From Halomonas sp. LR3S48 (GTDB lineage: Bacteria; Pseudomonadota; Gammaproteobacteria; Pseudomonadales; Halomonadaceae), in assembly GCF_025725665.1 (NCBI RefSeq), contig NZ_CP107009.1, positions 620,001-684,000 of the forward strand: 64,000 nt of DNA. The letters run 5' to 3'. Both the position numbers and the translations under genes were made by a program. Position 1 is the stretch's first letter. Each line of letters opens with the position of its first letter. A model generated the notes under the pieces. That model saw only the letters and a program-made list of their open reading frames with translations, was not told the origin of the DNA and ran no database searches. Positions 1-64,000 of this stretch are shown here, one piece after another.

Positions 1-2
1 GC

Positions 3-245
3 CAGGCGCCGCCGATCGACACCAACCGCATCGAGACCCAGGTGCTGGTCGACAATGGCGAGACGGTGGTGCTGGGCGGCATTCTCACCACCGAGCAGCT
101 CAGTCGCCTGGCCAAGACCCCGTTCTTCGGCGACCTGCCTGTGCTGGGTAGGCTTTTCCGGTACAATGAGTCGAGCAACCAGAAAGTGGAGCTGCTGGTG
201 TTCATCACTCCACGCATTCTCGAGGACGGCCTGGCGATTCGCTGA
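3..245 (+). CDS. pilQ: Type IV pilus secretin PilQ, C-terminal end (partial)
   Basis: The window opens inside this gene; 80 residues and the stop remain. The fragment is the end of a secretin domain: it reads [20 protein letters not shown], followed by [15 protein letters not shown] and a closing beta-strand [12 protein letters not shown]. This motif set is typical of PilQ, the outer-membrane ring through which type IV pili leave the cell. The stop codon shares one base with the aroK start, so the two are probably co-transcribed. A pilMNOPQ-aroK-aroB order is common in gammaproteobacteria. A type II secretion secretin would look similar, but the aroK-aroB neighbours favour PilQ. Confidence 0.9.
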
Positions 246-787
246 TGCAGGACTTGCCCAATCTGATATTGGTCGGCCCCATGGGGGCCGGCAAGAGCAC
301 CATCGGCCGCCTTCTGGCGGCCGAGCTTTCACGCGACTTCCTCGACAGTGACCACGAAATCCAGGCGCGCTGCGGTGCCGACATTCCGTGGATCTTCGAT
401 GTCGAGGGCGAAGCGGGTTTCCGTCTACGCGAAGTGCAGATGATCGAGGAGCTGACCTCGCTCGAGAACGTGATTCTCGCCACCGGTGGTGGAGCGGTAC
501 TGCGCGAGGAGAATCGTCGGCGGCTACGCGAGCGGGGCACCGTCATCTATCTGTTCACTACCGTCGAGCAGCAGCTCAAGCGTGTCGCCAAGGATCGCAA
601 CCGCCCCCTGCTGCAGCGCCCTGATCGCGAGCAGGTGCTGCGCGAAATGTTCGACCTGCGCGACCCGCTTTATCGCGCCACGGCGGATATCGTGGTGCGT
701 ACCGATCGGCGCAGTCCGCGGGCGGTGGTCAACGAGATCGTGCGTCGCGTGCAGCGGCTGGTCGATCCCCTACAAGCCAAGGCCTGA
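245..787 (+). CDS. aroK: Shikimate kinase
   Basis: Phosphorylates shikimate at the 3-hydroxyl with ATP in the cytoplasmic chorismate pathway. The 180-residue length is normal for the family. A Walker A loop GPMGAGKST spans residues 11-19. The shikimate-binding aspartates are D34 and D36 (LDSDHE), R60 lies in the GFR segment, and the substrate-binding GGG is at 81-83. The ATG overlaps the pilQ stop by one base (TGATG), and aroB follows after two bases, so pilQ-aroK-aroB looks like one transcript. AroK rather than AroL is inferred from the aroB neighbour. Confidence 0.96.
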
Positions 788-789
788 AC

Positions 790-1902
790 ATGTCCATGAG
801 CGAAACCCCCTCGACCCGGCGCAGCCTGCAAGTGGCGCTGGGCGAGCGCAGCTATCCCATTCACATCGGCGCCGGATTGCTCGGCGATCCGACCTGGCTC
901 TCGCCCTACCTGGCCGGACGCCAGATCATGGTCGTCACCAACGAGACGGTGGCTCCTCACTACCTGGCGCGCCTGAAGAGAGGTCTGCCGGAGGACGTGG
1001 AGGTGCGCGAGCTGGTGCTGCCCGACGGCGAGGCGACCAAGACCCTGGCCAACGTCAGCCGCATTTGGGATGCCTTGCTCGAGGCGGGTTTCAATCGCCG
1101 CTGCACGCTGATTGCCCTGGGTGGCGGCGTGATCGGTGACATGGTCGGCTTCGCCGCCGCCTGCTATCAACGCGGTGTGGCCTTCATTCAGGTACCCACC
1201 ACCCTGCTGTCTCAGGTGGACTCCTCGGTGGGCGGCAAGACCGGCGTCAATCATCCGCTGGGCAAGAACATGGTCGGCGCCTTCTGGCAGCCGCGTGCGG
1301 TGCTGATCGATACCGACACCCTGGATACGCTGCCGGACAGGGAGCTCTCGGCAGGGCTGGCCGAGGTGGTCAAGTACGGGCTGATCCGCGACGCCGACTT
1401 TCTGGCCTGGCTAGAGGCCAACATGGCGGCGCTGCGGTCACTGGAGCCGCAGGCATTGGCCTGGGCCATCGAACGCAGCTGTCAGCTCAAGGCCGATATC
1501 GTCGCCGAGGACGAGACCGAGCAGGGCGTGCGTGCGCTGCTCAACCTGGGACATACCTTCGGCCATGCCATCGAGGCCCATCAGGGCTACGGCAACTGGC
1601 TGCATGGCGAAGCGGTGGGGGCGGGCATGCTGATGGCTGCCGAGCTTTCGCAGCGCCTGGGCTGGCTTTCTCCGGCAGAGGTCGAGCGTACCGCCGCCAT
1701 CATTGCGGCGGCCGGCTTGCCGCTGACGGCTCCTGCCGACATGGGGGTGGAGGATTTCCTCGTCCGGATGCGCCTGGACAAGAAGAACGTCGACGCGCGC
1801 CTGCGTCTCGTCCTGCTCGAGGCGCTGGGGCGGGCGGTGGTTCACGACGAGACGCCCCAGCCGTTGCTCGAGGAGTTGCTGGCGACATTTCCTCGGCGCT
1901 GA
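790..1902 (+). CDS. aroB: 3-dehydroquinate synthase
   Basis: Converts DAHP to 3-dehydroquinate, the second step of the shikimate pathway, using NAD and a divalent metal. The 370 residues show the NAD-binding [15 protein letters not shown] segment, the phosphate-binding [16 protein letters not shown] segment, and the metal-ligand helix [13 protein letters not shown]. An alternative ATG lies two codons in (796). The gene sits two bases after aroK, and the pair supplies consecutive pathway enzymes. A strong terminator follows at 1946-1980 and closes the pilQ-aroK-aroB transcript. Confidence 0.96.
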
Positions 1903-1945
1903 TCGAAGCGCCACGTCCCCGCTGACTGGAGCGCAGCCGACTCGT

Positions 1946-1980
1946 AGGCCGCACGAAGCGATTCGTGCGGCCTTTTCTTT
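1946..1980 (+). terminator. Rho-independent terminator after aroB
   Basis: A perfect 12-bp stem (1946-1957 with 1962-1973) is closed by a GCGA tetraloop and followed by TTTTCTTT. It lies 44 bases after the aroB stop. Confidence 0.9.
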
Positions 1981-2370
1981 TCCCTCCTCGGGGATTGCGA
2001 AGGGAGGCAAAGGCCGGCACGGCATCAAATTCGCATGCCTCATGCAGTATCGGTATGGGGTAAATGGCCATAACTAGACTAAAGTCCAATGCCGGTTCTC
2101 TCGGGTTGGGAAACCTGCCCCTGTATGGCGCAAGTCCTTGAGCTGATGGTTTTTTTTGCTTCGCCTTGTTCGGCAAGTTGCGGATTTGATGAGGATTTTG
2201 GCGGTGCGGGTAGGTGGGGAGATTGCGCGACAGGGTAGAAAGTGTCTATGCTTGACGTCCTTTTTCCCGCGACGGCAGCAGGCTGCGATCAGCAGCAAGA
2301 ATTGAAAGAAAACCAATAACAATATCCCTGTCATGCCGTTTAGTCAATAGTCTTTCTTTGAGGCACGCCC
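1981..2370 (+). other. Gene-free stretch upstream of gltB
   Basis: About 390 bases without a convincing gene. It is richer in A and T than the flanking genes. It includes a run of eight T at 2151-2158 with no clear stem before it, and a TTGACG at 2252-2257 with no matching -10 at normal spacing. The gltB promoter and leader must lie here, but I cannot place them. A GAGGC at about 2360 may be the gltB ribosome binding site. Confidence 0.4.
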
Positions 2371-8267
<5,897 letters not shown>

Positions 8268-8300
8268 GCGCTTTAAAGCATCTCGCTTTTCGCTGCGATT

Positions 8301-8328
8301 CGCCCCGGCCAACGTGCCGGGGCGTTTT
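8301..8328 (+). terminator. Rho-independent terminator after gltD
   Basis: A perfect 9-bp GC-rich stem (8301-8309 with 8316-8324) has a six-base loop and is followed by TTTT. It ends the gltBD operon. Confidence 0.85.
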
Positions 8329-8399
8329 CGTCATGCGCCTTTTCCAGACCCTCGGCAGGTTCTAGGCTTTAAGCAGGTACATTCCGGCGAGGAGCGAAC

Positions 8400-8954
8400 A
8401 TGGACGAGACGCGGAGGGATCTGGGGCTGGCCGATGCGCAGGGCGGGCCGGTTGTCCCGGAGCGGCTGATCTTCGCCGACGACGGGCGCATTCCCAACAG
8501 CCGGCTGGCGACGCTGGCCTTTCGCTCGCGAGGCGTGAATCCCGTACTCGACCGCGAAGCCATCGCCGAGCGCTTCGAGCGGCTGTTCAGCGCCTACGGC
8601 TGGCGGCCGAGCTGGCGCGGCGGCGTCTACGACTATCACCACTACCACTCCATCGCTCATGAAGCCTTCGGCGTGCTCTCGGGCTGGGGGCGGCTGCGCC
8701 TGGGTGGCGAGGGTGGCAGCGATCTGGATCTGCACACCGGCGACGCGTTGGTGTTGCCGGCGGGTACCGGTCACTGTCATCTGGAGTCGAGCGACGACTT
8801 CCTGCTGCTGGCGGCCTACCCGGAGGATCAGCATGAGCTCGACTTGCTGAGGGCCGACCCAGCCGAGCACGACGCAGCAGTGGCGCGCATCGCCCGGGTC
8901 TCGCGTCCTTTGTGTGATCCGCTGGGCGGCGGCACCGCGCAGTGGTGGTCGTGA
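8400..8954 (+). CDS. Cupin-domain protein (YjlB-like)
   Basis: A 184-residue single-domain cupin of unknown substrate. The beta-barrel motifs are visible: a histidine-rich metal-site strand YDYHHYHSIAHEAFGVLSGW at about residues 79-98, then DLHTGDALVLPAGTGHCHLE. It resembles the YjlB family, in which no reaction is firmly known to me. It has a GGAG-type ribosome binding site ahead of the ATG. It stands alone between the gltD terminator and the pyrG promoter, so its neighbours give no hint of function. Confidence 0.75.
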   Translation: MDETRRDLGLADAQGGPVVPERLIFADDGRIPNSRLATLAFRSRGVNPVLDREAIAERFERLFSAYGWRPSWRGGVYDYHHYHSIAHEAFGVLSGWGRLRLGGEGGSDLDLHTGDALVLPAGTGHCHLESSDDFLLLAAYPEDQHELDLLRADPAEHDAAVARIARVSRPLCDPLGGGTAQWWS

Positions 8955-8979
8955 CCAGGGCATCAGCTCGGCGGCAAAA

Positions 8980-11582
<2,603 letters not shown>

Positions 11583-11603
11583 GCCTGACCCAGGCAGCTC
11601 CTG

Positions 11604-11662
11604 GAGGGTGTTTACAAAAGTCACGAGCGCCGGGCCGAGCGCAGTAGTTTGTAAGCACCCTC
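11604..11662. repeat. 59-base inverted repeat between kdsA and eno
   Basis: The arms 11604-11618 (GAGGGTGTTTACAAA) and 11648-11662 (TTTGTAAGCACCCTC) pair over 15 positions with one G-T wobble. They enclose 29 bases rich in CGAGCGC. No T-run follows directly. It could be an extragenic palindromic or MITE-like element, a processing site, or a folded eno leader. The sequence alone does not decide. Confidence 0.55.
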
Positions 11663-11711
11663 TTATAAGTCGAGAGAGAAAGCGGTTCCCCATTGACTCA
11701 ATCAACGCTGA

Positions 11712-13025
<1,314 letters not shown>

Positions 13026-13070
13026 CGGGTACTTTCTAGCCGCCTGGCCGACGACATCGCTGACAATTTT

Positions 13071-13088
13071 TGTAGGACATTGACTACA
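13071..13088 (+). promoter_or_regulatory. GacA-type upstream activating box (candidate)
   Basis: The sequence TGTAGG-ACATTG-ACTACA is an 18-base near-palindrome. It matches the TGTAAG-N6-CTTACA pattern that GacA-family regulators use ahead of rsmZ and csrB RNA genes, with the two arms off by one to two bases each. It lies about 100 bases upstream of the candidate CsrA-binding RNA at 13180. Confidence 0.45.
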
Positions 13089-13118
13089 CGGAGGCGACGA
13101 TCTAAGCCTATATAGGAC

Positions 13119-13151
13119 AAAAAGGCCGATACTTAATGTGTCGGCCTTTTT
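13119..13151 (+). terminator. Terminator after eno
   Basis: An 11-bp stem, A-rich on the 5' side and T-rich on the 3' side (13119-13129 with 13141-13151), encloses a loop of about 11 bases. The core is AGGCCGA/TCGGCCT, and the U-tract forms part of the stem. It lies 94 bases after the eno stop. Confidence 0.75.
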
Positions 13152-13179
13152 CTATGCCACTGTTTTTACTGAATTTACA

Positions 13180-13435
13180 GTGCCTCCTGTCAACCTGGGG
13201 AGGGCCGTGAGGTTGCTTGGGAGGCGCTTGCGTCCTTTGGCGGAAATGCCAGAATGCACATGGGACAAGGCAGAGCGGGAGGCTCTCCGGCAGGATGCAA
13301 CGGGATGCTATCTACGTGGCACGCCCGGTGTGACAGGAAGTCGCCTCCGGGCATGGAAGTTGCCGCAGGAGAGAGGGCGGAGGGAACCGCCCAAGGAAAT
13401 GCTGGGAGCCGGGCGGCCTTTGGGCCGCCTTTTTT
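13180..13435 (+). ncRNA. CsrB/RsmZ-type CsrA-sequestering small RNA (candidate)
   Basis: No credible protein is encoded here. Between 13199 and 13407 there are 14 GGA triplets, several displayed in hairpin loops: GGCGG-AGGGAA-CCGCC at 13376-13391, AGAGC-GGGAG-GCTCT at 13272-13286, and GGC-GGAAAT-GCC at 13239-13250. A 5' hairpin CAACCT/AGGTTG (13191-13215) shows GGGGA in its loop. A strong terminator ends it at 13412-13435. In Pseudomonas, rsmZ lies beside fdxA and mutS, exactly the neighbours here, and csrA is at 23453. The RNA would bind and titrate CsrA. The 5' end is uncertain by tens of bases. Confidence 0.75.
13412..13435 (+). terminator. Terminator of the CsrB/RsmZ-like RNA
   Basis: GGCGGCC (13412-13418) pairs perfectly with GGCCGCC (13423-13429) around a TTTG loop and is followed by six T. 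No plus-strand protein gene precedes it within 380 bases, so it most likely ends a non-coding RNA. Confidence 0.85.
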
Positions 13436-13549
13436 CATGCCTGGAGGTTCACGCCCGAGCCTCGTGTCCGGTGCGTTGCGCTCATGCACACGCGCCGGAA
13501 GCCACTGGCATCCGGCGCGTGTGCATCAGGTGCGGGAGGCGATAGGCGT

Positions 13550-13873
13550 TCAGCGCTCCAGATACTGCAGCTTGCCGGGCTTGCCGTCCCACTCCTCGGC
13601 GTCGGCCGGCGGATCCTTCTTCTCCGCGATGTTGGGCCACACCTCGGAGAGCTCCGCATTGATGGCGATGAATTCCTCCTGACCCTCCGGCAGCTCGTCC
13701 TCCGAGAAGATCGCCTCGGCAGGGCACTCAGGCTCGCACAGGGCGCAGTCGATGCACTCGTCCGGGTGGATCACCAGGAAGTTGGGGCCCTCATAGAAGC
13801 AGTCCACCGGGCAGACCTCGACGCAGTCGGTGTACTTGCACTTGATGCAGTTTTCGGTGACGACAAAGGTCAT
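13550..13873 (-). CDS. fdxA: Seven-iron ferredoxin
   Basis: A 107-residue electron carrier of the Azotobacter FdI type. Cysteines C9, C17 and C50 would hold a [3Fe-4S] cluster and C21, C40, C43 and C46 a [4Fe-4S] cluster; C12 and C25 are extra cysteines. The C-terminal tail after residue 55 is acidic, as in homologues. GAGGGAGAC precedes the ATG. It points toward the RNA gene at 13180-13435, and mutS lies behind it on the same strand. This arrangement matches the mutS-fdxA-rsmZ order of Pseudomonas. Confidence 0.95.
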
Positions 13874-14037
13874 GCCTGTCTCCCTCCTCGCAGCCGGGTC
13901 GTGCGGGAGCCCGGGTGGTGATGATCGGTATCAGTCTTAATCCTGATAGTTATAAAAAAGTAGCTTCTTATAAGTGTGTAACGCTTTGAACGCTACATTC
14001 TAGACATGCCCAAAGGCCTGAGCAAGCCGCACGAAGC

Positions 14038-16626
14038 CTAGAGCCGTTCACGCCAGGCATAGATCAGCTCAAGCGCCTGGCGCGGCGTCAGTCCATCCGG
14101 ATCCAGATCGGCCAAGGCATCGAGCAGCGGATGCGGCGTGGTGGCGAACAGGTCACTCTGCAGCGGCTTGGCATCGCCTGCCGAAGGAAGGCTGCCGCGG
14201 CTGCCCTGATCGACCTCCTGCTGCTCCAACTGAGACAACTTGTCACGCGCACGGGCGATGACGGATTGCGGCACGCCGGCCAGTTGCGCCACCTGCAGGC
14301 CGTAGCTCTGGCTGGCGGGACCCTCCTCCACGCGGTGCATGAACACTATGCCATCGCGATGTTCGGCGGCGGTGAGGTGCACGTTGGCCACCCCCTCGGC
14401 TTGCTCTGCCAGTGCGGTCATCTCGAAATAGTGAGTGGCGAACAGGGTGAAGGCTCGGGTGCGGGTCAGGTGCTCGGCGCTGGCCCAGGCCAGCGACAGG
14501 CCATCGAAGGTGCTGGTGCCGCGGCCGATCTCGTCCATCAGCACCAGGCTGTGGTCGGTGGCGTTGTGCAGGATACTGGCGGTCTCGGTCATCTCCACCA
14601 TGAAGGTGGAGCGTCCGCCGGCCAGGTCGTCCGACGAGCCGATACGGGTGAAGATGCGGTCCACTGGTCCGATGCAGGCCTCGTCGGCGGGGACGAAGCT
14701 GCCGGTATGGGCGAGCAACGTGATCAGCGCCGCCTGGCGCATGTAGGTCGACTTGCCGCCCATGTTGGGCCCGGTGATGACCAGCATGCGGCGGTTGTCG
14801 TCGAGCACCAGGTCGTTGGGCACGAAGGGGGAGTCGCTGACGTGTTCCACCACCGGGTGGCGACCGCCGCGGATCTCGATACCCGGCGACTCGGCGAGAC
14901 GCGGGCGAGAGAAGCCGAGCGCCTGGGCGCGCTCGGCGAAGGCCGCCAGCACGTCCAGCGCGGCCAGCGCCCGGCCGGTGCCCTGCAGGGGGCCGAGCTC
15001 GCCATTGAGTGAGTCGAGCAGGCCGTCATAGAGCAACTTCTCGCGGGCCAGAGCACGGGACTTTGCCGACAGCGCCTTGTCCTCGAACTCCTTGAGTTCG
15101 GGAATGATGAAGCGCTCGGCATTCTTCAGGGTCTGGCGGCGCACGTAGTCGACCGGCGCCTCGCGGGCCTGGGCGCGGGGGATCTCGATGTAGTAGCCGT
15201 GGACCCGGTTATAGCCCACCTTGAGCCCGGCCAGGCCGGTACGCTCGCGCTCGCGGGCCTCGAGCTTCACCAGGTAGTCGCCGGCGTGCTCGGCCAGCCC
15301 GCGGTAGTCGTCGAGCTCGGCGTCGAAACCCTCGCGGATCACGCCACCGTCGCGAATCACCACCGGCGGGTTGTCGTTAAGCCCCCTCGCGAGCATGTCG
15401 GCCAAGGCCGGATAGGGCCGGATATGGTGGGCCAGCTCGTCGAGCGCGGTGCCTTCGCTGTAGCCCTGCAGTTCGCCCTGCAGTTCCGGCAGCGTGAGCA
15501 GGGCATCGCGCAGGCGGGCGAGATCGCGCGGGCGGGCGCTGTAGAGCGCCACCCGGGCCAGGATACGCTCCACGTCGCCGATCGCCTTGAGCAGTTCGCG
15601 CAGGGCCACGAAGCCTTCCTGCTCCAGCAGCAGGGCGACCGCGGCCTGGCGGCCCTGCACCTGGGCGCGGTCGCGCAGCGGCCGGTTGAGCCAGCGCTTG
15701 AGCAGCCGCGAGCCCATGGCGGTGGCGGTGGTGTCGAGTACGCTGGCCAGCGTGTTGTCGACGCCGCCGCCGAGGTTGGTGTCGATCTCCAGGTTGCGAC
15801 GGCTGGCGGCATCGATCACCACCGCGTCGTCGCGGTTCTCGACGCCCAGCGCGGTGACGTGGGGCAGGCGCGAGCGCTGGGTGTCGCGGGCGTACTCCAC
15901 CAGCACCCCTGCGGCGGTGAGGGCGGCCTCGAGGTGGGCGCAGCCGAAGCCGCGCAGGTCCTGCACCTGGAACTGGTCGCACAGCAGGCGAGTGGCGGAT
16001 TCGAGATCGAACAGCCAGTCGCTCTGACGCCGCAGCCCCTGTCGCCCCTCCAGGCTGGGCGGCAACGAGAGGCTGTCCGGCACCAGCAGCTCGGCGGGGT
16101 CGAGGCGCTGGAGCTCGGCGAGCATGTCGCCTTCGCCTTCCACCTCGAGCACGCTGAATCGGCCGCTGGAGAGTTCCAGCCAGGCGATACCCCAGCAGTC
16201 GCCGGCCGGGTGCACGGCCACCAGCAGGTTGTCGCGGCGGGCATCGAGAAGCGCCTCGTCGTAGAGCGTGCCGGGCGTGACGATGCGTACCACCTTGCGC
16301 TCCACCGGCCCCTTGCTGGTCGCCGGGTCGCCGAACTGCTCGCAGATCGCTACCGACTCGCCGGCCTTCACCAGGCGCGCGAGATAGCCCTCGGCGCTGT
16401 GGTAGGGCACGCCGGCCATGGGAATCGGCTTGCCGGCGGACTGGCCGCGCTGGGTCAGGGTGATGTCGAGCAGGGCGGCGGCGCGCTTGGCGTCGTCGAA
16501 GAACAGCTCGTAGAAATCGCCCATGCGATAGAACAGCAGCACATCGGGGTGCTCGCGCTTGATCCTGAGGTACTGGGCCATCATCGGGGTATGGCTCGGC
16601 ACGTCTGTCTTGACCGCGTCGTTCAT
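14038..16626 (-). CDS. mutS: DNA mismatch repair protein MutS
   Basis: Recognises mismatches and starts methyl-directed repair with MutL. With the start at 16626 it has 862 residues, close to the usual 853. The mismatch-reading Phe-x-Glu motif is F38-Y39-E40 (GDFYELF). The ATPase shows Walker [10 protein letters not shown] and the downstream GRGTSTFDG segment. A GTG at 16680 would add 18 residues that look unlike the family; GAGAAAG lies ahead of the ATG at 16626. It is divergent from pncC, with a 247-base gap that must hold both promoters. Confidence 0.96.
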
Positions 16627-16873
16627 GCTTTCTCGGCTGGCTCGTCGGTTGTGCGGGGCAGGAGAGGGCAAGGTTACCACGCACGGCCCATGGTCGACAT
16701 GTCGAAACAGCCCTCTCCCGGCTGCGCTTTCCCGGCAGCGGCCAATGGGGAGTTGCAGCGGTCGTTTACCACCCCCGGCCTGTACCGACGGGAAGGATGC
16801 GCTATGGTAGCAGGCAGTTGCAGGACACGCGGCTGATACCTATCGCCGACCCTCTCGAACAAGGAGCGATACC

Positions 16874-17386
16874 ATGCCTCATAGCGCTTCCAGCCTGGCC
16901 AACCTCGATCTTGCCACACTCGCCGAACGGCTCGGGCGGCGCTGTCGCGAGCGTGGTATGAGCGTCACGGCCGCCGAGTCGTGTACCGGCGGCGGGGTGG
17001 CCAGTGCGATCACCTCGGTGGCCGGCAGCTCGGACTACTTCGAGACCGGCTACGTCACCTACTCCAATGCCGCCAAGGCGCGCCTGCTGGGCGTTCCCGA
17101 GGCGCTGATCGCCCAGCATGGTGCCGTCAGCCAGGCGGTGGTGGAGGCCATGGTGGCCGGCGCCTGCCGCGACAGCGGGGCCAAGCTCGGCGTGGCGATC
17201 AGCGGCGTGGCCGGGCCCGATGGCGGGACACCGGATAAACCGGTGGGTACCGTATGGCTGGCCTGGGGCAGCGAGACGCACCAGCAGGCCGAGTGTTTCC
17301 AGTTTCCCGGCGACCGCCGCGCAGTGCGCGAACGGGCAGTGCGCGAGGCCATCGTCGGGTTGATTCGCTACCTCGAGGCCGGCTAG
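16874..17386 (+). CDS. pncC: Nicotinamide-nucleotide amidase (CinA C-terminal type)
   Basis: Deamidates nicotinamide mononucleotide, recycling NAD breakdown products. The 170 residues form only the CinA C-terminal domain. The catalytic serine is S36 in AAESCTGG, followed by YSNAAKARLLGV and the SGVAGPDGGT loop. An N-terminal MoaB-like half is absent, as in E. coli PncC. AAGGAG precedes the ATG. It lies immediately upstream of recA, the common gammaproteobacterial arrangement, but recA has its own SOS box. Confidence 0.93.
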   Translation: MPHSASSLANLDLATLAERLGRRCRERGMSVTAAESCTGGGVASAITSVAGSSDYFETGYVTYSNAAKARLLGVPEALIAQHGAVSQAVVEAMVAGACRDSGAKLGVAISGVAGPDGGTPDKPVGTVWLAWGSETHQQAECFQFPGDRRAVRERAVREAIVGLIRYLEAG

Positions 17387-17436
17387 GCGATCGTATTCAT
17401 CGAGTGGCTAGTCGCGCGGCGAATTTTTCGTCATAC

Positions 17437-17456
17437 TACTGTCCAACCATACAGTG
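17437..17456 (+). promoter_or_regulatory. LexA (SOS) box upstream of recA
   Basis: TACTGTCCAACCATACAGTG matches the gammaproteobacterial SOS box, with CTGT and ACAG arms eight bases apart. It is centred about 90 bases before the recA start, in the pncC-recA gap. Confidence 0.85.
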
Positions 17457-17534
17457 TCCAGGCGAGCTCCCCGTCGGCAGCCCGCCATCCATTTTGCACC
17501 TGCAAGCGTCAGCGTGTTCTGCGAGGAGAGCCTC

Positions 17535-18599
17535 ATGGCACAGGATGAAAACCGTTCCAAGGCATTGAATGCCGCCCTTTCCCAGATCGAGCGCCAGTTC
17601 GGCAAGGGTACCGTGATGCGCCTGGGCGATACGCCGCGGGTGGTGATGCCGTCGGTGTCCACCGGCTCGCTGGGGCTCGACATCGCGCTCGGTATCGGTG
17701 GCCTGCCCTACGGCCGCGTGGTGGAGATCTTCGGTCCGGAATCCTCGGGCAAGACCACCCTGACCCTGTCGGTCATTGCCCAGGCCCAGAAGCAGGGCAA
17801 GACCTGCGCCTTCATCGACGCCGAGCACGCGCTCGACCCGAGCTATGCCGAAAAGCTCGGCGTCAACCTCGACGATCTGCTTGTCTCGCAGCCGGATACC
17901 GGCGAGCAGGCGCTGGAGATCTGCGACATGCTGGTGCGCTCCGGTGGTGTCGACGTGATCATCATCGACTCGGTGGCGGCCCTCACCCCGCGCGCCGAGA
18001 TCGAGGGCGAGATGGGCGATTCCCACGTCGGCCTGCAGGCGCGCCTGATGTCCCAGGCGCTGCGCAAGATCACCGGTCACATCAAGAACGCCAACTGCAT
18101 GGTGGTGTTCATCAACCAGATCCGCATGAAGATCGGCGTGATGTTCGGTAGCCCCGAGACCACCACCGGCGGCAATGCGCTCAAGTTCTACGCCAGCGTG
18201 CGCCTGGACATCCGGCGCACCGGCTCGGTGAAGCAGGGCGACGAGGTCACCGGCAACGAGACCCGCGTCAAGGTGGTGAAGAACAAGGTGGCCCCGCCGT
18301 TCCGTCAGGCCGAGTTCCAGATCCTCTACGGCAAGGGCATCTACCACGCCGGCGAAGTGGTCGACCTGGGCGTGCAGTGCAACCTGATCGACAAGGCCGG
18401 TGCCTGGTACAGCTACAAGGGCAACAAGATCGGCCAGGGCAAGGCCAACGCCGCCCAGTTCCTCGAGGACAACCCGGCGGTGATGGAGGAGATCGAGAGC
18501 CAGATCCGCGGCCAGCTACTGGCGACGGTGGCGCCCAAGGAGGAGGAGGCCGGTGAGCCGGTCGCCGTCGAAGCCGAGCGCGAGGACGACCTGCTCTAA
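17535..18599 (+). CDS. recA: Recombinase RecA
   Basis: Forms filaments on single-stranded DNA, catalyses strand exchange, and triggers self-cleavage of LexA-family proteins. The 354 residues show Walker [10 protein letters not shown] at 67-75, the [11 protein letters not shown]alker B strand, and loops [14 protein letters not shown] and [16 protein letters not shown]. The tail is acidic, as usual. GAGGAGAG lies four bases before the ATG at 17535; an upstream ATG (17454) would begin inside the SOS box and is rejected. recX follows after three bases. Confidence 0.98.
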
Positions 18600-18602
18600 G
18601 CC

Positions 18603-19082
18603 ATGCCTGCCTTGCCCGAAGCGCGTGCGTCGTCCCCGCGGGACGACGCCATCCGCCTGCTGGCCCGGCGCGAGTACTCCCGCGCCGAGCTGGCGCAGCG
18701 GTTGGCAGCCCGAGCCCACTCCCCGGAAGCGATCGATGCCAGTCTCGACGAGCTGGCCGGCGAAGGGCTGCAGTCCGATGCCCGTTTTGCCGAGAGCTTC
18801 CTGCGTTCCCGCGTGATGCGAGGCCAGGGGCCGCTCAAGGTGCGTGCCGAACTCGAGCGGCGCGGCCTCCAGCGCTCCCTGATCGCCACGACCCTGGCCG
18901 AAGCCGAGCAGGCAGGCGAAGTCGACTGGTTCGAGCTGGCCACCGAAGTGCTGGCCCGGCGCTTCACCCACTCCGGCGACTCCCCCCGCGAGCGTGCCCG
19001 CCGCGAGCGCTTCCTGGCTTCTCGAGGCTTCGATTTCGAGCAGATCCGCCATGCGCTGGAGCGACTCGATTCAGTCGACTGA
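18603..19082 (+). CDS. recX: Regulatory protein RecX
   Basis: Binds RecA filaments and limits their growth. The 159 residues are made of the helical triplets typical of RecX: AIRLLARREYSRAELAQRLA, a DDARFAESFLRSR-like segment (here SDARFAESFLRSRV) and a C-terminal RERFLASRGFDFEQIRHAL. It starts three bases after recA and must share its SOS-controlled transcript. Confidence 0.93.
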   Translation: MPALPEARASSPRDDAIRLLARREYSRAELAQRLAARAHSPEAIDASLDELAGEGLQSDARFAESFLRSRVMRGQGPLKVRAELERRGLQRSLIATTLAEAEQAGEVDWFELATEVLARRFTHSGDSPRERARRERFLASRGFDFEQIRHALERLDSVD

Positions 19083-19103
19083 TCCCGCCATGTGCGACTC
19101 CCC

Positions 19104-19131
19104 TTTAGTCGCTTGACAACTGCGTTATAAT
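19104..19131 (+). promoter_or_regulatory. Possible alaS promoter
   Basis: A consensus TATAAT lies at 19126-19131. The only -35 at proper spacing is a weak TTTAGT (19104-19109). A perfect TTGACA at 19113-19118 is just seven bases before the -10, so it cannot act as its -35. The start would give a leader of about 120 bases. Confidence 0.35.
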
Positions 19132-19257
19132 GCATCCCTTTGCGAACGCCCCTGGGTGGCGCTCCTGACACACAGCGGCTTGCGTTTCTCGGCCAGGACC
19201 GACGGTCCGAAACGCGCCTGCCCGTCGGGTGACCACGCTCATCGCCACGGATATGCC

Positions 19258-21867
<2,610 letters not shown>

Positions 21868-21969
21868 GGCGACAGAGGGCCGGCGACCGTGAATGTCCCG
21901 GCCCTTCGACTTTGGACGACTTTCACTCATACGAGCGTGCTTCGCTCGACAAGCGAGGGAAAACCGTAG

Positions 21970-23220
21970 ATGGCACTATACGTACAGAAATTCGGCGGCA
22001 CCTCGGTGGGCTCCGTGGAGCGCATCAAGGCCGTGGCCGAGAAGGTCAAGGGCTTCCGTGACGATGGCCATCAGGTCGTGGTCGTGGTCTCCGCCATGAG
22101 CGGCGAGACCAACCGTCTGATCGGCATGGCCAACGAGATCAATGACGAACCCACGCCGCGCGAGATGGACATGCTGGTCTCCACCGGCGAGCAGGTGACC
22201 ATCTCGCTGCTGGCGCTCGCCCTGCACAAGCTCGGCGTGCCGGCGACCTCCTACACCGGCTCCCAGGTGGGTATCCTCACCGACAGCGCCCATACCAAGG
22301 CGCGAATCCAGCGCATCGAGACCGACGAGATGCGCGAGGACCTCGACGAGGGCAAGGTGGTCGTGGTGGCCGGCTTCCAAGGCGTCGACGAGGAGGGCAA
22401 CATTACCACCCTCGGCCGTGGCGGCTCCGATACCACCGGGGTGGCGCTGGCCGCCGCGCTGGGCGCCGACGAATGCCAGATCTATACCGATGTCGATGGG
22501 GTCTACACCACCGACCCGCGCGTCTGTTCCAAAGCCCAGCGCCTCGACAGCATTACCGTCGAAGAGATGCTCGAGCTGGCGAGCCTCGGCTCCAAGGTGC
22601 TGCAGATCCGCTCTGTGGAGTTCGCCGGCAAGTACAATGTCCCGCTGCGCGTGCTGTCCAGTTTCCAGGATGGCCCCGGCACCCTGATCGTTGCTGAATC
22701 CGACCAAGACGAGGACTCCATGGAAGAACCGCTGATCTCAGGCATCGCCTTCACCGCCAACGAGGCCAAGCTGACCCTGCTCAACACGCCGGATGTGCCG
22801 GGTGTCGCCTCGCGCATCCTCGGTCCGATCGCCGATGCCAACATCGAAGTCGACATGATCGTGCAGAACGTGGCGCCGGCAGGCGACTACACCGACTTCA
22901 CCTTCACCGTGGCCAAGGGCGACTACAAGAAGACCCTGAAGATTCTTGAGGAGCAGGTCATCCCGGACCTGGGCGGTGGCGAGGTCAACGGCGACGACAA
23001 CATCGCCAAGGTTTCGCTGGTTGGTGTGGGCATGCGCTCACATGCGGGCGTGGCCGCCAAGATGTTCCGAGTGCTGGCTGACGAGAACATCAACATCCGC
23101 ATGGTCTCCACTTCGGAAATCAAGATTTCCGTGGTGATCGACGAAAAGCAGATGGAACTTGCCGTGCGTGCCCTGCATACCGCTTTCGGTCTGGACAAGA
23201 GCGATATCGAAAGCGAATAG
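21970..23220 (+). CDS. lysC: Aspartokinase
   Basis: Phosphorylates aspartate, the first step to lysine, threonine and methionine. The 416 residues show the kinase motif KFGGTSVGS near the N-terminus, [11 protein letters not shown], and [13 protein letters not shown], then two ACT domains (about 265-335 and 345-410) that bind the feedback inhibitor. M251 at 22720 begins [11 protein letters not shown], so a separate beta subunit of the two ACT domains could be made from an internal start, as known for some alpha2beta2 aspartokinases. The gene lies between alaS and csrA. Confidence 0.95.
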
Positions 23221-23452
23221 GAACGCAAATAAGAAATTTAACAAAGTATGAACGACTAGCAAGCAATGCGTGTTCTACGCTGGGGAAAGTCTGTTGCGAT
23301 GAGCGGCCTGGCTTCCCTTCAACGCTGTCATGGTGTCATGGTGGGGTTGGTGGTGGTGCACAGTGGTCCATATGTTACATAATGCAAGCAGCAACTAAGC
23401 GTCGGGGATCGACGCGCATCCCGTTGCTAGTCGTCTGAGAAGGAGATCAGTC

Positions 23453-23653
23453 ATGCTCATCCTGACCCGCCGAGTCGGTGAAACCCTGATGATCGGTGAT
23501 GACATCACCGTGACCGTCCTTGGCGTCAAGGGCAATCAGGTCCGAATTGGCGTCAATGCGCCCAAGGATGTCGCCGTACATCGTGAAGAGATCTACCAGC
23601 GCATTCAGCGTGAGAAGTCCGACGATGAAGGGGGAAGCAGCTCCTCTTCTTGA
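23453..23653 (+). CDS. csrA: Carbon storage regulator CsrA (RsmA)
   Basis: An RNA-binding dimer that blocks or stabilises mRNAs with GGA motifs near their ribosome binding sites. The 66 residues have the conserved RNA-contacting strands: LILTRRVGE at the N-terminus, [19 protein letters not shown] in the second half, then an acidic and serine-rich tail ([10 protein letters not shown]). AGAAGGAG precedes the ATG with good spacing. Its likely antagonist RNA lies in this window at 13180-13435. Confidence 0.97.
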
Positions 23654-23706
23654 GTGCCCCGCCTCCTTCGGCAGTTTGTGATAGATAAACAAATAGCTGA
23701 ATACGC

Positions 23707-23735
23707 TAGACAAAGGGGCACGAGAACGATAGGAT
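23707..23735 (+). promoter_or_regulatory. Predicted promoter of the tRNA cluster
   Basis: TAGACA (23707-23712) and TAGGAT (23730-23735) are spaced 17 bases apart. They lie 18 bases before tRNA-Ser. The bases after the -10 are GC-rich, which would suit stringent control. Confidence 0.5.
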
Positions 23736-23753
23736 ATGCGCCGTGTCGTTGAG

Positions 23754-23846
23754 GGAGAGGTGGCCGAGTGGCTGAAGGCGCTCCCCTGCTAAGGGAGTAT
23801 GGGGTTTATAGCCCCATCGAGGGTTCGAATCCCTCCCTCTCCGCCA
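23754..23846 (+). tRNA. tRNA-Ser (anticodon GCT)
   Basis: 93 bases with a 7-bp acceptor stem GGAGAGG/CCTCTCC, encoded CCA (23844-23846), a long variable arm typical of serine tRNA, and a T loop GGTTCGAATCC. The anticodon loop CTGCTAA gives anticodon GCT at 23788-23790, reading AGC and AGU. Confidence 0.97.
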
Positions 23847-23862
23847 TGCGACACGTTGCCTT

Positions 23863-23914
23863 AGCTCGAAGCGTGATGTAGCTCGAAGCGTAAGGCAGTT
23901 CGAAAGCGTGATGA
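23863..23914. repeat. Three imperfect 17-18-base repeats between tRNA genes
   Basis: AGCTCGAAGCGTGATGT (23863-23879), AGCTCGAAGCGTAAGGC (23880-23896) and AGTTCGAAAGCGTGATGA (23897-23914) lie in tandem in the spacer between tRNA-Ser and tRNA-Arg. Confidence 0.6.
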
Positions 23915-23915
23915 T

Positions 23916-23992
23916 GCGCCCGTAGCTCAGCTGGATAGAGTACCTGACTACGAATCAGGTGGTCGGAGGTTCGAATCCTCCCGGGCGCGCCA
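23916..23992 (+). tRNA. tRNA-Arg (anticodon ACG), first copy
   Basis: 77 bases with acceptor stem GCGCCCG/CGGGCGC, D arm, anticodon stem CCTGA/TCAGG with loop CTACGAA (anticodon ACG, read as ICG after deamination), T loop and encoded CCA. Confidence 0.97.
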
Positions 23993-24092
23993 CGATTGAC
24001 GAAATGAGCACGAGCGGTCGTTCGCGAATGCACGGAGTCTTTCATCGCGCGGTTCGAAGCAAGACATTCGCAGTAAAGAAGTGGTTTCATCA

Positions 24093-24169
24093 GCGCCCGT
24101 AGCTCAGCTGGATAGAGTACCTGACTACGAATCAGGTGGTCGGAGGTTCGAATCCTCCCGGGCGCGCCA
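24093..24169 (+). tRNA. tRNA-Arg (anticodon ACG), second copy
   Basis: Identical base for base to the copy at 23916-23992, including CCA. The 100-base spacer differs from the first one. A terminator begins seven bases after it. Confidence 0.97.
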
Positions 24170-24175
24170 GATTAC

Positions 24176-24210
24176 GACCCGTCCTCGTTTCGAGGGCGGG
24201 TCTTCTGCTT
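24176..24210 (+). terminator. Terminator of the tRNA cluster
   Basis: A 12-bp stem with one G-T pair (24176-24187 with 24191-24202) has a TTT loop, followed by TTCTGCTTT. Confidence 0.8.
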
Positions 24211-24287
24211 TGGCCCCTGCCTTGTCGCCGGGGCTGCGTATCGACTAGCCGAGCCGACATGGGATGATGTCGGCCGCGCGATCGTTT

Positions 24288-24322
24288 GGGTGCCCTTCGC
24301 GAGGCGATGGGCACCCTTTTTT
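24288..24322 (+). terminator. Second terminator after the tRNA genes
   Basis: GGGTGCCC (24288-24295) pairs with GGGCACCC (24309-24316) around a 13-base loop and is followed by TTTTTT. A further 8-bp hairpin lies just before it (24253-24260 with 24267-24274). The T-run is on the plus strand only, so it does not serve dusC. Confidence 0.75.
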
Positions 24323-24333
24323 ATGCGGTTTGT

Positions 24334-25350
24334 TCAAGCCGGCTCGAGGCTGCCGCATGTCCTCTGCATGCGCTGAGGGCTGAGCCCCGCCAGCAGCGTT
24401 TCCAGGTCGTTGATGCGCTTGACCGCCTGGAAGCGCCGGGCCGCCTCTGCATCTTGCTGGCGCATGTGATTCAGCCATTGCTTCACCAGGGACGTGACAA
24501 CCCGGTCGGGAAGTGTGATACGCTGCAATGCAGCAAACTCGGTTAGGATGGCGGCGCGCGCCTGCCATGGCGTGGCGGGCAGTGGCTCGCCGGTAAGCAG
24601 CCAGTGGCGAATACGCGGCGCCAGCCATGGGTCGGCAAGGGCGCCGCGCCCGAGCATGACGTCACGACAGCCGGACAGCGTGCGTGCCTTCCAGTAGTCT
24701 TCCAGACTCCAGATGTCGCCGTTGGCGACGACCGGGATGCGCAGGTGCCGGCGGATACGGCCGATCCACTCCCAGTGGGCCGGAGGGCGGTAGCCCTCGT
24801 CGCGAGTGCGCGCGTGAACGACGAGCTGGGTCGCGCCGCCGTCTTCCGCGGCCTTGGCGCAGTCGAGCGCCAGGCGACGGTGGGAGAAACCCAGGCGGAT
24901 CTTGGCCGTGACCGGGATTTCGCTGCCCACGGCCGAGTGGACGGACGCCACGGCGGCGTGCACGCGGCGCGGGTCGCGCAGCAGCGAGGCGCCGCCGTCG
25001 TGACGATTGACCAGTTTGGCCGGGCAGCCGAAGTTGAGGTCGATTTCGCGGGCGCCGAGCCGAAGGGCCTGCTCGGCGTTGGCCGCCAGTGCCGTCGGGT
25101 CGCTGCCCAGCAGTTGCAGCGCCACCGGGATGCCAGAGGGCGTTGCTACGCCTGCATCGAGTTCGGGGCAGTGGCGCAGGAAGACCCGTGGCGGCAGGCG
25201 CGCATCGACGACGCGAACGAATTCCGTCACCGCCCAGTCGAAGCCGGGCTGACGGGTCAGCAGGTCGCGAGTATGGGCATCGATGACGCCCTCCATGGGA
25301 GCGAGTCCGATCCTGCCTTGTAGTAAAACAACAACTTTGTCTTCCACCAT
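24334..25350 (-). CDS. dusC: tRNA-dihydrouridine(16) synthase DusC
   Basis: Reduces uridine 16 in the tRNA D loop using FMN and NADPH. The 338 residues follow the Dus pattern: a flavin-binding start LAPMEGVIDAHTRDLLT, FVRVVD, the catalytic cysteine in DLNFGCPAKLVNRHDGGASLL, KIRLGF, VHARTRDEGYRPPA and VVANGDIW. The C-terminal helical RNA-binding domain is present (QWLNHMRQQDAEAARRFQ). The similarity pattern is closest to DusC rather than DusA or DusB. It is divergent from oadG across 114 bases. Confidence 0.92.
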   Translation of the reverse strand: MVEDKVVVLLQGRIGLAPMEGVIDAHTRDLLTRQPGFDWAVTEFVRVVDARLPPRVFLRHCPELDAGVATPSGIPVALQLLGSDPTALAANAEQALRLGAREIDLNFGCPAKLVNRHDGGASLLRDPRRVHAAVASVHSAVGSEIPVTAKIRLGFSHRRLALDCAKAAEDGGATQLVVHARTRDEGYRPPAHWEWIGRIRRHLRIPVVANGDIWSLEDYWKARTLSGCRDVMLGRGALADPWLAPRIRHWLLTGEPLPATPWQARAAILTEFAALQRITLPDRVVTSLVKQWLNHMRQQDAEAARRFQAVKRINDLETLLAGLSPQRMQRTCGSLEPA

Positions 25351-25464
25351 GGCGCGCTTGCAATATATCCAGAGTGTGGCAGTTTATATGGCCGACATTT
25401 TACCGCTTGGCGACATGTTTGCGGCAGTTCACCGGCAGGTCGCGAAGAACGAGGGGGAGAGAGC

Positions 25465-25710
25465 ATGCAGGACAAGCAGTTGCTACTCGACGGATTGGCC
25501 CTGATGGGGGTCGGTATGGGGTTCGTTTTTGTTTTTCTTACTATCCTCGTGCTGATCACGACACTGATGTCGAAGATCGTCTGCCGCCTGGCGCCAGCTC
25601 CCGTGCCTCCAGCCCCCGTGCCGACTTCCTCCGACAAGGCCAATGACGCCCAGCTCACGGCCGTCATCAGCGCCGCCGTGCACCGCTATCGCCGCCGCCA
25701 TCGCCGCTGA
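25465..25710 (+). CDS. oadG: Oxaloacetate decarboxylase gamma subunit
   Basis: A small 81-residue membrane anchor for the sodium-pumping decarboxylase. One transmembrane helix (about residues 11-36, GLALMGVGMGFVFVFLTILVL) is followed by a proline-rich linker and a basic end RYRRRHRR; the family gamma tail binds zinc and contacts the alpha subunit. GGGGGAGAG precedes the ATG. oadA and oadB follow on the same strand. Confidence 0.88.
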   Translation: MQDKQLLLDGLALMGVGMGFVFVFLTILVLITTLMSKIVCRLAPAPVPPAPVPTSSDKANDAQLTAVISAAVHRYRRRHRR

Positions 25711-25779
25711 TCGCCGCCGCGGCTCGTCGCCGCGAAAGGTAATACTACTACACAACACGCCATCTACGGGGTCATCTTC

Positions 25780-27624
25780 ATGAGTGAGACCAAGCGCCCG
25801 CTGGGCATCACTGACGTCGTACTGCGCGACGCCCACCAGTCGCTGTTCGCCACCCGCATGCGGCTCGACGACATGCTGCCGATCGCCGACAAGCTCGACC
25901 GGGTCGGCTTCTGGTCGCTGGAATCCTGGGGCGGTGCCACCTTCGACGCCTGTATCCGCTACCTCGGAGAAGACCCGTGGGAGCGGATACGGGCGTTGAA
26001 GGAGGCCATGCCCAACACGCCCCAGCAGATGCTGCTGCGCGGCCAGAACCTGCTCGGCTACCGCCACTACGCCGACGACGTGGTCGACCGCTTCGTCGAG
26101 CGCGCCAGGACCAACGGCGTCGACGTGTTCCGCGTGTTCGATGCCATGAACGACCCGCGCAACCTTGAGCGGGCGATCAAGGCCGTGCGCAAGTCGGGCG
26201 GCCACGCCCAGGGCACCATCTCCTATACCGTCAGCCCGGTGCACACCCTGGACAGCTGGGTGGAGCTCGCGGAGACCGTCGCCGACATGGGCGCCGACTC
26301 GCTGGCGATCAAGGACATGGCCGGCCTGCTCGCACCCTACGATGCCTTCGAGCTGGTCTCGCGGCTGAAGAAGGCGCTGTCGATTCCGATCCACATGCAG
26401 TGCCATGCCACCACCGGCATGTCCACCGCGACCATTCTCAAGGCCGTTGAGGCCGGCATCGACAACGTCGATACCGCCATCTCATCGATGTCGATGACCT
26501 ATGGCCACAGCCCCACCGAGTCGGTGGTGGCGATTCTCAAGGGCACCGAGCGCGACACCAACCTCGATCTCGAACTGCTCGAGGACATCGCCGGCTATTT
26601 CCGCGAAGTGCGCAAGAAATACGCTGCCTTCGAGGGCTCGCTGAAGGGAATCGACTCGCGCATCCTGGTCGCCCAGGTGCCGGGTGGCATGCTCACCAAC
26701 ATGGAGGGCCAGCTCAAGGAGCAGGGCGCCGGCGACAAGCTCGACGATGTGCTCGCCGAGATCCCCCGGGTGCGCGAGGACCTGGGCTTCATCCCGCTGG
26801 TCACGCCGACATCGCAGATCGTCGGCACCCAAGCGGTGATGAACGTGATGATGGGCGAACGCTACAAGTCGATCTCCAAGGAGGTCCAGGCGCTGCTCAA
26901 GGGCGAGTACGGCTCTGCTCCGGCTCCGTTCAACAAGGAGTTGCAGAGCCGCGTGCTCGAGGGCGGCGAACCGATCACCTGCCGCCCCGCCGACCTGCTC
27001 GAGCCAGAGATGGAGCGACTGGCCGCCGAGCTCAAGGAGAAGGCCAAGGCTGATGGCATCCGCCTCGCCGAGGGCGAGCGCGAGATCGACGACGTGCTGA
27101 CCTACGCGCTGTTCCCGCAGATCGGATTGAAATTCCTCAAGAACCGCGACAACCCCGACGCCTTCGAGCCGGTACCCCAGGCGCCGGGCAAGGAAACGAG
27201 CAAGGCCAGCCTGCCGGTCGCTTCCCGGGAGGGCGCGGCCGAGGGCAAGGTGCCGGCTCAGGCCAGTGCACCTACCGGCCCCGAGACATACACCGTCAAG
27301 GTCAATGGCAAGCAGTACGTGGTCGAGGTCGCCGAGGGCGGCGAGATCGGCGCCGTGACCGAGCAGACGGGCCAGCCGGCTGCCCAGCCCGCCGGGAGCG
27401 CCCCGGCCTCCTCCGGGGCGACGATCGCCGCACCGTTGGCCGGTAACATCTTCAAGGTCAACGTGCGTCCGGGCGACACGGTCAAGGAGGGCGATGTGGT
27501 GATCATCCTCGAGGCCATGAAGATGGAGACCGAGGTGCGGGCGGCGAGTGCCGGGACCGTCTCCGAGGTCAAGGTCGGCGAGGGTGATAGCGTCACCGTC
27601 GGCGACACGCTGATCGTTCTCTAA
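25780..27624 (+). CDS. oadA: Oxaloacetate decarboxylase alpha subunit (biotin-containing)
   Basis: Transfers the carboxyl group of oxaloacetate to biotin. The 614 residues comprise an HMGL-like carboxyltransferase barrel at the start ([33 protein letters not shown]), a conserved PYC_OADA domain, an alanine-proline linker around 520-545, and a C-terminal biotinyl domain with the biotin lysine K581 in EAMKMET, 34 residues from the end. Together with OadB and OadG it couples decarboxylation to Na+ export. It is the middle gene of oadGAB. Confidence 0.95.
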
Positions 27625-27636
27625 GGGTCGATGCCA

Positions 27637-28959
27637 ATGGACAAGCTATTGACCCTATGGGAGGGCTCCGGCCTCTATAACCTGACGCTGGGCCAGGCGG
27701 TGATGATCGTGGTCGGCCTGGTGCTGCTCTACCTGGCCATCTACAAGAAGTTCGAGCCGCTGCTGCTGGTACCGATCGGCTTCGGCGGCATCCTGGCCAA
27801 CATCCCCGAGGCCGGGCTGGCACTGTCGGCGGCGGAACAGGCCGTGCACCTGGCACGCCCCGGCGTGCTGGAGCAGCTGGCTGCGGTGCTCGACGTAGAG
27901 CTGGCCGACGGCGCCTCCGTCGATGCCTGGCGCCAGGCCATCGGTGCGGCGCTGCACGGCGACATCACGCCCCAGGCCTATCGGGCGGCCGGCGACGTGG
28001 CAATGGATGCCGGCTACGGCAACGGCATGCTGTACCAGTTCTACAGCGTGGCGATCGCCTCCGGCATCGCGCCGCTGGTGATCTTCATGGGCGTCGGGGC
28101 GATGACCGACTTCGGTCCGCTGCTGGCCAACCCGCGTACGCTGTTCCTGGGCGCGGCGGCGCAGTTCGGCATCTTTGCCACCCTGCTCGGGGCGGTGGGG
28201 CTCTCGGCGCTCGGCTGGATGGATTTCTCGCTCAACCAGGCCGCTGCCATCGGCATCATCGGCGGCGCCGACGGCCCCACCTCGATCTACGTGTCGAGCG
28301 TGCTGGCGCCGGAACTGCTGGGGGCCATCGCCGTGGCGGCCTACGCCTACATGGCGCTGGTACCGCTGATCCAGCCGCCGATCATGCGCCTGCTCACCAC
28401 CCAGCGTGAGCGCGAGATCACCATGACCCAGCTGCGCCCGGTGTCGAAACTCGAGAAGATCGTCTTCCCGGTGTCGCTGCTACTGCTGGTGGCGCTGTTC
28501 CTGCCCGATGCCGCGCCGCTGCTGGGCATGTTCTGCTTTGGCAACCTGATGCGCGAGTGCGGCGTGGTCGAGCGCCTCTCCGATACCGCGCAGAATGCAC
28601 TGATCAATATCGTTACCATCTTCCTGGGGCTCTCCGTGGGCTCCAAGCTGATGGCCGAGAGCTTCCTGGCGGTGGAGACGCTGGGCATCCTGGGGCTGGG
28701 GATCGTGGCCTTCGGCATCGGTACCGCGGCCGGCGTGCTGATGGCCAAGCTGATGAACCTCGTCAGCCGCATGCCGATCAACCCGCTGATCGGCTCGGCC
28801 GGCGTCTCGGCGGTGCCGATGGCGGCCCGGGTCTCCAATAAGGTGGGGCTCGAGGCCAACCCGCACAACTTCCTGCTGATGCATGCCATGGGGCCCAACG
28901 TGGCCGGTGTGATCGGCTCGGCGGTGGCGGCGGGGGTGATGATCAAGTACCTGGGCTGA
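27637..28959 (+). CDS. oadB: Oxaloacetate decarboxylase beta subunit (Na+ pump)
   Basis: The integral membrane subunit that decarboxylates carboxybiotin and exports Na+. About 440 residues with many hydrophobic helices. The sodium and proton site motif [11 protein letters not shown] is intact, and the conserved C-terminal segments [15 protein letters not shown] and [18 protein letters not shown] are present. A roughly 75-residue soluble insert (residues about 50-125) separates the first helix from the rest. I prefer the ATG at 27637, nine bases after AAGGG, over one at 27631. A hairpin follows the gene. Confidence 0.95.
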
Positions 28960-28978
28960 GCATGGCCTGCGAAGAACG

Positions 28979-29003
28979 CAACGGCGCCCGCGGGGCGCCG
29001 TTG
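28979..29003. terminator. Hairpin between oadB and ggt
   Basis: A perfect 11-bp stem (28979-28989 with 28993-29003) has a GCG loop. The following CCGTTTCTG is a poor U-tract on the plus strand. It may act for both converging genes. Confidence 0.5.
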
Positions 29004-29024
29004 CCGTTTCTGACACGAGGCTCG

Positions 29025-30632
29025 CTACCAGGCCAGCACGGCGCCGTCGGTGCGCGGCTCGGTGCCGCCGCACAACACGCCGCTGTCGCGGTCGCGCAGG
29101 ATCACCTGGCCTCGCCCGAAGCTCAGCGAGTCGGCTCGCTTGACGATATGGTGGCCGCGTCGTGCCAAGGCCTGGGCGAGGTGATCGGGGAAGTGCGGCT
29201 CGACCTCCACGGTCCTGCCCTGGGTCCACTTCCAGCGCGGCAGGTCCAGCGCCGCCTGGGGGTTGAAGTGGTCGTCGAGCATGGCGGTGACCACTTGGAC
29301 ATGCCCTTGGGGCTGCATGAAGCCACCCATCACCCCGAACGGACCCACCGCCTCGCCAGCGCGGGTGATGAACCCCGGAATGATGGTGTGGTAGGTGCGT
29401 TTGCCCGGCGCCAGGGCGTTGGCGTGCCCGGGGTCGAGCGAGAACGAGTGGCCACGGTTCTGCAAGCTGATACCGGTGCCCGGCACCACGACGCCCGAAC
29501 CGAAGCCCATGTAGTTGCTCTGGATGAAGGACACCATGTTGCCTTCGCCATCGGCAGTAGCGAGGTACACCGTGCCGCCCTTGATCGGGTTACCGTGCTG
29601 CGGGTCGAGTGCACGCTGGCCGATCAATCCCGCACGAGCCTTTAGATAATCGTCGGCCAGCAGATGCTCCACGCTGGGGCCCATGGCCTCGCGCTCGGTG
29701 ATGTAGCGCAACCCGTCGACGTAGCCCAGCTTGGTGGCTTCGATACGCCGGTGCAGGGTTTCGACAGGATCGCGCCCTTCCTCTCCGAGGCATTCGAGCA
29801 TGCCCAGCGCCTGCAGCGCGATCAGCCCGCTGCCGTTGGGTGGAATTTCCCAGATGTCGTGCCCCCGGTAACGGGTGCCGATCGGCTCGACCCACTCGGG
29901 TTCGAAGGCTGCCAGGTCCTCGCGGCGCAGCAGGCCACCGTGATCGCGCATGAAGGCGTCGATTCGCTCGGCCAGTTCGCCTTCGTAGAAGGCTCGACCG
30001 TGCGTATCGGCGATGGTGCGCAGCGTATGGGCGTGGTCGGGTGCCGCCCAGCGCTCGCCTGTTCGTGGTGCGCGGCCACCGGGGGCAAAAGTGTCGAACC
30101 AGGGCTTGAACGCCGGAGCGTCGTAGCGGCTGTAGCTGGCGAATGCCTCCTCCCACATCCGGTTGACGGTCGGTGAGACCGGGAAGCCCGCTTCCGCCAG
30201 GGCGATGGCCGGGGCCAGCAGGTCGGCGAAGGGCAGCTTGCCGAAGCGTGCGGACAGTGCCGCCCAGGCGGCCGGGGCACCGGGCACGGTAACCGGCACC
30301 AAACCATGCTCGGGCATGCGCTCGTGGCCCAGTGCCCGGACGGCCTCGATGGTCGCCTTCATGGGGGCCGGGCCGCTGGCGTTCAGGCCATGCAGCTTGC
30401 CGTCGATCCAGACGATGGCGAAGGCATCGCTGCCCAGGCCGTTCGAGGTCGGCTCCACCACCGTCAGCGCCGCGGCGGTGGTGATCGCCGCATCCACGGC
30501 ATTGCCGCCCTGCTGCAGGATCTGCATGCCGGCCTGCGCGGCCAGGGACTGCGAAGTGGCCACCATGCCGCGGCTGCCGAAGGTGGCCATGCGCAGCGAG
30601 GGGCTGGGGTAGTAGTGCGCGTCGTGCTGCAT
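29025..30632 (-). CDS. Gamma-glutamyltransferase family protein (cytosolic type)
   Basis: An N-terminal-nucleophile hydrolase that cleaves or transfers gamma-glutamyl groups. The 535 residues lack a signal peptide, unlike periplasmic Ggt, and resemble YwrD-type proteins. The large-subunit start GNAVDAAITTAAALTVVEP is present. The predicted autocleavage and nucleophile residue is T354 in KGGTVYLATAD, and PFGVMGGFMQPQGH lies in the small subunit. The substrate is unknown; glutathione-related amides are possible. It converges with oadB, and the chrA pair lies upstream on the same strand. Confidence 0.88.
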   Translation of the reverse strand: MQHDAHYYPSPSLRMATFGSRGMVATSQSLAAQAGMQILQQGGNAVDAAITTAAALTVVEPTSNGLGSDAFAIVWIDGKLHGLNASGPAPMKATIEAVRALGHERMPEHGLVPVTVPGAPAAWAALSARFGKLPFADLLAPAIALAEAGFPVSPTVNRMWEEAFASYSRYDAPAFKPWFDTFAPGGRAPRTGERWAAPDHAHTLRTIADTHGRAFYEGELAERIDAFMRDHGGLLRREDLAAFEPEWVEPIGTRYRGHDIWEIPPNGSGLIALQALGMLECLGEEGRDPVETLHRRIEATKLGYVDGLRYITEREAMGPSVEHLLADDYLKARAGLIGQRALDPQHGNPIKGGTVYLATADGEGNMVSFIQSNYMGFGSGVVVPGTGISLQNRGHSFSLDPGHANALAPGKRTYHTIIPGFITRAGEAVGPFGVMGGFMQPQGHVQVVTAMLDDHFNPQAALDLPRWKWTQGRTVEVEPHFPDHLAQALARRGHHIVKRADSLSFGRGQVILRDRDSGVLCGGTEPRTDGAVLAW

Positions 30633-30692
30633 GGAGGCTCCTTGACGTTCAGGTTACGGAACAGTGCGGCGCATGGGGTGCTCGGCCGCGGG

Positions 30693-31223
30693 TCAGCCGA
30701 GGAAGAGGCCGCCGTAGACGAGAGCGGCCAGGATCACGAACGCCGGATGGGTACGAAAGCGTAGCAGGGCGACTGCGGAGACCGCGCCGATCAGCAGCGT
30801 ATGCAGAGGGCCGGCACCGCCCAGCCCTTCGCTGAGAAAACTCCACGTCAGCCAGGCCATCATCACGGCGATGACCGGGCGCACCCACTGGCTCATGCGC
30901 TTGACGCGCAGCGAGTCGCGATGGCGATAGAGAATGCCCAGGGCGCCCAGCATCAGCAACAGCGACGGCATCACCGTGGCTAGCACGGCGACCAGGGCAC
31001 CGCCGATACCGGCCACGTCATAGCCCACGTAGCCGGCCATCTTGGTGGCGATGGGGCTCGGCAGGGCATTGCCGAGCGCCAGGGTCTCGGCGAACTGCTG
31101 GGGGTTCATCCAGTCGTAGCGGCCCACCACCTCCGCTTCGATCAGCGGGATGATCGCCGGGCCGCCACCATAGCCGACGATATTGGGAATGAAGAAGGCG
31201 AGGAACAGTTGCCAGTAGATCAA
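30693..31223 (-). CDS. chrA: Chromate transporter, second half-protein
   Basis: A 176-residue membrane protein of the short ChrA type. It has a glycine-rich motif YGGGPAIIPLIEAEVV near the N-terminus, then NALPSPIATKMAGYVGYDVAG and four to five hydrophobic helices. It lacks a usable ATG; I place the start at a TTG at 31223, eight bases after AAGGAG, which overlaps the stop of the partner gene by four bases. The pair would form a heterodimer that exports chromate. Other anions have been proposed for such half-size pairs. Confidence 0.75.
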   Translation of the reverse strand: MIYWQLFLAFFIPNIVGYGGGPAIIPLIEAEVVGRYDWMNPQQFAETLALGNALPSPIATKMAGYVGYDVAGIGGALVAVLATVMPSLLLMLGALGILYRHRDSLRVKRMSQWVRPVIAVMMAWLTWSFLSEGLGGAGPLHTLLIGAVSAVALLRFRTHPAFVILAALVYGGLFLG

Positions 31224-31804
31224 GGGCTCGTCTCCTTGTGCTTCGCCTGCCGCCTGGGCAGTGGGCACAGCAGGGCAACCGCCAGCAGCGCGCCGATGAT
31301 CAGTCCGGGGTGCACGCCTGCCAGATAGATCAGGCCACCGGCTGCCGCTGCCATGACCAGGCTGGCGATCCAGCCCAGGGCAAGCCGCGACTTGTTCCAG
31401 AAATCCAGCGTCAGCTGTCCCATCATCACCATGACCACCGGCACCACGGCCTGGCCCATGCCCCGGATCCAGGCCACGTCGCGATAGCGGCTCAGCGTGG
31501 TGAGCAACACGATCATCGCCACGATCATGGGCAGGATCACGGCGCTGACGGCGACCGCGCAGCCGAGCGTGCCGGCCAGCCGAAAGCCGATATAGCCGGG
31601 CATCTTGGTGGCGATGGGGCCGGGCAGGGTATTGGCAATGGCCAGGATGTCGGCGAACTCCTCGTCGCTGAGCCAGGCGTGACGCTTGACCACCTCCTGC
31701 TGCACCAGGGGAATCATCGCCGGTCCGCCGCCGAAGCCGAACAGGCCGATGCGGGTGAAGGCCCAGAACAGGGCGCCGAGTGGCGCCTTGGCACGCGGCG
31801 TCAT
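31220..31804 (-). CDS. chrA: Chromate transporter, first half-protein
   Basis: A 194-residue short-chain ChrA. Visible family motifs are IGLFGFGGGPAMIPLVQQEVV at residues 18-38 and ANTLPGPIATKMPGYIGFRLAG, followed by several hydrophobic helices and a basic tail. GAGGAG precedes the ATG. It is translationally coupled to the second half at its 3' end. Long ChrA proteins have both halves fused; here they are two genes. Confidence 0.85.
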   Translation of the reverse strand: MTPRAKAPLGALFWAFTRIGLFGFGGGPAMIPLVQQEVVKRHAWLSDEEFADILAIANTLPGPIATKMPGYIGFRLAGTLGCAVAVSAVILPMIVAMIVLLTTLSRYRDVAWIRGMGQAVVPVVMVMMGQLTLDFWNKSRLALGWIASLVMAAAAGGLIYLAGVHPGLIIGALLAVALLCPLPRRQAKHKETSP

Positions 31805-31901
31805 GAAGACTCCTCATTCGCGGGGACGAAGTGCATGGTCGTTGCTTTGGAAGGTTTACCCTACTCGCTCAGCGCCGCGCAAATGGCAGCGTGGTTCGGG
31901 G

Positions 31902-32519
31902 CTAGCCTTCGATCAAGGCAAGCCTGCCACGCAGCCGGGCTTCCAGCGGCGCCAGGTCGACCACGACGTCGCTCGGCCAGCCGACGCTGAGCAGTACGCC
32001 ATCGCTGGCGTACTCGGCCGTATCGACCGGCACGTCGTGGCTCTCAAGCCAGGCGCGGGCCTCTGCCTCGCCGGCGAAGTCGACCCTGAGGCGCAGCGAG
32101 TAGCGCTCGACTACTTCGCGACGAGGCAAGGTTTCCAGTCCTTGGCTCACGGCCTGGGCGTAGGCGCGGGCCAGGCCGCCAGTGCCGAGCTTGGTGCCGC
32201 CGAAATAGCGTGTCACCACGCAGCCCACCTGGCCCAGCCCGGCGCCTTCCAACACCTGGAACATGGGGCGCCCGGCGGTGCCGCCGGGTTCGCCGTCGTC
32301 GGAGAAGCCGATGGCGTTCTGCTCCCCGGGCGGGCCGGCGATATAGGCGCTGCAGTGGTGGCTGGCATTGGGATGGACGCGGCGGGCTTCGGCCAGCAGG
32401 GCAGCGAAGGCCGCCGCGTCGGGGGCGTGGCAGAGCCAGGCAATGAAACGGCTCTTCTCCACTTCGGTGACGCTTTCCCACCTCTGGCCGGGGGAAAGGT
32501 CGGGCACCGGATAGCGCAT
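31902..32519 (-). CDS. yigZ: YigZ/IMPACT family protein
   Basis: A 205-residue protein of the UPF0029/IMPACT family. It has the signature SDDGEPGGTAGRPM at about residues 73-86 and GCVVTRYFGGTKLGTGGLARAY, then a smaller ferredoxin-like C-terminal domain. The function in bacteria is not settled; eukaryotic relatives act on translation control. Its ATG shares one base with the stop of the LexA-like gene upstream, so both are likely on one SOS-controlled transcript. Confidence 0.9.
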   Translation of the reverse strand: MRYPVPDLSPGQRWESVTEVEKSRFIAWLCHAPDAAAFAALLAEARRVHPNASHHCSAYIAGPPGEQNAIGFSDDGEPGGTAGRPMFQVLEGAGLGQVGCVVTRYFGGTKLGTGGLARAYAQAVSQGLETLPRREVVERYSLRLRVDFAGEAEARAWLESHDVPVDTAEYASDGVLLSVGWPSDVVVDLAPLEARLRGRLALIEG

Positions 32520-32998
32520 CAGTGGGTCAGCTCGTGCCGATCCTGCTGCCGCACCACGCCCATCACCATGCCGAGCACCTGGATGTCGCTGTTTTTCAGA
32601 TAGATGGGGGCCATGTTCTCGTTGGCCGGCTGCAGGCGAACGCCGCTCTTCTCGATGTAGAGCTTCTTCAGCGTCACTTCCTGCTGATTGATGAGTACGA
32701 CTGCCGTTTCGCCATTCTCGGCGCTCTCCTGTCGCTCGATGATGATCACGTCGCCATCGAAGATGTTGCAGTCGATCATCGAGTCGCCGCGCACGCGCAG
32801 GGCGTAGGTGTTACGGCGAACCATACAGGCGGGGGCGCGGATGGCGCCGCCGCTGGGGCAGGCTTCGATGGGCAGGCCCGCCGAGACGTCCCCCAGCAGG
32901 GGCACCTCGACGAGATCGCTGGCATCGACGTCGGCCCATGAGTCGGCGATGGGCAGATTGGGGCGGCGGTACAGGTACTGCATGGAAGGCGTTGGCAT
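32519..32998 (-). CDS. Stand-alone LexA/UmuD-like S24 protease domain protein
   Basis: A 159-residue protein containing the self-cleaving S24 domain but no DNA-binding helix-turn-helix. The expected cleavage bond is A40-G41 (DVSAGLP), with S73 (RGDSMID) and K111 (EVTLKKLY) as the catalytic pair. AGGGGG lies eight bases before the ATG at 32998; a start at 33067 would add 23 residues. A good SOS box lies just upstream. It differs from UmuD in having Ala-Gly rather than Cys-Gly at the cleavage bond, and no umuC is nearby. Target unknown. Confidence 0.85.
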   Translation of the reverse strand: MPTPSMQYLYRRPNLPIADSWADVDASDLVEVPLLGDVSAGLPIEACPSGGAIRAPACMVRRNTYALRVRGDSMIDCNIFDGDVIIIERQESAENGETAVVLINQQEVTLKKLYIEKSGVRLQPANENMAPIYLKNSDIQVLGMVMGVVRQQDRHELTH

Positions 32999-33019
32999 TG
33001 GCGTTCCCCCTCTTTGCGA

Positions 33020-33039
33020 CCCTGTTGAAATGTACAGGT
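33020..33039 (-). promoter_or_regulatory. LexA (SOS) box upstream of the LexA-like gene
   Basis: Read on the minus strand it is ACCTGTACATTTCAACAGGG, with CTGT and ACAG arms eight bases apart. It is centred about 30 bases before the start at 32998, close enough to block transcription. Confidence 0.75.
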
Positions 33040-33200
33040 GTCTTGCATCATACCAAGCGATGGGCAAGTGGCAAGTTTTGCTGATGCCCCTTCACCTTGA
33101 CCTGAGGCAAGGGTGGCGCCGTGACGCACCCTGATCGCTAGCGGCTACAGGGCTTTCCGTGTAGCATTTCGGTCGAATTTACCCTGCCTGGAGAGTGCCG

Positions 33201-33845
33201 TTGAGCCTGCGTCTGCAAGCGCAAAGCCTGGCCTGCGAACGTGACGATCGCTGGCTGTTCCGGGGCTTGGACCTGGATATCCGCGCGGGAGAGATCGTCC
33301 GTGTGGAGGGGCCCAACGGCAGCGGCAAGACCACCCTGCTGAAGATTCTCTCCGGCCAGTTGGCGGATTACGAGGGCGAGCTGTTCTGGGACGACCGGCC
33401 GATGCGCAAGGCGCGCGACGCCTTCCTGGCGAGCCTGCTCTACCTGGGCCATGCGCCGGGCGTGAAGGCGGCGCTGACGCCGCTGGAGAACCTCGCCTGG
33501 TACCAGGCGCTGGCCGGCCAGCGTGGCGGTGAGGCGGCTCGCTTGAGTGCGCTGGAGGAGCTCGGCCTGGTCGGTTTCGAAGACGTGCCGGCCGCTCAGC
33601 TCTCCGCCGGGCAGCAGCGTCGCGTGGCGCTGGCCCGGCTGGTGCTCACGCCGCGCCCGCTGTGGGTGCTCGATGAGCCTTTCACCGCCATCGACCGCGA
33701 CGGTGTCGCGGCGCTGGAGCGGCGCCTGGTCGAGCATGCCCGCCGTGGCGGCAGCGTGCTGGTCACCACGCATCACGAACTGACGCCATGCGCCGAGCTA
33801 CGTCGCATCCGCCTCGGTGGAGGAGGAGCCGATGCCGGTAACTGA
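33201..33845 (+). CDS. ccmA: Cytochrome c maturation ABC ATPase CcmA
   Basis: Powers release of holo-CcmE from the CcmCDE complex. About 214 residues with Walker A GPNGSGKTT near residue 37, signature LSAGQQRRVALARL and Walker B LWVLDEPF. I prefer a TTG start at 33201 because GGAGAG is five bases before it; a GTG at 33195 would overlap that ribosome binding site. It is the first of nine ccm genes in order A to I. The end overlaps ccmB by 14 bases. Confidence 0.93.
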   Translation: MSLRLQAQSLACERDDRWLFRGLDLDIRAGEIVRVEGPNGSGKTTLLKILSGQLADYEGELFWDDRPMRKARDAFLASLLYLGHAPGVKAALTPLENLAWYQALAGQRGGEAARLSALEELGLVGFEDVPAAQLSAGQQRRVALARLVLTPRPLWVLDEPFTAIDRDGVAALERRLVEHARRGGSVLVTTHHELTPCAELRRIRLGGGGADAGN

Positions 33846-34569
33846 AGGCTCATTGAGCGAGGAGGCCGCGGTGGTTGGCGAGGAACCTCGCGGCGGCCTC
33901 GCTGTCGCAGTATGGGCAACGCTTAAGCGGGACCTGGTGCTGCTGTTGCGGCGGCGCAGCGAAGTGCTGAACCCCCTGGTATTCTTCGCCATCGTCATTA
34001 CTCTGTTCCCGATCGGCATTTCCCCCGATCCGGCGCTGCTGGCGGCCATCGCCCCCGGCCTGCTGTGGGTGGCGGCACTGCTGGCGGCCCTGCTGTCGCT
34101 GGACAGCCTGTTCCGGGCCGATTACGACGACGGCTCGCTGGAGCAACTGCTGCTGACCCCTCAGCCTCTGGCGATGCTGGCCCTGGCCAAGGTGGCCGTA
34201 CACTGGCTGCTGACCGGCCTGCCCCTGGCGCTGATGGCGCCCTTGCTGGGGATCATGCTGGCGCTGCCGGCGGGCAGTTATCTCGTGCTGGCCGTCTCAC
34301 TGGCGCTGGGCAGTGCCAGTCTCAGCCTGATTGGTGCCATCGGAGCGGCGCTGACGGTGGGGCTCTCGCGTGGCGGCGTGCTGCTGTCGCTGCTGGTGCT
34401 TCCCCTTTACATTCCGGTGCTGATCTTCGGTGCCGGGGCCGTCCAGGCGGCCATCTTCGGCGATGGCGTACTGGCGCATCTGGCGATTCTCGGCGCGCTG
34501 CTGGCGCTGGCCCTGATCCTTGCGCCGCTGGCGATCGCGGCATCGCTGCGCATCAGCATCAACGGTTGA
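33832..34569 (+). CDS. ccmB: Cytochrome c maturation ABC permease CcmB
   Basis: The 245-residue membrane partner of CcmA. Six hydrophobic helices follow a short cytoplasmic start (LKRDLVLLLRRRSEVLNPLVFF), with the conserved LLSLDSLFRADYDDGSLEQL segment. The ATG at 33832 follows GGAGGAGGAG; a GTG 15 bases upstream lies before that site and is rejected. It overlaps ccmA by 14 bases and is followed by ccmC after 14. Confidence 0.94.
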   Translation: MPVTEGSLSEEAAVVGEEPRGGLAVAVWATLKRDLVLLLRRRSEVLNPLVFFAIVITLFPIGISPDPALLAAIAPGLLWVAALLAALLSLDSLFRADYDDGSLEQLLLTPQPLAMLALAKVAVHWLLTGLPLALMAPLLGIMLALPAGSYLVLAVSLALGSASLSLIGAIGAALTVGLSRGGVLLSLLVLPLYIPVLIFGAGAVQAAIFGDGVLAHLAILGALLALALILAPLAIAASLRISING

Positions 34570-34583
34570 GAGGTTGACGAGGC

Positions 34584-35324
34584 ATGTGGGCCTTCATTAA
34601 CAAGCTGCGTTCCCCCAAGTGGTTCTATGCCATCAGCGCCCGCCTGCAGCCCTGGTTCTGGGCCGCGGCGCTGATCCTGATCGTGACCGGTACCGTCTGG
34701 GGGCTCGCCTTCGCCCCGGCCGATTACCAGCAGGGCAACAGTTTCCGCATCATCTACGTGCACGTGCCGGCCGCTTTTCTGGCCCAATCGATCTTCGTCT
34801 CCCTGGCGGTGACGGGGCTGGTGTTCATGGTGTGGAAGATCAAGATCGCCGACATGGCCGCGACCGTGATGGCACCGCTGGGCGCCGCCATGACCTTCGT
34901 CGCGCTGTTCTCCGGCGCGGTGTGGGGCGTGCCCACCTGGGGCACTTGGTGGATGTGGGACGCGCGCCTGACCTCGATGCTGATCCTGCTGTTCCTCTAC
35001 CTCGGCGTCATCGCCCTGCGCGGCGCTTTCGCCAGCCGCGACAGCGCCTCGCGCGCCGCCTCGGTGCTGGCCATGGTCGGCGTGATCAATATCCCGATCA
35101 TCAAGTATTCGGTCGACTGGTGGTACACGCTGCACCAGCCCGCCACCTTTACCGTCACCGGACGCGCCGCCATGCCGATGGAGATGTGGCTGCCGCTGCT
35201 GGTCATGGTGCTGGGCTTCTACAGCTTCTTCATCGCCCTGACCCTGATGCGCACCCGCAGCGAGATCCTGCGCCGCGAAGCCAGCAAGCGCTGGGTGCGC
35301 GAGCTGGCCGAGGAGGTGAACTGA
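34584..35324 (+). CDS. ccmC: Haem exporter/handling protein CcmC
   Basis: Loads haem onto the periplasmic chaperone CcmE. The 246 residues have six transmembrane helices and the tryptophan-rich haem motif [11 protein letters not shown]. Flanking periplasmic histidines lie in IYVHVPAAF and TLHQPATFT. The stop shares one base with the ccmD start. Confidence 0.96.
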
Positions 35325-35563
35325 TGGCTTTCGATACCTTCCAGGAATTTCTCGCCATGGGCGGGCACGCGCGCTACGTCTGGTCGGCCTGGGGGCTGAC
35401 CGCCGTGCTGCTGCTGGGCGCCGTGCTCCACGCCCGCTTCGAGCGTCGCCAGGTGCTGCGCCAACTGCAGCGTCGCGTGCGCCGCGAAGCCCATCAGGCC
35501 GGGCGCGGCGGCGGGGCGCAACCGATTCGAACTAGTAGGGGTGAAAGCACCAATGAGGCCTAA
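35324..35563 (+). CDS. ccmD: Haem exporter small subunit CcmD
   Basis: A 79-residue single-helix membrane protein that stabilises CcmC and CcmE. The conserved start is EFLAMGGHARYVWSAWGLT, followed by a hydrophobic helix and a basic cytoplasmic tail (RQVLRQLQRRVRREA). The tail beyond residue 60 is variable. It overlaps ccmC by one base and ccmE by 11. Confidence 0.9.
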   Translation: MAFDTFQEFLAMGGHARYVWSAWGLTAVLLLGAVLHARFERRQVLRQLQRRVRREAHQAGRGGGAQPIRTSRGESTNEA

Positions 35564-36056
35564 ACGCAAACAGAAGCTGTTCATGGTCCTGGGCCTGGTC
35601 TCCCTCGCGGCGATTGCCGTGGGGCTGACGCTCTATGCGCTGCGGGCCAATATCAACCTGTTCTTCAGTCCGATTCAGATCGTCGCCGGCGACGCGCCGT
35701 TCGAACGCCAGCTGCGTGCCGGCGGCATGGTCAAGGAGGGCAGCGTGCGGCGCAATCCGGACAGCCTCGATGTCGAGTTCACCGTGACCGACTATGTCGA
35801 GGACGTGCGCGTGCATTACAGTGGCATCCTTCCCGATCTGTTCCGTGAAGGGCAGGGCGTGGTGGTGGTCGGCCAGCTGCAACGCGACGGCTACATCAAG
35901 GCCGACCAGGTACTGGCGCGCCACGACGAGAATTACATGCCTCCCGAGGTGTCCGAAGCGCTCGAAGCGGCCGGTTACTCGCCTGCCGACTACCAGGCCA
36001 AGGCCGCCGAGGTGGCCGAGCGCATCGAGGAACGAGAGGGCGCGAGCCAGAATTGA
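35553..36056 (+). CDS. ccmE: Cytochrome c maturation haem chaperone CcmE
   Basis: Carries haem covalently in the periplasm to the CcmF ligase. With the start at 35553 it has 167 residues: an N-terminal anchor helix (about 9-30), a beta-barrel, and the haem-binding H124 with Y128 in LARHDENYMPPE. AGGGGTGA lies ahead of the ATG; a GTG at 35541 is an alternative that adds four residues. Confidence 0.95.
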   Translation: MRPKRKQKLFMVLGLVSLAAIAVGLTLYALRANINLFFSPIQIVAGDAPFERQLRAGGMVKEGSVRRNPDSLDVEFTVTDYVEDVRVHYSGILPDLFREGQGVVVVGQLQRDGYIKADQVLARHDENYMPPEVSEALEAAGYSPADYQAKAAEVAERIEEREGASQN

Positions 36057-36068
36057 CCCGGAGACGTC

Positions 36069-38075
36069 ATGTTCATTCGAATGATCCCTGAAATCGGCCA
36101 TTTCGCCTTGGTGATCGCCATGCTGATGGCGGCGGTGCAGGGCGTGATGCCGCTGGCCGGCGCCGCGCTGCGCCGGCCGTTGTGGATGGCCTATGCTCGC
36201 CCCATGGCCGCCGGTCAGTTCCTGTTCGTGATCATCGCTTACCTGTGCCTCACGGCGAGCTACCTGCTCGACGACTTCAGCGTGGCCAACGTGGCCAACA
36301 ACTCCAACTCGATGCTGCCGTGGTACTACAAGCTCAGCGCCGTGTGGGGCAACCACGAGGGATCGGTGCTGCTGTGGAGCCTGATGCTGGCCGGCTGGGG
36401 CTACCTGGCGGCACGCTTCTCCCGCGAGCTGCCGCGCGACATGGTGGCGCGCGTGATCGGCGTGCTCGGCCTGGTCGCCGTCGGCTTCCTGGCCTTCGTA
36501 CTGGTCACCTCCAATCCCTTCGAGCGGCTGTTGCCGGGTGTGCCGAGCGACGGCGCCGACCTCAACCCGCTGCTGCAGGACATCGGCCTGATCCTGCATC
36601 CGCCGATGCTCTACATGGGCTACGTGGGCTTCTCGGTGGTCTTCGCCTTCGCCATCGCCGCCCTGCTCGGCGGCCGTCTCGATGCGGCCTGGACGCGCTG
36701 GGCGCGGCCCTGGACCAACCTGGCCTGGGCCTTCCTCACCGTGGGCATCGCGCTGGGCAGCTGGTGGGCCTACTACGAGCTGGGCTGGGGCGGCTGGTGG
36801 TTCTGGGATCCGGTCGAGAACGCCTCGTTGCTGCCGTGGCTGACCGGCACCGCGCTGATGCACTCGCTGGCGGTCACCGAGAAGCGCGGCGCCTTCAAGA
36901 GCTGGACGGTGCTACTGGCGATCTTCACCTTCTCGCTGTCGCTGCTGGGCACCTTCCTGGTGCGCTCCGGCGTGCTGACCTCGGTGCACGCCTTCGCCAA
37001 CGACCCCTCGCGCGGCTTCTTCATCCTGATCCTGCTGGGTATCACCGTGGGGCTGTCGTTGCTGATCTTTGCGCTGCGCGCGCCGCGGGTCAGCCAGCGC
37101 ACCGGCTTCAATTGGCTGTCGCGCGACGCCCTGCTGCTGATCAACAACATCATGCTGGTGATCATGACCGTCACCGTGCTGATGGGCACCGTCTACCCGC
37201 TGCTGCTCGATGCCCTCGACCTGGGCAAGATCAGCGTGGGCCCACCCTACTTCAATGCCTTGTTCGTGCCGCTCACGGTCATCATGTGCGTGTTCATGGG
37301 CCTGGGGCCGACCGCCCGCTGGAAGCAGACCGACCCGCGGCTGCTGGTCAAGCGGCTGTGGCTGGCCGGTATCGTGGCGCTGCTCATCGCGGCGCTCATG
37401 CCGTTCGTCATCGGCGGCGAGTGGAACGCCTGGGTCGCCCTAGGCCTGGTGGCGGCGATGTGGATCGTGCTGCCGACGCTGCGCGACCTCTACGACAAGA
37501 CTCGCCGCGCCGACTCCTTCGGCGCCGGGCTGCGCAAGCTGTCACTGGCCTATTGGGGCATGCAGCTCGGACACCTGGGCGTGGCCGTCACCATCATCGG
37601 AGTGGCGGTTGTCTCCAACTTCGAGATCGAGCGCAACGCACGCATGGCGCCCGGCGACAGCGTCGAGGTCGCCGGCTACACCTTCACCATGAAAGAGCTG
37701 ACCAGCCGCCGTGGACCCAACTACATCGCCGACGGCGCCGAGCTCGAGGTGCGCCGCGGCGACAGCCGGCGCAGCTTCACGATGAATCCCGAAAAGAGGC
37801 TCTACATCGCGCGCGGCATGCCCATGAGCCAGGTGGCGCTGCGCCCCGGCCTGTTCCGTGACCTCTACGTCGCGATGGGCGAAGACCTGGGCGACGGCAG
37901 TTGGGCCATGCGTGTGCAGTACAAGCCCTTCGTGCGCTGGCTGTGGCTCGGCGCGCTGTTGATGGCGATCGGCGGCGTGCTGGCCGTGATCGATCGACGC
38001 TACCGGCGCCTGGCCACGTCGCGCGATCCCGAGGACAGCGCCCGCGAAGGCGCTTCACGGGAGGCCACGGCATGA
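36069..38075 (+). CDS. ccmF: Cytochrome c haem lyase subunit CcmF
   Basis: Attaches haem to apocytochrome c with CcmH and CcmI. A 668-residue protein with many transmembrane helices and the haem-handling motif WGGWWFWDPVENASLLPWL near residue 240. Other conserved segments are VWGNHEGSVLLW and HPPMLYMGYVGF, and a periplasmic domain lies before the last helix. The stop overlaps the ccmG start (ATGA). Confidence 0.97.
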   Translation: MFIRMIPEIGHFALVIAMLMAAVQGVMPLAGAALRRPLWMAYARPMAAGQFLFVIIAYLCLTASYLLDDFSVANVANNSNSMLPWYYKLSAVWGNHEGSVLLWSLMLAGWGYLAARFSRELPRDMVARVIGVLGLVAVGFLAFVLVTSNPFERLLPGVPSDGADLNPLLQDIGLILHPPMLYMGYVGFSVVFAFAIAALLGGRLDAAWTRWARPWTNLAWAFLTVGIALGSWWAYYELGWGGWWFWDPVENASLLPWLTGTALMHSLAVTEKRGAFKSWTVLLAIFTFSLSLLGTFLVRSGVLTSVHAFANDPSRGFFILILLGITVGLSLLIFALRAPRVSQRTGFNWLSRDALLLINNIMLVIMTVTVLMGTVYPLLLDALDLGKISVGPPYFNALFVPLTVIMCVFMGLGPTARWKQTDPRLLVKRLWLAGIVALLIAALMPFVIGGEWNAWVALGLVAAMWIVLPTLRDLYDKTRRADSFGAGLRKLSLAYWGMQLGHLGVAVTIIGVAVVSNFEIERNARMAPGDSVEVAGYTFTMKELTSRRGPNYIADGAELEVRRGDSRRSFTMNPEKRLYIARGMPMSQVALRPGLFRDLYVAMGEDLGDGSWAMRVQYKPFVRWLWLGALLMAIGGVLAVIDRRYRRLATSRDPEDSAREGASREATA

Positions 38076-38605
38076 GTCGTCGACTGTTGTTGATGCTGCC
38101 GCTGCTCGGCTTCCTGCTGCTGATGCTGTTCCTCTACCTGGGGCTGGGGCTCAACCCGTTCCATCGCGAATCGAGACTGGTCGAGGAGGCGCGGGCCTTC
38201 CCCGCCTTCGAACTCACCACGCTCGAAGACCCCGAGCGGCGTGTCGATGAGTCGCTGATCCCCGGGGAGGTCACCCTGGTCAACGTCTGGGGCGAGTGGT
38301 GCCCCGAGTGCAAGCGCGAGATGCCGCAGCTGCTCGACCTGGCCGGTCGCGGCGTGCGGCTCGTCGGCATCAACTGGAAGGACAGCCGCGAAAAGGGGCT
38401 GGGTTTCCTCGAGGAGTTCGGCGATCCGTTCGAGGTCAACATCTTCGATCCCGAAGGCGAACTCGCCTTCGAGCTGGGCGTCTACGGGGCCCCGGAATCC
38501 TTCCTGGTCGACCGCGACGGCATCATCCGTTACCACCATACCGGGTACATCTCGCCGTCCGACCTACGTGAACACATCCTGCCGGAGGTGGAAAAATGGC
38601 AGTAG
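38072..38605 (+). CDS. ccmG: Thiol:disulfide interchange protein CcmG (DsbE)
   Basis: A membrane-anchored thioredoxin that keeps apocytochrome cysteines reduced. The 177 residues have one N-terminal helix (about 5-25), the active site C77-P-E-C80 in VWGEWCPECKREMP, and the acidic GVYGAPESFLVD segment with the cis-proline region. It overlaps ccmF by four bases and ccmH by ten. Confidence 0.95.
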   Translation: MSRRLLLMLPLLGFLLLMLFLYLGLGLNPFHRESRLVEEARAFPAFELTTLEDPERRVDESLIPGEVTLVNVWGEWCPECKREMPQLLDLAGRGVRLVGINWKDSREKGLGFLEEFGDPFEVNIFDPEGELAFELGVYGAPESFLVDRDGIIRYHHTGYISPSDLREHILPEVEKWQ

Positions 38606-39069
38606 TCCGCTGGATGCTCCTCGGCATGGCGCTGATGCTGGTGGCCGGCATGATTCATGGCGCCGCCATCGAAGTGCGCGAATTCGACGACCCGGTCATG
38701 GAGAAGCGCTATCACAGCCTGACGGCTTCCATGCGCTGCCCCACCTGTCAGAACCAGGCGATCAATGACTCCGACGCGCCGGTCTCGGGTGACATGCGCG
38801 ACCGTGTCTACCTGTTGCTGCAGGACGGACGCTCGGACATGGAGATCCGCGACCACATGGTGCAGCGTTTCGGCGACTACATTCTCTACAACCCTCGTCT
38901 CGAGGGCCGCACCTACCTGCTGTGGGGCCTCCCTGCGGTGCTGGTCGTGGCCGGCGGGATCCTGGTAATGCTACTGGTGCGGGCGCGTCGCAATGCCTCG
39001 GTGCGAGCCCTGAGCGATGAGGAACGCCGGCGCCTGGAGACGTTGATCAACCGGGAGAGTGGCCAATGA
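38596..39069 (+). CDS. ccmH: Cytochrome c maturation thioreductase CcmH
   Basis: Presents reduced apocytochrome c to CcmF. The 157 residues have a signal or anchor at 7-22, the redox motif C48-P-T-C51 in RCPTCQNQAINDSDAP, and a second helix near 105-127. This is the short form, with the TPR part encoded separately as ccmI. It overlaps its neighbours on both sides. Confidence 0.95.
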   Translation: MAVVRWMLLGMALMLVAGMIHGAAIEVREFDDPVMEKRYHSLTASMRCPTCQNQAINDSDAPVSGDMRDRVYLLLQDGRSDMEIRDHMVQRFGDYILYNPRLEGRTYLLWGLPAVLVVAGGILVMLLVRARRNASVRALSDEERRRLETLINRESGQ

Positions 39070-40289
39070 TCGTATTGTGGCTAGCCTTCGGCCTGTTGCT
39101 GCTACCGGCGCTGTGGCTGCTGGTGGCGCCGCTCCGGCGTGCCCGCCTGGTACACGATGCCCAGGCCAGCTTCGAAGCCAACGATCGCGCGGCCGAGCAG
39201 AACGTGGCGATCTATCGGCGTCGCCTGGCGTCGCTTGAGGCGGCGCTCGAGCGCGGCGACGTGGACCGCGTGCAGTTCGACGAGGACCGTCTCGAACTCG
39301 ACCGCAGCCTGCTCGAGGATACCGAGAGCCTGAACCGCGGGCCGCTGCATTCGCCCACCGCCGGTCGCTTCGCGGTGCCCGTCGTGGCGCTGGCAGTGGT
39401 GCTTTCCGCCATGCTCTGGTACCTGCATGAGGGCGCCGAGGGCGACCTGCGCCTGTTCGCCGCCTTCCAGGAGAGCGATTCGTTGCCGACCCTGCTGGAG
39501 CGGCTGGAGCAGGAGGCCCAGCGCCAACCGGACAATGCCAACGTGTGGGCCTCGCTCTATCCGCTCTACCGCGATTCGGGCCGGGGCGAGGCCGCTGTCG
39601 GGGCGCTGGATCGCTTGATCGAGCTCGAGGGACGGTCGCCCTCGCTGCTGGCCCAGAAGGCGCAGCTGATGTTCTTCATGGCCGACCGCACCCTCACCGA
39701 CGAGGTGCAGGCGTTGATCGACGAGACCCTCGAGCGCGACTCACGCGAGCCGACCATCTTCGGCATGCTGGGCGTGCACGCCTTCGACAGGGGTGACTAC
39801 GAGCAGGCCATCGACCATTGGCGGCGGGCCATTGCCGGCATGTCCGACTCCGATTCCGCGCGGGCGCTGCGCGAAGGCATTCAGGTCGCCCAGCAGCGCC
39901 TCGGCGGGGGCGGCGAGCAGGAAGCGATCGCCCAGGGGCCTGGCGTGCGGGTGCGCGTCAGCCTCGACGAAAGCCTCGAGGGACTGCTCGACGACGATAC
40001 CCGCGTCTTCATCGTGGCGCGTGACATGGAGGGCGAGCTGCCACCGCTGGCGGTGGCGCGGGTAACCCTCGGCGACCTGCCGACGACCCTGGTGCTCGAC
40101 GACCGCCACGCCATGTCCGATGCCGCCAGCCTGTCCCAGGCCAGCGAGGTGCGTTTGCTGGTTCGCGTGACCCGTAGCGGTGGTGTGGCACCCGAGGCCG
40201 GCGACATGTATGGCGACAGGGAAGGTGTGCCGGTGGGCGACGTTGAAGGAGAACCCGTGGAGGTCGTGATCGACCGTGTCATAGAATAG
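39066..40289 (+). CDS. ccmI: Cytochrome c maturation TPR protein CcmI
   Basis: Chaperones apocytochrome c to the lyase complex. The 407 residues include two transmembrane helices (about 2-20 and 98-117) flanking a cytoplasmic loop with a coiled-coil look, then a periplasmic TPR region (about 140-275) and a C-terminal beta-rich domain. It overlaps ccmH by four bases. smc starts four bases after its stop. Confidence 0.9.
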   Translation: MIVLWLAFGLLLLPALWLLVAPLRRARLVHDAQASFEANDRAAEQNVAIYRRRLASLEAALERGDVDRVQFDEDRLELDRSLLEDTESLNRGPLHSPTAGRFAVPVVALAVVLSAMLWYLHEGAEGDLRLFAAFQESDSLPTLLERLEQEAQRQPDNANVWASLYPLYRDSGRGEAAVGALDRLIELEGRSPSLLAQKAQLMFFMADRTLTDEVQALIDETLERDSREPTIFGMLGVHAFDRGDYEQAIDHWRRAIAGMSDSDSARALREGIQVAQQRLGGGGEQEAIAQGPGVRVRVSLDESLEGLLDDDTRVFIVARDMEGELPPLAVARVTLGDLPTTLVLDDRHAMSDAASLSQASEVRLLVRVTRSGGVAPEAGDMYGDREGVPVGDVEGEPVEVVIDRVIE

Positions 40290-40293
40290 CCGG

Positions 40294-43200
40294 ATGCGAC
40301 TCACCTCGATCCGCCTCAGCGGTTTCAAATCCTTCGTCGACCCGGTCACGGTGCCCTTCGACGGCAACATGACCGCTATCGTCGGCCCCAACGGCTGCGG
40401 CAAGTCGAACATCATCGACGCCGTACGCTGGGTCATGGGCGAATCCTCGGCCAAGACCCTGCGTGGCGAGTCGATGACAGACGTCATCTTCAACGGCTCC
40501 ACGGGTCGCAAGCCGGTGGGGCAGGCCGCCATCGAACTGCGCTTCGACAACAGCGACGGCACCATGGGGGGCATCTACGCCCAGTACGCCGAGATCGCGG
40601 TCAAGCGTCAGGTCAGTCGCGACGGCCAGTCCAACTACTTCTTCAACGGCCAGAAGTGCCGCCGCCGCGACATCGCCGACCTTTTCCTGGGGACCGGCCT
40701 CGGGCCGCGCTCCTACGCCATCATCGGCCAGGGCATGATCTCGCGGTTGATCGAGGCGCGCCCGGAGGAGCTGCGCGCCACCCTCGAGGAAGCCGCCGGC
40801 ATCTCCAAGTACAAGGAGCGTCGTCGCGAGACCGAGACCCGCATGCGCCGCACCCGTGAGAACCTCGAGCGCCTCGAGGACATCCGCGAGGAGCTCGACA
40901 AGCAGCTCGAACGTCTCCGCCGCCAGGCCGAGGCCGCGCGGCGCTACCAAACCCTGAAAGACGAGGAGCACCGGCTCAAGGGCGAGCTGGCCCTGCTGCG
41001 CGGCCGTGCCCTGCGCGCCCGCCAGCGCGAGGAAGAGCACCGCGTACGCGAGCTGGAGACCGGCATCGAGCGCGAGATCCTCGGCCTGCGCCAGTGCGAG
41101 ACCCGCCTGGAGGAGGCCCGAGCCGACCACGACAAGCTGGCCGAGACCCTGGAGGCGCGCCAGGCGCGCTTCTTCGAGACCACCGGCGCCATCGCCCGGC
41201 TCGAGCAGAGCCTGGAGCACGCGCGCAGCCGCGAGGGCCAACTGGCCCGCGACCTGGAGAGCGCCCAGCGCGAGCTGGTCGAGCTCGACCGCCTGGGCGA
41301 ACACGACCGTGAGCGTCTGGTGGGGCTCGACGAACGGCTCGAGACCCTGGTGCCGGAACAGGAAGAGCTCGCCGAGCAGCTCGCCGAGCTCGAGGCGATG
41401 CTGGAAGAGGCGGAGCCCGGCGTCGAGGAGGCCGAGCAGGCCTTCGAAACCTTCAGCGAAGGCTGGCGCGAGGCCAGTCGCGACGCGGAGCGCAGCCAGG
41501 ACCGCCTGCGCGAACTCGAAAGCCGCCTGACGCGGCTCGAGGCCGATACCCAGCGCCGCCGCCAGCAGCAGCAGGAGCTGCCGGACCTGGCCGAGCTGAC
41601 CGCCAGGCGCGACGAACTCAAGGAGCGTCTGGCCGAGTTCGCCCTCGAGCAGGAGAGCGTCGAAGCCCGCCGCGAGCAGCTCCAGGCCACTCGCGAGGAA
41701 GCCCGCGAGGCCGCCGTCGCGCTGGAGCGCGAGCGTGAGGAGGAGCGTAGCCGTCGCAGCAGCCTGCAGGGCGAGTTGGCTTCCCTTGACGCCCTGATCC
41801 AGGCGGCCCTGACCGACCCTGACGAGGCCCTGACCGAGCACTTGGCGAGCCACGAGCTGGGCGAGCTGCCGCGGCTGGGCGAAGCGCTCCAGGTCGAGCC
41901 CGGCTGGGAAGCCAGCGTCTCCTGGGTGCTGGCGCCCTGGCTCAAGGCGCGCCTGGCCGCTCCCGATACCTTCCGCCTGGCGAGTGCCGAACCGCCCGCC
42001 GAGCTTGGCGCGCTGTCGCCTGAAACCACGGTCGAATTCTCACCGGCTAGCCTGGCCGCCCGGGTGCGCGGTGCCGGTGCCGCCGCGAGCTGGCTGGCGC
42101 CGATCCGCTGTGTGGAGAGCGACGAGCAGGCTTGGGCCGAGCGTGACTGCCTGGCCGCGGGCGAGAGCCTGATCACTCCACAGGGCCTGTGGCTGGGTCG
42201 CGACTGGATACGTCATCGTGGCCAGGGTGCCGGGCCCGATGCGCTGCTGGTCAGCCGGCGCCGCTTCGAGGAGGCCGCAGCCGAGCTCGACGAGATCGAG
42301 ACCCGCCTGGCGGCGCGCGACCAGGCCATCGAAGCCGAACGCGAACGCGCCGGGCAAGCCGAGCGCGATCTCGACGCCATCCGCCAGGAGGAGCGTCGCC
42401 TGGCTGGCGAACAGCAACAGCTCGCCGTGCAGGACAGCGGCCTGGCCAGCCGCCTGGAACATTTACAGGGGCGTGCCGGAGAGTTGGCCGAGGAACTGGC
42501 GGGGCTGGACGAGGCCCGCGAGGAGACGCGGCTGACCATCGAGGAGGCGCGCGAGCAGTGGCAACTGGCCATGGCGCGCCTGGAGGAGGGCGCCGAGCAG
42601 CGCGAACGCCTGGAGCGGTCGCGCAGCGAAGCCCGTGAACGCCTGGCGTCGCTGCGCGCCCGGCAGCGCCCGCTGAACGAGCGGGTTCAGCAGTTGGCGC
42701 TGGAACGCCAGCGGCTCTCCACCGAGCGCGACGGCCTGGCCGAGCAGCAGGGGCGCAGCGGAGATGTCCGCGAGCGTCTGCTGGCACGCTGCGAGGAACT
42801 GACCGAGACCTTGGAGCAGCTGCGCGAGCCCGACGAAGAGCAGCGCGAGAAGCTCGACGAGCTGCTGCATCGGCGCGAGGGCGACGAGCGCGCGCTCAAC
42901 GAAACCAAGGCGCGTGCCGCCGAGCTGGTGGAACGGCTGCGCGAGGACGAGCTGGCGCGGCAGAATCACGAGCGCAACCTGGAAGGTATACGCGAGCGAC
43001 TGCAGGAAGCGCGCATGCAGGTGCAGGCGCTGGCGCTGAAGGCCGAGACCCAGGACGAGCAGCTTGCCGAACTGGGCCACGAGGCCGCGGCGCTGGAAGC
43101 GGGCCTCGACCCCAACGCCACCGAATCGGCCTGGCAGACCCGCCTGGAGGAGGTCGGCGAGCGCGTCCGGCGGCTGGGCGCGATCAACCTGGCGGCCATC

Positions 43201-43788
43201 GAGGAGTACGACCAACAGGCCGAGCGACGCAACTATCTCGAGGCCCAGCAGTCGGAACTCAATGAAGCGCTGGAGACGCTGGAGCGGGCGATACGTCGCA
43301 TCGACCAGGAGACCCGTACCCGTTTTCGCGACACCTTTGAACGAGTCAACCAGGGCCTGCAGTCACTTTTTCCTAGAGTCTTCGGCGGTGGAACCGCATG
43401 GTTGACGCTGACCGGCGAGGATTTGCTCGACACTGGGGTGGCCATCATGGCGCGCCCTCCCGGAAAGAAGAACAGCACCATTCATCTTCTCTCGGGTGGA
43501 GAAAAGGCATTGACGGCTCTGTCGCTCGTCTTCGCCATCTTCCAACTCAATCCGGCGCCTTTCTGCATGCTCGACGAAGTCGATGCACCGCTCGATGATG
43601 CCAATGTGGGGCGCTATGCCAAACTGGTGAAAGACATGTCCGAGTCGGTTCAGTTCATCTATATCACCCATAACAAGATCGCTATGGAGGCCGCCGAAAG
43701 ACTCATGGGTGTGACCATGCAAGAACCCGGCGTCTCGCGACTGGTAGCCGTTGGTGTAGAAGAGGCGGCTGCGCTGGCCGAGGCTTGA
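40294..43788 (+). CDS. smc: Chromosome segregation protein SMC
   Basis: An ATPase that condenses and segregates the chromosome. The 1164 residues show Walker A GPNGCGKSN at 31-39, two long coiled coils (about 165-500 and 650-990) rich in Glu, Arg and Leu, a central hinge, then the signature LSGGEKALTALSLVFAIF and Walker B CMLDEVDAPLDD. The gene begins four bases after ccmI, so it is probably read with the ccm operon as well as from any internal promoter. zipA follows after 226 bases. Confidence 0.96.
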   Translation: MRLTSIRLSGFKSFVDPVTVPFDGNMTAIVGPNGCGKSNIIDAVRWVMGESSAKTLRGESMTDVIFNGSTGRKPVGQAAIELRFDNSDGTMGGIYAQYAEIAVKRQVSRDGQSNYFFNGQKCRRRDIADLFLGTGLGPRSYAIIGQGMISRLIEARPEELRATLEEAAGISKYKERRRETETRMRRTRENLERLEDIREELDKQLERLRRQAEAARRYQTLKDEEHRLKGELALLRGRALRARQREEEHRVRELETGIEREILGLRQCETRLEEARADHDKLAETLEARQARFFETTGAIARLEQSLEHARSREGQLARDLESAQRELVELDRLGEHDRERLVGLDERLETLVPEQEELAEQLAELEAMLEEAEPGVEEAEQAFETFSEGWREASRDAERSQDRLRELESRLTRLEADTQRRRQQQQELPDLAELTARRDELKERLAEFALEQESVEARREQLQATREEAREAAVALEREREEERSRRSSLQGELASLDALIQAALTDPDEALTEHLASHELGELPRLGEALQVEPGWEASVSWVLAPWLKARLAAPDTFRLASAEPPAELGALSPETTVEFSPASLAARVRGAGAAASWLAPIRCVESDEQAWAERDCLAAGESLITPQGLWLGRDWIRHRGQGAGPDALLVSRRRFEEAAAELDEIETRLAARDQAIEAERERAGQAERDLDAIRQEERRLAGEQQQLAVQDSGLASRLEHLQGRAGELAEELAGLDEAREETRLTIEEAREQWQLAMARLEEGAEQRERLERSRSEARERLASLRARQRPLNERVQQLALERQRLSTERDGLAEQQGRSGDVRERLLARCEELTETLEQLREPDEEQREKLDELLHRREGDERALNETKARAAELVERLREDELARQNHERNLEGIRERLQEARMQVQALALKAETQDEQLAELGHEAAALEAGLDPNATESAWQTRLEEVGERVRRLGAINLAAIEEYDQQAERRNYLEAQQSELNEALETLERAIRRIDQETRTRFRDTFERVNQGLQSLFPRVFGGGTAWLTLTGEDLLDTGVAIMARPPGKKNSTIHLLSGGEKALTALSLVFAIFQLNPAPFCMLDEVDAPLDDANVGRYAKLVKDMSESVQFIYITHNKIAMEAAERLMGVTMQEPGVSRLVAVGVEEAAALAEA

Positions 43789-44014
43789 AAAGGGCTTGCA
43801 AGCCAGCGGCAAACGCGATATCAGAAGACACATCACGGTCATACCGCAGATTAGAAAAGCGAATTGACAGGGAAAGGCGCAGGGTTGATTTGACTCTCGG
43901 GCGATAATGCCGGGGCTTGACAAACAAAAAAAGTGGCCCTTTTTCTGGCAATCGCGCTATGCTGTTGACGAACATCCATCCGGCATGGCGCCCTAGTGAT
44001 AGGCAAGACGACCC

Positions 44015-45739
44015 ATGGAACTTAGAGAATGGCTGATCATTCTGGGGCTGGCCCTGGTGACGCTCATCGTGATCGACGGTGTGCGACGCCTTAAACGTCA
44101 GCGCCGAGTGCCCCGCCTGGACCAGGCAGGGGACAATAACAACCAAGGCAATGGCGAGGCAGCGGCCGACGGTGGAGACAACTGGGAGTTGCCCAACGGC
44201 GGCGCCCGTGTCGTCAGGCCCGCCAGCTATACCCAGGTGCAAACGAAGCCCAAGCTCGAACGCCAGGAACATCCCGGGCCTTCGCGCGTATTGGCTGGCC
44301 TGAAAGGCGGCAGTACCGACACCAGGCCAGTGCCGGGTTCCGATCCCGATGCCGCCGCGGCGACCCGCCCGGTGGCTTCAGCCATGTCGGGAGCAGCGGC
44401 CGCGACCGAGCCCGCCAAGGGTGAAGCGAGCATTGCCGCTCGCCCCGCCGGGCCGGATCATGCCGCACGCGTCGAGCCGGAAGTTGCTCTTGAGCGGGAA
44501 GTCGTTGCCCACAGGGGCGCCGAAGGATCGCCTGCCGAACCTCCCACGACCGAGCGGCCCATGGCCGAACGGCAGGAGGCGGAGCCGGCCAGTGCTTCCA
44601 GCGAATCACGGGTCGAGACCGAAACCGCCAAGGCCACCACCGAACGTCCCGCACCAACTTCACTGGCGCGGGACGAGCACGATGAGCGTCACGAGCCGAC
44701 CCTTTCTGCCCTCGACGATGAGGAGCCGGTTGCCGAAGCCGCGCGGTTGGCCGCCGACCCCGACGACCACGACCCTCACCACGACGAGGACGAGCGCTAT
44801 CGGTTGGTCGATCTCGAAGGCATGGGCGATTCGATCAAGAGCGGCTCACGCCGCATGGGCGAGTCGGTTCAGCGGTTCGGGCTTTCCATTCAGCAGCGCA
44901 TGGCCAAGCGCCGTGAACAGAAGCGCGAAGAGAAGATACGCCGCGAGCAGGTGCGGGCCGAGAAGGCCGCGCTCGATGCCCAGCGTCGCCAGGAGGCCGC
45001 CGAGGCTCAGGCCGTCCGGGAGGCCGAGCGCCGTCGTCTGGAAGCCGAGGCCATTGACCAAGCGGATGACGACGATCCCTTGTTCGCACCGCCGCGCCCA
45101 CGGGCGTCAGAGGCCGCGGTCCCGGCGTATGCCGAGCCGGCAGCGTCCGACTACGCCGAGCCGGCAGCGTCCGACTACGCCGAGCCGGCCGAGCAGGTCA
45201 GCGACGATGACGACGTGGTCCGCGCCCATCCGACACTGGCCCGGGCGCTGCGTCACAACGTCAATGCCGAGCGTGCCCGCGACACCCTGAGTCAGGCCGA
45301 CGAGATCATCGTCATCAGCGTGCTGTCGCGTGAAGAAGCGGGTTTCTCCGGTGAGGCGCTGCTCAACCTGATGCTGGCCTGCGGCTTGCGCTACAGCAGC
45401 GACATGGGCATCTTCCACCGCTTCGAGACCGAGGACCCCGACAGCGAGCTGCAGTTCTCGATGGTCAACGTGCTCAAGCCGGGTACCTTCCCGATCGAGG
45501 CGATGGACGAGTTCCGTACGCCGGGTATCACCCTGTTGATGCCGCTGCCCGGGGCGATGGACACCGCCGCCGCCTTCGAGGCGATGGTCGAGACCGCCAT
45601 GGTCATCGTGCGCAACCTGGGTGGCGAGCTGAAGGACGAAAACCACAGCGTGATGACTGCACAGACCGTGGGGTTCGCCCGCCAGCGCGTGCAGGAGTTC
45701 GAGCGCCGCAATCGCCTCAATCGCTACCAGGTGAACTGA
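44015..45739 (+). CDS. zipA: Cell division protein ZipA
   Basis: Anchors FtsZ to the membrane at the division site. The 574 residues are far longer than E. coli ZipA (328). A short N-terminal start and one transmembrane helix (about 6-24) are followed by a long disordered linker with acidic and proline-rich stretches, a basic helical stretch at about 290-345 (KRREQKREEKIRREQVR), an octapeptide repeat, and the C-terminal FtsZ-binding domain from about 429. The smc-zipA-ligA order is conserved in relatives and supports the call. Confidence 0.93.
   Translation: MELREWLIILGLALVTLIVIDGVRRLKRQRRVPRLDQAGDNNNQGNGEAAADGGDNWELPNGGARVVRPASYTQVQTKPKLERQEHPGPSRVLAGLKGGSTDTRPVPGSDPDAAAATRPVASAMSGAAAATEPAKGEASIAARPAGPDHAARVEPEVALEREVVAHRGAEGSPAEPPTTERPMAERQEAEPASASSESRVETETAKATTERPAPTSLARDEHDERHEPTLSALDDEEPVAEAARLAADPDDHDPHHDEDERYRLVDLEGMGDSIKSGSRRMGESVQRFGLSIQQRMAKRREQKREEKIRREQVRAEKAALDAQRRQEAAEAQAVREAERRRLEAEAIDQADDDDPLFAPPRPRASEAAVPAYAEPAASDYAEPAASDYAEPAEQVSDDDDVVRAHPTLARALRHNVNAERARDTLSQADEIIVISVLSREEAGFSGEALLNLMLACGLRYSSDMGIFHRFETEDPDSELQFSMVNVLKPGTFPIEAMDEFRTPGITLLMPLPGAMDTAAAFEAMVETAMVIVRNLGGELKDENHSVMTAQTVGFARQRVQEFERRNRLNRYQVN
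45128..45193 (+). repeat. 24-base tandem repeat inside zipA
   Basis: Two full units (45128-45151 and 45152-45175), differing at one base, encode YAEPAASD twice. A partial third unit (YAEPAE) follows. It lies in the disordered linker, where copy number may vary between strains. Confidence 0.85.
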
Positions 45740-45770
45740 CGCCTGATCGAGTGCCATGCCGCACCCGCCG

Positions 45771-45803
45771 ACAACCCCGTGAGCGATCACGGGGTTGTCG
45801 TGT
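45771..45803 (+). terminator. Hairpin terminator after zipA
   Basis: A perfect 12-bp stem (45771-45782 with 45787-45798) closed by a GCGA tetraloop, the same loop as the aroB terminator. The following CGTGTTC is only weakly T-rich. Confidence 0.6.
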
Positions 45804-45815
45804 TCAGGGCGGTAG

Positions 45816-48175
<2,360 letters not shown>

Positions 48176-48383
48176 GCAGGTACCGGGTTCAGCGAATCTC
48201 CGGCGTAATGCTGCGCTGCACTACCAATGTCCAACGAGGCAGCAGAGGAATGTAACGGGAAATTGATCCAGGTCAGAGGCTGGGAAACCTCATGCGGCAA
48301 GAATGAGCTTTCTGATTCTTCCGCTGACGGCGGCTCCTCTAGGGATGGGCTGGCGCCTCACGTCGTGCCTACCGAGTATCGTG

Positions 48384-50996
48384 ATGCTGACCTACGCCCG
48401 CGCTTTTCTCGCTTGCCTGCAATCCCTGCAAGGTTTCGTGCTGGTAGCGATCATTTCCGCTTCTCTGACCGTCTTCCTGGGCGTCTCCGTGGTGTCCTCG
48501 TTGCTCTACGAAAACATCCTCGCGCGCCAGGCCGAGCAGACCTCCGAGACCCTCGCCCGGCAGAGCTTCAATGCCATGCTGCAGGTGATGCGCCAGGGCT
48601 GGACCCGCGAGCAGATGGAAACCTTCATCGAGGAGACGCAGCACGCCCATGAAAGCTCCGGCTACCGCTTCGCGTTCTATCGCGGAGACAGGGTTACGGA
48701 GCGCTTCGGGCAGATCGACCAGCCGCCCATGGACATCGTCATCCGTGCCGCCCTGGAGTCGGGCAACGAACGGGTGTGGCTCGAGGATGGCACGGTACGG
48801 CGCATCATGCCCCTGGTGGCACGCTCCGAGTGCCTGGCCTGTCACCAGAATGCGGCCACCGGCGATGTGCTCGGCGTGATCGACATCCAGCACGACCTGG
48901 CACCGATCAGTCGCGAGATGCGGTACAACTACCTGGCCTTGTTCATCGTCGCCGCCTTGGTGATCCTGCTATTGGCGCTGGGCATGTCGAAACTCTTCGC
49001 CGGACGGATTCAGGCAACCCTCAAGCAGTTCCGCGAGCGCCTGGAGGCGGTCAATTCCGTCGAGGACTTTCGCAAGCTCGACTTCAGCGATGCCAAGGTG
49101 CGCTTCCATGAACTCAACGAAGCTCTGCAGCAGGTCAATGCGTTGGTCGACCGGCTCAGGAACGTGGCGGTGGACAAGGATATCCTCGAGTTCGAGATTC
49201 GCCTGCTGAGCAAGTTCATCATCACCTCGGAAGTGGTGCGTGACTGGCGCGAATTCATCAAGGAATTGCTGGCCGACATCAATACCATCATTCAGGCGCA
49301 TACCCTGGTGACGATTTTCCAGGTGGAGGATGAGGGCTACGAACTGGAGGTGTTCTGGTACCGCGAGGTTGCGCCCGAAACCCGCGCCACCTTCGAGGCG
49401 CTGCTGACCCAACTGCTGGAGAACAAGCCAGAGGGGCAGCCGGGGGGAAGCGTACTCAAGGTGCATCACCATACGGTGATGAACGCCGGTGCCGACGAGG
49501 CGGTAGCCGACCTCTCGCCGGAGGACATCCGCCTGCAAACCAAGTCGCTGCTGCTCGAGGCGCCCAAGATAGGTGGCATCGTCGGCATCGGCGTACAGTC
49601 CGACCTGGCTCAGGATCCCATCCGTCATATCGTCATCGACGGCATTCTCTCGACGCTGCTCAATCTGGTGGGCTCGGTCAAGGCGATCTACAAGTACACC
49701 CAGGATCTCGAGTTCTACGCCACTCGCGACCCCCTGACCAACCTGCACAACCAGCGTATCTTCAAGGACATGCTGACCTACGAGGTAGGTCGGGCGGGAC
49801 GCCACCAGGACCATTTCAGCCTGCTGATGCTCGACCTGGACAACTTCAAAACGGTCAACGACCGCCACGGCCACGCCTTCGGCGATCAGTTCCTCAACGC
49901 CGTGGCCGACACCTTGAGCCACTCGGTACGTCCCGGCGATTTCCTGGCCCGTTACGGCGGCGATGAGTTTACCGTGATCCTGCCCGAGACCGAGGAGCAG
50001 CAGGCCTATTCGGTGGCGCAGCGCATCGCCAGCAACCTCTCCAGCCAGGTGCTCACCGCGCCTGACGGCAGCACGGTACGGGCGACGACCTCGATCGGCA
50101 TCGCCAGCTATCCCAACCATGCCACCAACCCTCACGATCTCTTCCTGATGGCCGACAACATGATGTACAAGGCCAAGCGCAAGGGGAAGAACTGCGTGGC
50201 CGTGCCGGCGCAGGAGGAGGTGGCGGAAGTCTTCCGTGAAGTCGGCGAAAAGAACCAGATGGTGCTCAGCGCGCTGGAGGAGCAGCGCATAGTGCCCTAC
50301 TTCCAGCCCATCGCCGATGTGCGCACCGGCAAGGTCAACATCCACGAGTTGCTGATGCGCATTCAGCTAGACGACCACCTGGTGCCGGCCGGCGAATTCA
50401 TCGATATCGCCGAGAGCATCGGCGTGATTCACAAGATGGACTACCTGCTGATCGAGAAGGCCTTCGCGCAGATCCGCGCGCAGGGCTACGAGGGCATGCT
50501 GTTCATCAACCTTTCGCCCAAGTCGCTGATCATCGGTGAGTTCATCGGCCATATTCACCAGCTGGCGATCGACTACGACATCCTGCCGGAGCGCATCGTC
50601 TTCGAGCTGACCGAGCGCGAGACGGTGAGCAACCTCAAGCTGCTGGAGAAGTTCGTCCTCGACCTCAAGCTCGAAGGTTTCAATTTCGCCATCGACGACT
50701 TTGGCTCGGGTTACTCCTCGTTCCGCTACCTCAAGCAATTTCCCATCGACGTAATCAAGATCGAGGGCGAGTTCATCCGCAACATGCTCAACGACGAGAA
50801 GTACATGGCCTTCGTCAAGAGCATCGTCACTCTGGCCCAGAGCCTCGGGGTCAGCACCATCGCCGAGTTCATCGAGGACGAGGAGGTGCTCGAAGTCGTG
50901 AAGGGGCTGGGCATCGACTTCGGCCAGGGCTACCACCTGGGCCGGCCGGGGCCACGCTTCGTCAACCACCGCCAGCAGCTTCTCGTCGAAAGGTAG
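48384..50996 (+). CDS. c-type haem sensor GGDEF-EAL protein
   Basis: A probable cyclic di-GMP enzyme of 870 residues. Order: transmembrane helix (about 14-36); periplasmic sensor with a haem c motif C150-L-A-C153-H154; second helix (181-203); HAMP-like linker; GAF-like region (about 275-435); GGDEF domain with intact GGDEF at 523-527 and inhibitory RPGD at 514-517; EAL domain with ELL in place of EAL (E653), but NLSP, ELTERE and DDFG kept. An ATG at 48303 would add 27 residues with poor codon use, so I prefer 48384; neither has a clear ribosome binding site. Confidence 0.85.
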   Translation: MLTYARAFLACLQSLQGFVLVAIISASLTVFLGVSVVSSLLYENILARQAEQTSETLARQSFNAMLQVMRQGWTREQMETFIEETQHAHESSGYRFAFYRGDRVTERFGQIDQPPMDIVIRAALESGNERVWLEDGTVRRIMPLVARSECLACHQNAATGDVLGVIDIQHDLAPISREMRYNYLALFIVAALVILLLALGMSKLFAGRIQATLKQFRERLEAVNSVEDFRKLDFSDAKVRFHELNEALQQVNALVDRLRNVAVDKDILEFEIRLLSKFIITSEVVRDWREFIKELLADINTIIQAHTLVTIFQVEDEGYELEVFWYREVAPETRATFEALLTQLLENKPEGQPGGSVLKVHHHTVMNAGADEAVADLSPEDIRLQTKSLLLEAPKIGGIVGIGVQSDLAQDPIRHIVIDGILSTLLNLVGSVKAIYKYTQDLEFYATRDPLTNLHNQRIFKDMLTYEVGRAGRHQDHFSLLMLDLDNFKTVNDRHGHAFGDQFLNAVADTLSHSVRPGDFLARYGGDEFTVILPETEEQQAYSVAQRIASNLSSQVLTAPDGSTVRATTSIGIASYPNHATNPHDLFLMADNMMYKAKRKGKNCVAVPAQEEVAEVFREVGEKNQMVLSALEEQRIVPYFQPIADVRTGKVNIHELLMRIQLDDHLVPAGEFIDIAESIGVIHKMDYLLIEKAFAQIRAQGYEGMLFINLSPKSLIIGEFIGHIHQLAIDYDILPERIVFELTERETVSNLKLLEKFVLDLKLEGFNFAIDDFGSGYSSFRYLKQFPIDVIKIEGEFIRNMLNDEKYMAFVKSIVTLAQSLGVSTIAEFIEDEEVLEVVKGLGIDFGQGYHLGRPGPRFVNHRQQLLVER

Positions 50997-51011
50997 CGCC
51001 GAGGAGGATAG

Positions 51012-53027
51012 CTACTTGCCCTGAACCAGGTCGCGAACGATACGTCGGCCCGGATGCAGGTGATCTACCAGCGGCCACTCAAGCGGCAGCGGTTCGTCGC
51101 AGATGCGCGAGGCGATCAGTTCGGCGCACAGCGGCGCGCTGGCCATGCCGCGGGAGCCATGGGCGGCACTGATCCAAAGGCCGGTATGGTGGCGTCCGGC
51201 GATGGCTGGCACCCGGGTGGCGTCCTTGGCCAGCACGGCATAGTCCTCGCGCCAGGCCTCGACGTCGGGCACCGGGCCGCAATAGGGCGACTTGTCCGGG
51301 CTCGCCGCGCGCACACCCACGCGAGCGGTGAGCCGCTGGGGCGACAAGTCGGCGCCGGCCTGGCGTAGCGCCGCCACGAAATGGGGCAGGCCGCGCTCGA
51401 GCTCCGCGAGGTTAGCGGCGTGGTCGGCCTCGCGCTCGGCCATGTCGGTGTCGCCGGGGCCGAAGGTGGCGCCGAAATTGAGCATCCCATCCGCCGCTGG
51501 TGGTACATAGCCGCCGGCGCAAATCACGCGGCCCAGCGCGGGAGCCTCTTCGGGCAGTGTCAGCTGGCTGACCTGGCCGCGCACCGGCTGCAGGGGCAGC
51601 GCCGAGGTTTGGTCGAATCCGGCCGCCTCGCTGGCGGCGGCGACCACCACCTGGTCGGCGTCGATACGCTCACCATTGGCCAGGGTCAGCGTCCAGCCCG
51701 AGTCGGAACCATGCAGTGCCGTCACTTCGCCACGGCGAAAGTCGACGCCCGGTGTCCTGGCGAGACGCACGCACAGCTCCAGCGGCTTGACCCAGGCGGC
51801 TTCGGGATAGTCGAGTGCCGTGGCGTCGATAAGAATGCCGGCAGCGTCGCTGGCCGCGTCGGCATCGAGCCCACGCACCACGCTCTCCGGCAGGGGATGA
51901 TTGGTCAGGAAGCGGGCCTGGCGCGCCCGTTCCTTCTCGTTCAGGGCCAGCTGCAGCACGCCGCTGGGCCGCCACAGCGACTGCTCGGGGTCGAGCTGCT
52001 CCAACCAACGTCGGCTGTAGAGCAGGCCGGACAGGTAAGCGCGGCTCTGCAGGTTGGTCTCGACCGCCAGCTTGACGTAGAGCGCCCCCTGCAGGTGGGT
52101 GGTGCCCAGCTCTGCCCGGTCGAAGCGGTCGATCAGCGTCACTGCAACGCCGCGCCGGGCCAGGGCGGCTGCGGTACTGGCGCCGGCGATGCCGGCCCCG
52201 ATCACCGCCACGTGACGCGGCGGCCGTGCCGGCGGCGGGCTGAACCAGGGCGTCTGCTCTCGGCGCATGTCGGCGGGTGGCGAGGTGATCTCGCCGGCGA
52301 GCATTTCGCGCTTGCGCCCGAAGCCCGGCACCTTGCGCCAGGCGAAGCCGGCCTCTGCCAGCCCGCGCTTGACCACACCGGCACAGGTAAAGGTGGCGAA
52401 AGTCGCTCCCGGCCGCGAGCGGGCCGCCATGGCAACGAACAGCTCGGCGCGCCACATCTCCGGGTTCTTGGCCGGGGCGAAGCCGTCGAGGAACCAGGCG
52501 TCCACCTGGCCTTCGAGCAGCGCCAGGCGCTCGGCGGCATCGCCGAAGTGCAGGTCCAGCGTGACCCGGTCGTCGAGCCACAGCCGATGCACCCCGGCCA
52601 CCGGTGGGGGCCATTGACACAGCAGCCGCTCGGCACGCGGGGCCAGGTCCGGCCAGGCGGCTAGCGCCCGGGCGAGATCTTCCCGGCGCAGCGGATAACG
52701 CTCGGTGGAAACCAGGTGCAGCCGCGCCTCGGCCGGGGCGTGTGCATCGAAACAGGCCCAGGCGCAGAGCATATTGAGCCCGGTGCCGAAGCCGGTCTCG
52801 CCGATCACGAAGGGGCGCCTGGCCGTCCAGGCGGCGAAGCGCCGGGGCAGCGCGTTGCCTTGCACAAAGACATGTTCGGTTTCGGCCCGGCCGTCGTGGC
52901 GCGAGAAATAGACGTCGTCGAAGCGCGTCGAGCGCGGGGCACTCTCGCCGGTGTCGTCGCACTGCCAGTCGAGGCGAGCGGACTCGAGCCCGGCCAGCGG
53001 CGGAAGGGTGGGGTGGGGCAGGGGCAA
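51012..53027 (-). CDS. mnmC: Bifunctional tRNA modification enzyme MnmC
   Basis: Finishes the mnm5s2U34 modification: an FAD domain removes carboxymethyl and a SAM domain methylates. The N-terminal SAM half has GETGFGTGLNML and WFLDGFAPAKNPEMW; the C-terminal FAD half opens with VAVIGAGIAGAST. I propose a TTG start at 53027, seven bases after GGAG, giving 671 residues (E. coli 668). Upstream in-frame starts at 53096, 53108 and 53150 lack ribosome binding sites, and the longest would run through a DnaA box. Confidence 0.92.
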   Translation of the reverse strand: MPLPHPTLPPLAGLESARLDWQCDDTGESAPRSTRFDDVYFSRHDGRAETEHVFVQGNALPRRFAAWTARRPFVIGETGFGTGLNMLCAWACFDAHAPAEARLHLVSTERYPLRREDLARALAAWPDLAPRAERLLCQWPPPVAGVHRLWLDDRVTLDLHFGDAAERLALLEGQVDAWFLDGFAPAKNPEMWRAELFVAMAARSRPGATFATFTCAGVVKRGLAEAGFAWRKVPGFGRKREMLAGEITSPPADMRREQTPWFSPPPARPPRHVAVIGAGIAGASTAAALARRGVAVTLIDRFDRAELGTTHLQGALYVKLAVETNLQSRAYLSGLLYSRRWLEQLDPEQSLWRPSGVLQLALNEKERARQARFLTNHPLPESVVRGLDADAASDAAGILIDATALDYPEAAWVKPLELCVRLARTPGVDFRRGEVTALHGSDSGWTLTLANGERIDADQVVVAAASEAAGFDQTSALPLQPVRGQVSQLTLPEEAPALGRVICAGGYVPPAADGMLNFGATFGPGDTDMAEREADHAANLAELERGLPHFVAALRQAGADLSPQRLTARVGVRAASPDKSPYCGPVPDVEAWREDYAVLAKDATRVPAIAGRHHTGLWISAAHGSRGMASAPLCAELIASRICDEPLPLEWPLVDHLHPGRRIVRDLVQGK

Positions 53028-53127
53028 GGTGTGGCTCCAAGACCAAGGCTGCTCAAAAACTGATCGATGGCTCCACGGCAGCGTGGCATGGCGCATCGAG
53101 CAAGCCATCCGCGGCGTTTCAACAGTG

Positions 53128-53165
53128 TTATCCACAGAAGCTGTGAGCAAAACCCCTGTGGATAA
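53128..53165. promoter_or_regulatory. Inverted pair of consensus DnaA boxes
   Basis: TTATCCACA at 53128-53136 and its exact reverse complement TGTGGATAA at 53157-53165 face each other across 20 bases. Both match the strict DnaA box. They lie between mnmC (minus) and the end of the YciI gene (minus), about 100 bases ahead of the mnmC start. Confidence 0.65.
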
Positions 53166-53187
53166 TCGGCCGCGCCGGGAGGGGATC

Positions 53188-53487
53188 CTAGGGCAATACT
53201 TTCTTGAACGGCTTCACGGTCGCCTTGGCGTAGACGCCGGCGATCATGTAGGGATCGGCGTCGGCCCAAGCCTGGGCGGTGTCGAGGCTGTCGAACTCGG
53301 CGACCACCAGGCTGCCGCTGAAGCCGGCATCGCCGGGGTTCTCGGCATCCACCGCGGGATGCGGGCCGGCCAGCACCAGGCGGCCTTCGTCACGCAGTTT
53401 CTCCAGGCGGGCCAGGTGATCGGGGCGGGCGGCCAGGCGGCGTTCCAGGCTGTTCTTCACGTCTTCACTGATGATTGCGTACAACAT
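53188..53487 (-). CDS. YciI family protein
   Basis: A 99-residue ferredoxin-like protein of the YciI family. It has the conserved early histidine and aspartate ([22 protein letters not shown]) and a [17 protein letters not shown] end. The fold resembles muconolactone isomerase, but no reaction is known for most members. It is divergent from the PHP gene, and yciO lies two genes away, as the E. coli yci cluster suggests. Confidence 0.9.
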
Positions 53488-53602
53488 CGCAGCGTTCCTC
53501 GAGCAAGCGCGGTGTTACCGCGGACTCCAACCGTGCGTTGACCGACCGCCGTCGGGCGCGCACCATTGGGCCACCATTTTGACAAAGTTGCCTGCCTGCG
53601 TC

Positions 53603-54517
53603 ATGCCACAGCCCTCCCTGCCCGAGCATTTTACCGGCGATACCACCCCCCTCGGGGTCGACCTGCACATGCACTCCACCGCTTCGGACGGCGCCATGGC
53701 ACCCGCCGAGGTCGTTGCGCTGTGTGCCGAGCGCGGCGTGACGCTGATGGCGCTGACCGATCACGACACCGTGGCCGGCGTGGCCGAGGCCAGCGAGGCG
53801 GCTAAGCGCCTGGGCGTGCGCCTGCTGCCGGCGGCGGAGCTCTCGACCCGCTGGCAGGGCATCGGCATCCATGTGGTGGGGCTGTTGCCGCAGGGCGCGC
53901 GCGGTGCGCTCGACGAAGGCCTCGAGGCCCAGGCCCGGGCGCGCAAGGCGCGCTCCGTGGTCATCGCCGAGCGCATGGAAAAGATCGGGCTCGACGACGC
54001 CCTGGCCAAGGCTCGCGAGCAGGCCGGGCCCTATCGCCCGCTGGGCCGTCCGGACTTCGCCCGAGCGCTGGTGGCGGCGGGGCTGGTACCCGACATGGCC
54101 ACGGCGTTTCGCAAGCACCTCGGCAGCGGCAAGGCGGGCGACGTCAAGGCGCACTGGCCGGAGCTGGCCGAGGTGGTGGGTTGGGTGGTCGAAGCGGGCG
54201 GCGTGGCGGTGCTGGCGCATCCGCTGCGCTATGGGCTGACCCGGCGCAAGCGGGGACAACTGCTGGACGACTTCGCCGCGGCCGGCGGCCAGGCCGTCGA
54301 GCTGGTCAGCGGCTTCCAGAACGCCGATGTCACCCGCGATCTGGCCCGCCAACTGACCGAGCGCGAGCTTTACGGCTCGCTCGGCAGCGACTTCCATTTT
54401 CCCGGCGGCCACCTGGCCCCGGGCAGCATGAGCCCGCCCCCCCGCACCGCTGTTGCTCCGGTATGGACCCATCCACGGCTGGCCGGCTTCGTCGCGGCCG
54501 CCACGAGCGCGCTATAG
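53603..54517 (+). CDS. rnm: PHP-domain phosphoesterase (RNase AM / YciV type)
   Basis: A 304-residue metal-dependent phosphoesterase. The PHP motifs are DLHMHSTASDG near residue 17, LTDHDT, LPAAELST and AHPLRY, and GSDFHFPGG near the end supplies the last metal ligands. E. coli YciV (RNase AM) trims 5' ends of RNA and acts on 3',5'-nucleotide bisphosphates. The ATG at 53603 gives the family length; a longer frame from 53471 adds 44 unrelated residues. It lies just ahead of yciO, as in E. coli. Confidence 0.88.
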   Translation: MPQPSLPEHFTGDTTPLGVDLHMHSTASDGAMAPAEVVALCAERGVTLMALTDHDTVAGVAEASEAAKRLGVRLLPAAELSTRWQGIGIHVVGLLPQGARGALDEGLEAQARARKARSVVIAERMEKIGLDDALAKAREQAGPYRPLGRPDFARALVAAGLVPDMATAFRKHLGSGKAGDVKAHWPELAEVVGWVVEAGGVAVLAHPLRYGLTRRKRGQLLDDFAAAGGQAVELVSGFQNADVTRDLARQLTERELYGSLGSDFHFPGGHLAPGSMSPPPRTAVAPVWTHPRLAGFVAAATSAL

Positions 54518-54555
54518 TGGGCAGCGAGAATTCGAAACGTCAGGAAAATGACCCC

Positions 54556-55179
54556 ATGAGCCAATTCTTCCAGATCCATCCGGAAAACCCGCAGAAGCGC
54601 CTGATCGACCAGGCGGTGCAGATCGTCCGCGAGGGTGGCGTGATCGCCTACCCCACCGATTCCGGCTATGCCCTGGGCTGCCATCTGGGGGACAAGAAGG
54701 CGATCGAGAAGATCAAGCGGCTGCGTTCGCTGGACGACAAGCACAACTTCACCCTGGTGTGCTCCGACCTCTCCGACATCGGCACCTACGCCAAGGTCGA
54801 CAACAGCGTATTCCGCCTGCTCAAGGCCAATACGCCGGGCGCCTACACCTTCATCCTCAATGCCACTTCCGAGGTGCCGCGCCTGCTGCTGCATCCCAAG
54901 CGGCGCTCCATCGGCATGCGCGTGCCCGACCACCGCATCACCCTGGCACTGCTCGAGGCCCTGGGCGAGCCGTTGATGAGCGTGACGTTGATTCCGGTGG
55001 GCGAGGCGTTGCCGATGACCGACCCGGAAGAGATCCGCGAGCGCTACGGCGCCCACCTGGACCTGATCATCGATGGTGGCGCCTGCCACCTGGAGCCCAC
55101 CAGCGTAATCGACCTGCGCGAGCTGCCGCCGACCATCGTGCGCGAGGGGCGCGGCGACCTGGCGCCGTTCCGCGAGTGA
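54556..55179 (+). CDS. yciO: Sua5/YciO-family protein
   Basis: A 207-residue member of the Sua5/YrdC/YciO family, which binds nucleotides and RNA; YrdC makes threonylcarbamoyl-AMP, and YciO's own role is less certain. Motifs include GGVIAYPTDSGYALGCHL, KRLRSLDDKHNFTLVCSDL, TPGAYTFIL and RRSIGMRVPDH. Length equals E. coli YciO (206). It starts 38 bases after the PHP gene, with AGGAAA ahead of the ATG. Confidence 0.92.
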   Translation: MSQFFQIHPENPQKRLIDQAVQIVREGGVIAYPTDSGYALGCHLGDKKAIEKIKRLRSLDDKHNFTLVCSDLSDIGTYAKVDNSVFRLLKANTPGAYTFILNATSEVPRLLLHPKRRSIGMRVPDHRITLALLEALGEPLMSVTLIPVGEALPMTDPEEIRERYGAHLDLIIDGGACHLEPTSVIDLRELPPTIVREGRGDLAPFRE

Positions 55180-55210
55180 GCTTGGCAAAGCGTGCCTTCA
55201 CTGCGGCCGG

Positions 55211-56098
55211 TCACTCCGGCGGCCCGTAGCGGCCGAGTTCGGCTTGGCGCGGGTCAGGCAAAGTCTCGTCGAGCCAAGTGCCGCACAGCAAGCAGTAGCG
55301 AGCGCGTCGCTCATGACGATCGTTGCCACAGCCGGGGCAGGCCTCGTCCGAGTAGCGCTCCTCGCGAATGGCGCGGATCACCTGGGCCGAGAAGACCCCG
55401 GTCGGCACGGCAATGATCGAATAGCCAATCAGCATCAGCATGACCGTGATCGCCTTGCCCAGCGGGGTCATCGGCACGATGTCGCCATAGCCTACCGTGG
55501 TCAAGCTGACGATGGCCCAGTAGATCGACATCGGGATGCTGGTGAAGCCGGCTTCGGGCGACTCGATCGTGTACATCACCGCGGCGAAGATGGTTACCAG
55601 CACGAAAATGCCGAAGAAGAACAGAATGATCTGATGTGTGCTGCGCCTGAGCGCATCCAGCAACAGACGGCTTTCGCCGACGAACTGCATCAGGCGCAAT
55701 ACGCGGAAGATGCGCATGACCCTCAGTAGGCGCACGATCACCAGCGTTTCCAGGTTGCCGGGTAGGATCAGCATCAGCCAGGTGGGCAGCACGGCGAGTA
55801 CGTCGACTACGCCATAGAAGCTGCGCAAGTAGCGCCAAGGCTTTTCCAGGCAGTAGATACGCAGGGCCAGCTCGATGGTGAATATCAGCGTGAAGCCCCA
55901 CTCCAGCCAGTAGAACCAGTTCCCAAAGGCGGCATCCCAGGCGGCCACGCTTTCCAGCAGTACCACCGCCACACTGGCCAGGATCAACACGATCAGGGCG
56001 ATATCGAAACTTTTTGCCAGTGGTGTATCGGATTCGAAGATGATCTGGAACAGGCGGGTGCGCAACCCCTTGTTTGCGGGTCGATCCGGTTCGCTCAT
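55211..56098 (-). CDS. Voltage-gated-type K+ channel with C-terminal zinc ribbon
   Basis: A 295-residue ion channel. Hydrophobic S1-S4 come first, with an arginine-rich S4 (RLLRVMRIFRVLRL), then S5, the selectivity filter TTVGYGD, and S6 (LIGYSIIAVPTGVFSAQV). After S6 a CxxC pair at C254/C257 and another at C269/C272 suggest a zinc ribbon in the cytoplasm. AGGGAG lies before the ATG at 56098; a start 18 codons upstream is unlikely. It probably passes K+; the ligand of the ribbon is unknown. Confidence 0.88.
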   Translation of the reverse strand: MSEPDRPANKGLRTRLFQIIFESDTPLAKSFDIALIVLILASVAVVLLESVAAWDAAFGNWFYWLEWGFTLIFTIELALRIYCLEKPWRYLRSFYGVVDVLAVLPTWLMLILPGNLETLVIVRLLRVMRIFRVLRLMQFVGESRLLLDALRRSTHQIILFFFGIFVLVTIFAAVMYTIESPEAGFTSIPMSIYWAIVSLTTVGYGDIVPMTPLGKAITVMLMLIGYSIIAVPTGVFSAQVIRAIREERYSDEACPGCGNDRHERRARYCLLCGTWLDETLPDPRQAELGRYGPPE

Positions 56099-56159
56099 CG
56101 CCAAACTCCCTGTAGCGCTTTGCACATTTTTTTTGCTCGCTTTGTTTTGCAACGTTGGC

Positions 56160-57002
56160 TCACACCGCCAGGCGGTGCGCCAGCTTCAACGCCGTGCGGC
56201 CGAAATCCACGCCGAGCCAGTCGCGTTGCTGAAGCATGGCGGCGAGCCGTCCGGCCTCATCGTGGCCGTTTTCGGCAAGTACCTGCAGGGCTTCCCTGGC
56301 CGTTGCCCTCCAGCCATCGTCGCCGGTATCGGACAGGGCATCCAGGGCCAGGATGGCGCGGTGCAGCCGCTCGCTTTCATCGAGCCCTTCTGGCAGTTTC
56401 CAGTGATCGTTGAGCAGGGCGCTGCCACGGGCGGCCTTGCTGGCATCGGCGGGGCGCAGAGGGACCGTTTCGGCAAAGGCCAGCGCCAGGCTCCACAGGG
56501 CCTGCGGATCGCCGTCCTTGAGCTCCAGCTCCAGTTCGCAGATCGGCACGCGCCGGCCGGCGGCGCGAATCTCGCCCTGGTCAAGCGCCACCTCGACGGT
56601 GGCCTCGGCCAGTTCCAGGCGCCATAGGCGGCGCTCGAAGTCGGTGGTGAAGCGCGGCTCGAGCCGCGCCAGCACGTTCTCGCCCAGCGCGGCCATGGGG
56701 GCCAGTTCGGCGAGCCCGGCGCGGTCGAGGCTGCCGCCCGCCACCGGCCACTCCCATTCACGGCGCCGGCTGTAGCCACCACCGCCTTCGCCGCTGGTCT
56801 TGAGGGTCTGCACCCAGCTGTCGTCGCGGCGGCGCAGACGCAGTGCCATGCGCGCGGCTTCCAGCTCACCCTCGGGCGTATCATAGTAGGTGTTCGCCAG
56901 GCGCTGGGCGCCATGCACTCCCCCGCGCAGTAGCGGATGCTGCAGCAGGTGTTCCGGCCCCGTTTCGCCCAGCGCCAGTTTCATCTCGATCTCGTGGCTC
57001 AT
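56160..57002 (-). CDS. CYTH-domain inorganic triphosphatase (YgiF-like)
   Basis: A 280-residue protein beginning with the CYTH signature E-x-E-x-K (HEIEMKLAL at residues 3-11). The tunnel residues follow in YYDTPEGELEAARMALRLRRR and the closing ELELELKDG. The C-terminal part after about 195 may be a helical CHAD-like or YgiF tail. The family hydrolyses inorganic triphosphate. GGGAAGAG precedes the ATG at 57002; the longer frame adds 37 residues. It is divergent from the PhoU-like gene. Confidence 0.87.
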   Translation of the reverse strand: MSHEIEMKLALGETGPEHLLQHPLLRGGVHGAQRLANTYYDTPEGELEAARMALRLRRRDDSWVQTLKTSGEGGGGYSRRREWEWPVAGGSLDRAGLAELAPMAALGENVLARLEPRFTTDFERRLWRLELAEATVEVALDQGEIRAAGRRVPICELELELKDGDPQALWSLALAFAETVPLRPADASKAARGSALLNDHWKLPEGLDESERLHRAILALDALSDTGDDGWRATAREALQVLAENGHDEAGRLAAMLQQRDWLGVDFGRTALKLAHRLAV

Positions 57003-57129
57003 GTCTCTTCCCGCTGCTCCCGGTCTTTCGCCTGAAGGGACCCGCACCCGGGCATATGAATATTTCCATGACGTGACAGGGTGCCATTCTTTATACTGAT
57101 GCCGCCATTTCACAAGCGCATCTTACGCC

Positions 57130-57810
57130 ATGGTCAAATCCAACCCCTTTTCAGCGATGTTCGGCCGTTCGCCGTTCCAGCCGCTGCTGGCGCACATCGC
57201 CAAGTCCAACGAGTGTGCCGACCAGTTGCTGCCTTTCTTCGAGGCCACGCTTGCCGGCGACTGGGACGAGGCCGTCAGGATTCGCGAGATCGTCACGCAA
57301 CTCGAACACGACGCCGACAGCCTCAAGACCGAGCTTCGCCTCAACCTGCCCAATACCCTGTTCCTGCCCGTCTCCCGTACTGATCTGCTCGACCTGATCA
57401 GCGTGCAGGACAAGATCGCCAACAAGGTACGCGACATCACCGGGATCATGCTCGGCCGCCGCATGCAGGTGCCCGTTGAACTGGCCCAGCCCATGCGTGA
57501 CTACATGCAGACCTCCGTGGCCTGTGTCGCCCAGGCGCGCCAGGCGTTGGAGGAGCTCCAGGACCTGCTCGAATCGGGCTTCGGCCGTCATGTTTCCGAC
57601 GTGATGCAGAACCTGATTCGCGAATTGCACATTCTCGAACAGCAGGCCGACCACCAGCAGATCGACATTCGGCGCCGGCTCTTCGACCTGGAAGACCAGC
57701 TCAAGCCGGTGGATGTGGTCTTTCTCTACAAGATCATCGACTGGGTCGGTGAACTCTCCGATCGTGCCGAACGCGTCGGCAGCCGTCTCCAGATTCTCAC
57801 TGCCCGGTAG
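57130..57810 (+). CDS. DUF47/PhoU-like regulator of phosphate transporter
   Basis: A 226-residue all-helical protein of the TIGR00153 (DUF47) family. Metal-binding acid patches typical of PhoU-type helical bundles can be seen (QLEHDADSLKTELR, QDKIANKVRDITG, EQQADHQQIDIRRRLFD). In many bacteria this gene directly precedes a PiT phosphate transporter, as here (68-base gap). It probably adjusts transporter activity. Confidence 0.9.
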   Translation: MVKSNPFSAMFGRSPFQPLLAHIAKSNECADQLLPFFEATLAGDWDEAVRIREIVTQLEHDADSLKTELRLNLPNTLFLPVSRTDLLDLISVQDKIANKVRDITGIMLGRRMQVPVELAQPMRDYMQTSVACVAQARQALEELQDLLESGFGRHVSDVMQNLIRELHILEQQADHQQIDIRRRLFDLEDQLKPVDVVFLYKIIDWVGELSDRAERVGSRLQILTAR

Positions 57811-57878
57811 GACATCGCCGCCCGGCATGGCCGGGGGATGTTCTTTCAACCTGACAGCCACATAGGACCAACCTCCCT

Positions 57879-59144
57879 ATGTCGATCATTGCAGAGCACG
57901 CGTATACCTTCATCATCCTGGCTTGCCTCTTCGGCTTCTTCATGGCCTGGGGCGTCGGTGCCAACGATGTCGCCAACGCCATGGGCACCTCGGTCGGCTC
58001 CAAGGCGATCACCATCAAGCAGGCGATCATCATCGCGGTGATCTTCGAGTTTCTTGGTGCCTGGCTCGCCGGCGGCGAGGTCACCGAGACCATTCGCAAG
58101 GGCATCATCGATCCGGCCGCGCTACAGAATGACCCCCAACTGCTGGTCTACGGCATGCTGGCGTCGCTGCTGGCTGCCGGCACCTGGCTGCTGATCGCCT
58201 CGATGAAGGGCTGGCCGGTATCGACCACCCACTCCATCGTCGGCGCCATCGTCGGCTTCGCCCTGGCGGGGCTGGGCATCGATGCCGTGGGCTGGCCCAA
58301 GGTCGGCCAGATCGCCGCTAGCTGGGTGGTGTCGCCGCTGCTGGCAGGCACCATCGCCTTTACCCTGTTCAAGTCGGTCCAGCACCTGATTTTCGAGGCT
58401 GACGATCCCTTCGTCGCGGCCAAGCGCTACGTGCCTTTCTATATCCTGCTGGTCGGCTTTGCCATCTGCATGGTGACCCTGACCAAGGGGTTCAAGCACA
58501 TTGGCCTGGACATGGGCTTCGGCACCAACCTGCTGCTGTCGGCCCTGTTCGGCCTTGGCATGATGGCGCTGGGCGGCTGGATGGAGAGGCGCGTGCAGGC
58601 CGGCAGCCGTCAGTCCGATCACTTCGGTTTCACCGGGGTGGAGCGTGTGTTCGGCGTACTGATGATCTTCACCGCCTGCGCCATGGCCTTCGCCCACGGT
58701 TCCAATGACGTGGCCAACGCCGTTGGCCCGCTGGCGGCGGTGATCAGTGTCGTCCAGCACGGCGGAGCCATCGAAGGTTCGGCACTGGTGCCCTGGTGGG
58801 TGCTGATATTGGGCGGTGGCGGCATCGTGGTGGGCCTTGTCACCTACGGCCACAAGGTCATCGCCACGGTCGGCACCGGCATCACCGAGCTGACCCCGAG
58901 CCGCGGCTTCGCCGCCACCCTGGCCGCCGCGCTCACCGTGGTGCTCGCTTCCGGTACCGGCCTGCCGATCTCCACCACCCATACGCTGGTCGGTGCGGTA
59001 CTCGGCGTGGGTCTGGCGCGCGGCATGGCGGCACTCAACTTGCGCGTGATCGGCACCATCGCGATGTCCTGGTTGATCACCCTGCCGGCCGGTGCGGGTC
59101 TGGCGATCATGTTCTTCTTCCTGTTCAAGGCAATCTTCGGTTAA
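57879..59144 (+). CDS. pit: Inorganic phosphate transporter, PiT family
   Basis: A 421-residue membrane protein that imports phosphate with a cation (H+ or Na+). The two inverted PiT signatures are intact: GANDVANAMGTSVGSKAI near residue 26 and HGSNDVANAVGPLAAVISV near 270. Each is followed by an STTHS/T motif (STTHSIVGAIVG and STTHTLVGAVLG). About ten transmembrane helices are visible, with a short central loop. It follows the DUF47 gene and ends 48 bases before a terminator. Confidence 0.94.
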   Translation: MSIIAEHAYTFIILACLFGFFMAWGVGANDVANAMGTSVGSKAITIKQAIIIAVIFEFLGAWLAGGEVTETIRKGIIDPAALQNDPQLLVYGMLASLLAAGTWLLIASMKGWPVSTTHSIVGAIVGFALAGLGIDAVGWPKVGQIAASWVVSPLLAGTIAFTLFKSVQHLIFEADDPFVAAKRYVPFYILLVGFAICMVTLTKGFKHIGLDMGFGTNLLLSALFGLGMMALGGWMERRVQAGSRQSDHFGFTGVERVFGVLMIFTACAMAFAHGSNDVANAVGPLAAVISVVQHGGAIEGSALVPWWVLILGGGGIVVGLVTYGHKVIATVGTGITELTPSRGFAATLAAALTVVLASGTGLPISTTHTLVGAVLGVGLARGMAALNLRVIGTIAMSWLITLPAGAGLAIMFFFLFKAIFG

Positions 59145-59191
59145 GCAAGCCACGGCGAAAATCCGTGCGTTGCCCCGCCAGAGAGCCATAG

Positions 59192-59220
59192 CGGCGGCAC
59201 CTTGATGGTGCCGCCGTTTT
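59192..59220 (+). terminator. Terminator after pit
   Basis: A perfect 10-bp stem CGGCGGCACC/GGTGCCGCCG (59192-59201 with 59207-59216) with a five-base loop is followed by TTTT. Confidence 0.88.
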
Positions 59221-59281
59221 CGTCGCTCTGATATAGTCGAATTCGATACACCTTTCTCTCACCTGCTGCCGGAGAGCGGCC

Positions 59282-60595
59282 TTGGACACTCGTTTCCCCT
59301 TCGTCGACTGGTTCCGCAATTCCTCCCCCTATATCAATGCGCATCGGGGCCGAACCTTCGTGATCCTGATCGAGGGCGAGGCCATGGCGCGAGGACGAGG
59401 CGAGCAGCTGATCCAGGACCTGGCGCTGCTGCATACCCTTGGCGTGCGGCTGGTGGTGGTGTTCGGCATTCGCCCCCAGGTGGAGCAGGCCCTGGCCGAG
59501 GCGGGCATCGTGCCGCAGCGCCACGAAGGCCGCTGGGTCGCCGATGAGGCGATCATGGCCTGTGTCGAGCGAGTGGCCGCCGAGCAGCGACTGTGGCTCG
59601 AGGCGCGGCTGTCGCTGGGGCTGCCCAACACGCCGCTGCACGGAGTGGAACTCACCGCGGTGTCCGGCAATCTGGTCATGGCCAAGCCGCTGGGCGTACG
59701 CGAAGGGGTCGACTACGACCACAGCGGCGAGGTGCGCCGAGTACGGGTCTCGGCCGTGCAGGGGCTGCTCGACCGCGGATCACTGGTGCTGTTGCCACCG
59801 CTGGGCTTTTCCAGTACCGGGGAGGTCTTCGATCTGGACGCCGCCGAGGTGGCCCAACATGCGGCAACGGCGCTGGCCGCCGACAAGCTGATTCTGCTGG
59901 GCGAGGCCGCCGGGCTCTATGACGAGAACGGCGCCATGCAGCGCCAGCTCACGCCCGACGAAGCCGAACCGCTGCTGCGCCATGCCGACCCGGGCAGCGA
60001 GCAGGCGCGTCATATCGGCGCCGCCTGTGCCGCCGCACGACTCGGCGTGGCCCGCACGCACCTGCTCTCGTGGCACGACCACGACGCCCTGCTGGGCGAG
60101 CTGTTCACCCGCGACGGGGTGGGCACCATGATTACCCGGCATCGCTACGAGCAATTGCGGCCGGCCGAACTCGGCGACATCGGCGGCCTGCTGGAGTTAC
60201 TGGAGCCGCTGGAGCGGCGCGGCATGCTGGTGCCGCGTTCGCGCGAGCGCCTGGAGTATGAGATCGACGACTACCTGGTGATCGAGCGCGACGGCATGAT
60301 CATCGGCTGCGCGGCGTTGCATCGCTTCGCCGAAGCCGACATGGGCGAGCTGGCCTGCGTGGCAATTCACGTCGACTACCGCGGCGGCGCGCGCGGCTCG
60401 CTGCTGCTCTCGGGAATCGAGCAGCGCGCGAAGCGGCTTGGGCTTGCCTCGCTGTTCGTGCTGACTACCCACACGGCGCATTGGTTCGTCGAACACGGCT
60501 TTCGTCCTGCGGACATCGAATCGCTGCCCACGCTACGGCGCGACACCTACAACCACGCGCGCAAGTCGAAGATTCTCGTCAAGCCTCTCTCATGA
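59282..60595 (+). CDS. argA: N-acetylglutamate synthase ArgA
   Basis: Acetylates glutamate, the first step of arginine synthesis, and is feedback inhibited by arginine. The 437 residues consist of an amino-acid-kinase-like domain (about 1-290, with VFGIRPQVEQALAEAG) and a C-terminal GNAT acetyltransferase domain with CVAIHVDYRGGARGSLLL as the acetyl-CoA loop. The start is a TTG at 59282, preceded by GGAGAG. The E. coli protein has 443 residues. No arginine operator could be recognised. Confidence 0.95.
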   Translation: MDTRFPFVDWFRNSSPYINAHRGRTFVILIEGEAMARGRGEQLIQDLALLHTLGVRLVVVFGIRPQVEQALAEAGIVPQRHEGRWVADEAIMACVERVAAEQRLWLEARLSLGLPNTPLHGVELTAVSGNLVMAKPLGVREGVDYDHSGEVRRVRVSAVQGLLDRGSLVLLPPLGFSSTGEVFDLDAAEVAQHAATALAADKLILLGEAAGLYDENGAMQRQLTPDEAEPLLRHADPGSEQARHIGAACAAARLGVARTHLLSWHDHDALLGELFTRDGVGTMITRHRYEQLRPAELGDIGGLLELLEPLERRGMLVPRSRERLEYEIDDYLVIERDGMIIGCAALHRFAEADMGELACVAIHVDYRGGARGSLLLSGIEQRAKRLGLASLFVLTTHTAHWFVEHGFRPADIESLPTLRRDTYNHARKSKILVKPLS

Positions 60596-60666
60596 GGCCG
60601 CCTGTAGTCTCCCGCCTCCTCCGTCGGGGCCCGGTCGCCGCTCGGTAGCGTATCCCGAGCGGCGGC

Positions 60667-60781
60667 TGTCGCTTTGGGGCAACGCCAGCAAAAGGTTTGT
60701 CTCCAAAAGGCTACAAGCTAACTGGTTGTTTTATAAAGATCGATGCGGGTTCGCTCAAAAGGGTGTCGCCAATCGATGACG
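60667..60781 (+). promoter_or_regulatory. Three TGTC-N10-xACr sites, candidate GlrR enhancer
   Basis: The sites are TGTC-N10-AACG (60667-60684), TGTC-N10-TACA (60698-60715) and TGTC-N10-GACG (60764-60781). The enterobacterial GlrR target is TGTC-N10-GACA; the last two match seven of eight positions. They lie 120-235 bases upstream of a sigma-54-like promoter, a normal distance for an enhancer. A 9-bp palindrome without T-run (60637-60645 with 60655-60663) lies just before them. Confidence 0.45.
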
Positions 60782-60900
60782 AAAAGCGCCCCTGCCACAT
60801 GCTCTTTGCTCAAGTTTCACCTGCACCTTGCCGCATGCCACTTTTATTGTTCTTTTAATATGTTGTTTCTTAAGGGTTATAGAGATTATTGGCATGCAAA

Positions 60901-60915
60901 TGGCACTATACTTGT
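60901..60915 (+). promoter_or_regulatory. Sigma-54-like -24/-12 promoter element
   Basis: TGGCAC (60901-60906), five bases, then TTGT (60912-60915). Spacing is right for TGGCAC-N5-TTGC; the last base is T instead of C. The transcript would start near 60926. Confidence 0.45.
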
Positions 60916-60925
60916 CGAGCAACGA

Positions 60926-61382
60926 AGAAGTGATTCAAACGGCTCGAATCACTTCAGATCGTCGAGAAGCTCGGGGAACACCACCCCCCCATGCCCTGTG
61001 CGACCCGGGCAGCCCGACGATCAGCGTTTGCTCCGCGATGTGTAACTTAGGTTGCGATGAGACGGGTACCGCCGACAGGCAAGGAAAGGTACCAGAAGGG
61101 CAAGGATGCCCCGGCAAGGATGCCTCATCCCCCTCGGGGGATCGAATTACGGGCCAGCGCTAGTGAACTTCACGTAGCGGTGGCGCCAAGGAAACGAAGC
61201 GGGGCGTTCGCCGCCCGCCCGTACCGACGGCTCCTGGTGGCAAAAGAGTCGGTAACGGTGCTTCGGGGCCTTCGGGCCCACTGAAAGTATGGGACATGGC
61301 TCGACCAGGCGAACGATGCCCATATTTTCAACCCCTTCAGTTCCCTGCGTATTGGGCCGGCTTTTGCCGGCCTCTTTTTTTT
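60926..61382 (+). ncRNA. Candidate structured small RNA upstream of glrK
   Basis: No convincing protein is encoded in 60596-61438. A perfect 10-bp hairpin (60927-60936 with 60946-60955) lies exactly at the start predicted from the sigma-54-like element. An 8-bp helix (60957-60964 with 61015-61022), a UUCG-capped stem (61266-61270 with 61275-61279) and a 6-bp helix (61288-61293 with 61319-61324) follow, then a strong terminator. The RNA could be up to about 455 bases, or shorter after processing. In enterobacteria the GlmY RNA lies in this place and is switched on by GlrR with sigma-54. No sequence likeness to GlmY is claimed. Confidence 0.5.
61355..61382 (+). terminator. Strong terminator ahead of glrK
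   Basis: GGCCGGC (61355-61361) pairs with GCCGGCC (61366-61372) around TTTT and is followed by TC and eight T. The nearest plus-strand protein gene upstream ends 760 bases away, so it implies a separate non-coding transcript. Confidence 0.88.
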
Positions 61383-61438
61383 CCAGGTAACGGGGCAGTA
61401 GCCGAGCGTGGAACTCTGTTATCCTTCAGGAATGTACC

Positions 61439-62986
61439 ATGATGGTCCCTTATCCTCTCCTGAATAGAACATTGGTCATGACCAAACGGGTCTCGCGCCG
61501 CTGGCGTCCACGCTCATTGCTGCAGCTCGTGCTGTTGGCGTTCCTGGTAGTGATGCTGCCGTTGGGAATCCTGATGTACCAGGCCGGTCAGGCCTTGTCC
61601 GAATTGTCGCGCCTGGCGGATGTCAGTGCTCGCCAGGCGGTGGAAGAGAGCCGCCGTGCCCGGGTGCTGAGCAATCTGGCCGTCGAGATGGAGCGCAGCG
61701 CGCGCCAGTATGCAGTGCTTGAGCAGGAAAGCCTGCTCGAGCTCTATGCCGAGCGCCACGGCGAATTCCAGGAACTACTGGAACGGCAAAGCCGCTTCCT
61801 GCCCGAAGACGACCCCGATGTGGTGGCACTGGAAGAACAGCTTCTTTTACTCTCGCAGTTGCCGGAACTCGAGGCCGATGCGCTGGAGGTCTGGCTGTCC
61901 CTGTTTGTGCCGTTCGCCGAACATACCGAGGCGATGCGTCGCTCCACCAATCGTCAGATCGATGCCAGCATCGAGATGATCAGTGCGAGAGCGGAAGCCG
62001 TGCAGTCGCGGCTATGGCTGCAGACCACGGCGCTGGTGTCCGCTAGCCTTGTGCTCATGCTGTTGTTCAGTTGGCTGATCATTCGTCCGGTGCGCCAGCT
62101 CGAGCGCCGAATCCTGAGCATTGGCAGCGGCGTGGAAACCAACGACCGCGACACCATCCAGGGCCCCGCCGAACTGGTGCAGCTCGGCGACCGGCTCGAC
62201 TGGCTGTCGACCCGTCTCAGCGACCTCGAGGCCCAGAAGCAGCAGTTCCTGCGCCATATGTCGCATGAGCTCAAGACGCCGCTCGCCAGTGTGCGTGAGG
62301 GCTCGGCACTGCTGGCCGACGGCGTGGCTGGCGAGATGACGTCTCGCCAGCGCGAGATCCTGTCGTTGATCGATACCAGTGGTCGTGAACTGCAGCGGCT
62401 CATCGAACAGCTGCTCGACTACAACCTGCTGCAGCACAACCAGCGCATCATTCTCGAAAGGGTGGACCTGGCCACGCTGGTCAAGGCCACCCTGGCCAAG
62501 CATCGGCTGGCACTGGAGCACAAGGGCATGCAGATAACCGCCTTCGATGGTCCGCTGGAGTGGGTGGTGGACCGTACCGCCATGGAGCGCATTCTCGACA
62601 ATCTGGTCTCCAATGCCATCGCCTATGGCGAGGATGGCGGCGACCTGATGATTCGTGCACATGCCGGGCGGGATCACCTGATTCTCGACGTGGCCAACAG
62701 TGGTGAGCCGATTGCCGAGCATGACCGCCCGCGGCTGTTCGAACCCTTCTATCAGGGACGTTCGCGCCGCAAGGGGCCGCTCAAGGGTTCGGGTATCGGG
62801 CTCTCGGTGGCGGCCGACTGCGCGCGCATCCAGAGCGGCGCCCTGGCGCTGGTAGACGATCGTGAATTCGATGTGTGTTTCCGCCTGACGTTGCCGTATC
62901 AGGCGGTTCCCCTGAGCAAGGAAAATAATAAGATAGAGCCCCTTGAATTGGGCCTTAACGCAAGGAGCGAGGAGCGATGGAGGTGA
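61439..62986 (+). CDS. glrK: Sensor histidine kinase GlrK (QseE)
   Basis: The sensor of the GlrK/GlrR pair that controls sigma-54 genes in enterobacteria. The 515 residues show two transmembrane helices (about 28-48 and 197-216), a periplasmic domain with NLAVEMERSARQYAVLE as in E. coli GlrK, a HAMP region, the phosphoacceptor H276 in RHMSHELKTPLAS, and ATPase boxes (DNLVSNAIAYGEDGG, GSGIGLSVAADCARI). AGGA lies seven bases before the ATG. It overlaps the lipoprotein gene by ten bases. Confidence 0.93.
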   Translation: MMVPYPLLNRTLVMTKRVSRRWRPRSLLQLVLLAFLVVMLPLGILMYQAGQALSELSRLADVSARQAVEESRRARVLSNLAVEMERSARQYAVLEQESLLELYAERHGEFQELLERQSRFLPEDDPDVVALEEQLLLLSQLPELEADALEVWLSLFVPFAEHTEAMRRSTNRQIDASIEMISARAEAVQSRLWLQTTALVSASLVLMLLFSWLIIRPVRQLERRILSIGSGVETNDRDTIQGPAELVQLGDRLDWLSTRLSDLEAQKQQFLRHMSHELKTPLASVREGSALLADGVAGEMTSRQREILSLIDTSGRELQRLIEQLLDYNLLQHNQRIILERVDLATLVKATLAKHRLALEHKGMQITAFDGPLEWVVDRTAMERILDNLVSNAIAYGEDGGDLMIRAHAGRDHLILDVANSGEPIAEHDRPRLFEPFYQGRSRRKGPLKGSGIGLSVAADCARIQSGALALVDDREFDVCFRLTLPYQAVPLSKENNKIEPLELGLNARSEERWR

Positions 62987-63549
62987 GAGTAAACAGCTGT
63001 GCAAGAAAGGCCTTTTATGCCGGTGGACTAGCCCTGCTGATGAGTGGCTGCCAATACCTGCCCGAGAACGCCATGCTCGGCGCGGAGCCGGAAGAAGCCC
63101 CGCAGTCGGTCGCCTGCCGCGCAGCGGAACCGACGTTCGAGAACGAAGCCTGCCTGCTGCCCAGTTGGGTGGCGTACGGCCTGGCGTCGCAGCGCGGTGA
63201 TAGCGAATGGCGCAACAAGACGCTCAATGAGCTGGATAGCGCCTACGACCGAAGCGAAGCCGAACGGGAGCTGGCGCGGGCCGTCGCGCTCTCCTGGGGC
63301 AGCGAGCGGGAATGGCGGCAGGCGGCGGAACTCTACCAGCAGCATACGCATGCCGCGCCGGCCGACTTGCAGCCATTGCTGCTCTACTGGCGCAACGAAC
63401 TGGAAGGGCGGCGCTCCCTGGCCAATCAGAGCACGAACGTACGCGCTCAGGTGGCCACCCTGCAGCGGGAGAAGGCCGAGCTTTCCGAAAAGCTCGAAGC
63501 ACTGACCGCCATCGAGCAGAACATGAACCTGAGACAACAGTCGCCCTGA
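62977..63549 (+). CDS. qseG: QseG-like lipoprotein
   Basis: A 190-residue lipoprotein between glrK and glrR, the place of qseG (yfhG) in E. coli. A signal sequence ends in a lipobox LMSGC with the lipidated cysteine C25. Eight-fold helical segments rich in Glu, Arg and Ala follow, with a coiled coil near the end (QVATLQREKAELSEKLEAL). In enterobacteria QseG binds GlrK and controls its kinase activity. AGGAGCGAGG precedes the ATG. Sequence likeness outside the lipobox and coil is weak, so position carries much of the call. Confidence 0.72.
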   Translation: MEVRVNSCARKAFYAGGLALLMSGCQYLPENAMLGAEPEEAPQSVACRAAEPTFENEACLLPSWVAYGLASQRGDSEWRNKTLNELDSAYDRSEAERELARAVALSWGSEREWRQAAELYQQHTHAAPADLQPLLLYWRNELEGRRSLANQSTNVRAQVATLQREKAELSEKLEALTAIEQNMNLRQQSP

Positions 63550-63580
63550 GGGGCGATCGGGCAACACGGGAGAAGACGTC

Positions 63581-64000
63581 ATGGAAGCGGCTCGATTGAC
63601 CGACACACGCAAGAATGAGGCTCGTAGGCCGGCGGCGGCACGCACGTCGGGTGCGAAGGCAGGCAGCGCCCACGTTCTGCTGGTCGACGACGACGCTAGC
63701 CTGCTACGTCTGCTCGGCATGCGCCTGGAAAGCCGCGGCTACCGGGTGACTACCGCCGAGAGCGGTTCCGAGGCGCTGCGCAGGCTGGAAGCCGAGCGCC
63801 CCGACATCGTGCTCTCCGACCTGCGCATGGACGAGATGGATGGTCTCGCCCTGTTCCAGGCGATCCAGCGCGAGGTGCCGGGGCTGCCGGTCATCATCCT
63901 GACCGCCCACGGCTCCATTCCCGATGCCGTGAACGCCACCCAGCAGGGGGTGTTCAGCTTCCTCACCAAGCCAGTGGATCGCGACGAACTGTTCAAAGCC
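63581..64000 (+). CDS. glrR: Response regulator GlrR (QseF), N-terminal part
   Basis: The window ends inside this gene after 140 residues. A receiver domain follows an unusual basic 28-residue lead-in. It has the acidic pocket D36-D37-D38, the phosphoacceptor D80 (SDLRMDEMDG), T108 and K130. GlrR of E. coli continues with a sigma-54 AAA+ domain and a helix-turn-helix, which would lie past the edge here. GGGAGAAG precedes the ATG. It is the likely activator of the sigma-54-like promoter at 60901. Confidence 0.88.
   Translation, partial: MEAARLTDTRKNEARRPAAARTSGAKAGSAHVLLVDDDASLLRLLGMRLESRGYRVTTAESGSEALRRLEAERPDIVLSDLRMDEMDGLALFQAIQREVPGLPVIILTAHGSIPDAVNATQQGVFSFLTKPVDRDELFKA

Follow-up and report, generated by a model that had tools for sequence, protein, structure and literature searches.

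The argA-glrK gap and its neighbours

In the window, the whole stretch of 64,000 nucleotides of DNA from a salt-loving Halomonas that was analysed, argA (59282-60595) and the gene of a glrK-like sensor kinase are separated by a gap of 843 bases (60596-61438). The kinase gene is followed by a small qseG-like ORF and by glrR, and the only CsrA match of the genome also lies within the window:

61415-61425, plus strand: conserved TCTGTTATCCT directly before glrK, a possible glrK promoter
61439-62986, plus strand: glrK-like sensor kinase with HAMP, HisKA and HATPase_c domains, named from its position and partner
62977-63549, plus strand: small qseG-like ORF, named by position, with no Pfam or NCBIfam match
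63581-64000, plus strand: glrR, truncated by the end of the window
23453-23653, plus strand: csrA, candidate partner of the hairpins described below

The whole glrR gene scores 805 bits against a curated GlrR cut-off of 763, and the order argA, gap, glrK is kept in all 79 extracted gaps (this genome and 78 relatives). The first-pass annotation had described the gap as devoid of any credible protein, a description that stands: the ORFs 60743-61045, 60828-61163 and 61057-61284 (75, 100 and 111 amino acids as a set) gave no Pfam match, nor did the first two give any against NCBIfam, and a protein-coding gap was rejected on these grounds. A search for tandem repeats found none.

A conserved GlrR/sigma-54 promoter

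Upstream of glrK the following promoter features were recognized:

60667-60684, plus strand: GlrR-type upstream site 1, TGTC-N10-AACG, two mismatches to TGTC-N10-GACA, with spacings conserved in relatives
60698-60715, plus strand: GlrR-type upstream site 2, one mismatch to TGTC-N10-GACA and an exact TGT-N12-ACA
60764-60781, plus strand: GlrR-type upstream site 3, one mismatch to TGTC-N10-GACA
60890-60904, plus strand: sigma-54 -24/-12 element TGGCATG-N6-GC, located by alignment with relatives

The three TGTC sites of the earlier annotation were recovered at 60667, 60698 and 60764, and for comparison QseF (GlrR) of E. coli reportedly binds three TGT-N12-ACA sites at glmY with the help of IHF (PMC6075780). 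The -24/-12 element previously placed at 60901-60916 is not the conserved one and is superseded by that at 60890-60904, 11 bases upstream, and the start of transcription is therefore expected near 60916 and not at 60926. All 79 main loci (the window and 78 relatives, with L051 placed by hand) have a TGGCAYR-N6-GC element at the equivalent position, 90-163 bases from the conserved core of the predicted RNA in all of them except L068, where the distance is 62 bases. Moreover, 68 of the 79 loci carry a GlrR-type site (TGTC-N10-GACA, at most one mismatch) 50-270 bases upstream, compared with 8 when the pattern is reversed, and a looser criterion applied to the main loci revealed favoured site spacings of 65, 31 and 66 bases. 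Taken by itself, the sigma-54 pattern does not exceed chance in the window (16 matches with up to two mismatches, 19.6 expected), where no perfect TGTC-N10-GACA was found either (0.83 expected); the case for the promoter is one of conservation, not of the window's own motif matches.

Extent and fold of the predicted RNA

Between this promoter and glrK, the position of the promoter, a terminator and the conservation of the intervening DNA delimit a putative small RNA, whose predicted start lies 12 bases past the -12 C:

60916-61382, plus strand: predicted small RNA of 467 nt
60927-60955, plus strand: 5' hairpin of 10 bp, GAAGTGATTC / GAATCACTTC, also seen in relatives
61065-61093, plus strand: core hairpin 1, with a GGUACC stem, an inner GCC/GGC stem and AAGGA (61081-61085) in a 3' bulge
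61098-61111, plus strand: core hairpin 2, GGGC(AAGGAU)GCCC, a CsrA-type hexaloop
61113-61124, plus strand: core hairpin 3, GGC(AAGGAU)GCC, a CsrA-type hexaloop on an invariant stem
61333-61351, plus strand: 3' element of 19 bases, CCCUUCAGUUCCCUGCGUA, unpaired in the predicted fold
61354-61382, plus strand: intrinsic terminator, a stem at 61354-61373 followed by a T run

Both the 10-bp hairpin and the strong terminator before glrK had been noticed in the first reading of the sequence and were confirmed at these positions. The stretch 60926-61382 folds more stably than all of 100 shuffled versions (z -4.95), and together these features suggest that 60916-61382 is transcribed as a small RNA.

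For the most highly conserved part of the RNA, 61018-61148, 55 sequences were aligned independently of the structure. RNAalifold predicted 21 pairs for this core, 10 of which show one or more two-sided changes, compared with a mean of 3.6 in shuffled alignments (none of 500 reached 10) and 2-5 when the structure was slid along the alignment. The predicted pair cells are in fact paired in 98.0% of cases, the shuffled mean being 94.0 and the slid structures giving 33.5-48.5. The check for covarying helices that the earlier annotation had called for thus gave a divided answer: core hairpins 1 and 2 are supported, the latter with two-sided changes in four of its four pairs, but the stem of hairpin 3 and the 5' helix are not, because the former never varies and the latter has no two-sided change. 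When folded alone, the core of the window adopts the same three hairpins with an unremarkable energy (z -1.62).

CsrA-type sites in the core hairpins

Each of the three core hairpins exposes an A-N-G-G-A, in hairpins 2 and 3 as an ANGGAN hexaloop and in hairpin 1 within the bulge. All 55 aligned rows keep the A and the GGA, and the N varies among them; neither these hairpins nor the 3' element and further copies treated below figure in the first-pass annotation. Such an A-N-G-G-A agrees with the contacts described for RsmE, which binds ANGGAN-loop hairpins through the A and the GGA while the N positions vary (CsrA review, PMC7652899). In total the window RNA holds seven GGA and four ANGGA, two of these as hexaloop hairpins, a number reached by 12 of 2000 shuffles (mean 0.13). 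At least two ANGGAN hexaloop hairpins occur in 79 of 79 main loci (shuffle mean 0.11), loci which were themselves recruited by similarity to the core. Less circular evidence that the loop is kept comes from RNAs built on other stems, namely the second copies of genus g20 (L033), with GGGA(AAGGAU)UCCC, and L237 and L238, glrK-linked RNAs in genus g8, with CTCTCCC(ATGGAT)GGGAGAG. Several GGA in ANGGAN loops, as in CsrA-titrating RNAs though fewer than in CsrB, lead us to infer a binding of CsrA by these ANGGA hairpins.

Distribution and co-occurrence with GlrR

The DNA of the gap is matched in 106 of 151 genomes of the family, belonging to 17 of 24 genera, and a GlrR above 750 bits is encoded by 108 of the 151, a count that leaves out a match of 521 bits in G054. 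All 108 GlrR-bearing genomes show either a DNA match to the RNA (105) or the 3' element with at most two mismatches (102; the element is absent or more divergent in the other six), compared with two of the 43 remaining genomes, one detected by DNA (G135, E 4.6e-6) and the other by an element with two mismatches (G108); the Fisher value for this co-occurrence overstates its certainty, because related genomes are not independent. The proposal of a GlrR/sigma-54-controlled small RNA upstream of glrK, advanced from this single sequence, is strongly supported by the conserved sites and by this co-occurrence.

A core pattern, whose first gap is overlong, was found in seven named records from Salinicola, Halomonas, Franzmannia and Cobetia. 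A core model (R1) matched eight of 341 genomes of the order, seven of them from the same family, and one of 321 genomes of the class, which is this genome; these counts are a lower bound, because the strict filters missed carriers in genus g16. The eighth match in the order lies inside a ychF-like ORF and was taken as chance.

The 3' element and further copies of the RNA

Of the 151 family genomes, 103 contain the 3' element with up to two mismatches, compared with one for a reversed control. Beyond the main loci, 27 further loci were collected, 24 of them fetched by the 3' element or the core, to which the loci of genera g16 and g20 were added; L034, absent from the main alignment by a deletion in its 3' element, is counted here. 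Three hits were left out as probable chance: L235 and L239, which have two mismatches and lie in a frame open over 457 amino acids, and L233, with two mismatches inside open frames and no sigma-54 element. A sigma-54-like element is present in 23 of the 27, of which 22 also carry one or more GlrR-type sites, in most cases some 180 or 115 bases upstream, or at both distances. Several RNA genes with a common region, preceded by a sigma-54 element and by activator sites, are what would be expected of a Qrr-like system.

At least one ANGGAN hairpin occurs in 14 of the 27 further loci. The 13 without it include short forms of about 115-165 nt, and nine of them are GlrR/sigma-54 RNAs endowed with the 3' element: L221, L222, L223, L240, L224, L228, L230 and the glrK-linked L236 and L150. 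Among these, L221 (2960-3205, minus strand, about G000:C1:796.1-796.35 kb) is the second RNA of this very genome, located outside the window next to a HIT-domain gene and upstream of a GGDEF gene on its other side, with the promoter and the 3' element and with one GGA but no ANGGA. In the other four (L181, L226, L229, L234) a sigma-54 element was sought and not found; they have a 3' element and a terminator and are possibly other RNAs sharing the element. As the 3' element and the promoter are kept in copies without ANGGAN hairpins, these two are therefore the common denominator of the RNAs. The CsrA-type hairpins form a second module, often present and strongly kept in the RNA of the window.

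Two loci, L057 and L069, have an argA-glrK gap of about 1.2 kb in which both the sigma-54 element and the 3' element occur twice, some 480 bases apart, so that the RNA gene is, on its sequence, duplicated in tandem. In the minimal RNAs of genus g20 (L224, L228, L230) the UUCCCU of the 3' element recurs in the loop of a hairpin, as would suit a pairing seed. Around position 1500 of L253, L261 and L262, in partly unrelated places, there is a hairpin repeat with AGTTCCCTGCGTAC in sense and a further shared stretch, which looks like a mobile repeat.

Searches for a target of the 3' element gave no conserved mRNA at the lengths searched. In this genome its complement, with G-U pairs and one mismatch allowed, matched only the RNA gene itself, and an exact search with 10 bases, whose 29 hits exclude the RNA copies already known, revealed no conserved complement before a start codon among the 19 examined. 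Three of the hits, L253, L261 and L262, fall in the repeat with AGTTCCCTGCGTAC described above. Most likely, we infer, the 3' element serves as a base-pairing seed or as a chaperone site.

The promoter slot outside the family

Among the 194 genomes searched in the order, 17 from outside the family have a GlrR match of at least 555 bits, 16 of which were fetched and measured and ten read in detail. In six of these ten (L133, L135, L136, L137, L139, L140) GlrR-type sites and a sigma-54-like element, with an altered -12 GC in L137, L139 and L140, precede an ORF of 78-106 amino acids that has a signal-like N terminus and matches Pfam EF-hand models; the remaining four differ in arrangement. With an EF-hand ORF behind a GlrR-type promoter in other families, the promoter slot thus seems to be older than the RNA. 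A conserved GlrR promoter would then stand before different cargos: in enterobacteria glmY, in several other families of this order a small EF-hand protein, and in the present case the RNA. Such a changing cargo would mean that a regulatory slot has been reused.

Proposed mechanism and alternatives

Sequence comparison establishes the conservation of the promoter and its sites, the RNA structure, the 3' element, the extra copies and the co-occurrence with GlrR. The reading that we favour, with a probability of about 0.6, is that of a GlrR-driven RNA of about 467 nt that titrates CsrA and carries in addition, in its 3' part, a module that probably serves as a pairing seed. Its first steps draw on the conserved sites and on the known GlrR system: GlrK would sense a signal and GlrR would be phosphorylated, phosphorylated GlrR would bind the three upstream sites and trigger the sigma-54 polymerase at 60890-60904. 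The RNA would then accumulate and bind CsrA through its two adjacent ANGGAN hexaloops and one bulged ANGGA, so that free CsrA falls, while the 19-base 3' element, exposed before the terminator and found also in other GlrR/sigma-54 RNAs of the same genomes, may have a pairing or chaperone role. Counting against this reading are the few GGA sites in comparison with CsrB, the copies that lack these sites, the unremarkable stability of the core when folded alone, and a 3' element for which no target was found at the lengths searched and which is missing or more divergent in six GlrR-bearing genomes.

Copies without these sites argue for a base-pairing RNA of the Qrr kind, driven by sigma-54, often multi-copy and acting on mRNAs through the 3' element and a chaperone, with the GGA hairpins as structural elements or a side function. 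An element so widespread in the family, unpaired in the predicted fold and kept in RNAs without ANGGAN hairpins is consistent with this alternative, but neither the search in this genome nor the hits examined yielded a conserved complement, and the invariant A and GGA around a varying N in three hairpins would be left unexplained. Overall it appears unlikely, although it is the strongest of the rivals. Far less probable is a GlmY-like decoy that would bind RapZ and thereby control glmS, as its place beside glrK and its promoter type are those of glmY (PMC6075780) but GlmY and GlmZ matches are lacking in 56000-64000, the architecture is different and the hairpins are of the CsrA type. A regulatory leader of the glrK operon instead of a free RNA, suggested by the position directly upstream of glrK on the same strand, is similarly hard to credit and was disfavoured in view of the strong terminator in between, the promoter-like conserved TCTGTTATCCT after it, and copies not adjacent to glrK that have GlrR sites and a sigma-54 element of their own.

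Extended beyond this locus, the CsrA-titrating reading leads to a family of GlrR/sigma-54 RNAs in Halomonadaceae, often several per genome, in which hairpins that titrate CsrA would be joined to a 3' pairing seed that hardly varies, in a GlrR slot of changing cargo, a wider proposal that is tentative and that we hold at slightly under even odds. Gammaproteobacterial CsrA-antagonist RNAs have been described under BarA-UvrY-type control (PMC7652899), and a GlrR/sigma-54-controlled antagonist would, if true, represent a new input into this global regulator, join the envelope-linked GlrKR directly to the Csr network and tell what GlrKR controls beyond enterobacteria. Moreover, RNAs that share a near-invariant 3' element, some having CsrA-type hairpins and others lacking them, allow a direct test of how titration and base pairing can be united in one RNA.

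Comparison with known RNAs

No convincing Rfam family was detected in the region 56000-64000 (best E 0.54, below the cut-off), nor any match above chance in six loci with further copies. The RsmY and RsmZ models gave no convincing match on the same region, and CsrB (RF00018) was found neither in this genome nor above the cut-off in any of 14 genomes, three of which gave weak matches. Among titles and abstract openings listed for open-licence papers, a GlrR- or sigma-54-controlled CsrA-binding RNA of Halomonas is undescribed, though it may be in print elsewhere, and a full-text search returned no open-licence paper on glmY together with Halomonas. A preprint that models the CsrA of H. hydrothermalis names, in the sections available, no antagonist RNA for it (PMC12889724).

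The closest counterpart by position is GlmY, an RNA of about 180 nt. The window RNA, at about 467 nt, with CsrA-type hairpins and another 3' element, has no sequence match to GlmY or GlmZ. Even at E 10 neither was found in 56000-64000 (RF00128 was searched on this region), and GlmZ_SraJ (RF00083) had no match in this genome or in six loci with further copies and none above the cut-off in 14 genomes, five of which gave sub-cut-off matches at E up to 10; homology to GlmY was consequently rejected. What remains of the suggestion of a positional counterpart of glmY is the slot and the promoter type, since enterobacterial GlmY likewise lies directly upstream of glrK-qseG-glrR behind three GlrR/QseF sites and a sigma-54 promoter (PMC6075780), an arrangement found for the window RNA as well; membership in the GlmY family is not supported.

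What the window RNA has in common with CsrB/CsrC and RsmX/Y/Z is GGA presented in hairpin loops as ANGGAN hexaloops (PMC7652899). It differs from them in having fewer sites (four ANGGA, compared with 22 GGA in CsrB; PMC7652899), a conserved 3' element and a predicted control by GlrR and sigma-54 instead of the BarA-UvrY type. McaS and GadY are base-pairing RNAs reported as CsrA antagonists (PMC7652899), and the window RNA, unrelated to them in sequence and regulation, would similarly join CsrA binding with a base pairing that is here only proposed. Also comparable are the RNAs Pf1-Pf3 of Pseudoalteromonas fuliginea, several CsrA-binding RNAs of a marine gammaproteobacterium with 9-25 GGA motifs each, for which the portions of PMC11882849 at hand give no link to GlrR.

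As for the genetic design, the Qrr RNAs of vibrios are controlled by sigma-54 and a response regulator and exist in several copies with one conserved region. The type of RNA described here, with its predicted GlrR/sigma-54 control, is alike in all three respects, and differs from Qrr in its activator, sequence and length, and in its CsrA-type hairpins.
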